A stretch of 64,000 nucleotides of DNA, taken from Fusobacteriota bacterium. Lineage in GTDB: Bacteria > Bacillota > TC1. The notes beneath the pieces are model-generated. The model was not told the DNA's origin and did no database searches. It worked only from the letters and a program-made list of their open reading frames with translations. Below, piece by piece: positions 1-64,000 of this stretch (positions are counted from its first letter, which is position 1; each line of letters opens with the position of its first letter). Made by a program: the position numbers and the translations under genes. The stretch is taken from positions 248,001 to 312,000 of the forward strand of contig WTXA01000002.1 in assembly GCA_009773805.1 (NCBI GenBank), written 5' to 3'.

Positions 1-647
1 ACAGAATCTCCCTCTGCCTTAGCATCAACTATCACCTTTTCAATATCAAGTCCAACACTTTCTCTTAAAACAGGAACTCTCATCCCTCTTAGTGCTTCCA
101 ACATTCCTACATAATCTATTTCATCTTCCAATTTACTTAGATCTATAAAACTAATATCCTCTACATCATGAACCTGTTTCAAGTGAGCCCCGATTTCAAC
201 ACCATAGCTTTTTAGATACTCCTTGGCAATAGCTCCTGCAAACACTAGTGGAGCAGTCAGTCTTCCTGAGAAATGTCCCCCACCCCTATAATCATTAAAC
301 CCCCTATAATGAACAGCACCGGAATAATCACTATGTCCCGGTCTCATTTTAACTTTTAATTCACTATAGTCCTTGCTTTTAGTATCCTTGGAAAATATAA
401 TACCACAAATTGGAGCACCTGTAGTCTTACCCTCAAATACACCACTAACTATCTGAACTGCATCATCTTCTTGCCTTGGAGTAGCTAATTTACTAGTACC
501 AGGTTTCCTACGATCCATTTCGATTTTAATAGCTTCAAGATCTAGCTCTAGTCCAGGTGGCAGTCCATCAATAACTACACCCACAGCCTCACCATGTGAC
601 TCACCAAATATGCTTAAAGTAATATTCCCACTATAGACACTATTCAC
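1..647 (-). CDS. aroC: Chorismate synthase (3' part cut by window edge)
   Basis: Converts 5-enolpyruvylshikimate-3-phosphate to chorismate, the last step of the shikimate pathway, using reduced FMN. The N-terminal half is visible: FGESHGEA near residue 11, the MRPGHSDYSG segment and the RGGGHFSGRLTAP motif are all typical of the family. I chose the GTG at 645-647 because an AGGAGG box lies 8 bases upstream inside aroA; the first residues then read VNSVYSGNITLSIFGESHG. It overlaps the aroA stop by 8 bases, so the two genes are probably translationally coupled. The gene runs off the left edge after about 215 codons; the family is usually 360-390 residues. Confidence 0.95.
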   Translation of the reverse strand, partial: MNSVYSGNITLSIFGESHGEAVGVVIDGLPPGLELDLEAIKIEMDRRKPGTSKLATPRQEDDAVQIVSGVFEGKTTGAPICGIIFSKDTKSKDYSELKVKMRPGHSDYSGAVHYRGFNDYRGGGHFSGRLTAPLVFAGAIAKEYLKSYGVEIGAHLKQVHDVEDISFIDLSKLEDEIDYVGMLEALRGMRVPVLRESVGLDIEKVIVDAKAEGDS

Positions 648-1938
648 TAATCTTTCCTCCTAATTTTACAAAATCAGACCAGAACCTCGGATAGGATTTA
701 GCCACACTATTAGCACCTGTCAATACCAAAGGCTCCAAAGCCCTTTGACTAGCAACGCCAAGACTCATAGCAACCCTATGGTCATTCCAACTATCTACAG
801 CACCACCACTAAAACTTTCAACACCATTTATAGTCAGACTATCATCACCAATTAATATATTTGCTCCCATCTTCATCAACTCTTTTGAAGTTGACTCCAA
901 CCTATTAGATTCCTTAATCTTTAATCTCTCACCATTAATAATTCTAGTCTCACCCTCCGATAAACATGCTAACACAGAAAGTGCAGGAACCAAATCAGGG
1001 CATTCCCTAATATCAATCACTGTCCCTCTAGTCTTACTTGGTCTGAAGACAAAACCACCTGTGATTTCTTCAATATCAGCACCCATTTCCTTCATAATAT
1101 CAATAATTACCTTATCCCCTTGAAGAGAATGCCTATCAAGACCTGTACATCTAATTTCCTTTTGACCAATTGCTCCAGCTACTGCAAAAAAGGCCAATTG
1201 GGAATAATCCCCTTCCACCTCATAAACACCAGAGCTATATTTTTGATTTCCAGCAATCCTGAACACCCTGTAATCCTCATTTTCAATTACAATATCAAAA
1301 TCAGCCAAAGCCTTAATAGTCAGGTCAATATATGGTCTTGACTCTAAAGTAGTAGTCATTTCAATGACACTATCACCATCAAGAAGTGGTAAAGCATAGA
1401 GCAGCCCAGTAATAAACTGGGAGCTAATATCCCCTCTTACCTTAAAATGCCCAGGCTGTAATAATTCCCTACCACTTTCCAACACCAAGGGCAACCTGCC
1501 CTGATCATTTGTAAAATCAATACCTTGTTCTTGCATTATCTCATAATAGACGTTAAGAGGTCTCTCCCCTAGCTTACCTTTACCTTCTACAATAACCTCA
1601 TCACTAAAAAGAAGCAGCAAAGGTATTAGAAATCTTAGAGTAGAACCTGATTCGTTACAATTAAAAACCTTGTTCCTTAGCTTGAAGTTTTTACCGTTAC
1701 CCTCTATCACCAGGGTCAAGGTTCCATCAGCTTCTGCTATTCTATAAAAATCCACACCCAGATTATACATAACCTCGAGTGTTGCTTCAATATCCTTTGA
1801 TGCTTCAATATTCTTTATTATTACTTCTTGTTCACTTAAAGCTGCCCCAATAATATATCTATGAGCCATACTCTTAGAAGGTGGTATTTTAACCTCGCCA
1901 CCTAAATAATTAGGGTATATTGTGATTTTATCCTTCAT
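640..1938 (-). CDS. aroA: 3-phosphoshikimate 1-carboxyvinyltransferase (EPSP synthase)
   Basis: Transfers enolpyruvate from PEP to shikimate-3-phosphate in the shikimate pathway. At 432 residues it has the normal family length. Visible landmarks are the N-terminal PPSKSMAHR segment (Lys22 is the expected PEP-binding lysine), ESGSTLRFL near residue 95, the conserved KESNRLEST segment and the C-terminal WNDHRVAMSL motif. It is the fourth gene of the minus-strand aro operon, 12 bases after aroB and overlapping aroC. Function is sure from motifs and context. Confidence 0.97.
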   Translation of the reverse strand: MKDKITIYPNYLGGEVKIPPSKSMAHRYIIGAALSEQEVIIKNIEASKDIEATLEVMYNLGVDFYRIAEADGTLTLVIEGNGKNFKLRNKVFNCNESGSTLRFLIPLLLLFSDEVIVEGKGKLGERPLNVYYEIMQEQGIDFTNDQGRLPLVLESGRELLQPGHFKVRGDISSQFITGLLYALPLLDGDSVIEMTTTLESRPYIDLTIKALADFDIVIENEDYRVFRIAGNQKYSSGVYEVEGDYSQLAFFAVAGAIGQKEIRCTGLDRHSLQGDKVIIDIMKEMGADIEEITGGFVFRPSKTRGTVIDIRECPDLVPALSVLACLSEGETRIINGERLKIKESNRLESTSKELMKMGANILIGDDSLTINGVESFSGGAVDSWNDHRVAMSLGVASQRALEPLVLTGANSVAKSYPRFWSDFVKLGGKISE

Positions 1939-1950
1939 GATGTATCCCTC

Positions 1951-3030
1951 TTAAATTCCTCTATCTATAATATTCATCAAGTTTTCCTTTTTTTCTTCCA
2001 TGATGAAACTTTTTCCAATCTCACTTAACATTATTAAATTTATACTACTACCCTGGGCCTTTTTATCATAACCCATGGCCTTGACCACATCTTCTTTAAT
2101 ACCAACAGGAAATTTAGATGGTAGACCAGTTTTTTCTACCAACTTCTTCAGCCTCACATATATTCCAGCCTCAGTAACCCCTAAAGCTTCCCCTGCTTTA
2201 GCTATTACACACATTCCAATAGCAACAGCCTCCCCATGACTATGACCTACAAACTTCTCAACTTTTTCTATACCATGACCTACAGTATGACCAAAGTTAA
2301 GTAAAGCACGTCTACCATTTTCAAGTTCGTCCTCTTCTACGACAATACGCTTAAAGTTACAACACTCAAATATTACCTTCTCCATACTCTTACCAGCTCT
2401 AACACTCCCTAAGTCAAAATTCTCCGACTCTAAATAAGCAAAGAACTCTTCTGAGAATATAGCTCCATATTTTATAGCCTCAGCCATCCCATCAATAAAG
2501 AACTGCTCTTCTAAGGTTGTCAGTGTCGACTCGTCTATAAGGACACCCTTTGGTTGATAGAAAGCTCCAACTAGATTCTTCCCATAAGGAAGATCGATAG
2601 CTACCTTACCACCTATACTACTATCTATTTGAGCAAGTAAACTTGTTGGTATTTGAAAGAAATCTATCCCTCTTAAGTAAGTTGCAGCACAGTAACCAAC
2701 CAAGTCACCAATAACTCCACCACCTAGAGCAACTAACATATCCTTACGGCCCATACCATTATCTAGCATAAACTTATATATCTCCATGGCTACATCAATA
2801 TTCTTTGAAGCCTCACCTGGTTCTACTACATACTTAACTACTTCTATACCACTATTTTGGATTGAGGACATAACCAACTCACCATAGTATTTATCTACAT
2901 TCTTATCAGTTACCAGAGCAATCTTACTACCTCTTAAAAATGGATGGATAATGACCCCAGCTTTATTTAGGGAGTTTTTCTCTATAACTATATCATAACT
3001 CTTTTCTCCTAATTCTACACCTAAAATCAT
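1951..3030 (-). CDS. aroB: 3-dehydroquinate synthase
   Basis: Cyclises DAHP to 3-dehydroquinate, using NAD and a divalent metal. The protein is 359 residues, the usual size. The nucleotide-binding segment ALGGGVIGDLVG (101-112) and the metal-binding histidine segments NFGHTVGHG and HSHGEAVAIGM are intact. The ATG overlaps the tyrA stop in an ATGA arrangement, which indicates translational coupling within the aro operon. Confidence 0.97.
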   Translation of the reverse strand: MILGVELGEKSYDIVIEKNSLNKAGVIIHPFLRGSKIALVTDKNVDKYYGELVMSSIQNSGIEVVKYVVEPGEASKNIDVAMEIYKFMLDNGMGRKDMLVALGGGVIGDLVGYCAATYLRGIDFFQIPTSLLAQIDSSIGGKVAIDLPYGKNLVGAFYQPKGVLIDESTLTTLEEQFFIDGMAEAIKYGAIFSEEFFAYLESENFDLGSVRAGKSMEKVIFECCNFKRIVVEEDELENGRRALLNFGHTVGHGIEKVEKFVGHSHGEAVAIGMCVIAKAGEALGVTEAGIYVRLKKLVEKTGLPSKFPVGIKEDVVKAMGYDKKAQGSSINLIMLSEIGKSFIMEEKKENLMNIIDRGI

Positions 3031-3860
3031 TTATCTATCCTTTCCTTGATAGCTTTAATTGTTCTCATTTTTTCTTCAAGTCCTATTTTATCATTATTAT
3101 CTAACTTTTCCTTAAATATTGTCAATTCTCCGATTAACTTATCTATCTCTTCTACCAATGGACCCTTATTCATTAAAAACAGTTCAGACCATAGTTTTTC
3201 ATTAATATTAGCTACTCTTGTTGCATCAAGAAAACTCCTGCCCACAATCTTCTCACTACCCTCCCTATAGGCTCCCACCAGAGCTAAAGCCAAAAGATGA
3301 GGCATATGGCTAGTGTAAGCCACTAAAGCATCATGCTCTACCGGTGTCATTTCAAAGATATTCTTTACACCTAGTGTATTAGCTAGTTCTCTTACAATCA
3401 CTAACCCATCACTAGAATTCCTGTCTGTAGGGGTAATTATGAAGTTAGATCCTAGGAAAAGCTCTTCACGAGCCCCCCTTATCCCACTTACTTCACGACC
3501 AGCCATTGGATGAGTTCCTACAAATTCCACATCAGGTAATTCCTCTTGAATTCTACTGACCAACTCACCCTTCAAACCAGCTACATCCATAAGTATCTGG
3601 TCTTGATGCCAGATACTTTTATGTTCTAATATATAGTTGATAATATCTCCTGGGTATAGGGCGAATATAATAATATCAGCATCCCTTAAAATCTCTTCCG
3701 GGTTTGTTGATCCTCTATCGATTATTTTCCTATCCATGGCAATGGATAAGACTTCTTTGTCCCTGTCGACTGCCAGGATTTCACCAACCTTTCCTCTTAA
3801 GCTTAAAGCTATTGAAGCGCCGATTAATCCTAGGCCGACTATACCTATTTTTTTATCCAC
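3027..3860 (-). CDS. tyrA: Prephenate dehydrogenase
   Basis: Oxidative decarboxylation of prephenate to 4-hydroxyphenylpyruvate for tyrosine synthesis. The Rossmann motif GLGLIGASIALSL starts at residue 9, and the THPMAGRE segment is a family signature. The length of 277 residues fits a stand-alone enzyme; there is no C-terminal ACT domain and no fused chorismate mutase. It starts at a GTG whose first G is the last base of the aroF stop (TAGTG), so aroF and tyrA are tightly coupled. Confidence 0.94.
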   Translation of the reverse strand: MDKKIGIVGLGLIGASIALSLRGKVGEILAVDRDKEVLSIAMDRKIIDRGSTNPEEILRDADIIIFALYPGDIINYILEHKSIWHQDQILMDVAGLKGELVSRIQEELPDVEFVGTHPMAGREVSGIRGAREELFLGSNFIITPTDRNSSDGLVIVRELANTLGVKNIFEMTPVEHDALVAYTSHMPHLLALALVGAYREGSEKIVGRSFLDATRVANINEKLWSELFLMNKGPLVEEIDKLIGELTIFKEKLDNNDKIGLEEKMRTIKAIKERIDK

Positions 3861-4876
3861 TATCTTTCCATCTCCAATACGGCTTCTCTTAAAAGACGAA
3901 CTTTCTTCATCATCTTATCGAAGGTTTCAGGAATCAAGGATTGTTGTCCATCACTTACTGCTTCTTCTGGTCTGTGGTGTACTTCGATAGTAATACCATC
4001 TGCACCAATAGCCACTGCCGCTTTTGCAAGTGGTTCTACCAACCAGAAAATTCCTCCAGCGTGACTAGGATCTATAACTATTGGCAAATGGCTTTTTCTT
4101 TTAATAACTGGTACTGCACTAATATCTAGAGTGTTTCTAGTCATAGTTTCAAAGGTTCTAATACCTCTTTCACAAAGAATAACATTCTCGTTACCTTCAG
4201 ACATAATGTATTCTGCCGCCATTAGGAATTCTTCAAATGTTGCACAAAGACCTCTTTTTAAAAGTACAGGTGTTTTTACCTTGCCTACTTCTTTAAGCAA
4301 ATCAAAGTTTTGCATATTTCTAGCACCAATTTGGATAATATCTACATCTTCTGCAAATAGTTCTACATGCGCTGGGGCCATGAACTCGGTAATAATTGGT
4401 AGACCAGTTTCTTGTCTAGCAATTTTCATAATCTCGATACCGGCTTTGCCCATTCCTTGGAAACTATAAGGTGAGGTTCTTGGTTTGAAAGCTCCACCTC
4501 TTAGGAAGTTAGCTCCAGATGCTTTAACAGCTCTAGCTATAGTTAGAAATTGTTCCTCACTTTCAATAGCACAAGGTCCAGCAATAACACCAAAGTGTCC
4601 ACCACCTATTTTTTGTCCCATTACTTCAACAATTGTATCTTCCGGATGGAAGGTTCTGTTGGCTTTTTTGTAAGGTTCTTGGATTCTCATAACTTTTTCT
4701 ACTACTGAGCTTAGTTCTATTTGTCCTGCGTTAAGTGATCTGGTGTCACCGATTAGTCCAAATATTGTTTGATCTTGTCCTACTGTTATACTTACAATAA
4801 TTCCTTTGTCTTCTAAGATTTTTTTCATTTTGTCTAGTTCTGCTCCAGATGCTCCTGGTTTGAATACGATTACCAT
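3860..4876 (-). CDS. aroF: 3-deoxy-7-phosphoheptulonate (DAHP) synthase, type I-beta
   Basis: Condenses PEP with erythrose-4-phosphate, the committed step of aromatic amino acid synthesis. Residues 1 to about 70 form the ferredoxin-like N-terminal regulatory domain found in Thermotoga-type enzymes (start MVIVFKPGASGAELDKM). The TIM-barrel domain shows AGPCAIES, RGGAFKPRTSP and the metal-binding DPSHAGG segment. It starts at an ATG behind a strong AAGGAGG box. It is the first structural gene of the operon and directly follows a leader peptide and an intrinsic terminator, so expression is probably set by attenuation of transcription as well as by feedback through the N-terminal domain. Confidence 0.97.
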   Translation of the reverse strand: MVIVFKPGASGAELDKMKKILEDKGIIVSITVGQDQTIFGLIGDTRSLNAGQIELSSVVEKVMRIQEPYKKANRTFHPEDTIVEVMGQKIGGGHFGVIAGPCAIESEEQFLTIARAVKASGANFLRGGAFKPRTSPYSFQGMGKAGIEIMKIARQETGLPIITEFMAPAHVELFAEDVDIIQIGARNMQNFDLLKEVGKVKTPVLLKRGLCATFEEFLMAAEYIMSEGNENVILCERGIRTFETMTRNTLDISAVPVIKRKSHLPIVIDPSHAGGIFWLVEPLAKAAVAIGADGITIEVHHRPEEAVSDGQQSLIPETFDKMMKKVRLLREAVLEMER

Positions 4877-4890
4877 TTTTTTCCTCCTTA

Positions 4891-4928
4891 AAATAAAAAA
4901 CGAGAAGGCACATTAGAGCCTTCTCGTT
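4891..4928 (-). terminator. Intrinsic terminator in the aro leader (attenuator)
   Basis: In the minus-strand transcript a 9-11 bp stem (arms 4899-4909 and 4918-4928, core CGAGAAGGC) is followed by a U-rich run (4891-4900). It ends only about 15 bases before the aroF start, inside the leader, not after a gene. That position is typical of an attenuator. Confidence 0.88.
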
Positions 4929-4958
4929 GCTTTTACAATTTAATATAAAATCAGACCC

Positions 4959-5026
4959 TACTTTTATTCACTTCCAACACAAAATGCCCAACCAAAAAAG
5001 TTTGAGCTAAAGAAGTAATAAAAGTA
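4959..5026 (-). promoter_or_regulatory. Leader RNA hairpin over the aromatic codons
   Basis: An inverted repeat with 15-16 base arms (4959-4974 against 5012-5026) matches perfectly except for one bulged base. In the RNA, the first arm is exactly codons 11-15 (Tyr-Phe-Tyr-Tyr-Phe) of the leader peptide, and the second arm covers the leader stop codon. A ribosome stalled on aromatic codons would melt this hairpin. An obvious antiterminator pairing of the second arm with the terminator stem was not found by eye. Confidence 0.6.
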
Positions 5027-5056
5027 TTCAGTTGTAATTTTAATCAATTTATCCAT
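4964..5056 (-). CDS. Aromatic-rich leader peptide of the aro operon
   Basis: A 30-codon ORF lies between the aro promoter and the attenuator. Residues 11-25 read YFYYFFSSNFFGWAF: 6 Phe, 3 Tyr and 1 Trp in 15 positions. Such density upstream of a terminator and a DAHP synthase gene is the mark of a leader peptide that senses charged aromatic tRNAs, comparable in logic to E. coli pheL. The ATG (5054-5056) is about 27 bases from the predicted transcription start. The best ribosome site, AAAGG, sits 12 bases upstream, rather far. No homologous peptide is recalled; the function is inferred from composition and position. Confidence 0.75.
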   Translation of the reverse strand: MDKLIKITTEYFYYFFSSNFFGWAFCVGSE

Positions 5057-5089
5057 AAATAAAACCAACCTTTGTCTTCATCTGAAATA

Positions 5090-5118
5090 ATTATAAAATA
5101 ATATATTGTAAATGTCAA
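5090..5118 (-). promoter_or_regulatory. Promoter of the aro operon
   Basis: Perfect consensus TTGACA (5113-5118) and TATAAT (5090-5095) separated by 17 bases on the minus strand. Transcription should begin near 5083, giving a leader of about 205 bases before aroF. Confidence 0.85.
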
Positions 5119-5124
5119 TAAATC

Positions 5125-5153
5125 TTAACAAATAGAAAATAAGGGTATATAAT
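5125..5153 (+). promoter_or_regulatory. Promoter of the ABC exporter operon
   Basis: TTAACA (5125-5130), 17 bases, TATAAT (5148-5153) on the plus strand, back to back with the aro promoter and about 30 bases from the ABC gene start. Confidence 0.75.
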
Positions 5154-5185
5154 CATAGATATATTGAAAACAAGGAGTGGTAAAT

Positions 5186-6076
5186 ATGGCAGGTAATATT
5201 ATAGAAATTAAAAACCTAACCAAGTACTATGGCAAGTCTCGTGGGGTCATTGATATATCATTTGATATTAAGGAAGGTGAGATTTTTGGTTTCATCGGAC
5301 CTAATGGTGCCGGGAAGTCAACAACGATTCGGACATTACTTAATCTAATCCATCCAACAAGTGGTGAATGTACCATATTTGGTCTTGATACTAGAAAATA
5401 TCCAGCGAAGATAGCCGAGGAAGTTGGCTATATCCCTTCTGAGATTTTCTACTATGATAATATGCGAGTTAAGGAATTACTAAAATATTCTGCCAGCTTC
5501 TATAAGAAAGATAGCAAAAAAAGAATGCATGAACTTGTAGAACTTATGGAACTTGATGTTAATAAAAGAATAAGAGACCTATCATTAGGTAATAAAAAGA
5601 AAGTAGGAATTGTTCAGGGTTTGATGCATGAACCTCGCCTTATCATCCTAGACGAACCTACAAGTGGACTTGATCCTCTAATGCAACAAAGATTCTTTGA
5701 CTTAATAAAGGAAGAAAATGCTAAAGGTTCTACAGTACTGTTCTCTTCACATATTCTAAATGAAGTGCAAAAGCTTTCTCATAGAGTTGGTATTGTTAAA
5801 GATGGTTACTTAATTAAACTTGAAGATATGAATACCCTAAGAGAGAAAACCTATAAGAGAGTCATGATTGAAAGTTCAACACCAATTGATCAAAGCTACT
5901 TCCAAATTAACGGTACCAAGAATTTTGAGCTTGATGGTGATAAATTAAGTTTCCTTTATAGCGGAGATATTAATCTATTAACAGAGAGAATTTCTAAATT
6001 ATCAATTCGTGATTTATTAATTGATGATCCTGATTTGGAGGATATATTTATGCACTATTATGAGAGGGAGGCTTAA
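5186..6076 (+). CDS. ABC-2 type exporter, ATP-binding protein
   Basis: ATPase subunit of a drug/lipid-type ABC-2 exporter. Walker A GPNGAGKST is at about 38-46, Walker B is LIILDEPTSGLDP, and the signature loop is the variant LSLGNKKK instead of LSGGQ. The H-loop SSHIL follows. About 70 C-terminal residues after the core ATPase form the usual accessory region. I place the start at the ATG at 5186, 8 bases after AAGGAG; the upstream in-frame GTG (5177) overlaps that ribosome site. The next two genes are its permeases. The substrate is unknown. Confidence 0.93.
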   Translation: MAGNIIEIKNLTKYYGKSRGVIDISFDIKEGEIFGFIGPNGAGKSTTIRTLLNLIHPTSGECTIFGLDTRKYPAKIAEEVGYIPSEIFYYDNMRVKELLKYSASFYKKDSKKRMHELVELMELDVNKRIRDLSLGNKKKVGIVQGLMHEPRLIILDEPTSGLDPLMQQRFFDLIKEENAKGSTVLFSSHILNEVQKLSHRVGIVKDGYLIKLEDMNTLREKTYKRVMIESSTPIDQSYFQINGTKNFELDGDKLSFLYSGDINLLTERISKLSIRDLLIDDPDLEDIFMHYYEREA

Positions 6077-6077
6077 G

Positions 6078-6875
6078 ATGAATATTTATATTCATGAATT
6101 AAAGACTAATCTTAAGAGTAGTATTTCTTATCTTATAGGGATGATTGTTTTTTCAGCTTTCTATGTTTCCTTTTATCAGGTTTTTACAGATGAGGCTTTT
6201 GGTTTTTTGAAAATGCTTGAGGGTTTCCCTCCTGCTTTTCAAAACGCCTTCGGTCTCGATATAGCTAATATTATGTCACCTATGGGCTATTATGCTTTTG
6301 TTCTTTTCTATATTTTACTAATAGCTTCTATCCAGGGCATGAACCTTGGCGTTTCAATCCTATCAAAGGAAGAACGGGAGAAGACAGCCGATTTCTTAAT
6401 GACTAAACCTGCCTCAAGATCTTGGATAATGATGTCTAAGTTAGATGCTGCTATTACTATAATAATATTATCTAATCTTGTGTTGTATTTAACTTCCTAC
6501 TTATCAGTTACCTATATCATTAAGGATGATTTTAGTTTTAAGGTGTTCACTCTTCTTCATTTATCGGTGTTTATCGTCGAAATGATTTTCTTAAGCATCG
6601 GTTTTTTAATTGGTGTTTTTTTAAAGAGAATCAAGTCTACCATTTCCATAACTATGGCTGTAGTTTTCGGTTTTTTTGCTATAGGTGCATTTGCAGTAAA
6701 TGCTAGTGATGATAAAATGCGTTATTTAACACCTTTTAAGTATTTTGATACCTCCTATATTTTAAAGAATGAAAGTTTTGAGTTAAGTTATCTTTTAGTT
6801 GGTATTGGGGTTATCTTGGTTAGTCTTGTTGTCAGTTATTTGATCTATGTCAATAAAGACATTGATAGTGTCTAG
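6078..6875 (+). CDS. ABC-2 type exporter permease
   Basis: Membrane subunit with about six hydrophobic segments (265 residues). It contains the SKEEREKTADFLMTKPASR segment found in ABC-2 permeases between the second and third membrane helices. The start is the ATG directly after the ATPase stop, with a GGGAGG box upstream inside the ATPase gene. It is paralogous to the next gene, so the transporter is probably a heterodimer of permeases with one ATPase. Confidence 0.9.
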   Translation: MNIYIHELKTNLKSSISYLIGMIVFSAFYVSFYQVFTDEAFGFLKMLEGFPPAFQNAFGLDIANIMSPMGYYAFVLFYILLIASIQGMNLGVSILSKEEREKTADFLMTKPASRSWIMMSKLDAAITIIILSNLVLYLTSYLSVTYIIKDDFSFKVFTLLHLSVFIVEMIFLSIGFLIGVFLKRIKSTISITMAVVFGFFAIGAFAVNASDDKMRYLTPFKYFDTSYILKNESFELSYLLVGIGVILVSLVVSYLIYVNKDIDSV

Positions 6876-6887
6876 GGGGGTGTTGTG

Positions 6888-7688
6888 ATGAATATTTTTT
6901 TCAAGGAATTGAAATCTCATAGGAAATCTTTAATAATTTGGTCTGTTGCTCTTGTATTGTATGTTGCTATGGCAATGGTTAAGTATGATGCGACTGTTAG
7001 TGTTGGAGATAGTATGACAGCTCTTATTGAAACTATGCCTAAGGTTTTCCAGAGTATGTTAGGTCTTGGTTTTTTTGATCTTAATACTCCTATTGGTTTT
7101 TTTGCAGCTACTTTTACTTATTTAATGTTACTAGGAGCAATTCACGGTAGTATGCTTGGGGCTAATATTTTGTCTGCTGAGGAGAGGGATAAGACTTCTG
7201 AATTCTTGATGGTTAAGCCAGTCACTAGGAACATGGTTGTGCTTTCTAAGATGTGTGCTTCTTTGGTTAATATTGTGATTTTTAATCTTGTAGTAACAAT
7301 AGCTTCAGTTGTTATAGTTAACGGCTATGGTACAGGTGGGGAAACTTTTACTAATGATATTTTGGCTCTTATGCTCGGTTTCTTTGTTATTGAGTTGATA
7401 TTTTTCATTATTGGATTTTTCTTATCAACTGTTTTACGACGCTCAAGGTTTGCACCTTCTTTAGTAACTTCTATTCTCTTGATCACCTTCTTACTTAGTG
7501 TGTTGGCTGATATGTTTGATGCTGTTAAGTGGTTTAAATATTTTAGTCCTTTTTCATATTTTGATCCTAAGATGTTGCTTGGTTTTGTTGAGCCTAATTT
7601 AGTTCAAATTGGTTTAGGTATACTAAGTATCATCATATTAGGTTCTTTATCATTCTTTTTCTATAACAAGAGAGATTTGGAGATTTAG
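6888..7688 (+). CDS. ABC-2 type exporter permease (second subunit)
   Basis: 267 residues with about six membrane segments. It carries the same cytoplasmic segment as its neighbour ([19 protein letters not shown]), so the two permeases arose by duplication. The ATG at 6888 has a G-rich ribosome site 7 bases upstream; a GTG immediately before it is also possible. The substrate cannot be told from sequence. Confidence 0.9.
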
Positions 7689-7693
7689 AATTA

Positions 7694-8044
7694 ATGGCTA
7701 AGTTTAATATTTTTAAGGCTAGTTTTGCAAGTATTTATGATCTCTATGTTGCTAAGGCTGAAAAAAAGAGTAGGTCAAAGGCTGAGGTGGATGAGATTAT
7801 CTTATGGTTTACTGGTCATACTCTTTCTTCACTTAAGGAGCAAATTACCAAGGGTGTGGATTTGGAGTCTTTCATAAGTGAAGCTCCTTCACTAAATCCT
7901 AATCGTTTGTTAATCAAGGGTGTGGTTTGTGGTGTTCGTGTAGAGAATATCGAGGATCCTCTTATGAGGGAGATTCGTTATCTGGATAAGTTGATTGATG
8001 AATTGGCTAAGGGTAAGACCATGGAAAAGATTTTGAGGAAATAG
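7694..8044 (+). CDS. DUF2200 family protein
   Basis: A 116-residue cytosolic protein recognisable as DUF2200 by its [20 protein letters not shown] start and the [17 protein letters not shown] motif. The biochemical function of the family is not known to me. It follows the permease gene by 5 bases with a GGAG box inside that gene, and is the last gene before a strong terminator, so it is co-transcribed with the exporter. Confidence 0.85.
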
Positions 8045-8062
8045 AGTTATGGGTTATATGTT

Positions 8063-8093
8063 AGAGGTGGTTTTAGACCACCTCTTTTTTTGT
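8063..8093 (+). terminator. Terminator of the exporter operon
   Basis: Perfect 8-bp stem AGAGGTGG / CCACCTCT with a 7-base loop, then a run of eight T. It lies 19 bases after the DUF2200 gene. Confidence 0.9.
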
Positions 8094-8156
8094 TCGCTCT
8101 ATTTATATAACATTGTATTGTTATATAGTTAATATCATTGTTATATACCCTTATTT

Positions 8157-8216
8157 CTTTAGAAAACTAAAGATTTTATTTATTATATTTAGTTTTCTAA
8201 AGTTTTATGTTATAAT
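8157..8216 (+). promoter_or_regulatory. Promoter and twin palindromic operators of the HTH-Fic gene
   Basis: Two palindromes of the form TTTAG-N4-CTAAA occur: CTTTAGAAAACTAAAG (8157-8172) and TTTAGTTTTCTAAAG (8188-8202). Their centres are about 30 bases apart, three helix turns. A TATAAT box follows at 8211-8216, so the second copy covers the expected -35 region. This arrangement suits repression by the Cro/CI-type domain of the next gene. Operator function is inferred. Confidence 0.6.
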
Positions 8217-8237
8217 TTATATAAGGATGGTGATCAG

Positions 8238-9164
8238 ATGTCTATACAGTACACTAAATTATTCAAATTACTAGCTGATAAGAATATCACAAAATCACAA
8301 CTCCAAAAGGATTTAGGAATTTCCACAGCAACAATGGCAAAATTGGCAAAAAATGAAAATGTATCATTAAGTATCATCAATGATATCTGCGACCTATTGC
8401 AATGCCAACCTGGAGACATAATAGAAATTAAGAAACATCCAACAAGTCCACTTCTTTCTATGTTTAAAGAGGAAAAAGAAATGAAACTAAAGGGTGGGTT
8501 ATATCATCAAACACAAGTAAAGTTAGCCTATAATTCAAATAGAATCGAAGGCAGCATTCTTTCCGAGGAACAAACAAGATACATCTATGAAACCAACACA
8601 ATAGCTGTAACCACCGAAGAAGCTACACCAATTGACGATATAATCGAAACCATTAACCACTTTCAATGTTTCGACTATATGATAGATATTGCTGAACTGG
8701 ATCTATCAGAAAATATCATTAAAGAGTTTCATAGATTAATTAAATGTAATACTACAGATAGTAGAAAAGAATGGTTCAACTTAGGGGACTATAAGGCGAA
8801 GCCAAATATGGTCGGTGATAGTAAAACTACCCTACCATCTAAAGTAAATGGTGAAATGGCTAGATTGATTGCAGATTATAGAATGATTGAGAATATAAAA
8901 TTTGAAAATATAGTAGATTTTCACTTTCGTTTTGAATCTATTCATCCCTTTCAGGATGGTAATGGTAGAGTAGGTAGAATGATAATGTTCAAAGAATGTT
9001 TAAAATGGAATATTACACCATTTATAATCGATGAGAAATTCAAACTCTTTTACTACCGAGGCCTAAAGGAATTCCCCAAGGAAACAGGCTATCTTATCGA
9101 TACCTGCTATTCAGCACAAGATGAATACACTAAACTATTAAACTATTTTCTTGATGAACAGTAA
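8238..9164 (+). CDS. Fic family protein with N-terminal HTH domain
   Basis: Residues 1-65 form a Cro/CI-type helix-turn-helix. The rest is a Fic domain with the complete motif HPFQDGNGRVGR (236-247, catalytic His236). The inhibitory helix motif SNRIEG (100-105) matches the S/T-x-x-x-E-G/N consensus, so this is a self-inhibited enzyme with an N-terminal inhibitory helix. Fic enzymes usually transfer AMP from ATP to Ser/Thr/Tyr of a target protein; the target here is unknown. No partner antitoxin gene flanks it. With two palindromes in its promoter it probably regulates its own transcription. Confidence 0.9.
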   Translation: MSIQYTKLFKLLADKNITKSQLQKDLGISTATMAKLAKNENVSLSIINDICDLLQCQPGDIIEIKKHPTSPLLSMFKEEKEMKLKGGLYHQTQVKLAYNSNRIEGSILSEEQTRYIYETNTIAVTTEEATPIDDIIETINHFQCFDYMIDIAELDLSENIIKEFHRLIKCNTTDSRKEWFNLGDYKAKPNMVGDSKTTLPSKVNGEMARLIADYRMIENIKFENIVDFHFRFESIHPFQDGNGRVGRMIMFKECLKWNITPFIIDEKFKLFYYRGLKEFPKETGYLIDTCYSAQDEYTKLLNYFLDEQ

Positions 9165-9195
9165 AAAAACGAGGTAGAATCAATTCTACCTCGTT
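9161..9195 (-). terminator. Terminator of the isochorismatase-like gene
   Basis: A 13-bp perfect stem (9168-9180 with 9183-9195, core ACGAGGTAGAAT). The T-run is on the minus strand (A7 at 9163-9169), so it mainly ends the minus-strand gene, and it separates it from the convergent Fic gene. Confidence 0.85.
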
Positions 9196-9201
9196 CTATA
9201 T

Positions 9202-9747
9202 TTATATATCTTCCGAGTCAATCATAACATCCTTTTGCAACCTACATAAATACTTAACCGAATCCTCATGAGATTCCCTTATAGCACCTGCAGTCCCCCC
9301 ATTTAATAGCTTAAAGAAATACCCTAGAGAATGAGCATCAACAGCAGTAGCTCGGACACAGCCATCAGTAGCAATACCACCAAGAATCAACTCCGTGGCA
9401 TCAAGACTCCGAAGCATCATATCAAGCTCAGTTTGAAAGAAACTACTAAACCTCTTCTTAAGAATAAAATAGTCACCCTCTGCAATATCAAGGCCATCAA
9501 CAAACTGAACACCAAATGTGCCAGCTATACAATGAGGCTTAGAACGCTCTAGTTCCCTTCCAAAATCACTCATATCAGCCCTATGCTCCTGATAGATATG
9601 AAATATTGGAACATTTTTTGCCCTGGCATTTTTCAAGGCTTCATTAATCACAGGAAGGGTATCTGTAGCACCCTCACACTGTAACGGAGCATTTTCACCA
9701 TAAAAATCATTTTGCATATCAATTATTAACAAAGCTCTCTTCTTCAT
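9202..9747 (-). CDS. Isochorismatase-like cysteine hydrolase
   Basis: 181 residues of the isochorismatase/nicotinamidase fold. The catalytic triad is visible as Asp10 (LLIIDMQNDF), Lys98 (in KKRFSSFF) and Cys130 (in GIATDGCVRATA). Members act on nicotinamide, isochorismate, carbamates and other amides; the substrate cannot be fixed here. It is a single gene between terminators. Confidence 0.85.
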   Translation of the reverse strand: MKKRALLIIDMQNDFYGENAPLQCEGATDTLPVINEALKNARAKNVPIFHIYQEHRADMSDFGRELERSKPHCIAGTFGVQFVDGLDIAEGDYFILKKRFSSFFQTELDMMLRSLDATELILGGIATDGCVRATAVDAHSLGYFFKLLNGGTAGAIRESHEDSVKYLCRLQKDVMIDSEDI

Positions 9748-9824
9748 AATTCAACTCCCATTACCATTATTACCATTCTTATGGGTATATTAACACTAAT
9801 ATAGCTTTATATACAATAGTAATT

Positions 9825-9850
9825 TAAAAGGATGGCTTTAAGCCATCCTT
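9825..9850 (-). terminator. Terminator of the nitronate monooxygenase gene
   Basis: Stem AAGGATGGCT / AGCCATCCTT (9828-9837 and 9841-9850) with a short loop, followed on the minus strand by TTTTAAA. It lies 60 bases after the gene. Confidence 0.75.
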
Positions 9851-9909
9851 CATTTATTCTATTTCTCTTTACGTCATTTTATTCTATCTATTTTTTATCA
9901 TTATCACTT

Positions 9910-10998
9910 TTATTTCAATTCATCAATTATTTCTTGAACATGCTGTAACTTGTTAGTTCTAAAAACATTTGCTCCACAAAAGAACAAACCATTCTCTAAT
10001 CTACCACGCATACCATCACCAAGACTATCAGCAATACAATAACCAACCCTAGTCGCACCCTCACCATGATTACACGGCACAATACAATTACTAATGCACT
10101 TTATCTTCCTAGGTTCTAAATTCTGTATCAGAGGCGTATTAATGGCCCTTGCAGGATATCCCACAGGAGACTTAACTATCTTTACATCATCTTCACTTGC
10201 ATCCAACAGAACCTGTTTAAAACCATCACTAGCATCACTCTCAAAAGTAAGAGCAAACCTAGTACCAAGTTGAACAGCATCAGCCCCAAGAGCCATCATC
10301 TTCTCAACATCAGCCTTATCCCAAATACCACCAGCAGCTATAATAGGCATATCGCCCCATTTATCCCTCTCAGCAACAACATCCACAAGAATACTCTCTA
10401 GGCTATGCTCAGGTTTAAACAACTCATCCTCTTTAGCCCCTTGATGACCCCCACTAAGTGGACCCTCAACTATAACAGCATCAGGCAATCTTCCAACCCT
10501 CTGCCAAAATCTAGCAATAACCTTCAAAGCCTTACCACTAGAAACAATAGGCACAATAGCCACATCATCAGTAATATTCTTACCAACTTCTTGACACTTC
10601 TCCACCACTATCTTGGCCAAATCAGTAGGCAAACCAGCACCAGTAACAATAATATTAGCACCAGCATCAATCGCATCCCGAACCACCCTTTTATAATCAG
10701 TAATTACATGCAATATATTACAAGCAAGAGGAGCATCACCGCAAATCTTCCTTGCATTCTTAAAAATTTCAATTAAAGCTTCTCTTGAATGAGTATTATC
10801 AGATCCAAGAGGCCTGTCCTCCACTAACTTAGTGACAAAACGACAATCATCATAATAACCTGTACCAACACTACTAATAGTGCCAAGACCACCTGCTTTA
10901 GACACTGTACCAGCCAGACTACTCCAACTAATACCTACCCCCATGCCACCTTGGACAATCGGATATTTCACTTCATACTTCCCTATTTTCAGGCCCAT
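9910..10998 (-). CDS. Nitronate monooxygenase / FabK-type flavoprotein
   Basis: FMN-dependent TIM-barrel enzyme of the 2-nitropropane dioxygenase family (362 residues). Motifs are YPIVQGGMGVGIS at the N-terminus, VEGPLSGGHQG in the middle and AAGGIWDKADV / MALGADAVQLGTRF in the phosphate-binding half. The same fold includes the enoyl-ACP reductase FabK, but this is longer than FabK (about 310) and carries a Cys-rich C-terminal part (CISNCIVPCNHG), as in many clostridial nitronate monooxygenase annotations. Substrate uncertain. The ATG has GGAGG 6 bases upstream. Confidence 0.85.
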   Translation of the reverse strand: MGLKIGKYEVKYPIVQGGMGVGISWSSLAGTVSKAGGLGTISSVGTGYYDDCRFVTKLVEDRPLGSDNTHSREALIEIFKNARKICGDAPLACNILHVITDYKRVVRDAIDAGANIIVTGAGLPTDLAKIVVEKCQEVGKNITDDVAIVPIVSSGKALKVIARFWQRVGRLPDAVIVEGPLSGGHQGAKEDELFKPEHSLESILVDVVAERDKWGDMPIIAAGGIWDKADVEKMMALGADAVQLGTRFALTFESDASDGFKQVLLDASEDDVKIVKSPVGYPARAINTPLIQNLEPRKIKCISNCIVPCNHGEGATRVGYCIADSLGDGMRGRLENGLFFCGANVFRTNKLQHVQEIIDELK

Positions 10999-11042
10999 CT
11001 TATTCCTCCATTTAATTTTTAATTAAATAATGCTACAATCTA

Positions 11043-11071
11043 ATTGTATAATCTCAACTATGTAATGTCAA
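11043..11071 (-). promoter_or_regulatory. Promoter of the nitronate monooxygenase gene
   Basis: TTGACA (11066-11071), 17 bases, TACAAT (11043-11048) on the minus strand. The -35 box is within 20 bases of the divergent flavodoxin start. Confidence 0.75.
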
Positions 11072-11089
11072 ATAAAGGAGCGACTTAAA

Positions 11090-11563
11090 ATGAAATCAAT
11101 AATAATCTATTACACCCTAGAAGGTAACACCAAATACACAGCCGAAACACTAGCAAAAATACTAGACTCAGACCTCCTAGAACTAACCCCAACAAAACCA
11201 ATAAAATCCCTAGGATTCAGTAAATACATCTGGGGAGGGAAACAAGTCGTCATGAACCAAAAACCAAACCTAAAACCCTATAAATACAACCCAGACCAAT
11301 ATGACCTCACAATCTTAGCAGCACCAATCTGGGCCTCACACTTTGCCCCAGTATTCTCAACCTTCCTAAGAGACAACACCATTAGTGGCAATATTGCACT
11401 CATAGGCTGTAATGAAGGAGGAGGCTGTACCAAAGCCTTCAATATATTAGAACAACAACTAAAAAACAACAAAATTATAGGAACACTAGACCTAATGTCC
11501 CCACTTAAGAATAAAGAGGAAACACTAGGAAAATTAAAAGAATTTAGTGAAAAACTCAAATAA
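11090..11563 (+). CDS. Flavodoxin family protein
   Basis: 157 residues. The FMN phosphate-binding loop is YTLEGNTKYTAE (residues 8-19), the normal position for a flavodoxin. The LAAPIWASHFAPVFSTFL segment resembles the second FMN loop. It has a low-potential electron carrier or quinone-reductase role in the cytosol; no partner is adjacent. Its codons are unusually A/C-rich compared with the exporter genes but similar to other plus-strand genes here. Confidence 0.88.
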   Translation: MKSIIIYYTLEGNTKYTAETLAKILDSDLLELTPTKPIKSLGFSKYIWGGKQVVMNQKPNLKPYKYNPDQYDLTILAAPIWASHFAPVFSTFLRDNTISGNIALIGCNEGGGCTKAFNILEQQLKNNKIIGTLDLMSPLKNKEETLGKLKEFSEKLK

Positions 11564-11576
11564 AGGAGACCAACAA

Positions 11577-12002
11577 ATGGCAGAACTCAAAACCCAACAA
11601 ACCAATGAAGATGTAATAGAATTCATCAACAACTTTGCTAACAACGAACAAAAACGCCAAGACAGCTTCGAACTACTAAAAATCATGAAAGACTTCACAG
11701 GATACGAACCAAAAATGTGGGGACCAACCATGATAGGCTTTGGAATGTACCACTACAAATCAGACCGAAGCAATCAAGAAGGAGACTGGCCACTTGTTGG
11801 CTTTTCACCAAGAAAAGCTGCAATATCACTATATGTCTACTCCGGAATGCCAGAACATGAACACCTGCTAAAGGATTTAGGAAAATACAAAATGGGCAAA
11901 GCCTGCATTTATGTAAATAAGCTATCCGACATTAATATAGAAGTACTCAAAAAACTTATGCAAGAAACAATAGATTTCCTACATGACAGATATGGAAAAT
12001 AG
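11577..12002 (+). CDS. DUF1801 domain protein
   Basis: 141 residues of the YdhG-like DUF1801 fold: MWGPTMIGFGMYHYKS and WPLVGFSPRKAAISLYV are diagnostic segments. Function unknown. I start at the ATG at 11577, 8 bases after AAAGGAG; an in-frame GTG at 11547 would overlap the flavodoxin gene without a ribosome site. It forms an operon with the flavodoxin. Confidence 0.85.
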   Translation: MAELKTQQTNEDVIEFINNFANNEQKRQDSFELLKIMKDFTGYEPKMWGPTMIGFGMYHYKSDRSNQEGDWPLVGFSPRKAAISLYVYSGMPEHEHLLKDLGKYKMGKACIYVNKLSDINIEVLKKLMQETIDFLHDRYGK

Positions 12003-12040
12003 AATATAAATATAATGATTAGATAAAATCAGAAAAAACA

Positions 12041-12067
12041 AAAGGGAAGCCCTAGAGCTTCCCTTTT
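12041..12067. terminator. Bidirectional terminator between DUF1801 and cysK genes
   Basis: Stem AAAGGGAAGC / GCTTCCCTTT with a 6-base loop. TTTT follows on the plus strand and TTTTGTTTTTT on the minus strand, so it can end both converging transcripts. Confidence 0.85.
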
Positions 12068-12080
12068 GCTAATAATATGC

Positions 12081-13007
12081 CTAACTAAATAGAGGCGTGG
12101 ATAAATATCTTTCTCCTGTATCAGGAAGTATAACAACTATATTCTTACCTTCATTTTCAGGTCTTTTGGCCACTTGCACAGCTGCATAAAGAGCAGCCCC
12201 TCCAGAAATACCCACAAGTACACCTTCTGTAACCGCTAACTCTCTAGCAGCAGCAAAAGCATCCTCATGATCAACCTTTACAACCTCATCATAAACCCCA
12301 ACATCTAAAATACTAGGAATAAAACCAGCACCTATACCTTGAATCTTATGAGGACCAGGCTCTCCACCACTTAAAACTGGAGAACCAGCAGGCTCAACAG
12401 CAATAACTTGAATACCTGAATTTTTGCTTTTAAGGAAAGAACCAGCACCAGTAATTGTACCACCAGTACCAATACCAGCTACAAAAATATCTACTTGACC
12501 ATCAGTATCTTCCCAGATCTCAGGACCAGTTGTACTAAAATGGATAGCTGGATTAGCAGCATTTTCAAACTGACTAGGAATAAAAGCATTAGGAATAGAC
12601 TGAGCAAGCTCTTCTGCTTTAGCAATCGCACCCTTCATACCTTTTGGACCCTCAGTTAAAACCAACTCAGCACCTAGTGCCTTAAGTAAACTTCTTCTTT
12701 CAACACTCATAGTCTCAGGCATAGTTAAAATAACCCTATAACCCTTAGCAACACCAGTCATTGATAAACCAATACCAGTATTACCACTAGTTGGCTCGAT
12801 TATAACAGAGCCTTTTTTCAAGATCCCCTTAGCTTCAGCATCCTCGATCATAGCCTTAGCTATTCTATCCTTAACACTGCCACCCGGATTAAAGGACTCC
12901 AACTTACCAATTAGTGTGGCCTTAAGGCCATTACTTTCTCCATAAGTTCCAAGCTCCAATAAAGGTGTCTTTCCAATTAAATCTGTAATTTTTTTATAAA
13001 CTTTCAT
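12081..13007 (-). CDS. cysK: Cysteine synthase A (O-acetylserine sulfhydrylase)
   Basis: PLP enzyme making cysteine from O-acetylserine and sulfide. The PLP lysine lies in NPGGSVKDR (about 41-49) and the substrate loop is [11 protein letters not shown]. The phosphate-binding loop [10 protein letters not shown] is intact. Length 308 residues is typical. It starts 2 bases after the metY stop, with its AGGAG box inside the end of metY, so the two are one operon under the cysteine-codon leader upstream of metY. Confidence 0.96.
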
Positions 13008-13009
13008 AA

Positions 13010-14302
13010 TTATTCTCCTATCGCTTTAAAAGCATTTTCTAAATCTTCTATAATATCATCGATATGTTCAATACCAATTGATAATCTTATTGTATTTTCC
13101 TTGATCCCTGAATTAATCAACTCTTCCCCAGACAATTGTGAATGAGTTGTAGTTGCAGGATGTATAACCAAGGACTTAGCATCAGCTACATTAGCTAATA
13201 GAGAAAAAATCTCCAAGCTATCAATAAACTTCTTAGCCTCAGCTACCCCTCCCTTAATTTCAAAAGTGAAGATTGAACCTGCACCTTTAGGGAAGTACTT
13301 CTTATATAGTCCGTTATATTCATTACCCTCGATGGCAGGATGATTAACCTTTTCTACTAATGGATGATCTTTCAAGTAATCTACAACCTTCAAGGCATTT
13401 TCCACATGTCTTTCAACCCTTAGTGATAAAGTTTCAATCCCTTGTAGGAACAAGAATGAGTTAAAAGGACTTAATGCTGCACCTGTATCTCTTAATAGGG
13501 TTACTCTAATTTTAATAATATAGGCTAAAGGACCAACGGCTTCAGTGAAAACTACACCATGATAACTTGGATTTGGCTGACTAAGTCCTTTAAACTTATC
13601 ACTAGCAGCCCAATCAAACTTGCCACCATCAATGATCACTCCACCTAAGGATGTTCCATGACCACCAATAAATTTAGTTGCTGAATGTATTACAACATCA
13701 GCCCCATGTTCAATAGGTCTAAACAAGTATGGTGTAGCAAAGGTGTTGTCCACTATCAATGGAATTCCATGTTTGTGAGCTATGTCAGCAATTGCTTGAA
13801 CATCAACTATACTTGAATTTGGATTTCCTAGTGTTTCTATAAATACGGCTTTAGTATTTTCCTTGATGGCCTCCTCAAGTTCTACCAGATTATCAGCATC
13901 TACAAAGGTTGTAGTAATGCCAAAGTCCGGTAGGGTGTTTGAGAATAGATTGTAAGTACCACCGTACAGTGTTTTTGCCGCCACGATATGGTCTCCTGCT
14001 AAGGCAATGTTTTGTATCGCATAACTTGTAGCTGCAGAACCTGAAGCTACTGCCAAGGCAGCAATCCCACCTTCTAGACCTGCTATTCTTTTTTCTAATA
14101 CATCTGTTGTTGGATTCATTAATCTTGTATAGATATTCCCAGCTTCGCTTAGATTAAATCTATTAGCCGCCTGGTCAAAATCCTTAAATACATATGATGT
14201 AGTTTGATATATTGGTACAGCACGTGATCCTGTAGCGCTGTCTGCTTCTTCTTGTCCTAAATGTAATTGTAATGTTTCAAATTTTAATTGTTTTTCGCTC
14301 AT
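13010..14302 (-). CDS. metY: O-acetylhomoserine sulfhydrylase
   Basis: Cys/Met metabolism PLP enzyme (430 residues) that uses O-acetylhomoserine with sulfide or methanethiol. The PLP lysine is in [18 protein letters not shown]. The long form, with a start like [11 protein letters not shown], distinguishes it from cystathionine gamma-synthase (about 380 residues). The first structural gene of the metY-cysK operon, it begins 95 bases after a Cys-rich leader ORF. Its own ribosome site (AAAGAGG) is moderate. Confidence 0.93.
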
Positions 14303-14397
14303 ATTTTACCTCTTTCTTTATTCAACCTTCTAAGGTTATTTTATTTTATATTTTGTTTTGTTCATTTGATTATTATTTTTCTAATATTTATTCTTAA

Positions 14398-14472
14398 TTA
14401 TAGACTTATGCTAAACATGCTACAACAGCACATTCGTCTATTATTTCCCCATACTTTTTTACTATTGTTCAT
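14398..14472 (-). CDS. Cysteine-rich leader peptide of the metY-cysK operon
   Basis: A 24-codon ORF with a strong GGAGG box 7 bases before its ATG. Residues 12-19 read RRMCCCSM: three consecutive Cys codons (TGC TGT TGT) flanked by Met. It lies between the operon promoter and metY. The Cys codons sit in a 7-bp hairpin (ATGTGCT with AGCATGT) enclosed by ATAGAC / GTCTAT. Poly-Cys leaders ahead of cysteine genes are known in mycobacteria, where they sense cysteine by translation. No U-run terminator lies between this ORF and metY, so control by translation or Rho is more likely than intrinsic termination. Function inferred. Confidence 0.72.
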   Translation of the reverse strand: MNNSKKVWGNNRRMCCCSMFSISL

Positions 14473-14487
14473 GTTTGCACCTCCATT

Positions 14488-14506
14488 ACATATATTTCCT
14501 ATATGT
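14488..14506. promoter_or_regulatory. Palindrome at the start of the metY transcript
   Basis: ACATATA-N5-TATATGT, a perfect 7-base inverted repeat, falls about 8-26 bases after the predicted transcription start. It may be an operator (the Rrf2 regulator next door is the obvious candidate) or a small 5' hairpin. Confidence 0.4.
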
Positions 14507-14519
14507 TTACTATGTATTA

Positions 14520-14548
14520 ATTATATTAAATCATTATAGATAAGTCAA
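14520..14548 (-). promoter_or_regulatory. Promoter of the metY-cysK operon
   Basis: TTGACT (14543-14548), 17 bases, TATAAT (14520-14525) on the minus strand. It gives a 5' leader of about 210 bases containing the Cys-rich ORF. Confidence 0.82.
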
Positions 14549-14570
14549 TACATTTTTATAAAAATATAAA

Positions 14571-14596
14571 AGAGCAGAAATTTATTCTCTGCTCTC
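14571..14596 (-). terminator. Terminator of the Rrf2 gene
   Basis: Stem AGAGCAGA / TCTGCTCT followed by TTTTATATTTTT on the minus strand, just before the metY promoter. The Rrf2 and metY genes are therefore separate transcripts. Confidence 0.75.
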
Positions 14597-14601
14597 AGTA
14601 A

Positions 14602-15042
14602 CTATATACTATAGTCTATACTTTTTTGTTGATTGTTTTTTTCTATTTCCATAAGTTCAGCTAGATTATGACTATCAAGATAATCATTGATCACATCATA
14701 CAAACCTTGCCAGAAATCAAGAGTTGTGCAAATATGACTTCTCCCACACTTGTTAACCTCGTCATCAAGACAACTTACTGGTGCAACACTACCTTCAGTA
14801 GCTCTAAGAATTTCACCTATATTATATTCAGCAGGATCCTTAGCGAGTCTATAACCACCTTGGGCACCTCTAGAACTCAGTAACAATCCAGCCTTTTGTA
14901 GACTTCCTACAATTTGCTCTAAATACTTGATAGATATTTCCTGTCTTTTAGCAACATCTTTCAATCTAACATAACCATTATTTTGAATACCTATGTCTAT
15001 CATTAACCTTATTGCATACCTGCCCTTTGTAGATACTTTCAT
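14602..15042 (-). CDS. Rrf2 family transcriptional regulator (IscR/CymR-like)
   Basis: 146 residues with the Rrf2 winged helix at the N-terminus (MKVSTKGRYAIRLMIDIG; SIKYLEQIVGSLQKAGLL; GAQGGYRLA). Cys91, Cys99 and Cys105 lie where IscR carries its three [2Fe-2S] ligands, though the first spacing is seven residues instead of five. So it may sense Fe-S status, or sulfur status in the manner of CymR. Adjacent metY-cysK favours a cysteine-metabolism role. A palindrome inside its own promoter suggests autoregulation. Confidence 0.88.
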   Translation of the reverse strand: MKVSTKGRYAIRLMIDIGIQNNGYVRLKDVAKRQEISIKYLEQIVGSLQKAGLLLSSRGAQGGYRLAKDPAEYNIGEILRATEGSVAPVSCLDDEVNKCGRSHICTTLDFWQGLYDVINDYLDSHNLAELMEIEKNNQQKSIDYSI

Positions 15043-15066
15043 AATAACCCTCCAAACTATATTTAG

Positions 15067-15095
15067 ATTATACTACGGGAATAGTATGAATTCAA
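15067..15095 (-). promoter_or_regulatory. Promoter and operator of the Rrf2 gene
   Basis: TTGAAT (15090-15095), 17 bases, TATAAT (15067-15072) on the minus strand. The palindrome ATACTA-N6-TAGTAT (15070-15087) fills the spacer and overlaps the -10 box, which is a good position for autorepression. Confidence 0.65.
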
Positions 15096-15109
15096 TAAAA
15101 TTACAAATT

Positions 15110-15298
15110 AAAAGGCACCTTTCCTAGAAAGGTGCCTTTTGGAAGGTTTGGATGAAAAAAATTATTATTTATGTAAGGATTAACTTCACACTCATATAAT
15201 AACCAATTAGTATGTTATATATGTGAAAACCAAGGAAAAAGTAATTGAAAGTTAACACAAGTTACTGTGAAATAGATTTCTCATTACTTACACATAAC
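15110..15298 (+). repeat. Tandem repeat unit A (about 189 bp)
   Basis: First of two diverged direct copies. It opens with a perfect 13-bp hairpin AAAAGGCACCTTT / AAAGGTGCCTTTT, continues with GGAAGGTTTGGATGAAAAAA, and ends with ACACATAACT. Units A and B share the hairpin, the ATG-poly-A-ATT run, a TATAATA box, a GTGAAAA..AAGGAAAAA..AATTGAAAGTT block and the tail. No large gene fits. Confidence 0.7.
15152..15199 (+). CDS. Tiny ORF in repeat unit A
   Basis: Reads MKKIIIYVRINFTLI, with GAAGG a few bases upstream of the ATG. Its sister in unit B begins and ends at matching positions. Coding is not proven; the hydrophobic, basic composition recalls very small toxin peptides but no family is recognised. 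Confidence 0.3.
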   Translation: MKKIIIYVRINFTLI

Positions 15299-15481
15299 TT
15301 AAAAGCACCTCTTTTCGAGAGGTGCTTTTAGAAGGTTTTGGATGAAAAAAATTATTATTATTATCGCAAGGTTTTGCCTTACATACATATAATACAAGAG
15401 TTTTTTGTTAACTGTGTGAAAATAAAGGAAAAAACAATTGAAAGTTTTTACATATTTAAAGAAATTAACTACACATACAAC
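15299..15481 (+). repeat. Tandem repeat unit B (about 183 bp)
   Basis: Second copy. Its hairpin (AAAAGCACCTCT / AGAGGTGCTTTT, 15301-15329) differs in sequence from that of unit A but keeps a full stem, as expected if the structure is under selection. The tail ACACATACAACT matches that of unit A. Confidence 0.7.
15342..15392 (+). CDS. Tiny ORF in repeat unit B
   Basis: Reads MKKIIIIIARFCLTYI, one residue longer than the copy in unit A. The length change between copies is a multiple of three and both end in ATA TAA, which hints weakly at coding constraint. Confidence 0.3.
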   Translation: MKKIIIIIARFCLTYI

Positions 15482-15482
15482 T

Positions 15483-15511
15483 TTTAACTTAATAACTGTT
15501 TATGCTATAAT
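15483..15511 (+). promoter_or_regulatory. Promoter of the small-ORF/lipid kinase operon
   Basis: TTTAAC (15483-15488), 17 bases, TATAAT (15506-15511) on the plus strand, 22 bases before the first start codon. Confidence 0.65.
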
Positions 15512-15533
15512 TGGCTAAATACGGAGGTGCTGC

Positions 15534-15698
15534 ATGGAAATAGACCAATTTATCAAAACAATAAATATCAAAGAAACATCACTGAAAGAAACAATAGCCA
15601 GATACGCAACCCTAAAAGGTACAAATGGAATAACCCTTATAGAAATAATACACGTACAAACAGCCTACATAGACAAACTAAGAGCAGAACTACTTTAA
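15534..15698 (+). CDS. Small hypothetical protein (54 residues)
   Basis: A short ORF with a strong CGGAGG box 7 bases before the ATG, ending 9 bases before the lipid kinase gene. The sequence begins MEIDQFIKTINIKETSLKET and ends with a probable helix (IIHVQTAYIDKLRAELL). It has no membrane segment or Cys pair. Ribosome site, promoter and tight spacing to the kinase argue that it is real. Family not recognised. Confidence 0.7.
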   Translation: MEIDQFIKTINIKETSLKETIARYATLKGTNGITLIEIIHVQTAYIDKLRAELL

Positions 15699-15707
15699 AG
15701 GAGAACT

Positions 15708-16589
15708 ATGAAACACTTATTCATCATAAACCCTGTAGCAGGTAAAGGTATTTCCATTAAATATATAGAGAAAATACAGACATACTTCAAGGACAAAGAG
15801 GATATCTATAGGATAGAAACAACTAAAGAACAAGGACACGCAACAGCAATCACTAAAGAATATGTAAAAAATGATGATTGGAGAGTCTATTCCATCGGTG
15901 GCGATGGTACTCTTAATGAAGTGCTAAATGGACTAGTTGGTAGTAATAGTGCCCTTGGAGTAATTCCAGCAGGAAGCGGAAACGACTATTTTAGAAGTCT
16001 AGACACCGAAAATGATGAGAACCTCCTAACTAGAACTATAGAAGGCTCAATAAAGAAGTGTAGTATAGGCCAAGTTAATAACCGATACTTCCTAAATGTA
16101 GCATCTGCTGGAATAGATGCTGAAGTAGTATACAATGCAAGACAATTAAAAAAACTCCCTTTCCTTAATGGACAGGGAGCATATATATTAGGAATATTCT
16201 ATACTGTCTTTAAATACAAAAGCTTTAAATCAAAAATCACCTTTAATGAACAAACACTTCACAAAACAACTCTTCTAATAGCTGTAGCTAACGGAAAATA
16301 TTATGGAGGCGGTATGAAAATTGCCCCTCGTGCCAATATCTATTCTAAAAACTTCGAAATATACCATATTGACGAAGCCAAACCTCTACGTATTATAAAA
16401 CTATTTCCTACTTTGATAAGAGGTGCCCACGATACCCTAAGAGAGGTTCAAAGCTACCAAACTAACAAGCTTTCCCTCTATTCAAAGGATGGCTTCATGC
16501 TAAATATCGATGGCGAGATAGAAAGAGTCAATCGAGCCAATTTTTCACTTATTCAAGATGGTGTTAATATTATTATCCCTATTTCCTAA
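15708..16589 (+). CDS. Diacylglycerol kinase family lipid kinase
   Basis: 293 residues of the DagK/YegS/sphingosine kinase fold. The nucleotide loop GGDGTLNEVLNGLVG is at about 64-78, the N-terminus reads LFIINPVAGKG, and the C-terminal domain carries the GYGGGMKIAP-like stretch (KYYGGGMKIAP) and the MLNIDGE motif. It phosphorylates a lipid diacylglycerol-type substrate at the membrane. The start is the ATG after AAAGGAG. Its end overlaps the convergent ferredoxin gene by 11 bases. Confidence 0.93.
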   Translation: MKHLFIINPVAGKGISIKYIEKIQTYFKDKEDIYRIETTKEQGHATAITKEYVKNDDWRVYSIGGDGTLNEVLNGLVGSNSALGVIPAGSGNDYFRSLDTENDENLLTRTIEGSIKKCSIGQVNNRYFLNVASAGIDAEVVYNARQLKKLPFLNGQGAYILGIFYTVFKYKSFKSKITFNEQTLHKTTLLIAVANGKYYGGGMKIAPRANIYSKNFEIYHIDEAKPLRIIKLFPTLIRGAHDTLREVQSYQTNKLSLYSKDGFMLNIDGEIERVNRANFSLIQDGVNIIIPIS

Positions 16590-17316
16590 TAGCGTACTTC
16601 AGAACATCCTTTGGGCATGAATCAGCACATTCACCACAAAGGATGCAATCTTTCGTTCCTATTACACCATCAGATAACTCCTCCATAACATTAATGCTCA
16701 TAGGACATACTACATTACACTTCTGACATTTAACACACTTGTCTTTATCAGAAATAATTCTCAACTGCCTAAATCTCAATAAACCACCAATTAAATAACC
16801 AGCCTCTAAAAACGGTGACATCCAACAAATACTATGGCAAGAAGCTCTTTTACCAATAATTAAATTAGGAATTATAAATATAGCTAATACTAAATAGTAG
16901 GTTATATATTTAAATGGTCCGTCAACTGAAATTATGTTGTCAGACATGAATAGTGGATCTATCCCTAAAATTCCACCACGAAGGACTAAAAATATTATAA
17001 TTGTACTAAACCAGATGAGGAAAATTGTATAACGGATTATAGATAACCTATTACTTCTCACTGTTTTTCCATTGAGACTATTGGTCAATTCACTAAGACC
17101 CGCAATAGGACAAATCCATGCACACCATGCACGACCAAATATCATACCCGAAAGAAACATCAAACAAAAAACTAATATACTACCAGCAATAATTCCCTCC
17201 ATAGCTGCCATTACAGATAGATATGGTGAAAAATAATTTAATGTTAGTGGAAATATCAATAGTGCCATATAGACTAGACCTTTTCTGATTTTTGTTCTCA
17301 TGCTTCTCACTTTCAT
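16579..17316 (-). CDS. Membrane polyferredoxin (NapH/CcoG-like 4Fe-4S protein)
   Basis: 245 residues with about four membrane helices, a CxxxCP motif in GRAWCAWICP, a second Cys pair in RASCHSICW, and two C-terminal ferredoxin clusters (CVKCQKCNVVCP and CILCGECADSCP). This layout is that of NapH-like membrane ferredoxins that pass electrons across the membrane to a partner. No partner enzyme is adjacent. It is the last gene before a convergent overlap with the lipid kinase gene. The start codon is uncertain within about 6 codons. Confidence 0.85.
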   Translation of the reverse strand: MKVRSMRTKIRKGLVYMALLIFPLTLNYFSPYLSVMAAMEGIIAGSILVFCLMFLSGMIFGRAWCAWICPIAGLSELTNSLNGKTVRSNRLSIIRYTIFLIWFSTIIIFLVLRGGILGIDPLFMSDNIISVDGPFKYITYYLVLAIFIIPNLIIGKRASCHSICWMSPFLEAGYLIGGLLRFRQLRIISDKDKCVKCQKCNVVCPMSINVMEELSDGVIGTKDCILCGECADSCPKDVLKYAIRK

Positions 17317-17341
17317 TTTTTCACCAATATATTAATTACTA

Positions 17342-18608
17342 CTATTTACAAAATTTCTTATATATATCTTCTAAATACGCTACGTCCATCTTGTTATTAT
17401 GACTAGGAAGAGATTTTGTATAAATTTCCTTTGCATACTCTATAACAAATTCCCTGTTTTTTCCTACAGCATTTTGTTCAATCAACCAAAGACCTTCTAA
17501 TAATGCCCTCATTACAGATACATCTTCCTTGGCATAATGCACTATCTGGTGAAATGTAAAATACAAATCCTCAGATAAATTGTTTTCGATATATAATATT
17601 TCAAAATTATCCTCACTAACCTTTACAGTATGAATATGTTCCGACCTAGCTAGATAACTTAAAAGCACACTAATTTTTCTTATTGCATGAATGGAGGTAT
17701 TAGGATCATTTACCGCAGGAGAGATGGCCCTAAGAGCAATCTCAACAAGTTTGGTTAAACCATGCCTATAGTCGTTGAAATATAATTTATTATCCATAAC
17801 AATGAAAGCTTCCTTAATATCATTCATTATATCTGTAATATCATGTCCCTCTTTCACAATAATATGAGCTATTTGTGTCTTTTTATTTAAATAGTCTCCT
17901 ATCTTGCTGTCTATAATAAACAAATCAGCTTTTCTTCTTAGTAATTTCTTCAGATATTTATAGTCAATAGCACTAAAGTAACCATTTTTATTAGAAATCA
18001 CCTTTATTTCTTTTTCTTGTTTGGTATATTTAATTGCTGGTGTATTTTTTCTGCCAGTTATTTCCTTTTTGATAACATCTTTAGTTTCTTCATATATCTT
18101 TCTAATTAAATTAATACTTTGCATGCTTGAAATGACATTTTGGACAAATATGGTGAAGTAAACAATTGAAACAATAGCATAAGCAACACCAATAAATCCT
18201 GCAATAACCTTTTCATCTTGACCGACTCCTTGAAGTAATAACAAAGCACAGATATTATATACAAACCCTCCGATAAAAATCCCCCAGGACTTTCATGGTG
18301 CTTTTTTCTTTGATGAAGTTTTCTATAGTCTTTGAAGAATAGCTATTGGAATATTTAATCATAACAGCCAGAATAGCAGAAAAAGTAAAGGTTGTTATGG
18401 TAAGTAAAGCCCCAGCAAGTGGAGCTAGAATTATTCTAGCCAAACTAGCATCAGTAAACATAAATTGAGGTAAATAACTCTCCACATCCCAAATCTTCAA
18501 ATCGACCAAGGTCACTCCAACTAATATAAATATGGAGATAATCATATACTCAATATTATAGATCCAGGTAGCCTGGTTAAAAAACCATATTCTAAGTCTT
18601 GTCAGCAT
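17342..18608 (-). pseudogene. DUF2254 membrane protein, frameshifted
   Basis: Two ORFs read as one DUF2254 protein: residues 1-117 (18255-18608) with two membrane helices and the TFTFSAILAVMIKYSNSYSS segment, then a second frame (to 17342) of about 300 residues with two more helices and a soluble C-terminal half. They join if one G is removed from a run of five (18281-18285): the text then continues KVLG-IFIGGFVYNICALLLLQGV. The full protein would be about 420 residues, normal for the family, which has no assigned function. Either the gene is broken, the base call is wrong, or the G run switches phase. Confidence 0.8.
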
Positions 18609-18718
18609 GGTACACCTTGCCCTTCATGTCTAGTATTTATGTTCATATTATACTCTAAAACACTTATATAGGCTATATCACCACTAATGTCTTTATGTCG
18701 ACTTTTATCTGATATCTT

Positions 18719-18756
18719 CATACTTTTCTTGACATAAAAGTCAATCGAGAAGTATG
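18719..18756. repeat. Long imperfect hairpin in a 171-bp gap
   Basis: CATACTTTTC-TTGAC pairs with GTCAA-(TC)-GAGAAGTATG around an ATAAAA loop. Neither strand has a following T-run, so it is not a typical terminator. TTGACTTTTA-like words recur at 18698 and 18768. It may be a protein site. Nothing else is visible between the DUF2254 and DMT genes. Confidence 0.45.
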
Positions 18757-18779
18757 AGTATGGCAAAATTGACTTTGTA

Positions 18780-19673
18780 CTATCCTTTATTAGTGAAATA
18801 TGATCCTATTAACATGATAAAAAGGGCTACCCAAAAGATTAGACCCGTAACTTCATTTAAAATTACAATTGACATTCCCACACCAATAAATGGAGCCACA
18901 GCATAATAAGCACTAGTCTTTGAAGCACCCAAATATCTTTGAGCTAAGACGTACATATATACACTTAACCCATAAGAAATTAAACCTAATAATAGTGCAA
19001 TTAATATATACTTTAGTTCTGGAAATGACTCTCCAATGGATAAAGCTATAATTAATGCACCTAAACCAGAACCAAAACCCTTAATAATTACAATTTGCTT
19101 TGGATCCTTATTTGAAAGCATACGTGTACAATTATTTTCTAATCCCCAACTTATACAAGCCAATAATACAAAGAGTGATCCTACAGAAAAAGATAAACTT
19201 CCTTTATCTTGAATACTTATTAAAATAGTCGAAAATGTTACTAAGATAATTCCTAATCCCAGCTTTTTAGAGACCTTTTCCTTGAAAATCAAACCTGCAA
19301 TTAACGTTGTAGCTACTATTTCAAAATTATTTAGCAATGATACATTAGATGCAGCTGTAGTCTTTAGGCCAATTAACAATAATATCGGAGCTAAAATATC
19401 AAGAACTACCATAGCAATAATGTACTTCAACTCTGATCTATCTAATGACACTTCAGATGATGCTTTTAGAAATTTCTTTTGAAAACTTACTATAATAAAC
19501 ATCCCTAGTCCTGCACCTAGGTAAAGCAAACTTGCAAGTATAATTTCTGAAATATTTACCAGTAGGATCTTAGAGATTGGAGAACTTAATGCATAAAAGG
19601 CAGCTGCTAATATTGCATAGATAATGGCACTATTTTGCTTCTTGTGTAGTTTATCCAACTTATTGATTTCCAT
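18780..19673 (-). CDS. DMT family transporter (EamA)
   Basis: 297 residues with ten hydrophobic segments in two EamA repeats. Typical segments are YAILAAAFYALSSPISKIL near the start and IAMVVLDILAPILLLIGLK. It is a small-molecule permease of the drug/metabolite family; the substrate is unknown. The ATG at 19673 has AAAGGAG 6 bases upstream; an in-frame upstream start would add 18 residues running through the terminator of the next gene and is rejected. Confidence 0.88.
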   Translation of the reverse strand: MEINKLDKLHKKQNSAIIYAILAAAFYALSSPISKILLVNISEIILASLLYLGAGLGMFIIVSFQKKFLKASSEVSLDRSELKYIIAMVVLDILAPILLLIGLKTTAASNVSLLNNFEIVATTLIAGLIFKEKVSKKLGLGIILVTFSTILISIQDKGSLSFSVGSLFVLLACISWGLENNCTRMLSNKDPKQIVIIKGFGSGLGALIIALSIGESFPELKYILIALLLGLISYGLSVYMYVLAQRYLGASKTSAYYAVAPFIGVGMSIVILNEVTGLIFWVALFIMLIGSYFTNKG

Positions 19674-19696
19674 AATAACTCCTTTAAAACAATGTA

Positions 19697-19729
19697 TAAA
19701 AAAAGATGATGATATATATATCATCATCT
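19697..19729 (-). terminator. Terminator of the nucleoside deaminase gene
   Basis: Stem AGATGATGATA / TATCATCATCT, followed on the minus strand by TTTTTTT. It lies just before the DMT transporter ribosome site. Confidence 0.82.
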
Positions 19730-19747
19730 ACTATACTACAAATATAA

Positions 19748-20224
19748 CTATTTCCAATACCCTTTATGCACTTCCATTAGTTCCTCTTCTAATTCAGGAA
19801 AAGGACCAACAACCTCAATGTCCTTTTGTCCTGCAGCAAAAACATCCCTGCAAGAAAGACTCATAGTTGGGTTCTGAGGATTATCACCAGTTAAGGCCAA
19901 CAGAGTAGTCTCTGAAGCACCATACACCAAACGTCCAACACCACCCCAATAAATAGCACCTGCACACATAGCACAAGGCTCAAAAGTTGAGTACAATGTA
20001 CAATTCTTTAAAAACTCCTTACTATACTCTCTACTTGCACGAGCCATTAAAGTAGTTTCAGCATGACCTGTACAATCACCAGTAGTTATTTCTACATTTT
20101 CTTGTTCCATGAGAATCTTGCCTTCTCCATCAACAAGAATTGCCCCAAAAGGAGTATTACCATGAGTAATAGATTCCCTTGCAACCACATCACATCTTCT
20201 TAAATAAAAAATATCACTTTTCAA
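19748..20224 (-). CDS. Nucleoside/nucleobase deaminase (GuaD/TadA-like)
   Basis: 158 residues of the zinc cytidine-deaminase superfamily. The zinc site is intact: HAETTLM (His and catalytic Glu) and PCAMCAGAIYWGGV (two Cys). The short length and the downstream VYGAS segment fit guanine deaminase or related nucleobase deaminases better than tRNA adenosine deaminase. It lies 100 bases after a BMP-type nucleoside-binding lipoprotein gene, which supports a purine salvage role. Confidence 0.85.
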   Translation of the reverse strand: MKSDIFYLRRCDVVARESITHGNTPFGAILVDGEGKILMEQENVEITTGDCTGHAETTLMARASREYSKEFLKNCTLYSTFEPCAMCAGAIYWGGVGRLVYGASETTLLALTGDNPQNPTMSLSCRDVFAAGQKDIEVVGPFPELEEELMEVHKGYWK

Positions 20225-20257
20225 GTTATGACCTCCATCATTTCTTACTAAATACTA

Positions 20258-20295
20258 ATGGGCACAATACATTGTTTATGAAGTATTATGCCCAT
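20258..20295. terminator. Hairpin between BMP lipoprotein and deaminase genes
   Basis: ATGGGCA-c-AATAC pairs with GTATT-a-TGCCCAT around a 12-base loop. The T-run is weak on both strands, so it could be a partial terminator or an mRNA-stabilising hairpin between two genes of one operon. Confidence 0.45.
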
Positions 20296-20324
20296 AATAA
20301 TTTTATATAACTTATTTCTTAAAA

Positions 20325-21338
20325 CTACTTTTTGTTATAAAGTTCTGTAACGTTGATTTTACCTGACATTATGTCATCGTAAACTTTTTGTACATCGTTC
20401 TTAACTTTTAACATATCAGGTTGAGTTGTACTCATAGTCATAGTAACAACACCTTCTTTAACTCCACTAATGTAGTTATCAGCTTTAAAATCACCTTTAA
20501 CAAGGATACCCATAACAGTAGACATAGCTTTAACCATGCTAACATTACCAGTAAATGCTAAGTTATCCTTATATGTGCCTAAAAGACCAGTAGCATTGGC
20601 ACCAATTGAAACTCCACCTTTGTCTTTTGTAGCTTCAAAACCACCTTTAGTTGCAGCATTAGCTGTAGACATTATTATAGTTGCACCTTGTTCAATAAAG
20701 GTAATAGATTGCTCTTTCAACTTGTTTATGTCATCAAAACTACCTGTATAAGCTTTAAGCACCTTAATAGATGGATCCACATATTTAACACCAAGCTCAA
20801 AACCTTCAATAGTAGTTCTAATAGCAGCTATTTCAATTCCACCAACAGCACCAACAATCTTGCTACCTTGGTTCTTAGCAATATATCCTGCTGTTACACC
20901 TTGTAAGAAGCCTTGTTCAACACCATCAGCTTGAATTCCTGATACATTAGTACCATTAGTCAATTTTGCAGTTCTGTCAGAACTTGAAATAAAGAAGTTA
21001 GTATCTGGATATTCTTTAGCAACATCATAAACCGCATCTTTGAATTCAGTACCATGTGCAATAATCACATTATAACCATCTTTAGCATATGTTTTGATGA
21101 TTTGATTATATTGAGAAGTTTGAGTATTCTCGTTATAAGCTATTTCAGCGTCATAATTTTTTTCGATTTCCTTTAGGCCTTCATACCCAATTTGAACCCA
21201 GCCATTATCGGCTATTGAACCTGTAACCACCAAGGCTACTTTTAATTTGTCCGACTTATTATCTGAGCTATCTCCACCGCAAGCAACGGCAACGAAAGAC
21301 AACAGTAATAAGATACTAAAAACTAATAATTTTTTCAT
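20325..21338 (-). CDS. BMP family lipoprotein (nucleoside-type substrate-binding protein)
   Basis: 337 residues. The N-terminal signal ends in a lipobox, FVAVAC, followed by GGDSSDNKSDK. The mature part is the PnrA/BMP fold (LKVALVVTGSIADNGWVQIGYEGL), which usually binds purine nucleosides. I start at the ATG with GGAGG 7 bases upstream, 9 codons inside the longest frame. No ABC ATPase or permease gene is adjacent. Paralogous to the BMP protein at 56658-57659. The divergent GntR gene and the operator between them suggest local control. Confidence 0.9.
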   Translation of the reverse strand: MKKLLVFSILLLLSFVAVACGGDSSDNKSDKLKVALVVTGSIADNGWVQIGYEGLKEIEKNYDAEIAYNENTQTSQYNQIIKTYAKDGYNVIIAHGTEFKDAVYDVAKEYPDTNFFISSSDRTAKLTNGTNVSGIQADGVEQGFLQGVTAGYIAKNQGSKIVGAVGGIEIAAIRTTIEGFELGVKYVDPSIKVLKAYTGSFDDINKLKEQSITFIEQGATIIMSTANAATKGGFEATKDKGGVSIGANATGLLGTYKDNLAFTGNVSMVKAMSTVMGILVKGDFKADNYISGVKEGVVTMTMSTTQPDMLKVKNDVQKVYDDIMSGKINVTELYNKK

Positions 21339-21371
21339 TTTACATCCTCCTTTGTATTTAACCACGACCTT

Positions 21372-21400
21372 ATTATATAAACATGGACCTATAAAGGCAA
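21372..21400 (-). promoter_or_regulatory. Promoter of the BMP lipoprotein gene
   Basis: TTGCCT (21395-21400), 17 bases, TATAAT (21372-21377) on the minus strand, 34 bases before the ATG. Confidence 0.7.
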
Positions 21401-21454
21401 TAGAAAAAAACTATTTTAAATGTGATTTTTTAACTAATTTCCCTAAAATAGAGG

Positions 21455-21491
21455 TATAAAATCATACATTATGATTATGTATGATTTTATA
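21455..21491. promoter_or_regulatory. 15-bp inverted repeat, probable GntR operator
   Basis: TATAAAATCATACAT (21455-21469) and ATGTATGATTTTATA (21477-21491) form a perfect inverted repeat around 7 bases. It lies between the divergent BMP and GntR genes, upstream of both, so it is not a gene-end terminator. A further half-site TATGATTTTA occurs at 21535. Confidence 0.65.
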
Positions 21492-21632
21492 CTATTTTTT
21501 ACAATTTTTTCATATACTTTCTCATTTTTCCAAGGTATGATTTTAAATAAATACACATGTATAAATTTCTACTAATTTATGTTATTATAAGCATACAGAA
21601 TATACAAAAGTTAGAAGTTATGGAGAACAAAT

Positions 21633-22358
21633 ATGAGACCAGTAGTAACAAAATTATCAAGCAAAGTTCTAAGAGACTTATATGCCCTAATTAGAGATGG
21701 TTATTTTGATAATAGCGAAACCTTACCAAAGGAAGAAGACTTGGCCAAAATCTTACAAGTAAGCAGATCTGTAATAAGAGATGTTCTAAAAACCATGGAA
21801 CAAGAAGGATATGTCATAAGGGTAAAGAAAAAAGGAACTGTTATTAATAGAAGAGTATTTGACATTAAATTTAGAATGGATATTGAATACGAATTCAAGG
21901 ACCTTCTTGAACTTGCTAGGTACCAACATAGTGCAGAAGTTCTTGAAATGACCCAAATTGAAGCAGATGAATTCCTGGCAGAAAAGTTAGAATGTGCCAT
22001 TGGTGAAAAAATATACAAAGTTGTAAAATTAGTCAGAGCAAATGGTTTACCTGTAATCTACTGTGAGGATTTTACAATAGAGTCATCCTTCAAGGAATCA
22101 CTAAATAACAAGAATATATTTAGACTTCCAGTATTCGACCAATTAGAGAAATTCGCCGGTGAAAGAATAGACTTCAAGCTAACTAAGTTAGTACCTTGTA
22201 TAACACCACCAGAGATTCAAAAATATCTAGAAGATGATGGAGTAATGCTTATGGTAGAAGAAATAGGCTTTACAAATAAACTAAAACCAGTACTCTTTGC
22301 AAATGTATATTGGAGAGGTGACTTCTTTAGTTTCCAGACTATAAGAAAAAGATACTAA
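21633..22358 (+). CDS. GntR family regulator (HutC/UTRA type)
   Basis: 241 residues. Residues 1-72 form the GntR winged helix (LPKEEDLAKILQVSRSVIRDVLKTMEQEGYV), and the rest is a UTRA effector domain (GEKIYKVVKLVRANGLPVIYCEDF). Divergent from the BMP lipoprotein gene across a strong palindrome, so it probably controls that gene and itself in response to a nucleoside-like ligand. The effector is not known. Confidence 0.9.
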   Translation: MRPVVTKLSSKVLRDLYALIRDGYFDNSETLPKEEDLAKILQVSRSVIRDVLKTMEQEGYVIRVKKKGTVINRRVFDIKFRMDIEYEFKDLLELARYQHSAEVLEMTQIEADEFLAEKLECAIGEKIYKVVKLVRANGLPVIYCEDFTIESSFKESLNNKNIFRLPVFDQLEKFAGERIDFKLTKLVPCITPPEIQKYLEDDGVMLMVEEIGFTNKLKPVLFANVYWRGDFFSFQTIRKRY

Positions 22359-22388
22359 TAAATAAATACATACTGTATAAAATAATTA

Positions 22389-22418
22389 AGGACTCGGATA
22401 CTATCCGAGTCCTATTTT
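22389..22418. terminator. Terminator after the GntR gene
   Basis: Stem AGGACTCGGAT / ATCCGAGTCCT with a 3-base loop and ATTTTTAAT on the plus strand. It touches the end of the convergent small gene and may serve both. Confidence 0.82.
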
Positions 22419-22732
22419 TAATGTTCAGGCCCATAATCTATTGGAAGATTTAAGAACTTGAAATCCTCTTCTTCAGAACTCACATCAAACATATTTCCAT
22501 ATAATTCTGTCTTTTCCAGCAAGTCGTCAACCGTCAAAAGAAAGTCATCAAGCTCACCTGCTTCAATATTTAGCCCAAGCTTTTTAAGTCCATCTTGTTG
22601 CACTATAATATTTTCCCTGATACTTTCCAAAGCGGCTGATATTATGTCCAAGCCTGAACTAACATTCATAGAATCATTGCGAAAATTAATATTAACATAC
22701 TCAGCCAATTCACCTATAGATTTCTTATTCAT
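22418..22732 (-). CDS. Hypothetical acidic protein (104 residues)
   Basis: Start chosen at the ATG with GGGG 8 bases upstream. The sequence is strongly acidic with a helical middle (SGLDIISAALESIRENIIVQQDGLKKLG, residue 25 on) and ends DFKFLNLPIDYGPEH. No signal peptide, membrane helix or Cys. Family not recognised. Confidence 0.7.
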   Translation of the reverse strand: MNKKSIGELAEYVNINFRNDSMNVSSGLDIISAALESIRENIIVQQDGLKKLGLNIEAGELDDFLLTVDDLLEKTELYGNMFDVSSEEEDFKFLNLPIDYGPEH

Positions 22733-22881
22733 AACACACACCCCTTCAGTTATTTGATAATGTAATTATATAGTAAATTCTGTCAAAAATCCCAAAGGAC
22801 TATAAATTTACTAAAATTTTACAACCATAAATAAAATATATATGCTAAAATATAAATATAAAAATAAAAGAGGTGTAATAT

Positions 22882-23601
22882 ATGCTAAAAATCAACAACT
22901 TAACCAAAAGCTATGACAAGAAAAACATAGCCCTAAACAATCTGAATTTAGATATCAAAAAAGGTGAGCTTATCGGCTTTATAGGACCAAATGGTGCTGG
23001 CAAAACAACAACTCTTAAAATTATTACAGGAATAATTACTGCCGACCAAGGTACTGTAGAAATCAATGGCCATAATTTACAAACAGACATGATAGCTACC
23101 AAAAAAAGCTTTACCTTCGTCCCAGACCATCCCGAAATATATGAAAGTATATCAGGTATCGACTATCTTAACTTCATAGCTGATATGTATGATGTAAGTA
23201 TCGAAGATCGTAAAAAAAGAATTCAAGATTTTACTTCTAGATTCCAGCTTGAAGGTGCATTAGGACAAAAAATAAATACCTACTCCCACGGAATGAAGCA
23301 AAAACTATTAATTACTGCTGCTTTACTTCCACAAGCACCATTATTCATCCTAGATGAACCACATGTAGGACTAGACCCTCATTCAGCAAGAGTGCTAAAA
23401 GACCTTATGCTTGAACATTGTAAAAATGGTGGTAGTGTTCTCTTTTCTTCACATGTATTGGAAGTAGTAGAAAACCTCTGCCATAAAGTAGCTATCATAG
23501 ACAAAGGCAAACTAATTGCCTATGATACACTAGATAACATTAAACAAAACAAAGAAATGACCCTTGAGGAAATATTCCTGGAGATGACAGATCATGAATA
23601 A
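22882..23601 (+). CDS. ABC exporter, ATP-binding protein
   Basis: 239 residues. Walker A GPNGAGKTTT is at about 34-43, the signature is YSHGMKQKL, and Walker B is LFILDEPHVGLDP. The short C-terminus ends EEIFLEMTDHE. It overlaps its permease gene by 8 bases, so the two are translated together. Unlike the exporter at 5.2 kb, this system has one large permease. Substrate unknown. Confidence 0.93.
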   Translation: MLKINNLTKSYDKKNIALNNLNLDIKKGELIGFIGPNGAGKTTTLKIITGIITADQGTVEINGHNLQTDMIATKKSFTFVPDHPEIYESISGIDYLNFIADMYDVSIEDRKKRIQDFTSRFQLEGALGQKINTYSHGMKQKLLITAALLPQAPLFILDEPHVGLDPHSARVLKDLMLEHCKNGGSVLFSSHVLEVVENLCHKVAIIDKGKLIAYDTLDNIKQNKEMTLEEIFLEMTDHE

Positions 23602-25195
23602 AATACTAAAACTAATAAAAATAAACATGAAGGACACTACCGGTCGCTATATGCAGCAGCTAAACACAAAAGGTAAAATTACTGGAAAGCTTATAGCTGT
23701 CTTACCATTAATTTCCATATTGCCTGCAATAGCCGTGACTAAACTTATTTATGATAGTTTTGCACAAATCAATATGGGTTATCTTGCACTTACTTATACA
23801 AGCATAGGTTCAATTGTTTTTATGCTTGTCACTTCAGTTCCTTTGATTGTGTCTTCTTTTTTTTATGGTAAGGATCTTAGTCTTCTTGCAACCCTGCCAA
23901 TAAAAGGACGATCAATAATAATTGCTAAATTAGCAGGAATATATCCAATTTTACTAGCGATTTCTGTTGTACTTTTTGGTTCAACTGCTATTTTTTACCT
24001 AATTGACGCAGCTTTTCCAATCAGAAGTACTTTAATAATAATTTTCATTCTACTAACATTACCCTTGGCACCAATCGCCTTAGGGACCTTAATAACCCTA
24101 CCTTTCATGTCCCTAGTAGCTGGTAGAAAACATAGAAACCTCTTCACTGTTTTAGGGAACGTACTACTACTAGGAGTTATTTTAGGTATTCAAGTTATAG
24201 TAGGCAGAACTGCCAGTAACACAGATGCTATAGTTAAAATACTATCCAAACCAGATGGTTTATTAAACCTTATAGGCAAAACCTACCCACCAAGTATTTG
24301 GCTCACTAAAGCTGTTGCTTATAGTAACCTGGATTTATTGTGGACTTTCCTACTACAAGTAGGTTGTGTTTTATTAATTTTTCTTTTAGCTAACAAGATT
24401 TATGATGAGGCTTTAAAGAAATTTAACCAACAAGAAAGTAGTGGAGATAGACAAAAAATAAGCTACAAAAAAACAAATGTTAAATTACTACTCTTAAGAA
24501 GAAACTTAGGCATAATATTTACAAATCCTACTTTCTTATTAAACACAGTTATGACACTATTTATTCCAGTTATAATATTTGTTTTATATAATCTTATGGG
24601 TATTATGGATTTAAATACCTTGAACAATCCTGTATTATTACCATTTAGAGCATTTATATTCTTTGGAATAATCATATCCCCTAGTATAATGGGAAGTCTT
24701 TCAGCCACAAGCATAAGTAGAGAGGGAAAATTCTTCTGGGAAACTAGGGTGATGCCAATTAGTCATCAAGAAAGTCTAACCTCGAGAGAACTGACTACCC
24801 TACTATTAAATGGTATAGGCCAAGTTTTACTTGCAATTGTTGTATATATTATCTTGCCTATAGAAACCCTACAATTAGCTGTTGTTCTATTAGCTGTAGT
24901 CTTTTTCACATTACTCATGTCAAAGATAGACTTAATAATCAATATAGAACGACCATACCTAAACTGGTCAAATCCTACAGCATGTATTAAGAACAATATG
25001 AATGTTATGTTATCCTTAGGATCAAGAGTAATCATTGGTGGATTAGGCTATTTAGTATATACCCTATTCAAGGAACAAGGATCAACGCAGGTTATCTTAA
25101 TTCTTGGTTTGATGGCTTTACTACTTTACATCATCTCAAGAATTCTAATAACAAAAATATATCTAAAAAAATATGAACAAATAGATGCTATTTAA
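23594..25195 (+). CDS. ABC exporter permease, large (about 12 membrane segments)
   Basis: 533 residues with about twelve hydrophobic segments, twice the size of a common ABC-2 permease, so it probably serves as both halves of the channel. It has the LLATLPIKGRSIIIAKL loop typical of this permease class, and EGKFFWETRVMPISHQESL in the second half. Its ATPase gene overlaps the start. Substrate unknown. Confidence 0.88.
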   Translation: MNKILKLIKINMKDTTGRYMQQLNTKGKITGKLIAVLPLISILPAIAVTKLIYDSFAQINMGYLALTYTSIGSIVFMLVTSVPLIVSSFFYGKDLSLLATLPIKGRSIIIAKLAGIYPILLAISVVLFGSTAIFYLIDAAFPIRSTLIIIFILLTLPLAPIALGTLITLPFMSLVAGRKHRNLFTVLGNVLLLGVILGIQVIVGRTASNTDAIVKILSKPDGLLNLIGKTYPPSIWLTKAVAYSNLDLLWTFLLQVGCVLLIFLLANKIYDEALKKFNQQESSGDRQKISYKKTNVKLLLLRRNLGIIFTNPTFLLNTVMTLFIPVIIFVLYNLMGIMDLNTLNNPVLLPFRAFIFFGIIISPSIMGSLSATSISREGKFFWETRVMPISHQESLTSRELTTLLLNGIGQVLLAIVVYIILPIETLQLAVVLLAVVFFTLLMSKIDLIINIERPYLNWSNPTACIKNNMNVMLSLGSRVIIGGLGYLVYTLFKEQGSTQVILILGLMALLLYIISRILITKIYLKKYEQIDAI

Positions 25196-25216
25196 TGACT
25201 AAACTATCAAAATGAC

Positions 25217-25246
25217 AAAAGGGAAGATGCTAAATCTTCCCTTTTT
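25217..25246. terminator. Bidirectional terminator between exporter and AlkD genes
   Basis: Stem AAAGGGAAGAT / ATCTTCCCTTT with T-runs on the plus strand (CTTTTTC) and on the minus strand (TTTTGTCATTTT). Confidence 0.85.
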
Positions 25247-25253
25247 CTAATTT

Positions 25254-25904
25254 CTATATATATTTAGAACCTTCTCTTATACTTAGTTTGTCCAACCTAT
25301 CTCGATACTTGTCTATTAAGCCAATGACCCAAACATCCATAGTCTTACTATAATCTCGAAGAATCCAACCAATGGCTTTATTAATAAAAATTTCTTTACT
25401 ACCTAGATTATTCACAATAATCTTTTCCAGTAATTTCGTATCAGTCATTTCCTTAAATAATAATTGATGAAGAATAGCTACACGCCTAATCCAAATGTTT
25501 TCGTCAGTACTCCATTTCAACATAATAGACTTAGCATTACTATTACTTTTTACTATCTCCCCTACTATCCTTGGAAAACCATCAACACTATCCCACCAGG
25601 ATTTTATCTTTATTAGATTATATATTCTAGACAAATCATCAATATTCAACAATTTCTTTTGTTGGTTCAAATAATCAATAGCTAAATATTGATACTCTCT
25701 GTCCTTCTGACTAAAGCACAAATTGACAAAATCCCAATCTACACTCTTACCAAGATCCCTATAAAACTTCTTATACAAGAAACTGCGCTGTGGTCTTGGA
25801 ACTCCAATGAACGAAAATTGATTTCTCATATATTTACTCATCTCAATGGCTTTATCCTGGTCCCTCAAAGAAACCAACTCATCAAACAGATTCTTATACC
25901 ACAT
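25254..25904 (-). CDS. DNA alkylation repair protein (AlkD-like)
   Basis: 216 residues of the HEAT-like AlkC/AlkD glycosylase family. Landmarks are GVPRPQRSFLYKKFYRDL, the helix pair around YQYLAIDYL, and the IWIRRVAILHQLLFKEMTD segment followed by IFINKAIGWILRDYSK, which is the most conserved part of AlkD proteins. It removes alkylated purines. The ATG has GGAGG 5 bases upstream. Confidence 0.88.
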   Translation of the reverse strand: MWYKNLFDELVSLRDQDKAIEMSKYMRNQFSFIGVPRPQRSFLYKKFYRDLGKSVDWDFVNLCFSQKDREYQYLAIDYLNQQKKLLNIDDLSRIYNLIKIKSWWDSVDGFPRIVGEIVKSNSNAKSIMLKWSTDENIWIRRVAILHQLLFKEMTDTKLLEKIIVNNLGSKEIFINKAIGWILRDYSKTMDVWVIGLIDKYRDRLDKLSIREGSKYI

Positions 25905-25945
25905 AACAACCTCCACAAAATTAAACCAGGAAAATTACATAGAAT

Positions 25946-27157
25946 TTATTTATCCAAACTACTTCCAGCAGCTATTAATTCCTTGTCTCTTATCATTATA
26001 AAGCCTTCAAATACTACAACTAAACCTGTAGCTATTAGTATCATTTCAATAGAAATAATATCAGCAAGTGGGCCAAAAACTAACATACCAAGGGGAAACA
26101 TAGAACTTGACAACATTCCAAGTACACCAAAAACCCTGCCATAATACTCTTCGCTTACAGTCTTTTGCAAAAATACTGTTGAAGCAGAATTACAAAATAT
26201 AACAGAACCTCCAATTATAAACATAATAAATAAGTATATAGAAAAGTCCACCTTGGAGCCTAATATGGTATGTAAAACACCACCAGCTAGAATAGCAGCT
26301 ATCATTGTATGTACTAAGTTTTTTAAACCACCCCACTTACCAATTACAAAACCACCTATAGTCATCCCTAAAAAGAAAGCAATTTCTAAGGCAGTCAATC
26401 GATAAAGTTCAGGCCCATATGTTCTTACAACTTGCAATGGTGTTAGAAAGGCAGCAGGGGAAACTAAAAAGAAAAATAAACCAAAATAGATAAAAAGGTT
26501 TCTTATATACTTTTTATCCCTAATATATTTAAAGCCTGCCTTAATATCATCATAATAACTACTGACTCTACCAACTCCTATAGCGTGAATTGTTGGCACC
26601 TTTATGAATAGAAGTATTGAGACTCCAACAATAGCTGTAAAGACATCAATAAAAAGAGTTGTCTCAAAAGTTGCATACGTAAGAAGAGCAGCACTTGCAA
26701 TTGGTGAAAATAAATTCATCAAAGAAGTAGCACTTCCCATATAACCATTAACTGTTAAAAGCTTGTCTTCAGGTACTATTTGTGGCAAAAGAGCATTGGT
26801 TGCTGGTGTTTGGACAGCTATCCCAACTGCTCTAATGGCCGAAATTAAAAATAGCAACCAAAATTCCTTGTATCCTGCTAAGAAAACTAGAGCCAGAATC
26901 AAGGTAGTTATTGCTATTCCTAAATCAGAAAAAATTATTAATTTTTTTCTATTGAACCTATCAGACCAGACACCTGCAAAAGGTGATAATAAAAATGTAG
27001 GTAAAAACCCTACAATAATTGATATGGTCAACATGGCTCCAGATCTAGTATTTAAGGTAATATACCAAAATATACCATACTGAACCAAAGCTGTCCCAAA
27101 TTGAGTAGTTAGCTGACTTATTACAAATAGGCTAACTTTTCTTTTCCAGTTTTCCAT
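25946..27157 (-). CDS. MFS efflux transporter (macrolide-efflux-like)
   Basis: About 403 residues with twelve membrane helices. The start MENWKRKVSLFVISQLTTQF and the loop GVWSDRFNRKKLII match the MefA/MFS_3 group. Drug specificity cannot be told. The start is placed at family-like MENW; a longer frame reaches into msrB by 29 bases. No clear ribosome site precedes either choice, so translation may be coupled to msrB. Confidence 0.85.
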   Translation of the reverse strand: MENWKRKVSLFVISQLTTQFGTALVQYGIFWYITLNTRSGAMLTISIIVGFLPTFLLSPFAGVWSDRFNRKKLIIFSDLGIAITTLILALVFLAGYKEFWLLFLISAIRAVGIAVQTPATNALLPQIVPEDKLLTVNGYMGSATSLMNLFSPIASAALLTYATFETTLFIDVFTAIVGVSILLFIKVPTIHAIGVGRVSSYYDDIKAGFKYIRDKKYIRNLFIYFGLFFFLVSPAAFLTPLQVVRTYGPELYRLTALEIAFFLGMTIGGFVIGKWGGLKNLVHTMIAAILAGGVLHTILGSKVDFSIYLFIMFIIGGSVIFCNSASTVFLQKTVSEEYYGRVFGVLGMLSSSMFPLGMLVFGPLADIISIEMILIATGLVVVFEGFIMIRDKELIAAGSSLDK

Positions 27158-27176
27158 TACTTGTATATCTCGCTTT

Positions 27177-27638
27177 TTATTTATTAAATTTAAGTGCCGT
27201 TCCATTCATGCAAAATCTAAAAAAAGTAGGAGAAGGTCCATCATCAAAAACGTGCCCTAGATGACCATTGCAACATGAACATAAAACAGCAGTTCTTGGC
27301 ATAATCAAGAAATAATCTTCCTCAAAATCCAAGGCTTCAGGTGACAAGGGAGCATAAAAACTAGGCCAACCAGTACCAGAATCAAATTTGGCCTCACTAC
27401 CAAATAGTGGCTGTCCACAAGCTGCACAATTATATATTCCCTCTTCTTTATTGTTATGTAGAGGATGACTGAAGGCTGGTTCTGTTCCATCTTCAAACAT
27501 GATCCTATATATTTCCGTAGCTAACTTGTTCTTGTACTCTTCCTTGATCCTTGAGTTACAAGAAAAATTAGGTATATTCTCTCTTGTTGCTGATGTTCTA
27601 TAGTGTTTTTTTTCCTGTTCTGTTAATTTTTTTTTCAT
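27177..27638 (-). CDS. msrB: Peptide-methionine (R)-S-oxide reductase
   Basis: 153 residues. Zinc ligands are CAACGQ and CSCCNGH, the substrate loop is GTGWPSFY, and the catalytic Cys is in RFCMNGTAL. It repairs oxidised methionine in the cytosol. It follows two Fur paralogues on the same strand, which suggests a peroxide- or metal-stress response unit. Confidence 0.94.
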   Translation of the reverse strand: MKKKLTEQEKKHYRTSATRENIPNFSCNSRIKEEYKNKLATEIYRIMFEDGTEPAFSHPLHNNKEEGIYNCAACGQPLFGSEAKFDSGTGWPSFYAPLSPEALDFEEDYFLIMPRTAVLCSCCNGHLGHVFDDGPSPTFFRFCMNGTALKFNK

Positions 27639-27672
27639 AATATCCCTCCTAATAAAAAAGCTATAAAGTTAA

Positions 27673-28089
27673 TTATAGCTTTACCTTACAATCTTCACAA
27701 ATACCCCAATAAGTTAAGAGACTACTTTGTACTTCAACTTTACTCTTATCTATATCAGCATCTAAACAATTTACTTTCACTCTATTAATATTGCCACAAT
27801 CAACGCATAGAAAATAGGCTGAATCATCGACAATATAATCAATTCTTGCTTCACCGTGTTTCCCAAAAAATCTATTTACCAATCCTGCTAGAACAAAAGC
27901 ATCAAGGGTTGCATAGATTGTAGCTTTAGAGAAAACCTTATACTCTCTATAGAGATTATCATATATTTGCTCTACACTTTGGAAGTTTTCAGTTGTGTGC
28001 AAATACTCAAGAATATCTAACCTTTGAGCTGTAGGCTTTAAGCCACTATCTTTTATTTTCGCCACTAAACTAGCTGTTAAATCATTCAT
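27673..28089 (-). CDS. Fur family regulator with altered metal site
   Basis: 138 residues: winged helix (LKPTAQRLDILEYL; FSKATIYATLDAFVLAGLV) and C-terminal domain with two structural CxxC zinc pairs (CVDCGN, CEDCK). Where its neighbour has the ligand segment NHTHF, this one reads DSAYF, so the usual His ligands of the regulatory metal site are gone. It may bind DNA constitutively or sense something else. It lies 6 bases after the other Fur gene; the two are tandem duplicates. Confidence 0.88.
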   Translation of the reverse strand: MNDLTASLVAKIKDSGLKPTAQRLDILEYLHTTENFQSVEQIYDNLYREYKVFSKATIYATLDAFVLAGLVNRFFGKHGEARIDYIVDDSAYFLCVDCGNINRVKVNCLDADIDKSKVEVQSSLLTYWGICEDCKVKL

Positions 28090-28095
28090 ACTGTA

Positions 28096-28518
28096 CTACC
28101 TTTCATCCTTGCATTTGTTACAAAGACCCTTATAGGTGGTTTCCTTGCTGGTTATTTCATAGTCAAGACTCTTTCTAGTTATATCATCATCAACATTATA
28201 GGTTTTTATTTTATCTATAAGACCACATTTTTCACATATAAAATGGGTATGATTACTTCCGCTTACATCTATTCTAGCCTCTCCATTAAGTCCATAAAAC
28301 TTTGATACTATACCTTTTTCCACAAAAATCTCTAATGTGGAATGGATAGTAGCTTTGGAAAAGACTTTATAGTTTTCCAATAAACTATTAAATATGGTGT
28401 CAATACTTTGGTAATTTTTATTTGAATAAAGAAATTCCAAAGTCTCTACTCTTTGAGCAGTAGGCTTCAGGCCAACTTTTCTAATAACATCAACTGCTTT
28501 TTTAGTTAAATCAGACAT
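28096..28518 (-). CDS. Fur family regulator (PerR/Fur-like)
   Basis: 140 residues with the Fur winged helix, the ARIDVSGSNHTHF ligand segment (Asp and two His) and two CxxC zinc pairs (CEKCGL, CNKCK). Whether it is a PerR-, Fur- or Zur-type sensor cannot be decided; the PerR His in HPTADDIY is replaced (YQSIDTIF). First gene of a likely fur-fur-msrB unit. Confidence 0.88.
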   Translation of the reverse strand: MSDLTKKAVDVIRKVGLKPTAQRVETLEFLYSNKNYQSIDTIFNSLLENYKVFSKATIHSTLEIFVEKGIVSKFYGLNGEARIDVSGSNHTHFICEKCGLIDKIKTYNVDDDITRKSLDYEITSKETTYKGLCNKCKDER

Positions 28519-28639
28519 GGTGTCACTTCTTTCCTATACTCAAATATTATAAACAAAACAAGATTAAACTTATTATTTAAATCGAAATAAACAAAACAAA
28601 TATACTATGTATCTTTAATATACCTTATTTATAATAAAA

Positions 28640-28668
28640 ATCAAGGGAGCCTTTAAAACTCCCTTGAT
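28640..28668 (-). terminator. Terminator of the P-type ATPase/TrkA operon
   Basis: Stem ATCAAGGGAG / CTCCCTTGAT followed by TTTTTATTAT on the minus strand. Confidence 0.82.
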
Positions 28669-28687
28669 AATTTATGCTAATGTCCAA

Positions 28688-28942
28688 TTATTTTCCCTTA
28701 ATGAGGTTAATTAAAGTCAATAAAACGATAGATCCAAAAATGGCAACTAGTAGGGATTGAAAGCTAAATGTTAAGTCAACAGGGTTACCTGATATCAGAT
28801 TAACAATAAACCCACCAATTAAAGCTCCAATTATACCTACCACTATATTACCTATAAGACCAAGAGACTTATTTCTGCCAGCAATCATGCTAGCAATCCA
28901 GCCTGCTAATCCCCCAATTACTATCCACGCTAAAATTCCCAT
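28688..28942 (-). CDS. GlsB/YeaQ/YmgE family membrane protein
   Basis: 84 residues with three membrane helices and the Gly-rich start ILAWIVIGGLAGWIASMIAG of the transglycosylase-associated family. These are small stress-induced membrane proteins with no firm biochemical role. It is last in the P-type ATPase operon, 11 bases after a TrkA-type gene. Confidence 0.9.
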   Translation of the reverse strand: MGILAWIVIGGLAGWIASMIAGRNKSLGLIGNIVVGIIGALIGGFIVNLISGNPVDLTFSFQSLLVAIFGSIVLLTLINLIKGK

Positions 28943-28953
28943 AATAATCTCCT

Positions 28954-29628
28954 TTATTTTAATTTATCTAGTTCAAATGATAATTCATCAACCAAATCAG
29001 TCTGACATACAATAATCACCTTGTCATCAACCATTATTACTTTATCTACTGTAGGGTCGATTATCTTCCCGTCTCTGATGATTACAGCAACTAGTGAATC
29101 TTCAGGCATGTTATCGTTAAGCTCTCCTACTTTCATTCCAATAACATTTAAACCATCCTTGACGATTTTTTCAACAACTGTAAAATTACCTCTGTCAATT
29201 TCCATCAAGGTTATTAAATCACCTACAGAAACTTCTTCTTGAACTAAACGAGCTATTAATTCAGCTTGATTTAAGGCTATATCAACACCCATTTGAGGTG
29301 TATAAAGCCAGGCATTCTTAGGGTTATTCACTCTAGCTACAACACGATTTACTCCATATTCCATTCTTGCAAGTGTAGACACCACCAAGTTAGTTTCATC
29401 TTCTCCAGTTACTGCAGCCACAACATCGGCCTCTTCAATACCAGCTTCTTCTAAAACTTTAGGATCAGAGCCATTTCCCATTACTATTCTAGCATTCGGT
29501 TGTTCAGTTCTTACCATATCGTACTTTTTATTTCTATTTTCTATAATTGTAATATCATTACTCTCTTTTTGCAGTAAGGTTGCCAAGTATGAACCTACTT
29601 GTCCTCCACCAATAATTATTACTTTCAT
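28954..29628 (-). CDS. TrkA-type potassium regulatory protein (RCK) 2
   Basis: 224 residues: RCK_N Rossmann domain (MKVIIIGGGQVGSYLATLLQ) then an RCK_C ligand domain (GMKVGELNDNMPEDSLVAVIIRDG). Such proteins gate Trk/Ktr potassium channels in response to nucleotides. No TrkH/KtrB membrane subunit is in the window. The upstream neighbours are a paralogue and a P-type ATPase. Confidence 0.9.
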   Translation of the reverse strand: MKVIIIGGGQVGSYLATLLQKESNDITIIENRNKKYDMVRTEQPNARIVMGNGSDPKVLEEAGIEEADVVAAVTGEDETNLVVSTLARMEYGVNRVVARVNNPKNAWLYTPQMGVDIALNQAELIARLVQEEVSVGDLITLMEIDRGNFTVVEKIVKDGLNVIGMKVGELNDNMPEDSLVAVIIRDGKIIDPTVDKVIMVDDKVIIVCQTDLVDELSFELDKLK

Positions 29629-29631
29629 TAT

Positions 29632-30297
29632 TTAACTCCTCCTTCCATCTACTATTCCAAGGAGGCTTTTCAGCTTACTATTGGAATTTGTTTCAACACT
29701 TACATAAACTAGATCACCATTTCTCATTATAGTTTCTTCTGTTGGTATGATGGTCTCGTTATTTCTTGTAAGAGCAATAACCTTAACCTCACCTTGAGCA
29801 TTTAACTCTCTAACTTTATGTCCCTCTAATACCATTGGTAAGTCAATAACTTTAATATCTACTCTACCTTCACCAATTGAATAAACGGTATGCAAAGCCG
29901 AAAAAGCAAGTATATCAATAGCTCTTTTAATTCCCCATTCTATAGGAGAAACAACTTGAATACCAAGTTTCTTATATATATTGGCTTTATGATTATCTGT
30001 TAAGCCTGCTACAACTTTAGGAACTTTAAATATCTCTCTACTCATTCTGGCTATTACTGCATTTGCTTCATCATTAGAGGTAAGCGCTGCAATCGCATCC
30101 GCTCTTTCAATTCCTGCTTCAATTAATATATCTCTATCGAAGCCTATACCTTGGATAGCTTTACCTTTAAAGTTTTTTCCAAGTCTAAATAAGGAATTAC
30201 TATCAGAGTCGATTACTGTTATATCATGACCTGCTAAGCTTAGTTCTAGGGCTAGTCCACTACCCATCCTGCCACTTCCTACTATAATAATTTTCAT
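29632..30297 (-). CDS. TrkA-type potassium regulatory protein (RCK) 1
   Basis: 221 residues with the same two-domain plan (MKIIIVGSGRMGSGLALELS; C-terminal VLEGHKVRELNAQGEVKVIALTRN). It follows the pump gene by 5 bases and precedes its paralogue by 3. Two RCK proteins encoded together could form a hetero-octameric ring. Link to the pump is from gene order only. Confidence 0.9.
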   Translation of the reverse strand: MKIIIVGSGRMGSGLALELSLAGHDITVIDSDSNSLFRLGKNFKGKAIQGIGFDRDILIEAGIERADAIAALTSNDEANAVIARMSREIFKVPKVVAGLTDNHKANIYKKLGIQVVSPIEWGIKRAIDILAFSALHTVYSIGEGRVDIKVIDLPMVLEGHKVRELNAQGEVKVIALTRNNETIIPTEETIMRNGDLVYVSVETNSNSKLKSLLGIVDGRRS

Positions 30298-30302
30298 TCT
30301 AC

Positions 30303-33110
30303 TTACCTCCTTGCGTTCTCTATAACCATATTGAATTTTTTCTTATCTCTACTTCTTAAAATCATTTTTCTTATTTCGTCAAGTATTAGAATTAATGGTG
30401 CCCATATTAATAGGAAGCCCCATTCAATTATACCAATTGGTGCTGTGTTGAACACATTGTTGAAAAATGGAACATAAAGTATAATCGCTAGTAGCGCCAA
30501 TTCAACAACTATACCAATAATAATTAGACGATTTGTAAAGAATCCTTTTTTAAGAATGGACATTCTATCAGTTCTACTAGCAAATACATTACCTACTTGA
30601 ACTAATACAATTGCACCAAAGGTCATAGCAGTAGCCATGGCATAGACATTGCCATCTAGTTCCATTGGCCCACCTCTCCATCCATACATCCAATAAAGGA
30701 AGAAGAATGATGCCATAGCTGCAAATGCTTCAATAGGTCCATACCATAAGAAAGCCTTAATTCTAAGTTCTTTATTTAATAATCTTTCATTCCTAGCCCT
30801 TGGTGGTTTTGACATAATACCAGCTTCAGGTGCCTCAGCTCCAAGACCCATAGCAGGAACCATGTCGGTACCAAGGTCAATAGCTAGCACTTGCATTATT
30901 GTTAGTGGTAACGGTATTGCACCTTTTGATAATAGATAAAATACCATTGGTACTGCTTCAGGAACATTACTTGTAAAGATATACATAGCAAACTTCCTAA
31001 TATTATTATATACTGTTCTGCCTTCTTCTACAGCATTTACTATAGATGCAAAGTTATCATCTGTTAAAATCATATCTGCTGCTTCTTTGGCAACGTCTGT
31101 TCCAGTCATACCCATAGCTACACCAATATCAGCTTTTTTAAGTGCTGGCGAGTCGTTTACACCGTCTCCAGTAACTGCCACAACCTCATCCATTTCTTGT
31201 AGGTTGGTTACGACTCTTAGTTTTTGTTCTGGTGCAACTCTGGCGAAGATGATCTCGTCTTTTAGAGCAATTTTTAAATCTTCATCACTAATAGTCTCTA
31301 ATTCTATTCCAGTGATGATTCTTGGTTTATCACTTTCTACTATGCCTATTTTTTTCGCGATACTTTCCGCTGTTAAACCATAGTCACCTGTAATCATTAT
31401 GATCCTAATTCCTGCGTGACGGCATTTAGCTACAGCCTCTGCCACTTCTACCCTAGGAGGGTCTACCATGGCCACTAGACCTAGAAATATAAGGTCCTCC
31501 TCTATGTTTTCAAAGGTATAGTCACTCATACTTTTTGGTAGATTCAATTCTTTAGTTAACTTTCTTACTGCTACCCCTAATACTCTAAGACCATTTCTAG
31601 CATAATTGTCATTAACTTCCATAATTTCTTTGAATAATTCTTCAGTCATTGGTTGATCTTGACCATCTATTCTTATCCATTTGGAAATTTCCAAAACTTC
31701 TTTAGGAGCACCTTTTGTATAACTAATTCTATCACCTCTAAGCTGGTGAATAGTACTCATACGTTTTCTACTTGAATCAAAAGGTATTTCTCTTAGTCTT
31801 GGAATATTAGTATTTTCCTTTTCTAAATCAATACCATATTTACCTGCAGCAACTAATAGACAGGCTTCCGTAGGGTCACCAAGAACTACCCATTTTTTTA
31901 TTTCATCGTTTGGTGGCAATAGTCTAGCGTTACTACATAAAGCTGCTGCTGTTAGTAGTTCCTTTAAATCTCTATTGTCTTTTTCAACTATCTTGTCATG
32001 TTCTACAATATTACCATCTGCTGCATAACCTACTCCAGTAACACTCAAATTTCGTCCATTGAAGTAGATGTTACTTACTGTCATTTCATTTTGAGTTAAG
32101 GTTCCTGTCTTATCAGTACAGATAACTGTTGTACAACCTAATGTTTCTACAGCAGATAATCTTTTAATAAGAGCATTCCTCTTGGCCATTCTTTGTACTC
32201 CCATAGCCAGAGATAAAGTAACAGTTGGTAATAATCCTTCTGGTACGAAGGCAACAATCATACCCATTGAAAATACTATAGCTAGTGGTAAATCTGTACC
32301 AACTAGAAAAATTGATAGAAGGAAAAATATAAATCCTACACTCATGGCCATGAAAGATACTGTTCTAGTTACTTTACCCATTTCTTTTTGAAGTGGGCTT
32401 TGTTCTTCTTTCATGTTCTGGGTTAGACCTGCTATTTTACCAAATTCTGTTTTCATACCCGTAGCGTAAACAACTGCTTTACCTGTTCCTGCAGATACTG
32501 TTGTTCCTGCAAAGATCATATTTTTTTGTTCCGCTTTAGTTATATCGTCATTATGTATTTCAATATTTGATTTACGTATAGGGTTTGATTCCCCAGTCAA
32601 GGTTGACTGGTTGACTCTTAGGTCATTATCATCTACTAGTCTTGCATCAGCAGAGATTAAATCTCCCTCAGCTAGTATCATAACATCTCCTGGCACTAAT
32701 TCTTCAGCTAACACTTTATTAGCCTGGCCATTTCTTATGACATGTGCATAAGTTGGCAATAGTTTTTTTAGAGCCTCAGTTGCTTTTCCTGCTCTGTGTT
32801 CTTGCCAAAAGCTAAACCCTCCATTGATGATGTTAACCATCCAAATAGCTATTGCTAGCTCTGGGAGGTCACCAAATATAGCTACAACACCACCAACCCA
32901 TAACAAAATAGCCATCAAGTGAGTAAAATTGGCTAAAAGTTTGAAAATTGCTGGTTTGCCTTTTTTCTCGGATATGGCATTCATGCCGTATTCCTTTTGT
33001 CTGTTGACTGCTTCCTCTGATGTGAGTCCTTGAGTTGTAGTCCCTAAAGCTTGGTATACATCATTTGCATGTAGTTTTTCCAAATGCTTTAACGATTCTT
33101 CATTTTCCAC
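30303..33110 (-). CDS. P-type cation ATPase, Na,K-ATPase-like (type IIC)
   Basis: 935 residues. N-terminal cation-ATPase domain, the TGES loop (172-175), the phosphorylated Asp333 in DKTGTLTQ and TGDGVNDS (647-654) are complete. The transport site resembles Na,K-ATPase more than SERCA: VPEGLL in helix 4 (289-294), SNVPE in helix 5 (714-718) and IDLGTDMVPA in helix 6 (744-753); the Asp pair in the last is a mark of type IIC pumps. With two TrkA-type genes downstream, a Na+ or K+ role is likelier than Ca2+. No beta subunit gene is seen. Start is a GTG. Confidence 0.9.
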   Translation of the reverse strand: MENEESLKHLEKLHANDVYQALGTTTQGLTSEEAVNRQKEYGMNAISEKKGKPAIFKLLANFTHLMAILLWVGGVVAIFGDLPELAIAIWMVNIINGGFSFWQEHRAGKATEALKKLLPTYAHVIRNGQANKVLAEELVPGDVMILAEGDLISADARLVDDNDLRVNQSTLTGESNPIRKSNIEIHNDDITKAEQKNMIFAGTTVSAGTGKAVVYATGMKTEFGKIAGLTQNMKEEQSPLQKEMGKVTRTVSFMAMSVGFIFFLLSIFLVGTDLPLAIVFSMGMIVAFVPEGLLPTVTLSLAMGVQRMAKRNALIKRLSAVETLGCTTVICTDKTGTLTQNEMTVSNIYFNGRNLSVTGVGYAADGNIVEHDKIVEKDNRDLKELLTAAALCSNARLLPPNDEIKKWVVLGDPTEACLLVAAGKYGIDLEKENTNIPRLREIPFDSSRKRMSTIHQLRGDRISYTKGAPKEVLEISKWIRIDGQDQPMTEELFKEIMEVNDNYARNGLRVLGVAVRKLTKELNLPKSMSDYTFENIEEDLIFLGLVAMVDPPRVEVAEAVAKCRHAGIRIIMITGDYGLTAESIAKKIGIVESDKPRIITGIELETISDEDLKIALKDEIIFARVAPEQKLRVVTNLQEMDEVVAVTGDGVNDSPALKKADIGVAMGMTGTDVAKEAADMILTDDNFASIVNAVEEGRTVYNNIRKFAMYIFTSNVPEAVPMVFYLLSKGAIPLPLTIMQVLAIDLGTDMVPAMGLGAEAPEAGIMSKPPRARNERLLNKELRIKAFLWYGPIEAFAAMASFFFLYWMYGWRGGPMELDGNVYAMATAMTFGAIVLVQVGNVFASRTDRMSILKKGFFTNRLIIIGIVVELALLAIILYVPFFNNVFNTAPIGIIEWGFLLIWAPLILILDEIRKMILRSRDKKKFNMVIENARR

Positions 33111-33144
33111 TTATATCATCTCTTTTCTTTGTAATTGCATTTTA

Positions 33145-33172
33145 ATATTACTCTCTTTAATTTGAATGTCAA
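33145..33172 (-). promoter_or_regulatory. Promoter of the P-type ATPase operon
   Basis: TTGACA (33167-33172), 16 bases, TAATAT (33145-33150) on the minus strand. The leader is only about 30 bases, so no potassium or c-di-AMP riboswitch fits here. Confidence 0.65.
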
Positions 33173-33247
33173 TATATATTTTGAGATTAAGAATGATTCC
33201 TTTCAGTACAAAAAAAATTTCAACCCCTTTTATCTAAAAACGAAAGA

Positions 33248-33275
33248 AAATGAGGCAACTAAATTTGCCTCATTT
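33248..33275 (-). terminator. Terminator of the flavodiiron gene
   Basis: Stem AAATGAGGCA / TGCCTCATTT with a T-rich tract on the minus strand. Confidence 0.82.
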
Positions 33276-33288
33276 CATTACTATTTAA

Positions 33289-34464
33289 TTATTCCAATAT
33301 ACTTTTTGCCAACTGCACTCCAAGATCGTAGGAGTCTTTCAAGGCAGCTTCATTGGGTTTAAGCTTGGTTTTGTAGCTACCTATTACTTCATAACCTAAT
33401 TGGGTCAGTCTTTCGGTCATATGTTTTGTAGCTTCACCACTCCAGCCAAAGGAACCAAAAACAACTGCTTTCTTGCCCCTAACTATATAGGTACATACTT
33501 TACCAAATATGTTAGAAAATGGTTCAAGTACATCTCTATTGATAGTGGCTGAACCTACAGCTATTGCTTCAGCTTCTTCAATTTTCTTAACTAAATCAAT
33601 TGTTTCATCAGAAAGGTCAATCAATTCAGCAGCCACACCAGTATCTTTGACCCCTCTATAAACTTCCTCTGCCATAGATTTGGTATATCCATAGCAGCTT
33701 AAATAACCTACTAGTACCTTTTTTTCTCTTTTTTCTTCAGTTGACCATTTCCTATAGATTGCTTTTGTATTTGCAAAATCTTCTCTATGAATAGGTCCAT
33801 GAGAAGGACATATAATATCAACTTCCCAGTCTTCAATTTTATCCATTGCCTCTAAGGCGAATTTTTTGAAAGGTCGCATAATGGCATCAAAATAGAACTT
33901 TCTATTTTCCCACATGTCATCTTCACTAATTCTATAGTCAACTGTATCTTCACCATAATGACTTCCAAAAAAATCACAAGGAAAAAGCACTTTTTCTGCT
34001 TTTAGATAGGTGAACATTGTCTCTGGCCAGTGAAGATATGGTGCATTGACAAATTCGAGACTAACATCTCCAAGGTCCAGGCTATCGCCAGTTCCTACTA
34101 TAATATAGTCTAGTTGCTTATTAACCAGTTCATTGACCAACATCGATGCAGGTCTACTGCATACTACTTTAGCATTGATTGCTTTTTCCAAAACTTTTTG
34201 TAAGGAGCCACTATGGTCTGGTTCTGCATGGTTTAGTACTATATAGTCAATTTTGTCGAAAGTTGTTAATTCTTCAATATTCTTTAGATATTCTTCTAAA
34301 AAAGTATCTTTAACTGTATCAATAATTACTGTTTTTTCACTACCTTTTACTAGGTAGGAATTATATGTTGTTCCATATTTGGTATCAAAGACAATATCGA
34401 ACTTTCTTAATTTCTCATCTTGCACTCCAATATATGTAACTCTATCTGTGATTTTCTTGATCAA
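33289..34464 (-). CDS. A-type flavoprotein (flavodiiron protein, FprA)
   Basis: About 391 residues: metallo-beta-lactamase-like diiron domain with the ligand motif HAEPDHSG and further ligands in the HWPETMF and CPSHGPIH segments, then a C-terminal flavodoxin domain (YLSCYGYTKSMAEEVY; GSATINRDVLEPF). It reduces O2 or NO to harmless products in anaerobes. I prefer a TTG start (34462-34464) with AAGGGAG 10 bases upstream, which fits the family N-terminus; an ATG at 34506 would add 14 residues and overlap the nuclease gene. Confidence 0.92.
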   Translation of the reverse strand: MIKKITDRVTYIGVQDEKLRKFDIVFDTKYGTTYNSYLVKGSEKTVIIDTVKDTFLEEYLKNIEELTTFDKIDYIVLNHAEPDHSGSLQKVLEKAINAKVVCSRPASMLVNELVNKQLDYIIVGTGDSLDLGDVSLEFVNAPYLHWPETMFTYLKAEKVLFPCDFFGSHYGEDTVDYRISEDDMWENRKFYFDAIMRPFKKFALEAMDKIEDWEVDIICPSHGPIHREDFANTKAIYRKWSTEEKREKKVLVGYLSCYGYTKSMAEEVYRGVKDTGVAAELIDLSDETIDLVKKIEEAEAIAVGSATINRDVLEPFSNIFGKVCTYIVRGKKAVVFGSFGWSGEATKHMTERLTQLGYEVIGSYKTKLKPNEAALKDSYDLGVQLAKSILE

Positions 34465-34496
34465 TACTTCCACTCTCCCTTGTATTAATATTTTTT

Positions 34497-35015
34497 TTAT
34501 TTCCATCTTCCTAGTTTATTTTCCTGGGCGTATTTCAGAGCCTCTATATATTCCTTGGCATAGGGCATACTTTCTTCAAGATATCTTAAATCACCATAAC
34601 CTTCCTTAACAAGAAGGATGTTTAAGTTTATATCATCAACAAAAATTATTCCAATAGGTCTATTACGACTTGGTGACTGTGTTAGGTCCCATTCTATTTC
34701 AATTACTTTTGCATCCCTTAAATATTGTTCAGTAAAGGCACTTGCTTCCTTACCATAATATTCCAAACCTAGAGTTGGATGCTTAGTTTCTGGAGTATTG
34801 ACAGCACTGAATCTAACATTGACTCTACCATAGCTTGTGGTATCAAAGTTGGCAGTATCTCCATCTACAGGTCTTATTAAGGTAACAATTTCTCTATCAC
34901 TAACTTTATCGTCAACGATATTTTTAAAATCATCCCCAAAGCCACCTAATTCGAAGGATAGGATAATTAGGATAATAATTGAGACAATAAATGATATCAG
35001 CTTCTTTTTCTTCAT
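34497..35015 (-). CDS. Thermonuclease family protein, membrane-anchored
   Basis: 172 residues with an N-terminal membrane anchor (KKKLISFIVSIIILIILSFE) and a staphylococcal-nuclease fold outside: VDGDTANFD, VRFSAVNTPETKHP (catalytic Arg in RFSAVNTPE), EYYGKEASAF and SRNRPIGIIFVDD. It may degrade extracellular DNA. Shares the transcript with the flavodiiron gene, although no functional link is evident. Confidence 0.88.
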   Translation of the reverse strand: MKKKKLISFIVSIIILIILSFELGGFGDDFKNIVDDKVSDREIVTLIRPVDGDTANFDTTSYGRVNVRFSAVNTPETKHPTLGLEYYGKEASAFTEQYLRDAKVIEIEWDLTQSPSRNRPIGIIFVDDINLNILLVKEGYGDLRYLEESMPYAKEYIEALKYAQENKLGRWK

Positions 35016-35068
35016 TACATAACCTACCTATCTTTATAGAGCAATTATATCACTTGAATGCCAAATAT

Positions 35069-35094
35069 AAAAGGAAGCCAGATGGCTTCCTTTT
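35069..35094. terminator. Hairpin terminator in the 35.0-35.3 kb gap
   Basis: Stem AAAAGGAAGCCA / TGGCTTCCTTTT. It probably ends minus-strand transcripts from the sensor kinase side; TTTTATATTT follows on that strand. Confidence 0.75.
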
Positions 35095-35163
35095 ATTAAT
35101 ATTATAATAGCTTTTCTAAATAGAGTTGGTAGTAATGCTTGCTCATAATGTATAGACCAAATT

Positions 35164-35247
35164 CTAGGGAAGTATTCTTCTTAGCACTTTACCAAAGGCA
35201 TAGGAAAACACAAGAAGGATTAGTGCAATCCATTTGATATAGAGCAT
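35164..35247 (-). CDS. Possible small membrane peptide (27 residues)
   Basis: In the 345-base gap before the nuclease gene, one frame reads MLYIKWIALILLVFSYAFGK followed by VLRRILP: a single membrane helix with a basic tail. The ribosome site is weak (GAAG 1 base from the ATG). It might be a real small membrane protein or chance. Nothing else is seen in this gap apart from the hairpin at 35069. Confidence 0.3.
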   Translation of the reverse strand: MLYIKWIALILLVFSYAFGKVLRRILP

Positions 35248-35360
35248 ACTTCAAAATCATTTAGCAAGAGCATTACCACACCTCAATTAAATTATTACAT
35301 ATAGACATTAAATCTAGTTAACAACAACCTTAAATAAACCATAAATAAATTTTGTTTATA

Positions 35361-36731
35361 TTATAAATCTATAATTATTGTTGTTCCTTTTCCTTCTTCA
35401 CTACTAACAGTAATTTTGCCTCCATGAGCTTCAATAATATTTTTTGCTATAGGCATGCCAAGACCTGTGCCTTCAACTCCCTCTGTACTTTCACCTCTGT
35501 AATATCGAATAAACAATTTTTCCAACATTTTTCGGGAAATACCTTTTCCATCATCTATAATACAAATTCTACCATGTCCCTCTGATGTTTTTTTAATGCT
35601 TACTTTAACTATTGCCTTTGGACCAGAATGTTTTAAAGCATTAGTTATTAAATTTGTAATAGCTCTTCCGAAAAGTTCTTTGTCTATTTGAAAATATAGT
35701 TCACCATCATCTTCAAAAGATATATCACGATGAGCATATTGATAATTGTTAAGAATAGATATTACAAGTTCTTTTAAAAATAAATTCAATTTTATTGATT
35801 CTTTTTTTATAATGTCTTCGGTACTTTTGATTTTTAACTCCAAACTAAGATCACTAATCAAATTTTCTATATTCTTAGTCTGTTTCCTTATAATTTCTGA
35901 ATATTTTATAATTTCTGCAGATGAGAGATCATATTTTTTATCTGCCATTATTTCACTATATCCAGATATTGAAGAAAGTGGGGTTTTTAAATCGTGAGAA
36001 ATATTGGCCATCCACTCGTTTCTTTGTTTTTCAAATTCTTTTTCTTTTATTTTAGCTAGATGAAGTCTACTTTGCAGAGCCCTTAGATTATCAAATACAT
36101 TTTTATACATGCCATAGTTTTCAACTTCCACTTCCTTTTCATTTAATCTATCAAGGTTGTCTATAGATTGTATAATTATTTCGATTGGGCCAGTTATTTT
36201 TTTACTGAATATTCTCCCCATTATAGTATAGGTGAAAAGACCAACCAAAAATATAATAAAACCAAATGTAAGAAATATTTCTTCTTTATTATCTGAGGTA
36301 TCAACAACAAATTTTGTGAAATCTTTATCTGGAAAACCAGTAAAAATGGTGTAGTCTTCAAAGTTAGATACATAATTGATATATCCTATTCTTGAATATA
36401 AGAAGGCATCAATTAATTCATAGGGCTTATATTTATCTTTTACATTAAGGGGTTTATTGTATGAATAAACCTCTTGACCATTTTCATCAAGTAGTTGTAC
36501 CCACCCTGATTTTTCATCAAGGATAGCCTTCCCGTCATCATTAATTTTAATTTCACCTTCAGAGTTTTTTGATATATAATTAGAAAAAACTAAGGTTATC
36601 GCCCTAGGGTTTTTAACATTAGCATCTTGCCCAGATATCATTAACAACACTATTACGGTAGAAAAAAATATTACTATGATTGTGGCTGAAATACTAAATA
36701 ATAGAAACCTACTAGTAATTCTATTTTTCAT
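35361..36731 (-). CDS. Two-component sensor histidine kinase
   Basis: About 456 residues: two membrane helices (10-34 and about 165-187) flanking an extracellular sensor domain of about 130 residues, a HAMP-like linker, HisKA with the phospho-His in NISHDLKTPLSSISGYSE, and an ATPase domain (N-box NLITNALKHSG, DDGKGIS, GTGLGMPIAKNI). It overlaps the response regulator gene by 11 bases. The start ATG has GGAG 7 bases upstream. The signal is unknown. Confidence 0.9.
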   Translation of the reverse strand: MKNRITSRFLLFSISATIIVIFFSTVIVLLMISGQDANVKNPRAITLVFSNYISKNSEGEIKINDDGKAILDEKSGWVQLLDENGQEVYSYNKPLNVKDKYKPYELIDAFLYSRIGYINYVSNFEDYTIFTGFPDKDFTKFVVDTSDNKEEIFLTFGFIIFLVGLFTYTIMGRIFSKKITGPIEIIIQSIDNLDRLNEKEVEVENYGMYKNVFDNLRALQSRLHLAKIKEKEFEKQRNEWMANISHDLKTPLSSISGYSEIMADKKYDLSSAEIIKYSEIIRKQTKNIENLISDLSLELKIKSTEDIIKKESIKLNLFLKELVISILNNYQYAHRDISFEDDGELYFQIDKELFGRAITNLITNALKHSGPKAIVKVSIKKTSEGHGRICIIDDGKGISRKMLEKLFIRYYRGESTEGVEGTGLGMPIAKNIIEAHGGKITVSSEEGKGTTIIIDL

Positions 36732-37449
36732 CCTCATTCTCCAGCACAAACTTATAGCCTAAGCCTTTATAGGTTTTAATCATTTTAGGTTGAGCCGGAT
36801 TATCCTCAAGTTTTTCTCTCAAGCGACTAACATGAACCATCAATGTATTATCAAAACCCTCATAGCAATCACCCCAAACAAAATCCATCAAATGTTGCTT
36901 ATCCATTAAAATGTCATGATTATCAGCCAAGTAAAGCAATAATTTAAACTCTTTTGCAGTCATTTTGACTAATTTACCAGCTTTTCTAACAGTTCCACTT
37001 TTTCTATCTATATGAATATCAAAAAAAGAAAACTCATCCCCATCGTTGTTGGTTATAGCTTTTCTAATCAGCTCTTCTCTTCTAAATTGTGAATTTATTC
37101 TGGAAATAACTTCTCTAGGACTAAATGGTTTGGTGATATAATCATCTCCACCTAGGCTTATTCCAAGGACTCTATCAACCTCATCACTCTTAGCAGATAA
37201 GAATATTATAGGTGAAATATATATTTTTCTTATTTCCTTACAGATTTCCAAACCATTCATGTCAGGTAGCATAATATCAAGTAAAAACAAATCTATTTGG
37301 TTGTTTTTACTTATATTTAATGCCTCCTTACCTGTATGAGCCGTGAAAATATTTTGAAAACCTTCATTTTTTAAAACTGTTTCCAAAATCTTTACAATAT
37401 CCTTTTCATCATCAACAATCAAAATTTTCTTTTTAATATAGTTTTCCAT
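36721..37449 (-). CDS. OmpR family response regulator
   Basis: 242 residues: receiver domain with the phospho-Asp in FLLDIMLPDMNG and the Lys in GGDDYITKPFS, then an OmpR/PhoB winged helix (KMTAKEFKLLLYLADNHD; VHVSRLREKLEDNP; TYKGLGYKF). First gene of the kinase operon. Targets are not evident; no transporter gene is adjacent as in bacitracin-type systems. Confidence 0.93.
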   Translation of the reverse strand: MENYIKKKILIVDDEKDIVKILETVLKNEGFQNIFTAHTGKEALNISKNNQIDLFLLDIMLPDMNGLEICKEIRKIYISPIIFLSAKSDEVDRVLGISLGGDDYITKPFSPREVISRINSQFRREELIRKAITNNDGDEFSFFDIHIDRKSGTVRKAGKLVKMTAKEFKLLLYLADNHDILMDKQHLMDFVWGDCYEGFDNTLMVHVSRLREKLEDNPAQPKMIKTYKGLGYKFVLENEDEK

Positions 37450-37530
37450 AATTCACCCCTTAATTAAGAATCTACATTACTATTATATACTACACAATTA
37501 AATAAATGATATACAATAAACAATATATAA

Positions 37531-37559
37531 TAAAAAAGGAAGCATTAAATGCTTCCTTC
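37531..37559 (-). terminator. Terminator of the Old Yellow Enzyme gene
   Basis: Stem AAGGAAGCATT / AATGCTTCCTT followed by TTTTTTATTATA on the minus strand. Confidence 0.85.
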
Positions 37560-37591
37560 TATTTGTTTCATTATATTTTCACCTAAGCAAA

Positions 37592-38632
37592 TTATCTTTT
37601 TTCACGAAATGCATGTGCATATATCGCAGGGTAATCATAGTCTATCTTGTTTTCCCATGCATTTTGAACTACAAAGAATGGATTACGAGCTAGTTCTCTT
37701 CCTAAAGCTACTAAGTCTGCTCTTTCATTACCTAGTATTTCATTAACAAGCTCCTTGGTTCTTATTAAACCAACAGCTATAGTAGGTATATCACACTCTT
37801 TTTTAATTATTTCAGCATACTTAACTTGATAGCCAGGATAAAGATTAATATTAGCCAAAGCTACACCGCCAGTACTTACATGAACCATATCAATCTTAGT
37901 CTTAATCATATTAATGATTTCAACCATCTCTTCAACTTTCATACCATCTGGTAAATGATCAGTTGCTGATACTCTAAGAAGCAGTGGTTTGTTAGAAGGC
38001 CAGTATTTTTTAACCTCATCAATTACTTCGATCAAGTAACGAGCTCGGTTTTCTAGACTTCCACCGTATTCATCAGTTCTTTTGTTGGTTATAGGTGATA
38101 AAAACTCACTAATTAGATAACCATGAGCTCCATGAATTTCCAAGGCATCATAACCTGCTTCATCAGCTCTTTTTGCTGCCGTACCAAAATGAACAACAGT
38201 GTCCAAAATTTCTTCCTTGGTAATTTCCTTTGGAACCCTATAGGTTTCATCAAAGGCAATAGCACTTGGAGCCAAGGTATAATCCTTGTCATCTCCATTA
38301 GCAGTACACTTTCTACCTGCATGATTGATCTGAATGGCTACTTTCGAACCATACTTCTGACAACCTTCTGCAATACTCTTTAACCCAGGAACTTTAGAAT
38401 CATCCCAGATACTTAAACAGTTATCTGAAATTCTGCCGTTCTGTGAAATAGCTGTAGCCTCGACGATGATCAATCCGACTCCGCCCATAGCTCTACTCAC
38501 ATAGTGATTAAAGTGAGTATCGTTTACGTTACCCTCATTGTCAGCACAATAATTATCCATAGGTGGCAGAACAATTCTGTTCTTCAAGGTCATATCCTTA
38601 AGAACATAGGGTTTAAACATTTCCATAAACAT
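37592..38632 (-). CDS. NADH:flavin oxidoreductase (Old Yellow Enzyme family)
   Basis: 346 residues, FMN TIM barrel. Signatures are LKNRIVLPPM near the start, QINHAGRKC, IHGAHGYLISEFLSP with NKRTDEYGGSLENRAR, and VALGRELARNPF near the end. It has no C-terminal 4Fe-4S/FAD half, so it is NamA/YqjM-like and not a 2,4-dienoyl-CoA reductase. It reduces activated alkenes; the physiological substrate is unknown. A TTTACA-17-TATATT promoter precedes it. Confidence 0.9.
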   Translation of the reverse strand: MFMEMFKPYVLKDMTLKNRIVLPPMDNYCADNEGNVNDTHFNHYVSRAMGGVGLIIVEATAISQNGRISDNCLSIWDDSKVPGLKSIAEGCQKYGSKVAIQINHAGRKCTANGDDKDYTLAPSAIAFDETYRVPKEITKEEILDTVVHFGTAAKRADEAGYDALEIHGAHGYLISEFLSPITNKRTDEYGGSLENRARYLIEVIDEVKKYWPSNKPLLLRVSATDHLPDGMKVEEMVEIINMIKTKIDMVHVSTGGVALANINLYPGYQVKYAEIIKKECDIPTIAVGLIRTKELVNEILGNERADLVALGRELARNPFFVVQNAWENKIDYDYPAIYAHAFREKR

Positions 38633-38819
38633 CTCTCCTTTAATATTAAAATAGTTAACCTCACGTCAATATATCATGTTATAACAAAACTGTAAAGAAA
38701 ATATCTGTAAAAAAAACATAAAAACAACTATACACCTTATATTGCTTATCAAATCATAAATTTACTTTATAATAATTGTTTCAAAGATAGAGAAATGATA
38801 TATTATTACAGGGCGTATA

Positions 38820-38848
38820 TTGACACATTTCATTATATTGTCTATAAT
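38820..38848 (+). promoter_or_regulatory. Promoter of the ArsS-type operon
   Basis: Perfect TTGACA (38820-38825), 17 bases, TATAAT (38843-38848) on the plus strand. The 60-base leader contains a TTCATATATGAA palindrome. The rest of the 275-base gap shows only the opposing promoter of the Old Yellow Enzyme gene. Confidence 0.85.
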
Positions 38849-38907
38849 TAAACATAGTATTCATATATGAATTATATGTTTATAAAAATAATAGGGAGGC
38901 ATCATCA

Positions 38908-39870
38908 GTGAGCTTGAATAAAAAACAAATAATAACTTACATTAGATTGCTATTTTCCATAATAATGGTAACAGCTTTCATATACATAGCAGACCTAGGT
39001 AAAATCGTTAGCTATCTAACAAGCCTAGGTTCCTTATCTGTCGCACTAATATTTCTTTGTATCCTACTATCAGTAATAATCAGTGGTTTAAAATGGCACG
39101 CCTTATTACCTACAAATAAACTATCAATAATTAAAATAACAAGAATATTCAATATAGGACTTTTCTTTAACAACTTCCTGCCATCTAGCATAGGTGGTGA
39201 TGGTATGAGGATATATTTAATTAACAAGGAAGGAATTAGAAAAAGCACTAGTGCATCCTCAGTAATACTAGACAGACTCTTTGCTAGTCTAACACTTGCA
39301 AGTCTAGGTTTTTTCTCATCCATATTCGCAACACACTTTAATATTATAGCCTTTTTAATGTTTGCAGTTCTTTTTATAATTGTTGGCATAATGATTACCT
39401 TAATACTAAAAGGTTGGATTCCTGGTTTTATTAATAAGAAGGAATCTAAAATAAAAAATAAACTATTAGCCTTTATAGAAGCAGCCAAGGAGATTAGAAA
39501 AAATAAAGCTGCTATAATAAAAAATTTAATCCTAGGAGCAATATTTCAAATATTTGTAGCCTTGGTTATTGGAGCTATTTTCTTTGGTCTAAACTTTGAA
39601 GTTCCAGGTATTATTGATTTAATATATCTTTCAACAGCAACCTCAGTGCTAGCTATGGTTCCTCTAGGACTTAACGGTTATGGATTACGTGAAGGAGCAT
39701 ATATTTACTTGTTACAAACATATGGCTATACTATCAGCCAAGCTTTATCAATTTCTGTAATTTTTGCAGTTATGGTTTCAATATTTAGCTTCCTTGGAGG
39801 CTTAGACTATGCATTAGCTCATATATCAAATATTTTTTTTAAGGAGAATAAAATTGAAAAAGAAATCTAA
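38908..39870 (+). CDS. LPG synthase-type membrane protein (UPF0104)
   Basis: 320 residues with eight to nine membrane helices of the lysylphosphatidylglycerol synthase TM family, recognisable from FFNNFLPSSIGGDGMRIYLI and LNGYGLREGAY. The catalytic MprF domain is absent, so it is probably a flippase-like or accessory membrane protein. GTG start 8 bases after GGGAGG. First gene of the ArsS-type operon; its end overlaps the next gene by 17 bases. Confidence 0.88.
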   Translation: MSLNKKQIITYIRLLFSIIMVTAFIYIADLGKIVSYLTSLGSLSVALIFLCILLSVIISGLKWHALLPTNKLSIIKITRIFNIGLFFNNFLPSSIGGDGMRIYLINKEGIRKSTSASSVILDRLFASLTLASLGFFSSIFATHFNIIAFLMFAVLFIIVGIMITLILKGWIPGFINKKESKIKNKLLAFIEAAKEIRKNKAAIIKNLILGAIFQIFVALVIGAIFFGLNFEVPGIIDLIYLSTATSVLAMVPLGLNGYGLREGAYIYLLQTYGYTISQALSISVIFAVMVSIFSFLGGLDYALAHISNIFFKENKIEKEI

Positions 39871-40549
39871 AATAATAATACTTGTAGTTACTTTAATAGC
39901 TATAGCCCTAACACTATTGATCCCAGCTTCTAGAGAATGGTTACTTGATGCTATTGGTCAATTAAGCTCTGGTAATGTTGAATCAGTACAAAAATATATC
40001 TTATCCTATGGTCCACTAGCAGCTATTATCTCCTTTATCTTAATGATATTACAATCAATTATTGCACCATTCCCAGCCTTCATAATTACCTTTGCCAATG
40101 CGGCAATATTTGGATGGTTATGGGGAGCTGTTCTATCTTGGACTAGTGCAATGGCTGGTGCTGCAATCTGTTTTGCAATAGCAAGAATCTACGGTAGAGA
40201 TATTGTAGTGAAATTTACCGGAAATAAGGTCTTGAAATCAATTGATACCTTCTTTGAAAAATATGGTACTAACGCTATATTAATTGCTCGATTTCTACCT
40301 TTTGTGCCTTTTGATCCAATCAGCTATGCTGCTGGACTGACACCAATAAAGTTTAAGAAATTTTTTATAGCTACTGGTATCGGACAACTTCCTGCCACAA
40401 TAGTTTATTCCTACGTTGGGTCAACAATTACCGGAGGTGCCAAGTTATTTGTTAATGGACTATTAGTACTTTTTGCTGTTTTCACGTTAGGTATTATATT
40501 AAAGGATAGATTCAAGAAGAAGGGTATAGAATTTCAGGAGGATAAATAA
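39854..40549 (+). CDS. TVP38/TMEM64 (VTT/DedA-like) membrane protein
   Basis: 231 residues with six hydrophobic segments. The VTT core motif ANAAIFGWLWGAVLSWTSAMAG and the ARFLPFVPFDPISYAAG segment are clear. VTT proteins are lipid scramblase- or transporter-like. It starts at TTG, 7 bases after AAGGAG, inside the previous gene. A second VTT gene lies at 43424-43969 in the same locus. Confidence 0.88.
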   Translation: MKKKSKIIILVVTLIAIALTLLIPASREWLLDAIGQLSSGNVESVQKYILSYGPLAAIISFILMILQSIIAPFPAFIITFANAAIFGWLWGAVLSWTSAMAGAAICFAIARIYGRDIVVKFTGNKVLKSIDTFFEKYGTNAILIARFLPFVPFDPISYAAGLTPIKFKKFFIATGIGQLPATIVYSYVGSTITGGAKLFVNGLLVLFAVFTLGIILKDRFKKKGIEFQEDK

Positions 40550-40552
40550 TTA

Positions 40553-41491
40553 ATGTTTAAGCAATTAATGATGACTCATGGTATAGATAATAAAAGAAAT
40601 TCTCTTGAAATACTTCAATTAAATATAGGAAAAAAATGTAATCAGGCTTGTAAACACTGTCATGTTGAAGCAAGTCCTTCAAGAAAAGAAGAAATGTCCA
40701 AAACAACTATGGACCGAATAATAACTATACTAGCACAAACACCATCAATCAAAAGAGTAGAACTCACAGGTGGTGCTCCAGAATTAAATAGTAATTTTAG
40801 ATATTTGGTAGTACAACTTAAAAAAATAAATATAGAAATAGCCTTAAGAAGTAATCTGACTGTTTTTTTTGAAGATGGGCAAATCAATACCCCCTCTTTC
40901 TTGAAAGATCATGAAGTTGAAATAATTGGTTCTCTCCCTTGTTATACTGAAGGTAATGTAGACAAACAAAGAGGAACTGGTGTTTTCAATAAAAGTATAA
41001 GTGCCTTGAAATTACTTAACGAACTTGGTTATGGTATTAAAGATAACCTTAAGTTGAACTTAGTATACAATCCCCAAGGACTAGGCCTTCCTGGTAAACA
41101 GGAGGATTTAGAAAAAGACTATAAGGCTGTTTTATTAAAGGATTATGAAATAAACTTTAATTCACTTTTTACTATTACTAATATGGCTATCGGTAATTTT
41201 TCTCGTGAACTAGAAGCAAACCAGCAATTAGCTGAGTATAAGGAACTCCTAATATCTTGTTTTAATCCATCAGCAGGTAATAATGTTATGTGTAAAACCC
41301 TATTATCAATCGATTACCAAGGTAATGTATATGATTGTGATTTTAATCAGATGTTAGAATTACCTAAAAGACCAATCAATATTATTAATCTAAAATCCTT
41401 TAATGAGGTTGATAATCAAATAATATTTGAAGACCACTGTTTTGCCTGCACTGCAGGTTTTGGCAGTTCGTGTAATGGAGCATTAATATAA
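40553..41491 (+). CDS. arsS: ArsS-type radical SAM enzyme
   Basis: 312 residues. The 4Fe-4S/SAM motif is CNQACKHC (Cys29, Cys33, Cys36) followed by HVEASPSRKE, a signature of the ArsS family, and the C-terminal Cys-rich domain has CKTLLSIDYQGNVYDCDFN and CFACTAGFGSSC. Characterised ArsS adds the deoxyadenosyl group to dimethylated arsenic to start arsenosugar synthesis. Here no ArsM methyltransferase is present, so the substrate could differ. Next gene overlaps by 1 base. Confidence 0.85.
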   Translation: MFKQLMMTHGIDNKRNSLEILQLNIGKKCNQACKHCHVEASPSRKEEMSKTTMDRIITILAQTPSIKRVELTGGAPELNSNFRYLVVQLKKINIEIALRSNLTVFFEDGQINTPSFLKDHEVEIIGSLPCYTEGNVDKQRGTGVFNKSISALKLLNELGYGIKDNLKLNLVYNPQGLGLPGKQEDLEKDYKAVLLKDYEINFNSLFTITNMAIGNFSRELEANQQLAEYKELLISCFNPSAGNNVMCKTLLSIDYQGNVYDCDFNQMLELPKRPINIINLKSFNEVDNQIIFEDHCFACTAGFGSSCNGALI

Positions 41492-42030
41492 TGAAAGAAT
41501 TATCACCAGCAGTTCAATTAACTATGGATTTATACAAGAGTGGCTATTATTGTAGTGAAGCACAACTTAGAGCCTTTAATGAAGTATATAATTTGGGTTT
41601 TCCTGAGGAATATTTAAAAATAGCTACCGGATTAGGTTCAGGCCTTGGCGGTGCAGGGTGTTCTTGTGGTACAATAACATCAGGAGCCATGGTTCTAGGA
41701 ATAATTGTTGGCAGGAATAAGAAGTCTGATTCTGAAGTGATTGTCCACCAAGCTTCAAAGAAACTTCATGATAAGTTTATTGAAAGAAACAAAGCCGCTT
41801 GTTGTAGAATACTTACACGAGGGGTTGAATGGAAATCCAAGGATCATATTACTCGATGTTCTAAATATGTTCAAGATACAGCTGAGATATTAGAGGATAT
41901 TCTTCTAACAGATTTGTATCAATATTTGCCACAAGGCGGGGGCAAGGCTGTTCCTAAGAAAAACTATTTAAAGTTAGGAATTACAGCATTATGGAAGAAG
42001 TTAAAATCGTTGAGAAAAGTGAAAAGTTAA
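41491..42030 (+). CDS. C_GCAxxG_C_C family protein
   Basis: 179 residues. The conserved core is a first Cys (YYCSEA), GGAGCSCGTITSGAM, then CCRI and a later Cys (TRCSKYV), the Cys pattern of this family of putative redox or metal proteins, some of which are selenoproteins. No in-frame TGA is seen here. It shares a base with arsS and overlaps the glycosyltransferase start by 40 bases, so it is a core part of the pathway. Confidence 0.8.
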   Translation: MKELSPAVQLTMDLYKSGYYCSEAQLRAFNEVYNLGFPEEYLKIATGLGSGLGGAGCSCGTITSGAMVLGIIVGRNKKSDSEVIVHQASKKLHDKFIERNKAACCRILTRGVEWKSKDHITRCSKYVQDTAEILEDILLTDLYQYLPQGGGKAVPKKNYLKLGITALWKKLKSLRKVKS

Positions 42031-42698
42031 TATCCATCATTATACCTTTAGGACCAGGAGATAGTATATCTTCTGCCTTAAAGGCTTTTCTTGATTCATT
42101 AGATAATAACAATGCTATTGAAGTAGTTATTGTAGCTTATGATCATGAAAGTCTAGATGGTTTTAAAAATAAGTTTAAATACAATATTGTTGGACATCAA
42201 GGTACAAGGGCTAGTTCCTTGAATTTAGGTTCTTTAGTTGCTGAAGGGGAATATTTGTTGTTTCTTCATAGCGATTCCTATATGGAAAAATCTAGTTTTG
42301 ATGTACTAATGAAGAGAATATTAAAAGAGCAGTCTGCTCTTTTTTATTTTGATTTCCGTTTTACTAAAGGTGTTCCCTTTTACTTTAAGTTTACTGAAAT
42401 TGGGGTAAGGTTTCGTTGTGCTGTTTTCAAGACTCCTTTTGGAGATCAAGGACTCACTATTTCGAAGGAAAACTTTAACAAGATGGGGAAATATAATCTA
42501 AAGGTTCCTTTTGGTGAGGATCACTACCTTGTTAAAGAATGCAAGGCTCACAATATGGATATACTCTCTGTTAATGAGATACTTTATACTAGCCCTAGAA
42601 AGTACCTAGCAATGGGTTGGCTTAAGGCTACCATATATCATCAGTTAATGTGGTATAGACAGATTTTAGATTTTAAAAAGGGGAAATATAGGAAATGA
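41991..42698 (+). CDS. TIGR04283-type glycosyltransferase
   Basis: 235 residues of the GT-A family 2 fold: ISIIIPLGPGDSI at the start, GTRASSLNLGSLVAEGEYLLFLHSDSY (the HSDS acts as the DxD-like motif) and FGDQGLTISKENFNKMGKYN. The family is found with ArsS and TIGR04282 in arsenosugar-type loci. The ATG lies inside the previous gene, which is typical of coupled translation; the ribosome site is weak. Confidence 0.82.
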   Translation: MEEVKIVEKSEKLISIIIPLGPGDSISSALKAFLDSLDNNNAIEVVIVAYDHESLDGFKNKFKYNIVGHQGTRASSLNLGSLVAEGEYLLFLHSDSYMEKSSFDVLMKRILKEQSALFYFDFRFTKGVPFYFKFTEIGVRFRCAVFKTPFGDQGLTISKENFNKMGKYNLKVPFGEDHYLVKECKAHNMDILSVNEILYTSPRKYLAMGWLKATIYHQLMWYRQILDFKKGKYRK

Positions 42699-43363
42699 AA
42701 ATCGGTATCGGGATTTTTGCTAAGACTATTGGCCATTCTAGGGTAAAGACTCGTTTGGCTGAGGGTATTGGTCAAAAACTAGCTGAGGAGTTTTATAGCT
42801 TATCTGTTAAAGCAGTAGAAGAAGTTGTTATACGGTATTCATCAATACAAAAATATAATGCTATGGAAATCTATTGGGCTAGACCATCAGGAAAATATGA
42901 TATATGCACTAAAGGTCTTGGTCTTGGAGCTGCTATGCATAAGGTAGCCAAACAAATTTTAAAGGAATGTGATGCCTATATCCTAATCGGTACTGATACC
43001 CCACAGATAAATGGAAAAACAATTGATACAGTCTTAAATATTATGAAAGAAGACAATGAAAGAATAATTTTCGGACCTAGTCGAGATGGTGGTTTTTATC
43101 TAATGGCAGGTACAAGTATCCCTACATTAGATATTATGGAAAGTGTTACTTATAGCCAAGAAGATACATTAGAACAATTATTAAAACTTATAGATACAGA
43201 CAGCAAAGAATATACCTTAATTGAAGAATTATCAGATGTTGATATTGTTGATGATCTTGAATATCTTCGTATTTCCCTAGAATACAAGATAGCAAGTAAA
43301 GATAAATTACTTGAATCACAAAAATCCATACTTGAATGGTTAAACAAAAGGAACCTGGCTTAA
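42695..43363 (+). CDS. TIGR04282-type glycosyltransferase (DUF2064)
   Basis: 222 residues. Start MKIGIGIFAKTIGHSRVKTRL, active-site segment IGTDTPQINGKTID and FGPSRDGGFYLMAG are diagnostic of the TIGR04282/DUF2064 nucleotidyltransferase-like enzymes that partner with TIGR04283. It overlaps the previous gene by 4 bases. Last gene of the plus-strand operon. Confidence 0.86.
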   Translation: MKIGIGIFAKTIGHSRVKTRLAEGIGQKLAEEFYSLSVKAVEEVVIRYSSIQKYNAMEIYWARPSGKYDICTKGLGLGAAMHKVAKQILKECDAYILIGTDTPQINGKTIDTVLNIMKEDNERIIFGPSRDGGFYLMAGTSIPTLDIMESVTYSQEDTLEQLLKLIDTDSKEYTLIEELSDVDIVDDLEYLRISLEYKIASKDKLLESQKSILEWLNKRNLA

Positions 43364-43382
43364 CTTAAGCTAGGTTCCTTTT
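43346..43382. terminator. Bidirectional terminator of the ArsS-type operon
   Basis: An 18-bp stem (AAAAGGAACCTGGCTTAA with TTAAGCTAGGTTCCTTTT, one G-T pair) that includes the last codons and stop of the upstream gene. Confidence 0.85.
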
Positions 43383-43423
43383 ATGTTTGTATAAAATAAT
43401 ATGTTTTAAAATATGGCTTTGGA

Positions 43424-43969
43424 TTAAATCAAAATTTGGATCAGACCTGCAATAAAAGTTCCTATGGCAATTGCACAAATTCCTAACTTGCTATTTTTAC
43501 TTATTATTCCGCTTATTAGTAGACCGATGATGGACAAAGGTACTATCGGGATAATAATTGATATGATAAAGGACAGTCCAACAGAAATCAATTTAAGCTT
43601 TTCAAGATCACCTTTAATCAAGGTGCTTATCCATCTACCAATTAGAAATAAGTAACCTGCTGCAATGAATGAGCCAATCATGACTAGGATTGCTCCTAGA
43701 ATGGGTCCAAAGTAGGCACTGTTAGCTACAAACATGACAGCCTTAGGAAATATAGGTATTAGGATTCCATAGATGGTGATGGCTATTGAAACCAACCAGC
43801 CAAAGATACCTCCATCATAGTAAAACATTTGAAGACTATCAGCATTACTACTTTTTAGCATTTCACTAACTTGATTAATTGATAAAATAAAACTTTTATT
43901 TATTAGGAAGATTATTAATATTATCGGAATTGGTAATAGTAGCAATAGCCACTTATTTTTCATATTCAT
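43424..43969 (-). CDS. VTT-domain membrane protein (TVP38/TMEM64-like)
   Basis: 181 residues, five to six hydrophobic segments, VTT motif in VANSAYFGPILGAILVMIGSFIAAGYLFLIGR. Shorter than its plus-strand relative. It overlaps the end of the rhodanese gene by 17 bases and is convergent with the glycosyltransferase operon, so both VTT proteins likely serve the same locus. Confidence 0.8.
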   Translation of the reverse strand: MNMKNKWLLLLLPIPIILIIFLINKSFILSINQVSEMLKSSNADSLQMFYYDGGIFGWLVSIAITIYGILIPIFPKAVMFVANSAYFGPILGAILVMIGSFIAAGYLFLIGRWISTLIKGDLEKLKLISVGLSFIISIIIPIVPLSIIGLLISGIISKNSKLGICAIAIGTFIAGLIQILI

Positions 43970-44870
43970 TACCTAAACCAGCCCATTCGCTAAATGATCC
44001 GTTATAGTTCTTAACATTTTTATAGCCACTCATTTTTAGAATCTCAGCTGTAAAACCAGATCTAATACCAACTGTACAATAGGTGATTATTTCATCATCT
44101 TTTTCTACTCCAAGTTTATCCATGATTGCAACTATTTCCTTAATTGATTTCAATGTGCCATTTGGCTTGTAAAGATTAGAGTATGGAAGTGAAATTGCTC
44201 CAGGAATACGCCCTAATGCTTTTTCACCTTTGTAGTTTTCACCATGGTTTGTTGCTCCTGTGTATTCTTCAATTGACCTAGTATCCAATAGAACTGCAGT
44301 TTTCAATTTAGCTTTAACTTGATCTGTAGTTGCGATTCTAGAATCATCATATTTATCTATTTTAAAATCTGATGCAGTTATTTTTGTTTCTTCAGTTGTT
44401 ATTTTACCATCGTTCTTATTCCATTGGGTAATACCACCATTTAACATTTTAACATCATCAAGACCTGCAATTTTAAGCATCCAGTAAACACGTCCCTCTT
44501 CACCAAGTCCCTTTGGATCGTTGTAGATAATGATTTTTTGGTCTTTATCAATTCCAAAACTAGCTAGTTTAGATGAAAGTGCATCTTTACCTAGTACAAC
44601 TCCCCAACCTTCTTCACCTTGTTTAACAGCCATATTTGATAGAGCTTGCCAAGTAATATTGACTGCTCCTTCAATATGTCCAGCTTTGTATTCCTTGTCT
44701 GATCTTGCATCAATTAGGGTTACTTCTTCTAGATTATCTTTCAACCATGAAGCATCCACATAGTAATCTTTCATTCCAGCTTCAATAGTTGTAGTGCCTT
44801 TTTGATTGTTGCATCCTGTTAGTACAAAGATAGCTGTAACTATCATCAATAGTGCGTATAGTTTTTTCAT
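43953..44870 (-). CDS. Rhodanese (sulfurtransferase) lipoprotein
   Basis: 305 residues. Signal peptide ends in the lipobox VLTGC. Two rhodanese domains follow: the first (about 35-155) lacks the active Cys (IIIYNDPKGLGEEG), the second has TYCTVGIRSG, so it is catalytic, in the usual tandem thiosulfate sulfurtransferase layout. It acts outside the membrane on thiosulfate-like donors. Its link with a VTT membrane protein suggests sulfur or analogue trafficking. Confidence 0.9.
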   Translation of the reverse strand: MKKLYALLMIVTAIFVLTGCNNQKGTTTIEAGMKDYYVDASWLKDNLEEVTLIDARSDKEYKAGHIEGAVNITWQALSNMAVKQGEEGWGVVLGKDALSSKLASFGIDKDQKIIIYNDPKGLGEEGRVYWMLKIAGLDDVKMLNGGITQWNKNDGKITTEETKITASDFKIDKYDDSRIATTDQVKAKLKTAVLLDTRSIEEYTGATNHGENYKGEKALGRIPGAISLPYSNLYKPNGTLKSIKEIVAIMDKLGVEKDDEIITYCTVGIRSGFTAEILKMSGYKNVKNYNGSFSEWAGLGNEYEK

Positions 44871-44915
44871 TTTATTTCCCCTTTATATATATGTGATTTT
44901 TTCTCAACCTTTCAC

Positions 44916-44944
44916 ATAATAGCACATAGTAATGTCCTATTCAA
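44916..44944 (-). promoter_or_regulatory. Promoter of the rhodanese-VTT operon
   Basis: TTGAAT (44939-44944), 17 bases, TATTAT (44916-44921) on the minus strand. Confidence 0.65.
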
Positions 44945-45005
44945 ACAGTATGAAAAAGATGTATTTACATCATAATAATATCAAATTTTCTTATGATAAA
45001 TAAAA

Positions 45006-45033
45006 AGAAGGAGTTGTTTAAAACAACTCCTTC
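45006..45033 (-). terminator. Terminator of the protease/small membrane protein operon
   Basis: Stem AGAAGGAGTTGTT / ACAACTCCTTCT followed by TTTTTATTTATC on the minus strand. Confidence 0.82.
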
Positions 45034-45048
45034 TTAAGTTAGTACTTA

Positions 45049-45264
45049 TTATTTGCCACTTCTTCTTCTACGAGGTTTTCCCTCAATTTCATTTAGGATT
45101 ACTTCTTGAGATTTATTTTCGTAATTTTCTTTTGATTTATTAGTTTGTCTGCTTTTAATAATGCTTACTATCGCAACTATTACTCCTGCTAATATTAATA
45201 AACCTCCAAGTATGTACATAATGTATTGTCCTATTTGTGGTATTTTATAGCCAAAATCTATCAT
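45049..45264 (-). CDS. Small single-pass membrane protein (71 residues)
   Basis: One membrane helix (about 14-38) followed by a charged tail ending EGKPRRRRSGK. It has a good ribosome site (GGAGGGGATAGGT) and follows the protease gene by 13 bases, so it may be a partner of it. No family recognised. Confidence 0.72.
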   Translation of the reverse strand: MIDFGYKIPQIGQYIMYILGGLLILAGVIVAIVSIIKSRQTNKSKENYENKSQEVILNEIEGKPRRRRSGK

Positions 45265-45277
45265 TACCTATCCCCTC

Positions 45278-46612
45278 CTAATATCCTAGTCTTTCTAAGA
45301 CTGCATTTAATTTATTTTTGTCATTAGCTATTGCCTTATTGATATATTCTTTGGCCTGATTATTTTTAGTTTTACTCAATCTTCTTGGATTAGCACCACC
45401 CAACGTAAGAAGAATTATAGACTTGCGTCCTTCATCAAGTGGCAGACTATTAACTAGGTCTGTAAACTCCTCATAATAGATTATATCTTCTGCTCTAGCT
45501 CCTATTATTGCAATCTGATGTCTTTTCAGAACTCCTAAATCAATCAGCAATTGCTCATTATCCCATTCAAGTGGATTTTCTTTTCTTAGATTGACAGTTT
45601 CGTCAAATTCATCATTATCCTCACTGAACCACCATTGATCATAGGCCCTTAGATAAAGATAATAGTCAGTTGCTATAATCTTTTTTTGGTTGTCTAATTC
45701 ATTATATATATTAGAAAAGCCATCATTTAATTCTGATATTATTCTTGAGAATATTGTGTATCTACTAGTTAAATTATTGAATACAGATAATGATTCAGGG
45801 CGATATAGCATAACCCTATTCTTTATCCAAATATCTTTTATTTCTAGTTCATTTCCATCTTTATCGTCGAAGATATCAGGCATGAAGCTTTTTATTGTTT
45901 CTGAATCATCTTTTATTTCAGCATATTTTTTAGCCTGAAAGTCTTCATAAAGTTTATTGGCAACATTAATACTAATAGCCAGATTAACATTATTCTTTAT
46001 ATCAATATTGGCTACAATCACTCCAACAACTCTACCTTTTTCATTTATAACAGCACCCCCGCTACTACCAGGTTTTATCGATACTATCATTTCCAAGGCA
46101 TTATCATAGATAACACTAACTTTACCTTCGGATATTGTATTAAAAGCCCCTCCAGGACTACTAATTGTTGCAATATACTCTTCTTCAATAGGATCAAAAA
46201 ATAATATAGGTGTTAAAGGTTTTAAATCAAAATCACCTTCTATAATTGCTAGGTCGTTTTTCTTGTCAAACACAAGTATCTCTTCAGCAGTGATTGTTCT
46301 CCCATCATCTGTTAGAATATCAATCCTTTTTGCACCTTCTAATACGTGAAAGTTGGTTATTATTTTATTACTTTCTTGAAAAGAAAAACCTGAACCCTGG
46401 CCTAGAAGTTTGTTGTTTTCATCATAAATATTGATCATAACAACTGAAGCCTTAACTTCTTCTATACTAATGGTTTTAAGTTCCGGAAGTATTATTTTGT
46501 AAGTAAATAGACCCACTCCAACTACTATGGCTATTATGTAACTGAATATTCCTAAAGCTAATAGTAGGTTCCTTATAGGATGTTTTTTTCTTTTATGCTT
46601 TGCTTCTTCCAT
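45278..46612 (-). CDS. Membrane-anchored trypsin-like (S1C) protease
   Basis: 444 residues. A cytosolic basic start and one membrane helix (about 17-38), then an HtrA-like domain with the triad NFHVLEG (His), NDLAIIEG (Asp) and GSSGGAVIN (Ser). There is no PDZ domain; the C-terminal 200 residues are an unrecognised helical region. It probably acts on the outer face of the membrane in stress or signalling. Confidence 0.83.
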   Translation of the reverse strand: MEEAKHKRKKHPIRNLLLALGIFSYIIAIVVGVGLFTYKIILPELKTISIEEVKASVVMINIYDENNKLLGQGSGFSFQESNKIITNFHVLEGAKRIDILTDDGRTITAEEILVFDKKNDLAIIEGDFDLKPLTPILFFDPIEEEYIATISSPGGAFNTISEGKVSVIYDNALEMIVSIKPGSSGGAVINEKGRVVGVIVANIDIKNNVNLAISINVANKLYEDFQAKKYAEIKDDSETIKSFMPDIFDDKDGNELEIKDIWIKNRVMLYRPESLSVFNNLTSRYTIFSRIISELNDGFSNIYNELDNQKKIIATDYYLYLRAYDQWWFSEDNDEFDETVNLRKENPLEWDNEQLLIDLGVLKRHQIAIIGARAEDIIYYEEFTDLVNSLPLDEGRKSIILLTLGGANPRRLSKTKNNQAKEYINKAIANDKNKLNAVLERLGY

Positions 46613-46708
46613 ATTGCCTTATCCTTTTTAGTAATTATTTTATAAACCCATAGTGTTATGATAACATGTATATTCTAATTATACACAAATAATTGTATAG
46701 TATAGCAT

Positions 46709-47260
46709 CTATTTTATAATTAATTCTTCATGGAGTAGTGGCTGTTTCTGATTTAGTAAGGTCATGGTAGCCCCATCATCAAATAACCAATCTTCTTTAT
46801 ACTTTTCATTTATGATAATTGGCATTCGGTTATGAACTTTTTCAAGACTTTGATTGGCATTGGTAGTGATAATTACAAAGTGACCACAACTATATATACC
46901 TGCAATATATAGTTGTCTATCATCTTCTAGTGTATAGTGGTATTGGTTTTTATTCTTATCCCACTCATAAAATCCTGTAGCCGGTATTAGACAGCGTCCA
47001 TTTTTTATTGGTTCTATAAAGGATTTTTTTTCAAAGATAGATTCTGCTCTAGCGTTAATTATTAAACTTTTAAATTCAAAGCCCCATTTAAAAATTTCAA
47101 ATTCTTTGTTTTTATTATTAGTAATTATTGGAGCAAGATTAGTAGGAAATAGCTCCCCTGTTTTCATCTGTGATCTTAAGGGATGGTCTTTGAGGTGTTC
47201 TAGTATTTGTTTTATTTGTTGGTTATCCTCTTCTGTAAAGAGGGTATATCTCCCGCACAT
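46709..47260 (-). CDS. SOS response-associated peptidase (SRAP, YedK/HMCES-like)
   Basis: 183 residues. The catalytic Cys2 follows the initiator Met (MCGRYTLF), with INARAES, PATGFYEW (Glu) and VHNRMPIII (His) completing the active site. It forms covalent adducts with abasic sites in single-stranded DNA and protects them. It follows yjbQ by 3 bases. Confidence 0.92.
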   Translation of the reverse strand: MCGRYTLFTEEDNQQIKQILEHLKDHPLRSQMKTGELFPTNLAPIITNNKNKEFEIFKWGFEFKSLIINARAESIFEKKSFIEPIKNGRCLIPATGFYEWDKNKNQYHYTLEDDRQLYIAGIYSCGHFVIITTNANQSLEKVHNRMPIIINEKYKEDWLFDDGATMTLLNQKQPLLHEELIIK

Positions 47261-47263
47261 TGT

Positions 47264-47680
47264 TTAATCTCCTATAATTTTTACAAGTACTCTCTTGTTT
47301 CTCATCCCATCAAATTCTCCATAAAATATTTGTTCCCAAGGACCAAAGTCTAGTCTTCCATCAGTTATGGCAACCACTACCTCTCTGCCCATGATGGTTC
47401 TTTTCAAGTGCGCATCAGCGTTGTCTTCGAAGCCATTGTGTTGGTATTGGTTATATGGCTTTTCTGGGGCTAGTTTTTCTAGAAATATTTCGAAGTCGTT
47501 TAATAGTCCTGTTTCATTATCATTGATGAAGACACTTGAGGTTATATGCATTGCATTACATAGGAGTAAGCCTTCTTTTATATTACTGGATTTGAGGCAT
47601 TCTTCTATATCCTTTGTTATGTTAATATATGCTCTTCTGGTTTTTGTGTTGTATAGTAGTTCTTTTCTGTAGGTTTTCAT
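47264..47680 (-). CDS. YjbQ/UPF0047 family protein
   Basis: 138 residues; signatures are [40 protein letters not shown] and [16 protein letters not shown]. The family is annotated as secondary thiamine-phosphate synthase from complementation work. The start is the ATG with GGAG 6 bases upstream; two earlier in-frame starts lack a ribosome site. Confidence 0.88.
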
Positions 47681-47843
47681 CTTATTCTCCATAATCAATT
47701 AAATTTATATTAGTATCTACTAATATATTATTACTTTATCAAAGAAAAAGGAATAATATGTTAAGATGTATTTGCAATATTTGTTAAGGAATATATAATT
47801 AAGGAAGAAGATCTATTTAGCTTAAGAAATTGGAGGTTGAATC

Positions 47844-48353
47844 ATGGAAGAGAACAAGAAGGATAATGTTATTGGGGTTGCAGAGCCTGTTGTAGATGAA
47901 GTTGAAAATATTGGTGTTATTAACCCTGATATATTAAAGAAAAAAGCTGCAGCAGCTGAGGAAGCAAACGAGGAAGTTGTTGAAGAAATAAAAGTAGAAC
48001 AACAGCAACAGCAACAGCAACAAACACAACCACCAAATCAAAACATAAACACAAATACAAATCAAAACCCGAATTCAAGTCAAAGTACAAATAACATGAG
48101 CAACAATACGAGTGACCGAACACTTTCTGATTATGAGAACAAGAGAATTCTTGCTGGTATTATGGGTGTTTTATTCGGTGCCTATGGTGTTCATAATTTT
48201 ATTTATGGCTACACCACTAAGGGTATCATTCAAATTCTTATGTCTACAATATTGGCAATTTTCACTTGTGGATTATCAGCAATTGCCGCATATATTTGGG
48301 GACTCGTTGAAGGAATACTCATTCTTACAGACCAAATTAAACCTAATAAGTAA
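47844..48353 (+). CDS. TM2 domain protein with polyglutamine linker
   Basis: 169 residues. An acidic N-terminus, a run of eight Gln from CAA/CAG repeats (about 53-60), a Pro/Asn/Gln-rich linker to residue 105, then a TM2 domain: two membrane helices with the turn FGAYGVHNFIYGYTTKG and a C-terminal IWGLVEGILIL. Function unknown. The Gln tract is prone to length change. Confidence 0.87.
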   Translation: MEENKKDNVIGVAEPVVDEVENIGVINPDILKKKAAAAEEANEEVVEEIKVEQQQQQQQQTQPPNQNINTNTNQNPNSSQSTNNMSNNTSDRTLSDYENKRILAGIMGVLFGAYGVHNFIYGYTTKGIIQILMSTILAIFTCGLSAIAAYIWGLVEGILILTDQIKPNK

Positions 48354-48400
48354 AAAAAACTAATAAACAAAGTGAAACAAAAGGTAAAAAATAAAAAATA

Positions 48401-48438
48401 AAACGACAAATACCAATAAATATTGGTATTTGTCGTTT
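48401..48438. terminator. Bidirectional terminator after the TM2 gene
   Basis: A perfect 18-bp stem (AAACGACAAATACCAATA) with a 2-base gap at the tip, between convergent genes; A/T-rich flanks on both sides. Confidence 0.85.
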
Positions 48439-48440
48439 CT

Positions 48441-48950
48441 TCAATAGTGCCTAACTACTTCAAAGGCAGCTAGTTCATAATCTTCTATTTCTGAAATCCC
48501 TGCTTTATCCAAAGCGATATCTATTTGTTCCTCTGGAGTTTCCACTCCCTCTAGGTTTGGTAATAGTAGTCCTTTACGTCCACCAAGACTGACTATTACC
48601 CCGTATCTTTTGGCATCTAGGATACTTATATCCGTGACTGGAAAAGATTCTCCTAAAACATCAACACTTATATCCAAGTTTGAAAATTCATTTTTACTTA
48701 CCTGGAAAAATCTTGGATCACCTATACCTGCACTAACAGCATTCCTAATAATCTCTTCAGCTATTGAGTCTCTTACACTCTCTATCGTCCCTATACAACC
48801 ACGAAGTTGCCCATCTTTTTTCAAAGAGACAAATACTCCAGCTCGTTTATTTAACATTTCAAGGGGTAGTCCCTCTGGTACCTTCATATATTTTTGATGT
48901 TCTAGATAATATTCTAATGAATCACTAGCTAATTTAACATATGCATCCAT
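48441..48950 (-). CDS. amrA: AmmeMemoRadiSam system protein A (AMMECR1 family)
   Basis: 169 residues of the AMMECR1 fold: GVFVSLKKDGQLRGCIGTI, AVSAGIGDPRF and GRKGLLLPNLEGVETPEEQ are typical, with the conserved LRGCIG motif. The biochemical role is not known. Begins directly after amrB on the same strand, and together with amrB and amrS forms the three-gene system. Confidence 0.92.
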   Translation of the reverse strand: MDAYVKLASDSLEYYLEHQKYMKVPEGLPLEMLNKRAGVFVSLKKDGQLRGCIGTIESVRDSIAEEIIRNAVSAGIGDPRFFQVSKNEFSNLDISVDVLGESFPVTDISILDAKRYGVIVSLGGRKGLLLPNLEGVETPEEQIDIALDKAGISEIEDYELAAFEVVRHY

Positions 48951-49757
48951 CTAATCACCTTCCATTCTATAAGTTGCAACTGCATAACCTACTCCAAAGG
49001 TTCCCTCATAGGATAGTAATTCGGATTCAATTTTAGTATCACCGATTACTCCAGCCATGATAATAAAAGATCTTAAACCACATTCAGCTGCCATATCACT
49101 AAATCTTTCATCAAGATTTATGAGAGTTTGAAAATCCCCTTCACCTAAGGCTTCGGTAACTATCTTATCAAATAAAGGTCCTTCTTTGACGTAACCATAA
49201 GGTCCATCAATCTTTAGAACATGTGATAAGTCTCCACTTGCTACATAGACCACATTTTTCCCACTTTGATTTATAGCTTCTTTAATACATTGTCCAAAAT
49301 TGTAGTGCTCTTCTGGTGTTAGTCCTGAAAGGGATATTCTTACTAGTTGATAATCTTGGTATTCCTTATTTATGAAATAAAGGGGCACCATAGTGCCATG
49401 GTCAAGTATATCGAAGCCATCATCATCGCTAAATGCTGGTATTTCATTAATATCTGCTTGGTTTATTATAGCCTCAATCATTTCTCTATCATATTCCACG
49501 TTTATAACTATTTCATCAGCTCCGAAGTTACCAAAGTCTCCAACTCCTTGTGGACCACCTGCTATCTGGAAGTGGTTTGCATAGTGGCTGGCATGTGGTG
49601 ATGAGAGGATTATGGTGTCTGGTTTTAATTCTCCTATTGTACGGGCTATTGTTTCATAGGCATCCACTGTTGCTTGGATTTTTCTTTCCTCTCCTCTACC
49701 AATTTCTGGTAAAATTATTGGGGGATGGGGGACTATGAAGGTTTGTAATAGTGGCAT
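48951..49757 (-). CDS. amrB: AmmeMemoRadiSam system protein B (Memo family)
   Basis: 268 residues of the Memo fold, related to non-haem-iron dioxygenases (LigB-like): VPHPPIILPEIG, SSPHASHYANHF, LDHGTMVPLYFI and ASGDLSHVLK carry the conserved His/Asp residues. Human MEMO1 is the eukaryotic relative. Substrate unknown. 13 bases after amrS. Confidence 0.92.
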   Translation of the reverse strand: MPLLQTFIVPHPPIILPEIGRGEERKIQATVDAYETIARTIGELKPDTIILSSPHASHYANHFQIAGGPQGVGDFGNFGADEIVINVEYDREMIEAIINQADINEIPAFSDDDGFDILDHGTMVPLYFINKEYQDYQLVRISLSGLTPEEHYNFGQCIKEAINQSGKNVVYVASGDLSHVLKIDGPYGYVKEGPLFDKIVTEALGEGDFQTLINLDERFSDMAAECGLRSFIIMAGVIGDTKIESELLSYEGTFGVGYAVATYRMEGD

Positions 49758-49770
49758 TGCTTCTTCCTCC

Positions 49771-50652
49771 TTAAATATTTCCTAAGTGGATATTTTTTAT
49801 GTTTGCTTTTTTTCCGATTTCTTCAGCCATTTCCAGTGTGATTATTGGTGTTTTTGGAGTATCTCCCATTTTCCATCCAGGAAAGAAGCGACTTAAGTGC
49901 CAAGGTATATCAGTACTTACACCTGCAATAAAATTAGCAATTTTGGTTAGTTGTTCTTGGTCATCGTTAACTTCGGGTATTACTAGTGTAGTTATTTCTT
50001 GATGTATGCCCAATTTATTTAGATATTGAATATTATCAAGTATCGGTTGTACATTGGAGCCACAGTATTTTTTATATATATCATTATTCCAGGCTTTCAG
50101 ATCTATATTGGCAGCATCTAGGTATGGGGCAATCAATTCAAGTGTTTCTTTTGTCATGTAGCCATTGGTTACCCAGATGTTTTTCAATCCATTTGCGTTG
50201 GCTATTTTCATGATGTCTAGTGCGTATTCTAGGAAGATGGTTGGTTCTGTATAGGTATAGGAGATTGAAGGACAGCCAAGTTCTAGTGCTTTCATTACAT
50301 GCTCTTCTGGGCTGATTTTATCTCCTGGGAGTTCCTCATCAAATCGTTTATCATTTTGCAGTTGTGATATTTGCCAGTTTTGACACCAACTGCAGCTGAG
50401 GTTACAACCTATAGTTGCAAGAGAGTAGGTTGTAGTTCCTGGCATGAAGTGATAGAGTGGTTTTTTTTCAATAGGGTCTATGGAAACCGATATGGTTCTT
50501 TCGTAGTTTAGGGCATAGAGTGTTCCTTCTATGTTTTTTCTTACTCCACATATTCCTTTGTGGCCTAGTTCTATTATGCATCTGTGGTTACAGGTGTCGC
50601 ATCTTACTTTTTGTCCATCTGGTAGTTTTTGATAGAGGATTGATTCTTTCAT
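49771..50652 (-). CDS. amrS: AmmeMemoRadiSam system radical SAM enzyme
   Basis: 293 residues. The radical SAM motif is CNLSCSWC with an aromatic after it (WCQNWQIS), as in pyruvate formate-lyase activase relatives. An N-terminal Cys cluster (CDTCNHRCIIELGHKGICGVR) may hold a second metal. ATG chosen 7 bases after GAAGGA. It likely generates or modifies the substrate used by AmrA/AmrB; the reaction is undefined. Confidence 0.92.
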   Translation of the reverse strand: MKESILYQKLPDGQKVRCDTCNHRCIIELGHKGICGVRKNIEGTLYALNYERTISVSIDPIEKKPLYHFMPGTTTYSLATIGCNLSCSWCQNWQISQLQNDKRFDEELPGDKISPEEHVMKALELGCPSISYTYTEPTIFLEYALDIMKIANANGLKNIWVTNGYMTKETLELIAPYLDAANIDLKAWNNDIYKKYCGSNVQPILDNIQYLNKLGIHQEITTLVIPEVNDDQEQLTKIANFIAGVSTDIPWHLSRFFPGWKMGDTPKTPIITLEMAEEIGKKANIKNIHLGNI

Positions 50653-50717
50653 GGTCATTCCTTCTTTCTATACTTCCTTATACTTTCATATTATCACTAT
50701 TTTCACCCAAATAAACA

Positions 50718-50751
50718 AGAAGAACTACTAAATTAATAGTAGTCCTTCTTA
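50718..50751 (-). terminator. Weak terminator after the 50.8 kb lipoprotein gene
   Basis: Stem AAGAAGAACTACTA / TAGTAGTCCTTCTT with one mismatch; the T-tract on the minus strand is short. Confidence 0.5.
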
Positions 50752-50784
50752 GAAAGGAAAAAAGAATAATACTTCTAATTATCT

Positions 50785-51498
50785 TTAAGAAATTTTCGCA
50801 GCTTCAATAAATAGTTTAAGATCAACTTTGTTGATTAGGTCATTGCTTTTTCTTTTATTAGGATCGAATTCATCAACCATTCCCTTTTGTATCTCGAATA
50901 GTCCTTGTTCATATTCCATACCTATAACTCCATAACGACAGCCCATGAATTTTTCTCTTTCTCCTAGAAACATCAAATAGTTTGCCCCCACTAATGGAAT
51001 ATTTTCACCAGGAAATATATTTAGTGATAATATTTTCCCTGATATCTCTTCCTTAAGACTTTCCTTATCAATTCCTTCCTTGACAGGGAATTCCTCAGAG
51101 CTTATATTTTGTTGATAGTCCTCAGCATTTACGTATCCTCCTATAAAGGCTACTTCTATTGTCTTCTCTTTAAATTGACCCTTATATGTATTGGCTATTT
51201 TGAATGTAACCAAGGTATTGGCTATTCCTGATGGTCCTAGTGTAGTTTTAGAAGATAGAGCCTCTCCTTCAATTATCAAGCTGGCATTTTTATATAGTTC
51301 TTGTGATGTCGGACATTTTATTGCATCATAGTCAACGTTTATGTTTGATATTTTGTATACTTCTCTAGTCCTGTCTCCTTGATAATCTATAATCTTACTG
51401 ACGCTTATTTCATCTTTTTCCTTGTATATGGCATTTTTACAAGCTGGTAATATCAAAACTAGCATCATTATTATAAATAATATTTTTAGGTATTTCAT
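50785..51498 (-). CDS. Hypothetical lipoprotein (237 residues)
   Basis: Signal peptide with lipobox LILPAC. The mature part contains ELYKNASLIIEGEALSS and LVTFKIANTYKG, a beta-rich pattern seen in uncharacterised Firmicute lipoproteins. No enzyme motif was found. It is a monocistronic gene. Confidence 0.75.
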   Translation of the reverse strand: MKYLKILFIIMMLVLILPACKNAIYKEKDEISVSKIIDYQGDRTREVYKISNINVDYDAIKCPTSQELYKNASLIIEGEALSSKTTLGPSGIANTLVTFKIANTYKGQFKEKTIEVAFIGGYVNAEDYQQNISSEEFPVKEGIDKESLKEEISGKILSLNIFPGENIPLVGANYLMFLGEREKFMGCRYGVIGMEYEQGLFEIQKGMVDEFDPNKRKSNDLINKVDLKLFIEAAKIS

Positions 51499-51589
51499 AT
51501 GAGTCTCCTTTTTTTATTTATATATGTATTCCAATAAAAAGTAAATATTGCTTCAAATCTATCGAGTTTTTACCTTAATTTTAAAAACA

Positions 51590-52177
51590 TTAAATCCAAA
51601 TACTTAATAAATCTTTGACTTTTTTCTCTAATTTTAGCTGTTTAGCATATTTCATTAAATTTGGTATATTCTTTTTTTGATCTTTAACATAATTTTGAAT
51701 CGCTTTATTAAAAATTTCTCTATCCATTTTATTAAGATGACGCAAACAATCGCATATAGTACGTTCCTTATCATAAATTTGTGATTTATGTCCATCGATA
51801 CATATGTCAGTCTTTCCAATTTCATATTTTGATTTTTCCAAAAGATATAACTTAATAAATGGGTAATTAATTTTTATTTGTTTATAATACGTAGCTAAAT
51901 GCCATTCTGAAGGTGTTCTATCACTATATCCATGATAATATAGAGCTGAATTCATACAGATTATAGCTTCATGATAAAAAAGATTTATTATTTTGATTTC
52001 ACTAAAGTCATTTTCATCAGCTAGATGATAATAACCATTTCTTAATTTTTCTATAACTCCATTATTTATTAACTCTTTAATATTTCTATAAGATATTTTG
52101 TTATCATTTAATTCTGAAGTTTTCATTATATGGCCATATTCAATGAATAAACTCTTTATTTCATCTTTAGATAACAT
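51590..52177 (-). CDS. AbiEi-like antitoxin-type protein without a toxin gene
   Basis: 195 residues: an N-terminal winged helix (YRNIKELINNGVIEKLRNGYYHLAD) and a middle segment (HEAIICMNSALYYHGYSDRTPSEWHLA) typical of type IV antitoxin AbiEi and related transcription regulators. The partner nucleotidyltransferase AbiEii is usually just downstream; here the next gene is an unrelated lipoprotein gene. The ATG has GAGG 7 bases upstream. Solitary remnant or stand-alone regulator. Confidence 0.75.
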   Translation of the reverse strand: MLSKDEIKSLFIEYGHIMKTSELNDNKISYRNIKELINNGVIEKLRNGYYHLADENDFSEIKIINLFYHEAIICMNSALYYHGYSDRTPSEWHLATYYKQIKINYPFIKLYLLEKSKYEIGKTDICIDGHKSQIYDKERTICDCLRHLNKMDREIFNKAIQNYVKDQKKNIPNLMKYAKQLKLEKKVKDLLSIWI

Positions 52178-52321
52178 TTCCACACCTCAAAAATATTAAA
52201 ATATTAAAACATTAGAACTAGCATAACATATAAACCATATATTACAATGGATGTAATGTATGATAAACTAATTATGAAAGTGTAACCAAACTTAGATGAC
52301 AAAAATTCAACTCATAACAAA

Positions 52322-52352
52322 ACACCCTGCTCCAGAAGAGAAGGGTGCTTAA
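52322..52352 (-). terminator. Terminator of the LacI-controlled operon (after ubiX)
   Basis: CACCCT / AGGGTG hairpin with TTTTGTT on the minus strand, 50 bases after ubiX. The rest of the 224-base gap (52178-52401) is AT-rich with an AAAATATT repeat at 52190 and no other feature seen. Confidence 0.65.
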
Positions 52353-52401
52353 AAAGAAAAAAAGGAAAAAAGAATTATACTATTTTAGTTCAAGAAAGTC
52401 C

Positions 52402-52998
52402 TTAAGACCATCTCTTACATAAGTTATGTTCAATATTTAATTGATCTAATATTCTACCAACAGTGTTATTAACAATATCATCAATAGTCTTAGGATGAGT
52501 ATAAAAACTAGGCATAGGTGGAATAATCTTCACACCCAAACGAGCCAGTTTCAAAAGATTCTCAAGATGAATAGCACTTAACGGAGTTTCCCTAGGAATT
52601 AAAATCATAGGTTTACCCTCCTTCAAGATAACATCAGCAGCCCTCTCCAATAAGTTAGTAGAAGACCCATGAGCAATAGCCGAAACAGTCGCCATAGAAC
52701 AAGGAGCAATAATCATCCCATCAGTTCTAAAAGAACCACTAGCAATAGCACTACTAATATGATCAATATCATAATAAGTAAAAACATCCTTAGAAACTTT
52801 AAAATAATCTAAAAGTCTATCTTCAATCATCTCTACATTTAGATCCAAATCCATATTTAATTCTTCTTTAATAACTATCCTACCAGACTTGGTAATAGTT
52901 AAAAAAATCTCATGACCAGCTTTAAGGCACTCTTCAATAAGACGCATCCCATAAATTGCCCCACTAGCACCAGTAATACCTATAATATACTTTCCCAT
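52402..52998 (-). CDS. ubiX: UbiX family flavin prenyltransferase
   Basis: 198 residues. Start YIIGITGASGAIYG is the FMN-binding loop; IIAPCSMATVSAIAHGSSTNLLERAADV and PRETPLSAIHLENLL are family signatures. It makes prenylated FMN, the cofactor of the UbiD enzyme encoded 18 bases upstream. Last gene of the LacI-controlled operon. Confidence 0.93.
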   Translation of the reverse strand: MGKYIIGITGASGAIYGMRLIEECLKAGHEIFLTITKSGRIVIKEELNMDLDLNVEMIEDRLLDYFKVSKDVFTYYDIDHISSAIASGSFRTDGMIIAPCSMATVSAIAHGSSTNLLERAADVILKEGKPMILIPRETPLSAIHLENLLKLARLGVKIIPPMPSFYTHPKTIDDIVNNTVGRILDQLNIEHNLCKRWS

Positions 52999-53015
52999 TT
53001 AATAACCCCTTTATT

Positions 53016-54353
53016 TTAAATTCCATAATCCTTTAAATTAACCTCAGGATAAGATACTCTCTCATAAGCCTTACTACCATCATCTAAAGTAGCATCAATA
53101 GCCATCTTTGTTTGTACACCTCTTTTATCAGAGGATAGGTCTAATTCATGACCCTGTGAATTAGGAACATAGAAAATATCCCTTTCAGGGACAACCCTAT
53201 TAGACATTGCCCACATAATATCAGCAGGATTATAGATATCAACATCCTCATCTACAACAATTACATTCTTAATATTAACATACGTCATCATAGCAGCTAA
53301 GGCGATATTCTTAGGCTCTCCTGGATTTTTTTTCTTAATCTTAACAAGAGCTAGAAAACCTGCTCCATAAGGTGGAATATGAACATCAATTACACCTTTA
53401 CTAACATAAGTAGTAAACTTCTTCAATAATGGTTCTCTAGGCAACACATTACCTAAATTAATATGCTCAAAAGATGCTCCATTGATAGTTTGATATATTG
53501 CATTCTTTCTATGAGTTATTGCTGTAACTTTAATAACAGGGCTAGACCAAGGTTCACTATAGTGTCCAGTAAACTCTCCAAGTGGTCCTTCTTCTTCTCT
53601 AATATCAGGAAGAATAAGCCCCTCTATTACAAACTCAGCTGTACTAGGCACCATAATATCATTAGTAATTGACTTAACAACTGTAATAGCTTCACCTCTT
53701 ATAGCTCCAGCTATTTCTGTCTCGTCACCATCATAACGAAGACCAGCTCCAATATATATAACTGGATCAGCTCCAATTACTATAGAAATTGGCAGTGGCT
53801 TTCCTAGACTTTCTGCTTCATTATAGAATTCTTTAAGATGACGCCACTCGTTGATCATGATACTTAACTTATCTTTACCCTTAACCTGCATTCTTTGGAA
53901 TGATAGATTTTGTATAGGACCATTAATTTCCTTACCAACTATTACTCCACTAGTTATGAATGGTCCACCATCTTTTGGTGCATGAATAGGAATTGGCACA
54001 TAACTTAAATCAATATCATCACCAGTTATCACTACATCATGACATGGTGCTTCTTTTACCTCAACTGGTTTGATTGGATTATCTAGACACTTTCCTAAAA
54101 AGTCAGTGATTTCTTCTTTTTCACATCCAAGGGCCAGGGCTATACGATTCATAGAACCAAGCATACCACCACATACTTGAAAATCTTTGCCTTTAACATT
54201 TTTAAAAAATGGTGCTGGGCCTTCTTTCTTTTCTAAAGTAGCTATAACTGCAGCAAGTTCATGCTTCCAGTCAACTTCCTTTTCAATATAGGCTACTTCG
54301 TTATTTTCTTCCAATACTTTTAAAAATGATCTTAAATCAACAATCTTATTCAT
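53016..54353 (-). CDS. UbiD family decarboxylase
   Basis: 445 residues, prenyl-FMN-dependent. The segments GPLGEFTGHYS (acidic active-site residue) and NLSFQRMQVKGKDKLSIM and the metal-binding ENAEE-like TDI..RGEAI part are as in UbiD. The family decarboxylates aromatic, heteroaromatic and acrylic acids, so membership alone does not identify the substrate. It sits with an amidohydrolase and a BMP lipoprotein, and ubiquinone is not expected in such an anaerobe. Confidence 0.9.
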   Translation of the reverse strand: MNKIVDLRSFLKVLEENNEVAYIEKEVDWKHELAAVIATLEKKEGPAPFFKNVKGKDFQVCGGMLGSMNRIALALGCEKEEITDFLGKCLDNPIKPVEVKEAPCHDVVITGDDIDLSYVPIPIHAPKDGGPFITSGVIVGKEINGPIQNLSFQRMQVKGKDKLSIMINEWRHLKEFYNEAESLGKPLPISIVIGADPVIYIGAGLRYDGDETEIAGAIRGEAITVVKSITNDIMVPSTAEFVIEGLILPDIREEEGPLGEFTGHYSEPWSSPVIKVTAITHRKNAIYQTINGASFEHINLGNVLPREPLLKKFTTYVSKGVIDVHIPPYGAGFLALVKIKKKNPGEPKNIALAAMMTYVNIKNVIVVDEDVDIYNPADIMWAMSNRVVPERDIFYVPNSQGHELDLSSDKRGVQTKMAIDATLDDGSKAYERVSYPEVNLKDYGI

Positions 54354-54434
54354 TTTTCCTCCTATGATTAACTAATTTTTTCTTTTACTATTTTCTTAAA
54401 ATATTCTCTTTTTTATTTATTTATATAATTTATT

Positions 54435-55796
54435 TCACTGGTTTTCAACTTTTTCCTTAAGGGCCTTAGCTGAGTATATACTATCCTCTATGATTTTCTC
54501 TTCGTCACCAAATACTATCTGACCATCTCTTAAGACTTCCTTACCATTAACTACTACTTTTTCTATTGCCCTATAATCTCCTGAGTAGACAAAGGAAGCT
54601 AGACCATCATGGGAAGGACTTGTTTTAAAACTTCTATTTGGATTAAATATTAGCATATCGGCCTTTTTACCTTTTTCCAGGGAACCTACCAAATCTTCCA
54701 TCCCAAGACACTTGGCCCCTTCAATAGTTGCCATTTTCAAGACGTCATAGGCATTAATACAATCTGCTTTCTTGTAGTGATTTCTTTGAAGAAGAACAGT
54801 CGTTTTAAGAACTTCTATCATATCATTACTGTTGTTAGAGGCTGCCCCATCTGTTCCAAGACCTATGGTTATGCCCTTTTTCATCATTTCTATAACTGGT
54901 GCAGTCCCAGATCCTAGATACATATTACATACTGGGTTATGAGCTACCTTGACCTCATATTTTTTGTAGATATCAAGGTCTTCATCTGTTATGTGTATGC
55001 TATGTACTGCTAAAAGATCAGGTCCTAAAAAGTTCTTTTCTATATAGTAGTCCATTGCTTTTTTTCCAAATTTTTCTAGACATACTTCATTGTCAATTTC
55101 AGTTTCAAACATGTGCATCATTATTGGTGTTTTTGTTTTTGTAGCAAATTTTCTGGTTTTTTCTAAACCTTTATCTGAAAAGGTCCATATTGCTGCTGGT
55201 GCTAACCAGACTTTGATCATACCATCATCTTGTTCATACTTTTCCTTCAGGTAGGATATTTCTGCAAAAACCTCTTCTACATTCTCGTTCATATTGGAAA
55301 CGCCCATATTTTCTCCAGCATCTCTAAAGCCTCTACCGTATACTAGACGTATACCCATTTCCTTGGCAGCTATGATTTCTACTTCAGAAAGTCCTTTTAC
55401 TGGATGGAATTGCATAAAATCAGCTACAGTTGTAACCCCAGTTTTTAAAGCTTCACATATTCCATGTTTAACTCCATTCACCAAATGTTCTGCTGTTATA
55501 TTCATAGCTATTGGAGCTAGGACTTTAGGCCACCAGTCTTTTAGATTTAAGTCACTTCCTAGGCCTTTAAAAAGTCCTTGGTAAAGATGGGTGTGAGTAT
55601 TAATTAATCCTGGAAAGATAAATTTACCTTGTCCATCTTCTAAGTCAATATCTTTGTCTTTTACTATTTCTTCTATTTCTTTGCTTTTGCCTACGGCTAT
55701 AATTATATCATCATTATATAGAATGCCACCATCTTCAATGATTGTTTCTTCTTTATCCATAGTGTAAATATTGAAATGAATAAATCCTTTAATCAT
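54435..55796 (-). CDS. Amidohydrolase (SAH/nucleobase deaminase-like)
   Basis: 453 residues of the chlorohydrolase/deaminase branch. Metal ligands are in NTHTHLYQGLFKGLGSD, HMFETE, AVHSIHIT and GLGTDGAASNNSND; this pattern fits S-adenosylhomocysteine/guanine/8-oxoguanine deaminases and SsnA-like enzymes. It removes an amino group from a heterocycle. In the operon between flavoprotein and UbiD genes, it would act before decarboxylation in a catabolic route. Confidence 0.87.
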   Translation of the reverse strand: MIKGFIHFNIYTMDKEETIIEDGGILYNDDIIIAVGKSKEIEEIVKDKDIDLEDGQGKFIFPGLINTHTHLYQGLFKGLGSDLNLKDWWPKVLAPIAMNITAEHLVNGVKHGICEALKTGVTTVADFMQFHPVKGLSEVEIIAAKEMGIRLVYGRGFRDAGENMGVSNMNENVEEVFAEISYLKEKYEQDDGMIKVWLAPAAIWTFSDKGLEKTRKFATKTKTPIMMHMFETEIDNEVCLEKFGKKAMDYYIEKNFLGPDLLAVHSIHITDEDLDIYKKYEVKVAHNPVCNMYLGSGTAPVIEMMKKGITIGLGTDGAASNNSNDMIEVLKTTVLLQRNHYKKADCINAYDVLKMATIEGAKCLGMEDLVGSLEKGKKADMLIFNPNRSFKTSPSHDGLASFVYSGDYRAIEKVVVNGKEVLRDGQIVFGDEEKIIEDSIYSAKALKEKVENQ

Positions 55797-55811
55797 TAAG
55801 TAACTTCCTTT

Positions 55812-56411
55812 CTAATCTCTTTTAAATCTAAGCATCAGCTCCACTAATTTATTTACTAATAGTTTGCCCTGTAGCATTGCGTATTCGTCTTCTGCTGCTC
55901 CTATTTCTTTTTGATCCTTGGACCAAAGATAGGCTCCTGCATAACCGCCGCTTTCATTGCTTATGATGTTTATGCCTCTGGACATCATCATATTTATGAG
56001 GCTGGCAACTGCTATTTCTTGACCACCGTTTCTTCTGCCTCCTGTTGCCATGGCTACTCCAAACTTGTCTCTTAATCTTGTAGGTGCTAGATGAAATATT
56101 GGTCTCATTCTGCTAAAGAAGGAGTGTATTTGTGGTGTTGCACCATAAGCATAGACAGGTGTTGCTATAACAAAGGCATCAGCTGTTAGGAATTGTTCTA
56201 GTAGTTCATTCATATCGTCTTGTATGATACATGGTTTTTTGTTTTTTCTGCAATAATCACAATTGTTACATGGTGCTATTTTCTTGCCTTTTAAAAACAT
56301 GTATTCTACTTGTATGTCTTCTCTGTTTTCAAATGGTTTTAGTGATTCTTTTAGTAAGTATTCTGTAGCACCTTTTCTGGGGCTACCACAAATTCCTAGT
56401 ACTTTTAGCAT
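55812..56411 (-). CDS. Flavodoxin/NADPH-dependent FMN reductase family protein
   Basis: 199 residues. FMN loop GICGSPRKGATEYLL and the motif CNNCDYCRKNKKPC between strands two and three, which in iron-sulfur flavoproteins binds a 4Fe-4S cluster (four Cys present). TPVYAYGATPQIHSFFSR follows. It may pass electrons to a partner enzyme in the operon. ATG after GAAGGAG. Confidence 0.87.
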   Translation of the reverse strand: MLKVLGICGSPRKGATEYLLKESLKPFENREDIQVEYMFLKGKKIAPCNNCDYCRKNKKPCIIQDDMNELLEQFLTADAFVIATPVYAYGATPQIHSFFSRMRPIFHLAPTRLRDKFGVAMATGGRRNGGQEIAVASLINMMMSRGINIISNESGGYAGAYLWSKDQKEIGAAEDEYAMLQGKLLVNKLVELMLRFKRD

Positions 56412-56513
56412 TTTCTTGCTCCTTCATTCTATATTGACTCCTTATTTGGTGTGGAGTTATCTGCAACTATTATACTATTTTTTCTTTATTTACATATACA
56501 ATTTTTCTTTAAT

Positions 56514-56540
56514 GTGGTGTGGGACTCAAGCCCACACCAC
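56514..56540. terminator. GC-rich hairpin between BMP and flavoprotein genes
   Basis: GTGGTGTGGG / CCCACACCAC with a 7-base loop. No T-run on the minus strand, so it may act as a partial block or mRNA-stabilising structure that lets the abundant binding protein be made in excess over the enzymes. Confidence 0.5.
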
Positions 56541-56657
56541 TTAAGTTTTATTTTCTGATTTGTTTGTTAATATTAATTGATCTAGACATTGATCTAATTA
56601 AACTTCTATTCTTTTGTGTCGTTATTATTCCATACTATTTGATATTGACTGATGAAA

Positions 56658-57659
56658 TTATTTCCTGTATTGTTCAGGAGCTAATTTAATAACGTCAATT
56701 TCTCCTGAAGTAAGTTTGTCTTTAATATCATCCATTTTATCTTGAACGTCTTTTGATATTTTCGATTCAAGTTTTGGGCTATATACTAAAGCTACAATGC
56801 CTTCTTTTACTCCATACATTTCCGCACCAGCCTTATAAGTTCCTTTTTGAACTTTTTCAGCAACTTGTAATATAGATGTTGACATATCAACTTTTGTACT
56901 TGCGATTAAGCCTTTACTGTAGGCATCAAATTCTCCTGAAATTGATGCAATTGCAAAAACGCCTTTTTCTTCAGCTGCTACATAGACGCCTCTACCAGCT
57001 GCATTTGCATTGGCCATCAGTACGTCTGCACCCTGGCTGATAAATGATAAAGCTTGTTCTTTAGATTTGTTGGCATCATCACCATCTCCAGTAACCGCTG
57101 ATAAAACTTTTATTTTTGGGTTGATGTATTTAGCACCTAAATCAAATCCAACTAGTGTTTTAACTATTGTTGGAATTTCTTTTCCACCAATAGAGCCTAC
57201 AACATTAGTTTTTGTCATTAGAGCTGCAAGTGATCCTTGTAAGAATCCAGCTTGTAAGTTAAAGTTACTTACTGATCCGACATTTTTTCCATTTGTTACA
57301 GTTGAACTTGTAATTACAAACATAACATCTGGGAATTCATCAGCTACTGCCATAGCAGCATCTCCAAATTCGAAACCATGTCCAATTACTAGATTATTAC
57401 CTTCTTTTGCATAGGTTCTAAATACTTTTTCGAAATCTGATGCTTTTGTATTTTCACTTACTGAAATTTCAGCATCTAGTTTTTCTTCCGCTTTTAATAG
57501 ACCATCGTAAGCAATTTGGCTCCAGCCACCATCAGTTTTCGATCCATTAATTACTAAAGCAACTTTGAATGTTTCTTCCTTTTCGGCAGTTTTGCCACAA
57601 CCAACTAAAGCGATTGCTGCAATAATTGCGATTACTAAAAATAAGACTTTTTTCATCAT
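56658..57659 (-). CDS. BMP family lipoprotein (substrate-binding protein)
   Basis: 333 residues. Lipobox ALVGC, then the PnrA/BMP fold (KVALVINGSKTDGGWSQIAYDGL). It is a paralogue of the protein at 20325-21338. BMP proteins feed nucleoside-type ABC importers, but no ATPase or permease gene is nearby. It is the first gene after the twin LacI operators, so its ligand is probably the inducer or a relative. Confidence 0.9.
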   Translation of the reverse strand: MMKKVLFLVIAIIAAIALVGCGKTAEKEETFKVALVINGSKTDGGWSQIAYDGLLKAEEKLDAEISVSENTKASDFEKVFRTYAKEGNNLVIGHGFEFGDAAMAVADEFPDVMFVITSSTVTNGKNVGSVSNFNLQAGFLQGSLAALMTKTNVVGSIGGKEIPTIVKTLVGFDLGAKYINPKIKVLSAVTGDGDDANKSKEQALSFISQGADVLMANANAAGRGVYVAAEEKGVFAIASISGEFDAYSKGLIASTKVDMSTSILQVAEKVQKGTYKAGAEMYGVKEGIVALVYSPKLESKISKDVQDKMDDIKDKLTSGEIDVIKLAPEQYRK

Positions 57660-57772
57660 AATTTTCCTCCATTTTTTTGATTATTTTAGTTTAACCAATG
57701 TCTAGTCCTATATTTCTATAGGTTTTATATATACTCAAAATCATTTTGTTGAATTTGAGTTGATATCATTAT

Positions 57773-57828
57773 TTAGTTAACCGATTTACTAATATAGTTT
57801 ATATTTTTCTGGTTAACCGATTTACCAG
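57773..57828. promoter_or_regulatory. Twin LacI-type operators upstream of the BMP operon
   Basis: Two 20-bp palindromes with the LacI-family central CG: TTAGTTAACCGATTTACTAA (57773-57792) and CTGGTTAACCGATTTACCAG (57809-57828), centres 36 bases apart. They lie between the LacI gene and the BMP gene and match the site at the LacI promoter. Confidence 0.8.
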
Positions 57829-57845
57829 TATAGTTTATATATAAA

Positions 57846-58832
57846 CTACCTAGTTGTTTTTCTTACTACTAGACTTGTATCTAGCAGTTGGAATTTCTCT
57901 TCTTCTAGTCCTCTTAATTTTTTCAAAAGCATTTGTGCTGCTTCTTTGCCTATTTGTTCACCTTTACCGTCTAATGATGTCATTTTAACTAATTTCGAGA
58001 ATTGTGTATTACCATAACCTACTACGGCCATTTGTTCCGGTATTTCTATGTTTTTTTCTTCAAGAACTTCTAGAGCTATTAGTGCAAGCCTATCAGATGC
58101 AGTGTATATGGCATCTGCTCCATTTTTAATTAGTTCCTTAACTACATTTCGTGTTTCAAGTTCTTCGAATTTACTATACAAAATTAGATTCTCATCTACT
58201 GTTTTGTTCATTTCTTTCATCTGTTCTTCATATGCTTTTTTGTAGGTACTACTTTGGTCTTGATTTCTCCATCCTAATATTAGTCCAATTTTTTTATAAC
58301 CTATTTCAGTTAAATACTTTAAAACATCCTTTAGTCCTTTTGAGATATCTACTGAAATTGTACTGTATTTATTTGGCTCATAATGTCTATTGATCATTAG
58401 TGTTTTTATTCCGCTTTCTTCAAGGAGGTCGATATGGCTCATATCTTTGTCTCCTTCTGGTTCGGTTATGAAAATTGCTCCATCAAATCTATTTTCTCTG
58501 ATTTTGTAGGAGGCTAGTCTTTCTTGTTCTATTTTTTCGTTTGTTGTATAGGTAACCATTGAGTAGCCATATTGGGCTATTTCTTCGTTAATGGCATCAG
58601 AAATTTCTGCAAAGGCTATATTTTTTGATGCTGGTATTACTATTGCTATTGTATTGGAGGTTTTTGTTCTTATTGAGGCAGCCATGCGGTTTGGTATATA
58701 GTTTGTTTGGGCAATTGCCGCTTCTATTCTTTTTATTGTTTCTTCTTTTGGTTTTAGTGTTCCACTTAGGTATCTTGATATTGCGGCTTTACTAACTCCT
58801 GCTAGTTTGGCTACGTCGTTGATTGTTGTCAT
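57846..58832 (-). CDS. LacI family transcriptional regulator
   Basis: 328 residues: N-terminal helix-turn-helix and hinge (TTINDVAKLAGVSKAAISRYLSG) and a periplasmic-binding-protein-type effector domain (NTIAIVIPASKNIAF; RFDGAIFITEP; KKIGLILGWRNQ). Related operator sites occur at its own promoter and upstream of the BMP gene, so it should control the whole minus-strand operon and itself. Effector unknown. Confidence 0.93.
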   Translation of the reverse strand: MTTINDVAKLAGVSKAAISRYLSGTLKPKEETIKRIEAAIAQTNYIPNRMAASIRTKTSNTIAIVIPASKNIAFAEISDAINEEIAQYGYSMVTYTTNEKIEQERLASYKIRENRFDGAIFITEPEGDKDMSHIDLLEESGIKTLMINRHYEPNKYSTISVDISKGLKDVLKYLTEIGYKKIGLILGWRNQDQSSTYKKAYEEQMKEMNKTVDENLILYSKFEELETRNVVKELIKNGADAIYTASDRLALIALEVLEEKNIEIPEQMAVVGYGNTQFSKLVKMTSLDGKGEQIGKEAAQMLLKKLRGLEEEKFQLLDTSLVVRKTTR

Positions 58833-58870
58833 GCATCCTCCACAATTAAATGTATACCACCTATTATTAG

Positions 58871-58919
58871 TAAGTTAATCGGTTAACTAGATTATAGCAA
58901 CTTGAATATTAGATTACAA
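58871..58919 (-). promoter_or_regulatory. LacI gene promoter with overlapping operator
   Basis: TTGTAA (58914-58919), 17 bases, TATAAT (58891-58896), immediately followed by the operator TAAGTTAATCGGTTAACTAG (58871-58890). The operator covers the transcription start, consistent with autorepression. Confidence 0.75.
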
Positions 58920-58941
58920 TACCTTTTTAATAAAAAATTAA

Positions 58942-58969
58942 ATAAGGACAGTGTTACACTATCCTTATA
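58942..58969 (-). terminator. Terminator after the first duplicated lipoprotein gene
   Basis: ATAAGGA-c-AGTG / CACT-a-TCCTTAT around TTA, with TTATTTAATTTTTTATT following on the minus strand. Confidence 0.72.
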
Positions 58970-59044
58970 ATAAATATATATTATTAATTTCTAATCTTTA
59001 GACGGCTTACATACTAGAACATAAGATTCTCTATCAAATTCCCA

Positions 59045-59542
59045 TCATGCTTCAATTCTTATACCTATATACAGGCCACTTATTTCATTGCTTTCTATGC
59101 CTATGTTTTCTAATAAATCTTCATCTACTGTAAAGTAATATGAGCCATTACTTTCTTCATAATACTCATGTTTATCGACGATATTTTCTGTGTAAATAGC
59201 ACCTTCTTTATCTAAAAGAATCCAATCTTGTATTACTATGTAATCTGGAGCTTTTTCACCAATATTTATTACTATTTTATCACCTAGTTTTATTTCATTT
59301 ATTTTCCCACTGCTTATATGGTCAATAAATATTTTCTCATAATTTTGGTCTTCACCAATTATTATGTTGTCAATAATTTCTTTATCTGTAGAAATTGTAA
59401 TTTTACGCACTGGAACGCTTTTACTACTACAACCTATGGTTATAGATATTAGTAAAAGTAATATTATTGCTATTATTGCTATTATTGTTTTTTTGATTCT
59501 TTTTTTATTATTTTGCGATATCCATTTTCTATATATTTTCAT
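59045..59542 (-). CDS. Hypothetical lipoprotein, copy 1, ended by an early TGA
   Basis: 165 residues to a TGA at 59045-59047. Lipobox-like IGCSS after a hydrophobic start. It is homologous to copy 2 (EIIDNIIIGEDQNYEKIF against EIIDNVIMGKEENHEKVF; DGSYYFT-type segment). Beyond the TGA the frame continues to a TAG at 58991 as WEFDRESYVLVCKPSKD, matching WAFDREAYVLVCKTNGE of copy 2, where Ser stands at the TGA position. The stop is therefore recent, or is read through. Start ATG after GAGG; function unknown. Confidence 0.75.
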   Translation of the reverse strand: MKIYRKWISQNNKKRIKKTIIAIIAIILLLLISITIGCSSKSVPVRKITISTDKEIIDNIIIGEDQNYEKIFIDHISSGKINEIKLGDKIVINIGEKAPDYIVIQDWILLDKEGAIYTENIVDKHEYYEESNGSYYFTVDEDLLENIGIESNEISGLYIGIRIEA

Positions 59543-59686
59543 GATGGTTACCTCATCCACCTATATGAAAATCATATCATAGAATAGAAAGAATACCGAT
59601 AATTCCTTGCATTTTAGAATTAATATAATATTGAATTGTTTATCATTTTTTGTAAATTGTATATCTGTCTGTTGTTAGTAATTAAT

Positions 59687-59717
59687 AAGGGTAGAGCATA
59701 ATAAATGCACTACCCTT
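59687..59717 (-). terminator. Terminator after lipoprotein copy 2
   Basis: AAGGGTAG-a-GCAT..ATGC-a-CTACCCTT hairpin on the minus strand, 18 bases after the gene; T content downstream is moderate. Confidence 0.65.
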
Positions 59718-59734
59718 AAATCATCTATTTATTT

Positions 59735-60277
59735 TTACTCACCATTAGTCTTACATACTAGAACATATGCTTCTCTATCAAATGCCCAACTAGCCACTAT
59801 TCTTATACCTCTGTATATTCCCTTGACTTCTGCCTCACTGTTTATTACAGCCAATAAGTCCTCATCTATTGTAAAGTAATATGAACCATCTCCAGTATCA
59901 TAGTAATCACGATTACGTACAACCTTGTCTTTAGAGATGATTTCTCCCTTGTCTGAAAGCACCCATTCTTTTATTACTATGTAATCTGGAGCTGTATCTC
60001 CAAAATTCAGCTCTATTTTATCTCCTTGTTTGACTTCTCTAACTTTTCCACCTTTAACATATTCCATAAATACTTTCTCGTGGTTTTCTTCTTTACCCAT
60101 TATTACATTATCTATAATTTCTTTATTTGCGGTTATATGTATGTTTCTATTAGCTGAGTCTTCACTACAACCTAGCAATAATGGAACAAGCAAAATAAAT
60201 AATATTGCAATTATTGTTTTCTTTATTTTATTATAGTGTTTCTTTTGAAGTGATTTTAGCTTTTTATTGGTTTTCAT
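59735..60277 (-). CDS. Hypothetical lipoprotein, copy 2
   Basis: 180 residues, lipobox LLLGCS after a basic start and one hydrophobic stretch. The mature part has alternating charged and beta-prone segments (APDYIVIKEWVLSDKGEI; DGSYYFTIDEDLL) and an intact C-terminus ending VCKTNGE. The gene, its GAGGTAA ribosome site and about 60 bases of upstream DNA are duplicated in copy 1. Function unknown. Confidence 0.8.
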   Translation of the reverse strand: MKTNKKLKSLQKKHYNKIKKTIIAILFILLVPLLLGCSEDSANRNIHITANKEIIDNVIMGKEENHEKVFMEYVKGGKVREVKQGDKIELNFGDTAPDYIVIKEWVLSDKGEIISKDKVVRNRDYYDTGDGSYYFTIDEDLLAVINSEAEVKGIYRGIRIVASWAFDREAYVLVCKTNGE

Positions 60278-60306
60278 AATGCTTACCTCTATTCATCTGT
60301 TCTTAA

Positions 60307-60335
60307 ATCATATCATGAATTAGAGTTAATATCAA
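60307..60335 (-). promoter_or_regulatory. Promoter of lipoprotein copy 2
   Basis: TTGATA (60330-60335), 17 bases, TATGAT (60307-60312) on the minus strand. It shows that this gene does not need the upstream RNA promoter. Confidence 0.6.
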
Positions 60336-60432
60336 ATATTTTTTACATGTTGGACAGGTTATGATATCGTTGTGTTTATCAGTTTTATTGTGAATTGTAT
60401 ATTCGTCTGTTTTAAAGTCTATATTTTTGCAC

Positions 60433-60589
60433 AAAAAAAAGCATGGAATTTTATTTCCAGGCCTTTAAAACTTACCGTGTTAAATACAGGTGTTTGGAAT
60501 TTTCTATTGTCCTAGTAGACTTGTCTACAGACGGCGGTAAGTAGATTTTGTCTACGAACCATAGAAAACTTTATTTTGTACTTCATCCA
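60433..60589 (-). ncRNA. Candidate structured RNA (three-way junction with pseudoknot)
   Basis: A minus-strand transcript of about 157 bases between a promoter (60595-60623) and an intrinsic terminator with U8 (60433-60463). P1 pairs 60561-60568 (UUUUCUAU) with 60500-60507, then a G/A mismatch and 4 more pairs (60556-60559 with 60509-60512). Inside are hairpins P2 (GUAGA/UCUAC, 60551-60555 with 60541-60545) and P3 (60524-60528 with 60515-60519). The P2-P3 linker UUACCG (60535-60540) is fully complementary to CGGUAA (60472-60477) just before the terminator. No known class (6S, T-box, common riboswitches) was recognised. Confidence 0.6.
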
Positions 60590-60594
60590 CCTTG

Positions 60595-60623
60595 ATAATA
60601 TCATATGTGCTTATATTTTTCAA
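60595..60623 (-). promoter_or_regulatory. Promoter of the candidate structured RNA
   Basis: TTGAAA (60618-60623), 17 bases, TATTAT (60595-60600) on the minus strand. The stretch around its -10 box (GATATTATCAAGGTGGA) recurs, diverged, on the plus strand at 60691-60709 (GATAGTATTCAAGGTGGAC). Confidence 0.6.
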
Positions 60624-60709
60624 ACGTTTTTTCATAAATTATTTACATATTATTCTCTTAATTATCACTGATTTTCACAAGACTTTAATTGATAGTATTC
60701 AAGGTGGAC

Positions 60710-60738
60710 TTGTAATTTTAATTAAAAAAACTTATACT
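60710..60738 (+). promoter_or_regulatory. Promoter of the second Fic gene
   Basis: TTGTAA (60710-60715), 17 bases, TATACT (60733-60738). A direct repeat TGATAC-N4-TGATAC follows at 60737-60752 near the transcription start. Confidence 0.55.
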
Positions 60739-60783
60739 GATACTAATTGATACCAACATATATCACTAAAGGATGGAAAACAA

Positions 60784-61953
60784 ATGGACACAAAACTATA
60801 TACCCAAATGATACAAGACCAACACCTTCATAACCTCAAAAAAATGATACACAAATACACTAAACAAAATGTTGAAGAAATGCTACAAGCACTAGGAGAA
60901 ATAAGCTATAAAGAAACAACCCTAAAAGACTTCAACGGAAATCCTTGTGTCTATATACCATCACAAACCACAATAGATATGGGAATAATAAAAAAACTAC
61001 TAACAGCTAACAACACCAACAAACCCTACGGCATACAAGCAATGGAACAAGAAATAGAAGGAACCCTACAAATAGAAAACATACAATCCAGCAGAGAAAG
61101 CATTAAAAAGATCCTACAAGGAATGGCCCCAATAAACGAACAAGAAAACTGGACCCAAGGACTTAAAAAAAGCCTAGAATTCATTGCTGACACAAGGAAT
61201 AAAATAACAGAAGAAAACCTCTATAAACTATATATGTTATGTGCAGGAACTTACCTCGAAAAAGAAGACAAGTTATCAGAAGGTAACTACTACAGAAACG
61301 ACACTGTCTACATAGTAGGAGACAAACCATACCATCAAGGACTAAACAATAAGCTACTACCAAAATACATGAAAAACCTAATAGGCTTTGCCAATCAAAA
61401 AGATAATATCCCAGAACTAGTCAAAGCCAGTATGCTACATTTCTACATAGCCTACCTACACCCATATTTTGATGGAAACGGCAGAACAGCAAGATTAGTA
61501 CACCTATGGTACCTAATACAACAAGACTATCCTTCAACCCTATTCCACGCCTACTCCAACCATATATTAAAAACAAAAACAAAATACTACAACAACTTTA
61601 CCCTCATTGAGGAAAATTATGAAATAAGCAAAATAATTGATATGACACCATTTATCATCTACTTTAGCGAACATGTTTACCAAAAAATCGATGATATCAT
61701 AACAAACTACCCAACAATACAAACCTATACCCAATATTTAAAAGAAGGATCAATAACCGAAAAAGAAAATGACCTTTGGAATTATGCACTATCAGCCTAC
61801 GGTGATAACCCATTTTCAACAAAACAACTTGAAAAGGACTTTGGTAATGCAGCCTATGCAACAATTAGAACTTTCGTACAAAAATTTGAAACATTAGGTT
61901 TACTATCATCTCAAAAATATAGCAATAGAGTTAAATACCAGGTTCTAGCCTAA
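60784..61953 (+). CDS. Fic family protein
   Basis: 389 residues. Complete Fic motif HPYFDGNGRTAR (226-237, catalytic His226) and an inhibitory-helix motif TLQIEN (94-99). The N-terminal 80 residues are a DUF4172/Fic_N-like region, and the C-terminal 70 residues (YGDNPFSTKQLEKDFGNAAYATIRTFVQKFETLGLL) form a winged helix, so it has DNA-binding capacity at the opposite end from the Fic protein at 8.2 kb. Likely AMP transferase; target unknown. Ribosome site AAAGGATGG. Confidence 0.9.
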   Translation: MDTKLYTQMIQDQHLHNLKKMIHKYTKQNVEEMLQALGEISYKETTLKDFNGNPCVYIPSQTTIDMGIIKKLLTANNTNKPYGIQAMEQEIEGTLQIENIQSSRESIKKILQGMAPINEQENWTQGLKKSLEFIADTRNKITEENLYKLYMLCAGTYLEKEDKLSEGNYYRNDTVYIVGDKPYHQGLNNKLLPKYMKNLIGFANQKDNIPELVKASMLHFYIAYLHPYFDGNGRTARLVHLWYLIQQDYPSTLFHAYSNHILKTKTKYYNNFTLIEENYEISKIIDMTPFIIYFSEHVYQKIDDIITNYPTIQTYTQYLKEGSITEKENDLWNYALSAYGDNPFSTKQLEKDFGNAAYATIRTFVQKFETLGLLSSQKYSNRVKYQVLA

Positions 61954-61961
61954 TAATAAAA

Positions 61962-61992
61962 TGAGCCCTAGAACATTTAAATGTCCAAGGGC
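61962..61992 (-). terminator. Terminator of the tRNA gene
   Basis: AGCCCT / AGGGCT outer stem and ACAT / ATGT inner stem, followed by CATTTTATTATT on the minus strand; it also sits after the convergent Fic gene. Confidence 0.65.
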
Positions 61993-61998
61993 TATCAC

Positions 61999-62075
61999 TG
62001 GTGCTCCCGAGTGGGATCGAACCACCGACCTACAGTTTAGGAAACTGTCGCTCTATCCTACTGAGCTACGGAAGC
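61999..62075 (-). tRNA. tRNA-Arg (anticodon CCU)
   Basis: Minus-strand tRNA with acceptor arms GCTTCCG and CGGGAGC (7 pairs, one G-T), a D arm (GCTCAGTAGGATAGAGC), anticodon stem ACAGT / ACTGT holding the loop TTCCTAA, and T arm GGTTCGATCCC. The anticodon is CCT, reading AGG. CCA is encoded (61999-62001) after discriminator A. Confidence 0.95.
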
Positions 62076-62165
62076 AACACTGTAATAATAACAAAAAAAC
62101 ACTTCAAAGACAAGAAATACAAACACTTTAATCCATAATCAATTAATCGAATTTTCCACTTTTGC

Positions 62166-62939
62166 TTAATCTAAATCAATTTCATTAATATTTGTCTTCA
62201 CCACATCTCTTTTCCCTAATATAATATCCTTAACCTTTAAATAATAAATAATTGTAATTACAGAAAATACAACCTTAGCAATCATAACCCTAAGGTAATA
62301 AAAAGGAATGTCTATAATAAATATAGAATTACCATTTTTTAAAAAAGTTAAAATTGAACTAGCACCAATAATTAACATCAAAAAAACAGTTAACCACCAA
62401 GCAATTTTTTTAAATTTAATAGAACTAATGATTATTGCTAAACAAACTATAGCAATAATTAAATCAATATATAACATAACGTAGTTTAATGAATGTAGAT
62501 ACAAAAAGAATCGAATATCATAAATAAGACTTCCATGTTCTAGAACTAAAATTGGTATAAAATAAAACAAGATAATCTTATGATATGCTAATTTATCCTT
62601 ATCAGTATTATCATCCTCACCTGTCACTAATATAACAAAAGAAATCAGAAGCGTTAATATGAAAATAGCAATTGAAATCTCATATAAAAAAACGAAAATA
62701 ATTTGAAAAAAAATTGCCCAAAAAAGTGAAATTTTCAGGGCTTCAATACTATTCAAACGCTTACCCTTATAAAAATGTCTATAGAATATAATAGGCCCAA
62801 GAATAGAAAAATATAGCAATTGTAATCCAATCAAAATATCATTGTCCAGTGAAATAACATATTGACTTAAACCTTTACTAATACCATAGATAATAATAAT
62901 TATGGATACAAATATTAATATGAACTTATTATTTTTCAT
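62166..62939 (-). CDS. Hypothetical polytopic membrane protein
   Basis: 257 residues with about eight hydrophobic segments and short loops; a charged loop at about 108-116 (GEDDNTDKDK) and a hydrophilic C-terminus (KTNINEIDLD). No motif identified. Stand-alone gene between the tRNA and the right-edge gene. Confidence 0.7.
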   Translation of the reverse strand: MKNNKFILIFVSIIIIIYGISKGLSQYVISLDNDILIGLQLLYFSILGPIIFYRHFYKGKRLNSIEALKISLFWAIFFQIIFVFLYEISIAIFILTLLISFVILVTGEDDNTDKDKLAYHKIILFYFIPILVLEHGSLIYDIRFFLYLHSLNYVMLYIDLIIAIVCLAIIISSIKFKKIAWWLTVFLMLIIGASSILTFLKNGNSIFIIDIPFYYLRVMIAKVVFSVITIIYYLKVKDIILGKRDVVKTNINEIDLD

Positions 62940-63001
62940 TTTTTCTATTCCTTACTTTTTATATAAGAAATATTATACCATGTAAAAATGACTTTTGTTA
63001 G

Positions 63002-64000
63002 CTACTTTTCCAAATATTTAAGCAACCTAGTCCAAGCTTCTGCACCACTAACAAAATCAGCATAATCCTCCTCTACACGATTAACATAATAATCCAAAAC
63101 ACCAACCACATCAAGAAAATCATCATCTCCAAAAAACTCAGCAAACACAGGAGCAATAACCACAAGAGCCTCTCTCATCTGAGAAATCTTAAGATCAAAA
63201 TTATCTCTATCAGTAATATAAATTAATAATGGTCTATACTTAACCCAACCTTGAGCTGCACTTAAAAACCTAGCATCACTATTAAACAAACCACCACCAA
63301 CAGTATCAAGACGCTTAGGTAAAACACCCCTTAAAAGAAAGGAAAAAGAACCAAAACCATCATGAAAAGTATAAACAGGTATCTTTCTCACATCACAATC
63401 ACCAATACTAGAACTAAGGAACGTATCCTCGCCCCTAGCCCCTGGTGGATTAAAAAACGGAGATAAATTACCACTAGTCTCCAAATTCAAACCTAGATTA
63501 CCACCAGAAATAAACTTCAAACCATTAATCTCCTCGACTACAACAAACTCTTTACTATCAATAATCCTATGATCAGCAAATGATAAACCACCAGCCTTAA
63601 ATCTACCAGCAATACTCTTCCAGGTTACAATATCATTACTAACAGCCTCAACAAACAACCTAAAATCACCAACCCCGAGAACATCATCAAAAACAACATC
63701 CGGAATAGGAGAAACATAACCACAATGATAACCATTAGTAATATCACTAACTTCAAGACCAGCTAAATGAGCACCAATAACATCCTGACCAAGCCAGTAG
63801 ACTCCATTAACACCACCAACACAAGCAAGAGGATATTCATCATCATCAAGAAAAATCAAACGATCAAAACCCATTATTGTAGCAAAAAACAATACCGCAT
63901 TACGCAACTTTGCATAACCTTTACCAAATAAGAGTTCTACTTCATCCCGGGATAATACGCCCTCATCTGCAAGTTTACCAACCTCTTTTGCAATATATTC
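63002..64000 (-). CDS. Glycosyltransferase-like protein (5' end outside window)
   Basis: The frame is open to the right edge, so at least 332 residues are encoded and the start lies beyond 64000; the TTG at 63907 is internal. The visible start contains GKGYAKLRNAVLFFATIMGFDRLIFLDDDEYP, in which LDDDEYP looks like the metal-binding DxD of a GT-A glycosyltransferase. FISGGNLGLNLE, NPPGARGEDTFLSSSIGD and VYTFHDGFGSF are further conserved-looking stretches. Sugar and acceptor unknown. Confidence 0.65.
   Translation of the reverse strand, partial: EYIAKEVGKLADEGVLSRDEVELLFGKGYAKLRNAVLFFATIMGFDRLIFLDDDEYPLACVGGVNGVYWLGQDVIGAHLAGLEVSDITNGYHCGYVSPIPDVVFDDVLGVGDFRLFVEAVSNDIVTWKSIAGRFKAGGLSFADHRIIDSKEFVVVEEINGLKFISGGNLGLNLETSGNLSPFFNPPGARGEDTFLSSSIGDCDVRKIPVYTFHDGFGSFSFLLRGVLPKRLDTVGGGLFNSDARFLSAAQGWVKYRPLLIYITDRDNFDLKISQMREALVVIAPVFAEFFGDDDFLDVVGVLDYYVNRVEEDYADFVSGAEAWTRLLKYLEK

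Follow-up and report, generated by a model that had tools for sequence, protein, structure and literature searches.

A probable ribosome-mediated attenuator with mixed aromatic control codons at the head of a Firmicute aro operon

What is the role of a short open reading frame (ORF) crowded with phenylalanine and tyrosine codons, with an intrinsic terminator behind it, at the head of an aro operon in the Firmicutes, a group in which control of amino acid operons is commonly ascribed to T-boxes, TRAP or repressors? The locus lies in a stretch of 64,000 nucleotides from a clostridial bacterium, here called the window, and a preliminary description had proposed that ribosome stalling on the aromatic codons controls the operon. 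That proposal is supported by conserved leaders in relatives, by the absence of a T-box here, by a candidate antiterminator and by pairing matched locus by locus. Very probably the leader is a trp-type ribosome-mediated attenuator that sets transcription of the aro operon according to the charging of Phe-, Tyr- and possibly Trp-tRNA; its elements can be read from the DNA, the ribosome-dependent switch between pairings is a computed one, and stalling and read-through are what we infer.

The elements of the leader and the genes that it precedes are collected in Table 1. Re-reading recovered the consensus promoter, the 30-codon ORF with its aromatic run and the terminator just ahead of the first gene that had been reported before, and the hairpin given as 15–16 bp, with one arm on the Tyr/Phe codons and the other on the leader stop, was found as 15 pairs and one bulge. 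The first gene had been called aroF, a loose name, because it encodes a DAHP synthase of the Bacillus subtilis type (TIGR01361, type I-beta). Beyond the window, a pheA-like gene follows aroC in a by-eye reading. On the other side lies a divergent ABC-2-type transporter operon (5125–7688, plus strand), comprising an ATPase (5177–6076) and two more, permease-like ORFs up to 7688, with a near-perfect promoter of its own (TTAACA-17-TATAAT, 5125–5153, plus strand) that lies next to the aro promoter and points away from it.

Table 1. Features of the aro leader and operon (positions are those of the window)
Feature	Position	Strand	Remarks
aro operon promoter, sigma-70-type, TTGACA-17-TATAAT	5090..5118	-	12/12 consensus
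Shine-Dalgarno-like sequence of leader ORF, AAAGGTTGG	5065..5073	-	sequence reading
Leader peptide ORF, 30 codons, MDKLIKITTEYFYYFFSSNFFGWAFCVGSE then stop	4964..5056	-	aligned without frameshift in four congeneric genomes
Control codons 11–25, 10/15 aromatic (6 Phe, 3 Tyr, 1 Trp)	4982..5026	-	
Segment 1, 5' arm of 1:2 hairpin, codons 11–15, UACUUUUAUUACUUC	5012..5026	-	
ORF-internal hairpin, GCUCAAAC-UUUUUU-GGUUGGGC, then AUUUUGU	4986..5007	-	
Segment 2, 3' arm of 1:2 hairpin over leader stop codon, GAAGUGAAUAAAAGUA	4959..4974	-	
Candidate antiterminator 5' strand, UAGGGUCU, directly 3' of leader stop	4953..4960	-	
Candidate antiterminator 3' strand, AGGCUCUA, terminator 5' arm and loop (segment 3)	4914..4921	-	
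Intrinsic terminator, stem-loop 4928–4899, 11 pairs, and T-tract	4890..4928	-	
DAHP (3-deoxy-7-phosphoheptulonate) synthase, operon gene 1, ATG at 4876	3860..4876	-	NF006421 492 bits, TIGR01361 400 bits
Prephenate dehydrogenase (tyrA-type)	3027..3860	-	
aroB, 3-dehydroquinate synthase	1951..3030	-	
aroA, EPSP synthase	640..1938	-	
aroC, chorismate synthase, runs past window edge	1..647	-	

Three hallmarks of trp-type attenuators are thus found in the leader itself, namely a short ORF with a ribosome-binding site that is rich in codons for the end products, a 1:2 pairing between the control-codon region and the stop region, and an intrinsic terminator between the leader and the first structural gene. 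The leader RNA also folds more stably than its dinucleotide shuffles (z = -4.4), and the scan that located the terminator stem of the window has an expectation of 0.1 per shuffled region. In four relatives (L002–L005), AAGGTTGG or AAGGTGG is retained as the Shine-Dalgarno sequence of the leader, and the promoter layout of the window is visible in L002–L004. Within the genus, the differences in the leader ORF are mostly nonsynonymous outside the aromatic run and therefore give no signal of purifying selection for the peptide as such, the synonymous and nonsynonymous counts being too few, and too constrained by RNA pairing, to show selection on it. An upstream, out-of-frame ATG near the transcript start (MKTKVGFIYG, then stop) is missing from L002 and L003 and was taken as chance. 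A DNA search of the window's own genome for second copies of the leader returned only short AT- or Shine-Dalgarno-like matches.

Comparable leaders precede many other DAHP synthase genes. Among 190 upstream regions (110 from a genome sample and 80 from named records), an ORF preceded by a Shine-Dalgarno sequence and having at least seven aromatic codons in 15 was found in 51, as against 0.6 % of shuffles, and at least nine in 15 in 31 of the 190, as against a null of 0.03 %; the leaders are kin, so that these counts are not fully independent. The named set, with leaders in 40 of its 80 regions, was chosen by similarity to leader-bearing genes, and its rate is therefore no census. An aromatic leader ORF is present wherever the genus (four genomes), the family (one member) and the order (three members) gave a DAHP synthase match, so the aromatic run, whose presence in related leaders had been named as a check, is conserved at the level of genus, family and order. 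About 45 further leader loci belong to Clostridia, Negativicutes and a few other groups; cultured species with such a leader include Papillibacter cinnamivorans, Angelakisella massiliensis and Clostridium ganghwense. Outside the window's own order, leaders are scarcer in the phylum-wide sample, where three regions reach the seven-in-15 threshold and L009 and L010 are weaker cases. Of the 51 leaders, 47 contain two or more Phe codons together with two or more Tyr codons, and 16 also have Trp; a terminator stands between leader and gene in 55 of the 58 loci with at least six aromatics. In a quick tree of DAHP synthases with many weak forks, 52 of 53 leaders fall inside one large group of 82 rows; hence, the leader travels with one enzyme lineage. 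In one metagenome-assembled genome labelled Treponema (L185), the DAHP synthase groups among clostridial genes and is preceded by a leader reaching 10 aromatics in 15 and by a terminator, reflecting either transfer or wrong binning. There is also a class of short leaders of 16–22 codons (L139, L145, L147, L154, L160, L164, L166, L175 and L191), in which the aromatic run extends almost to the stop and, in most, an antiterminator strand lies just past it (about +1 to +17).

The preliminary description had left the antiterminator pairing unresolved. Masked folding, in which only the RNA downstream of the ribosome was folded, up to a point before the 3' arm of the terminator, now offers a candidate, and the most likely antiterminator of the window is predicted to be UAGGGUCU paired with AGGCUCUA. 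By this calculation, which uses equilibrium folding in place of co-transcriptional kinetics, the probability that AGGC in the terminator arm pairs with upstream RNA is 0.93–0.96 with the A-site at codon 11, 15, 20 or 25, and 0.01–0.06 with the ribosome at the stop. The check suggested earlier, of folding the leader with the ribosome masked at the aromatic codons and at the stop, has thus given an antiterminator that forms in the one case and is lost in the other; in computed terms, it is barred while a ribosome occupies the stop and can form while the ribosome is still on the control codons, as in trp-type attenuators. The outcome is stable to mask offset and to the assumed ribosome footprint, and the drop at the stop recurs in three congeners, being weakest in L002 (0.24–0.40 left). 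The pairing is also retained in relatives despite one-sided changes (GGGUCU to GAGUCU; AGGCUC to AGACUC in L005). With no ribosome on the leader, the folding model is not strongly terminating, which counts against the attenuator reading.

Two other pairings were considered. One, found by eye, joins codons 19–23 (CUUUUUUGGUUG) to CAACGAGAAGG and shows a G-C to A-U change in L002; being upstream of a ribosome sitting at the stop, it would escape masking, and partition-function folding preferred UAGGGUCU/AGGCUCUA. The other, between codons 23–27 and GCAACGAGAAGGCUC, is longer, uses the same terminator arm and ranks first among the plain duplexes of the window, yet it is weaker in L004 (by eye) and is not favoured in full folding; it is a possible alternative to UAGGGUCU/AGGCUCUA.

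When the window locus is considered singly, its terminator arm is sequestered no more than those of shuffled sequences (p = 0.55), and single-locus energetics are therefore not taken as proof; the claim for the window leans on its relatives, and the case for an attenuator there is one argued from position, conservation and a many-locus test. Across loci, upstream RNA sequesters the 5' arm of the terminator more than it does in shuffles (Wilcoxon p = 1e-5). When each arm was set against its own and against other loci's leader sequence, the stop window (-45 to +25) gave -12.5 kcal/mol with its own arm and -9.3 kcal/mol with foreign arms (z = -9.2, 47 loci), and the signal held after thinning to 33 loci (z = -8.6). 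It is maximal at -20 to +10 around the leader stop, a peak that coincides with the seat of a ribosome at the stop codon, and a control region 70–120 nt upstream gave no arm-pairing signal. The test is conservative owing to pairing among the arms of related loci. The leader ORF is likewise matched to its own stop region (z = -7.4, 44 loci), whereas two controls upstream of the ATG are not significant (z = +0.5 and -1.6). With these locus-specific complementarities, the full set of segments (1, 2, 3 and 4) that makes up a trp-type attenuator is thus present.

A further structure lies inside the ORF. The hairpin within the aromatic run of the window is supported against codon-shuffled leaders at p of about 0.01, and a hairpin so placed, followed by a U-rich tract, reaches p < 0.05 in 19 of 48 long leaders by codon shuffles; the short-leader class is without it. 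In the long leaders, the U-rich tract is built largely from aromatic codons, and the arms of the hairpin coincide with the conserved peptide motifs SxGFFFSAG and FTYFFGKAY. In the trp leader, the 1:2 hairpin keeps ribosome and RNA polymerase in step. By analogy, the ORF hairpin with its U-tract is probably a pause signal for RNA polymerase that serves the same end, although it may possibly cause early termination in the absence of translation instead.

Put together, the proposed mechanism would run as follows. Transcription would begin at the aro promoter, and a ribosome would translate the 30-codon leader, with the ORF hairpin and U-tract probably holding RNA polymerase for it. When the aromatic tRNAs are charged, the ribosome would reach the stop codon and cover UAGGGUCU just behind it; the 5' arm of the terminator would then be free, the terminator would form and transcription would halt before the operon. 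When Phe or Tyr (or Trp) runs low, the ribosome would stall within codons 11–25, leaving segment 2 free, and UAGGGUCU would pair with AGGCUCUA before the 3' arm of the terminator is made, so that RNA polymerase reads through.

Chance is the plainest rival to this account: an AT-rich 5' UTR, in which TTT, TTC, TAT and TAC are common, would yield Phe and Tyr codons, and the terminator would merely end a small transcript or shield the operon against transcription arriving from upstream. Its probability is close to nil, as an ORF with a Shine-Dalgarno sequence and at least 10 aromatics in 15 arises in only two of 2000 dinucleotide-keeping shuffles of the window's upstream region, the ORF is conserved in frame in relatives, the complementarity is matched to the locus, and the pattern kept in 51 of 190 loci speaks against chance as far as sequence can; moreover, the gene upstream runs divergently and so supplies no transcript for the terminator to end. 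It is also very improbable that control of the leader lies with a trans-acting factor or with an undescribed riboswitch, the ORF being incidental or serving only to couple translation. A terminator with alternative pairings would indeed serve a ligand- or protein-gated switch equally well; however, translation is favoured as the sensor by ORFs enriched in aromatic residues at dozens of loci, by a pairing sequence that in most loci sits at the leader stop, and by the lack of any Rfam riboswitch or T-box match.

An attenuator of another kind, in which a free aromatic amino acid is bound by the nascent peptide inside the exit tunnel, as in TnaC, and uncharged tRNA is not what is sensed, is very improbable too. 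Motifs such as SxGFFFSAG and FTYFFGKAY are common to the leaders of distant loci, as a peptide sensor might lead one to expect, but they coincide with the two arms of the ORF hairpin and co-vary with it (e.g. L196), so that RNA structure explains them; short leaders lack the motifs and keep the aromatic run alone, and the sign would be odd, given that a biosynthetic operon should turn on in scarcity.

If the leader is a trp-type attenuator, it may be asked why it is used in place of a T-box. T-box leaders also sense tRNA charging and control a terminator, but a T-box reads one tRNA, whereas the window leader would sense by the translation of several codons and could therefore read more than one tRNA at once. 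A search of the window leader with the T-box model (RF00230) gave no match at the gathering score; the same model found six T-boxes elsewhere in the genome, five of them above the cut-off. These six (L111–L116) precede leuA, thrS, valS, pheS, trpE and ilvE. Thus, in one genome, T-boxes stand at genes for a single aromatic amino acid (pheS and trpE), and the shared first step has a mixed-codon leader. No T-box occurs in the 20 leader-bearing loci scanned; among 40 loci scanned that lack a leader, four from other Firmicutes (L118, L042, L051 and L062) have one directly ahead of DAHP synthase, at 1196–1445 in L118, as another sensor for this gene. A sensible reason for the choice of a leader over a T-box would be that it combines several aromatic tRNAs at the first step, which is shared, and the division of labour amounts to a simple, testable rule of sensor use.

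Translation of the leader thus most likely decides transcription into the aro operon, with a like switch in dozens of relatives, and the UAGGGUCU/AGGCUCUA antiterminator offers a clear target for mutation. A leader peptide seems to gate the aromatic pathway as a whole at dozens of clostridial and negativicute loci, some of them in gut taxa (e.g. Oscillibacter, Phascolarctobacterium and Lachnospiraceae). A wider proposal, to which we give slightly less than an even chance, is that these leaders form an old, widespread clostridial class of attenuator at the shikimate entrance, which would read Phe-, Tyr- and Trp-tRNA jointly, unlike a one-codon T-box, and would carry a second switch within the ORF, where the aromatic-codon U-tract hairpin pauses or terminates RNA polymerase unless a ribosome follows and dictates the conserved peptide motifs.

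Leader-peptide attenuation is a classical mechanism. Outside the Proteobacteria and Actinobacteria, it was first reported in 2010, for histidine (PMC2965389); the Bacillus hisS and hisZ leader peptides of that study were the first cases in Firmicutes, differing in that they concern histidine and other genes and have no aromatic run. The uORFC-13-1 motif before aroF, known from 24 examples in Acholeplasma and environmental sequences only, resembles the window leader by description in its predicted uORF with Phe codon(s) and its terminator before a DAHP synthase gene; that description includes an added stem of unknown role and, as far as it goes, gives neither an antiterminator logic nor a link to Clostridia (PMC8632094). 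A figure legend in another survey lists two candidate Phe/Tyr uORFs before shikimate genes in five genomes, including Clostridium novyi (PMC6429828), which may include clostridial relatives of the present element. Hence, the mechanism was known and two surveys had hinted at aromatic uORFs before shikimate genes; literature searches covering the main texts of the earlier surveys found no description of the clostridial class, and no Rfam family covers it. What is new is its breadth, the proposed antiterminator and the conserved ORF hairpin with its U-tract, in a distribution that is wide and poorly described. With trpL and pheL of enterobacteria, the window leader shares a control-codon ORF, a 1:2 hairpin over control codons and stop, a terminator arm freed or tied up according to ribosome position, and an intrinsic terminator before the first gene. 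There is no sequence homology between them, and the Rfam Phe_leader model (RF01859) scores 19.0 bits on the window leader (E = 0.71), below its cut-off of 55. Unlike trpL and pheL, the window leader mixes Phe, Tyr and some Trp among its control codons, as suits a common first step, places its main antiterminator strand just past the stop codon and has an extra hairpin with a U-tract inside the ORF.

Follow-up and report, generated by a model that had tools for sequence, protein, structure and literature searches.

Consecutive Cys codons in a conserved ORF upstream of metY-cysK: a candidate regulatory leader peptide for cysteine supply

Upstream of metY and cysK of a Fusobacteriota bacterium lies a short ORF whose run of Cys codons exceeds chance, since Cys accounts for only 1.0% of the codons in 65 ORFs of the window (the whole 64,000-nucleotide stretch of contig WTXA01000002.1 that was analyzed), with CC occurring three times and CCC never among 18,391 codons, and since the ORF is kept in all five genomes of the genus. 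Judged from sequence comparison, we consider it reasonably probable that the ORF encodes a regulatory leader peptide which tunes cysteine-producing operons to cysteine supply. Sensing of cysteine is suggested because the same conserved core occurs on two cysteine operons, because Cys codons follow this core, and because predicted attenuators are found in other families. The initial annotation had proposed a 24-codon ORF with a strong ribosome site and three Cys codons between the promoter and metY, and this proposal was borne out, with coordinates matching the sequence (Table 1).

Table 1. Features of the metY leader locus, in their order on the minus strand of the window: rrf2, terminator-like hairpin, promoter, box, GGAGG, leader ORF, gap, metY, cysK.
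Feature	Position	Strand	Basis or remark
rrf2, Rrf2-family regulator with Cys triad C91, C99, C105	14602..15042	-	PF02082, TIGR00738
Terminator-like hairpin	14596-14570	-	
Promoter TTGACT-17-TATAAT, sigma-70-like	14520..14548	-	Consensus scan, 11/12; serves the leader-metY-cysK unit
Candidate Rrf2-type operator TAGTAAACATATAGGAAATATATG, 24 nt, just downstream of the -10	14489..14512	-	Sequence recurrence
Shine-Dalgarno GGAGG of the leader ORF	14480..14484	-	Read from sequence
Leader ORF, 24 codons, ATG start, peptide MNNSKKVWGNNRRMCCCSMFSISL	14398..14472	-	Kept in 5/5 genus genomes
Conserved core GGAAATAATAGACGAATG = G-N-N-R-R-M	14431..14448	-	Recurs in the cysH-operon leader of the own genome
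Cys codons TGC TGT TGT, leader codons 15-17	14422..14430	-	
Small hairpin AACCTT-AG-AAGGTT, without U-run, ahead of the metY ribosome site	14324..14337	-	
metY, O-acetylhomoserine/O-acetylserine sulfhydrylase	13010..14302	-	TIGR01326, 662 bits vs cut-off 495
cysK, cysteine synthase	12081..13007	-	TIGR01139, 454 bits vs cut-off 351

The genus sample comprises the own genome (G000) and four others (G001 to G004), at least four of the five being MAGs, and conservation as reported here rests on few lineages. In all five genomes rrf2, the leader, metY and cysK follow in the same order, and the pattern R-R-M-(C/S)-C has exactly one match per genus genome and none in five outgroup genomes. The leader peptides are MNNSKKVWGNNRRMCCCSM.. 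in G000, MNKSRKIWGNNRRMCCCSM.. in G003, MNKSIKICRNNRRMCCCSM.. in G001, MNKNEEMIGNNRRMCCYCMLC in G004 and MNILTTDYGNNRRMSCCIY in G002. The Cys codons, whose loss in close relatives the initial annotation had set against its own reading, are retained: Cys is present at codon 15 in four of the five metY leaders, at codon 16 in all and at codon 17 in four. The strongest conservation, however, resides in the preceding N-N-R-R-M, and what stands of the original designation as a poly-Cys leader is a conserved leader ORF with Cys codons, in which the Cys run is secondary. The core N-N-R-R-M is encoded by AAY AAY AGA CGA ATG, with AGA CGA ATG identical in all leaders, and conservation over the 18-nt core is unmatched in metY itself, where none of 1294 windows of 18 nt has 17 or more identical columns across the five genomes. 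CGA represents 29 of the 635 Arg codons in the window, yet it occupies leader codon 13 in six out of six cases; metY has ten invariant Arg columns, and at each of them AGA is used in at least four of the five genomes. The Shine-Dalgarno sequence is kept as GAGG in all five aligned genus leaders, with the first G in four.

A second leader, MTVLTNQIGNNRRMYICTKVNLLDSVK, is located in the own genome on the minus strand of G000:C1 from about 590734 downwards (L045 from 1542 down; L282). It was found by the peptide profile at E 0.04 and turned up again in the background control, and no such second leader was detected by the profile in G001 to G004 at E <= 1. Here GGAGG, ATG, peptide and stop codon are followed after 33 nt by a DUF2061 gene and then by a gene for a PAPS-reductase domain protein (cysH), as identified by Pfam (DUF2061 and PAPS_reduct); the ORFs further downstream resemble, as read by eye, cysD and genes of a cysN-like GTPase and a TSUP-type permease. 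Across the six leaders (five of metY and one of cysH) N-N-R-R-M is invariably found at codons 10-14, with Met always at codon 14, and Cys follows within three codons in all six, no one Cys position being common to all (codon 17 in 5/6, codon 16 in 5/6, codon 15 in 4/6). The cysH leader contains a single Cys codon, at codon 17, and shows no excess RNA structure (z +0.46). Since this leader keeps the core with one Cys and without such structure, both the 'poly-Cys' label and the hairpin appear to be secondary. Read from its sequence, a leader with a single Cys would be weaker than a typical codon-counting attenuator. The promoter of the cysH leader carries an ATAGGAA box resembling that of metY, and transposase-like ORFs are located close by.

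A leader MTGFSKLCCCCRMTFSRAFNMARRFDIA ahead of a metY (L130), which matched a Cys-run pattern, opened a wider survey of the phylum. metY is present in 204 of 398 phylum genomes, and the survey loci were taken from among the matches listed; G217 and G152 were skipped, as the gene lies too near the contig start. The resulting 154 metY upstreams comprise 30 loci, 118 more and six of seven further loci (L163, a partial match, was left out), and 151 of them have 600 nt. An SD-preceded uORF with CCC occurred in five of the 154 in sense orientation (three in the genus, two in family f98) and in none in antisense. In-frame CGA-ATG in such uORFs was found in 15/154 upstreams in sense and 0/154 in antisense: the five of the genus, L157 and L158 (f98), L190 (f30), five further genomes (L166, L168, L174, L196, L200), and L206 and L208. 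In the latter two, CGA-ATG presumably belongs to the terminal codons of a PdxS-like gene located upstream, and they were dropped from the interpretation as gene ends while still being included in the count of 15. Outside the genus, CGA-ATG with a Cys within four codons was found in 7/149 upstreams versus 1/372 background windows (Fisher p 0.0009, a post hoc value, since discovery and counting of the feature relied on one set of 154 sequences), and the sole background match is the cysH leader itself. CGA is distinct in this respect: other Arg codons ahead of ATG gave four sense and no antisense cases for CG[TCG]-ATG and three sense and four antisense cases for AG[AG]-ATG. No CGAATG was found in the searched stretch of six extra upstreams outside the 154.

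The distribution of SAM riboswitches was followed in parallel. RF00162 was detected at none of the five genus metY loci and at 16 of 25 non-genus ones. A simple pattern for this riboswitch, which recovered 15 of the 16 covariance-model matches and missed at least L250, was present in 68 of the 154 upstreams, and CGAATG was absent from the last 350 nt of every one of them. In L250, CGAATG is followed downstream by a stretch that reads like a SAM aptamer.

Three of the seven non-genus loci combining Cys with CGA-ATG (L157, L158 and L190) are full predicted attenuators with terminator and antiterminator. A helix of the CCCGGG type and the peptide C-R-M-x-x-S-R-A are common to the three, which are located about 200-240 nt upstream of metY. 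When a ribosome occupies the Cys codon before CGA, the stretch (C)UCCCGGGC of the leader is predicted to pair with the terminator's 5' arm, giving antiterminators of -31.6, -39.4 and -38.6 kcal/mol, respectively; when it occupies the stop codon, a U-run terminator is predicted to form (-11.6, -17.0 and -15.0 kcal/mol). Though predicted, these elements make up the set of a classical attenuator, and again metY is the gene that follows. As the Cys-by-CGA-ATG leader is joined here to a predicted terminator and antiterminator, the output in f98 and f30 is probably transcription attenuation.

The peptide profile matched ten of the 398 phylum genomes at E <= 0.01, five of which belong to the genus. 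Inspection of the other five, L041, L046, L047 and L049 by ORF listing and L048 by script only, gave no leader ahead of a sulfur gene. A pattern scan of GTDB contigs yielded 13 stretches, four from the genus and nine judged to be chance matches on their reading frames alone. An RNA model run over the 398 genomes recovered the five genus loci and two weak matches, one being a promoter box that precedes cysK, with no leader present (L156), and the other unrelated (L155). A CCCC-leader pattern matched mostly out of frame, with two of 30 scanned loci in frame, L130 and L134. L134 was discarded, since its long SD-led ORF (MSRKGGNYRSSDCCCCCCGGCGNSCGCDCGC.., from position 1516 of the plus strand) resembles the precursor of a Cys-rich peptide. 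One CCC-leader pattern was unable to match the window's own leader, its gap being too short. Ten leaders had no NCBIfam match at E <= 10.

The fixed core can also be read as the motif of an arrest peptide. The nascent N-N-R-R-M(-Cys), perhaps together with the CGA-ATG pair, would then stall the ribosome on a sulfur metabolite such as cysteine, O-acetylserine or AdoMet, and Cys would be a part of the motif rather than a tRNA counter. N-N-R-R-M remains invariant in all six leaders while the Cys count drops from three to one, with Met always at codon 14 and Arg always encoded by the rare CGA, and a eukaryotic parallel in an enzyme of a related pathway is given in an excerpt of PMC8137854, where CGS1 stalls via its MTO1 region in response to AdoMet. 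However, N-N-R is lost outside the genus, where Cys can also precede Arg-Met, and the conservation of codons besides residues points beyond the peptide alone. We regard an arrest peptide as rather unlikely but as a serious alternative, the core being steadier than the Cys run.

That the sequence is instead kept for a hairpin in the RNA, formed either by the start region and the Cys codons or by AAUAAYAG and CUGUURU, with coding being incidental, appears improbable. The own leader does fold strongly, the RNA from 14520 to 14303 lying far below its shuffles (z -4.3, with 0/200 shuffles as stable), and the two hairpins, each of which involves the Cys codons, are mutually exclusive. The initial annotation had placed the Cys codons in a nested hairpin. 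Pairing of these codons is indeed predicted, but their partner in G000, G003 and G001 is the start region of the leader itself. In G002 similar arms are predicted to pair in another register at a probability of about one half, and in G004 AAUAAUAG is predicted to pair with the Cys codons in place of the start region. The hairpin is not common to the leaders: among those of metY, z from the Shine-Dalgarno sequence to the stop codon is -4.5 in G000, -2.3 in G003, -2.1 in G001, -2.4 in G004 and -0.8 in G002, and the hairpin is absent in the cysH leader, which keeps the core nonetheless. Compensatory changes were not found in the consensus fold of the metY leaders (0/19 pairs altered on both sides), and 15 of the 17 upstreams with CGAATG carry it in frame in an SD-uORF, two of these 15 being gene ends. 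From these modeled folds, we consider the leader hairpin secondary.

The gap of 95 nt between the uORF stop codon and the metY start (14302) is A-rich. A terminator scan of this gap was empty, as the initial annotation had stated for a U-run terminator between the ORF and metY, and the only terminator-like site found is the one located upstream of the promoter (Table 1). In a best-site-only scan of the four other genus genomes the best site was upstream of the promoter in three and absent in one, and no terminator was visible by eye in the 33-nt cysH gap. The small hairpin ahead of the metY ribosome site has, by eye, another A+T-rich hairpin as its counterpart at about the same spot in three of the four other genus genomes. 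A masked metY ribosome site as in erm-type translational attenuation was not found in the five genomes, in which the predicted pairing of the metY Shine-Dalgarno sequence is 0.16-0.26 without a ribosome and 0.16-0.33 with a ribosome at Cys. T-box RF00230 was absent from the window at gathering scores, with only a tRNA match, and six T-boxes are present elsewhere in the own genome. Rho is encoded in all five genus genomes; as the uORF-metY gaps hold 0-5% C, a classical rut site is unlikely by sequence. Measured against a leader-peptide transcription attenuator, the genus has the Cys-codon ORF ahead of a cysteine biosynthesis operon, whereas the scans gave no terminator with antiterminator. It is very improbable that the short ORF is an ordinary 5' stabilizer or translation enhancer which loads ribosomes near the 5' end without cysteine sensing, a role that the strong GGAGG, the 5' hairpin at the operator and the lack of an output structure found in the genus would fit, but that leaves the fixed N-N-R-R-M with Cys and its reuse on two cysteine operons unexplained.

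For the favored regulatory leader peptide, we propose that ribosomes would slow at CGA-ATG and, when Cys-tRNA is scarce, would halt at the next Cys codon, and that the stalled ribosome would raise downstream expression. In the genus, the output might consist of a parked ribosome shielding the 5' end of the mRNA, or of coupled or re-initiated translation. Since no terminator was seen and the cysH leader is separated from the next gene by so short a gap, an output of this post-transcriptional kind is more likely than termination, as far as the predictions go. For ErmBL, an effect of leader translation on mRNA stability is described in an excerpt of PMC5118997.

Transcriptional control would probably be added by the Rrf2 regulator acting on leader-metY-cysK. 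Its Cys triad occurs with the same spacing in all five genus genomes, and assignment to IscR or CymR was not obtained, both models scoring below cut-off (CymR NF047409, 110 bits vs 195). The candidate box is found with no more than one mismatch once per genome in 5/5 genus genomes, always at this site, and the ATAGG box is likely, by sequence, to be the Rrf2 operator. An ATAGG box just downstream of the -10 is also seen at the metY promoters of L164, L166, L168, L196 and L160, some of them beside rrf2. Upstream of rrf2, at 15480-15100 on the minus strand, the window contains two near-duplicate stretches, each containing TTTCAATT..TTTTCC, a ATAATAATTTTTTTCATCCAAA segment and, at 15330-15300 and 15140-15110, respectively, a strong terminator; these stretches may represent duplicated genes for small RNAs.

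Attenuation by leaderless polycysteine sORFs was reportedly described for mycobacteria by Canestrari et al. in 2020. Similarly, the metY leader is a short ORF that precedes sulfur genes and contains a run of Cys codons, with no terminator hairpin found; unlike the leaderless actinobacterial sORFs, it is SD-led, lies about 40 nt after the guessed transcription start, has a fixed N-N-R-R-M core, and is followed by a gap which, being poor in C, does not resemble a Rho site. The mycobacterial attenuators are cited in excerpts of PMC9094748 and PMC13236596, and an excerpt of PMC1262725 gives no conserved terminator hairpin for mycobacterial cys upstream regions. The same excerpt lists candidate cys and cbs leaders of Propionibacterium acnes and Bifidobacterium longum with suggested Rho-dependence, which, as described there, share with the metY leader the Cys runs and the lack of an identified output, but have these runs near the stop codon and belong to another phylum. 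The uORFC-8-2 motif upstream of cysS in Rhodobacterales, according to an excerpt of PMC8632094, has tandem Cys codons usually at 14 and 15 located in a stem, and thus resembles the metY leader as a uORF whose adjacent Cys codons pair; it differs in ending in a U-run terminator and in being alphaproteobacterial, and R-R-M is not mentioned in the excerpt. In Gram-positives, amino-acid leader peptides comparable to the metY leader, though for other amino acids, are represented in excerpted accounts by the his leaders of bacilli (PMC2965389) and a leucine-rich leader peptide of S. aureus (PMC5794164). An excerpt of PMC2965389, from 2010, states that, apart from erm, demonstrated leader-peptide systems had until then been limited to Proteobacteria and Actinobacteria. 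Cys-run leaders ahead of cys genes are reported for Actinobacteria in excerpts of PMC1262725 and PMC9094748; in the literature searched, cysteine leader peptides are described for Actinobacteria and Rhodobacterales alone, and none is reported for the present phylum.

It might be speculated, if with some doubt, that Arg(CGA)-Met-by-Cys peptides form an unrecognized phylum-wide class of leaders at cysteine and methionine sulfur operons without a SAM riboswitch, which in the genus would comprise a two-operon regulon with the arrest motif N-N-R-R-M-x(0-2)-C and a terminator-free output. If true, sulfur control in clostridia-like bacteria would include a level overlooked so far, such ORFs being too short for annotation, and the fixed rare CGA-ATG beside the sensing codons would offer a testable way into the question of how amino-acid sensing is sharpened by codon pairs or by nascent chains.
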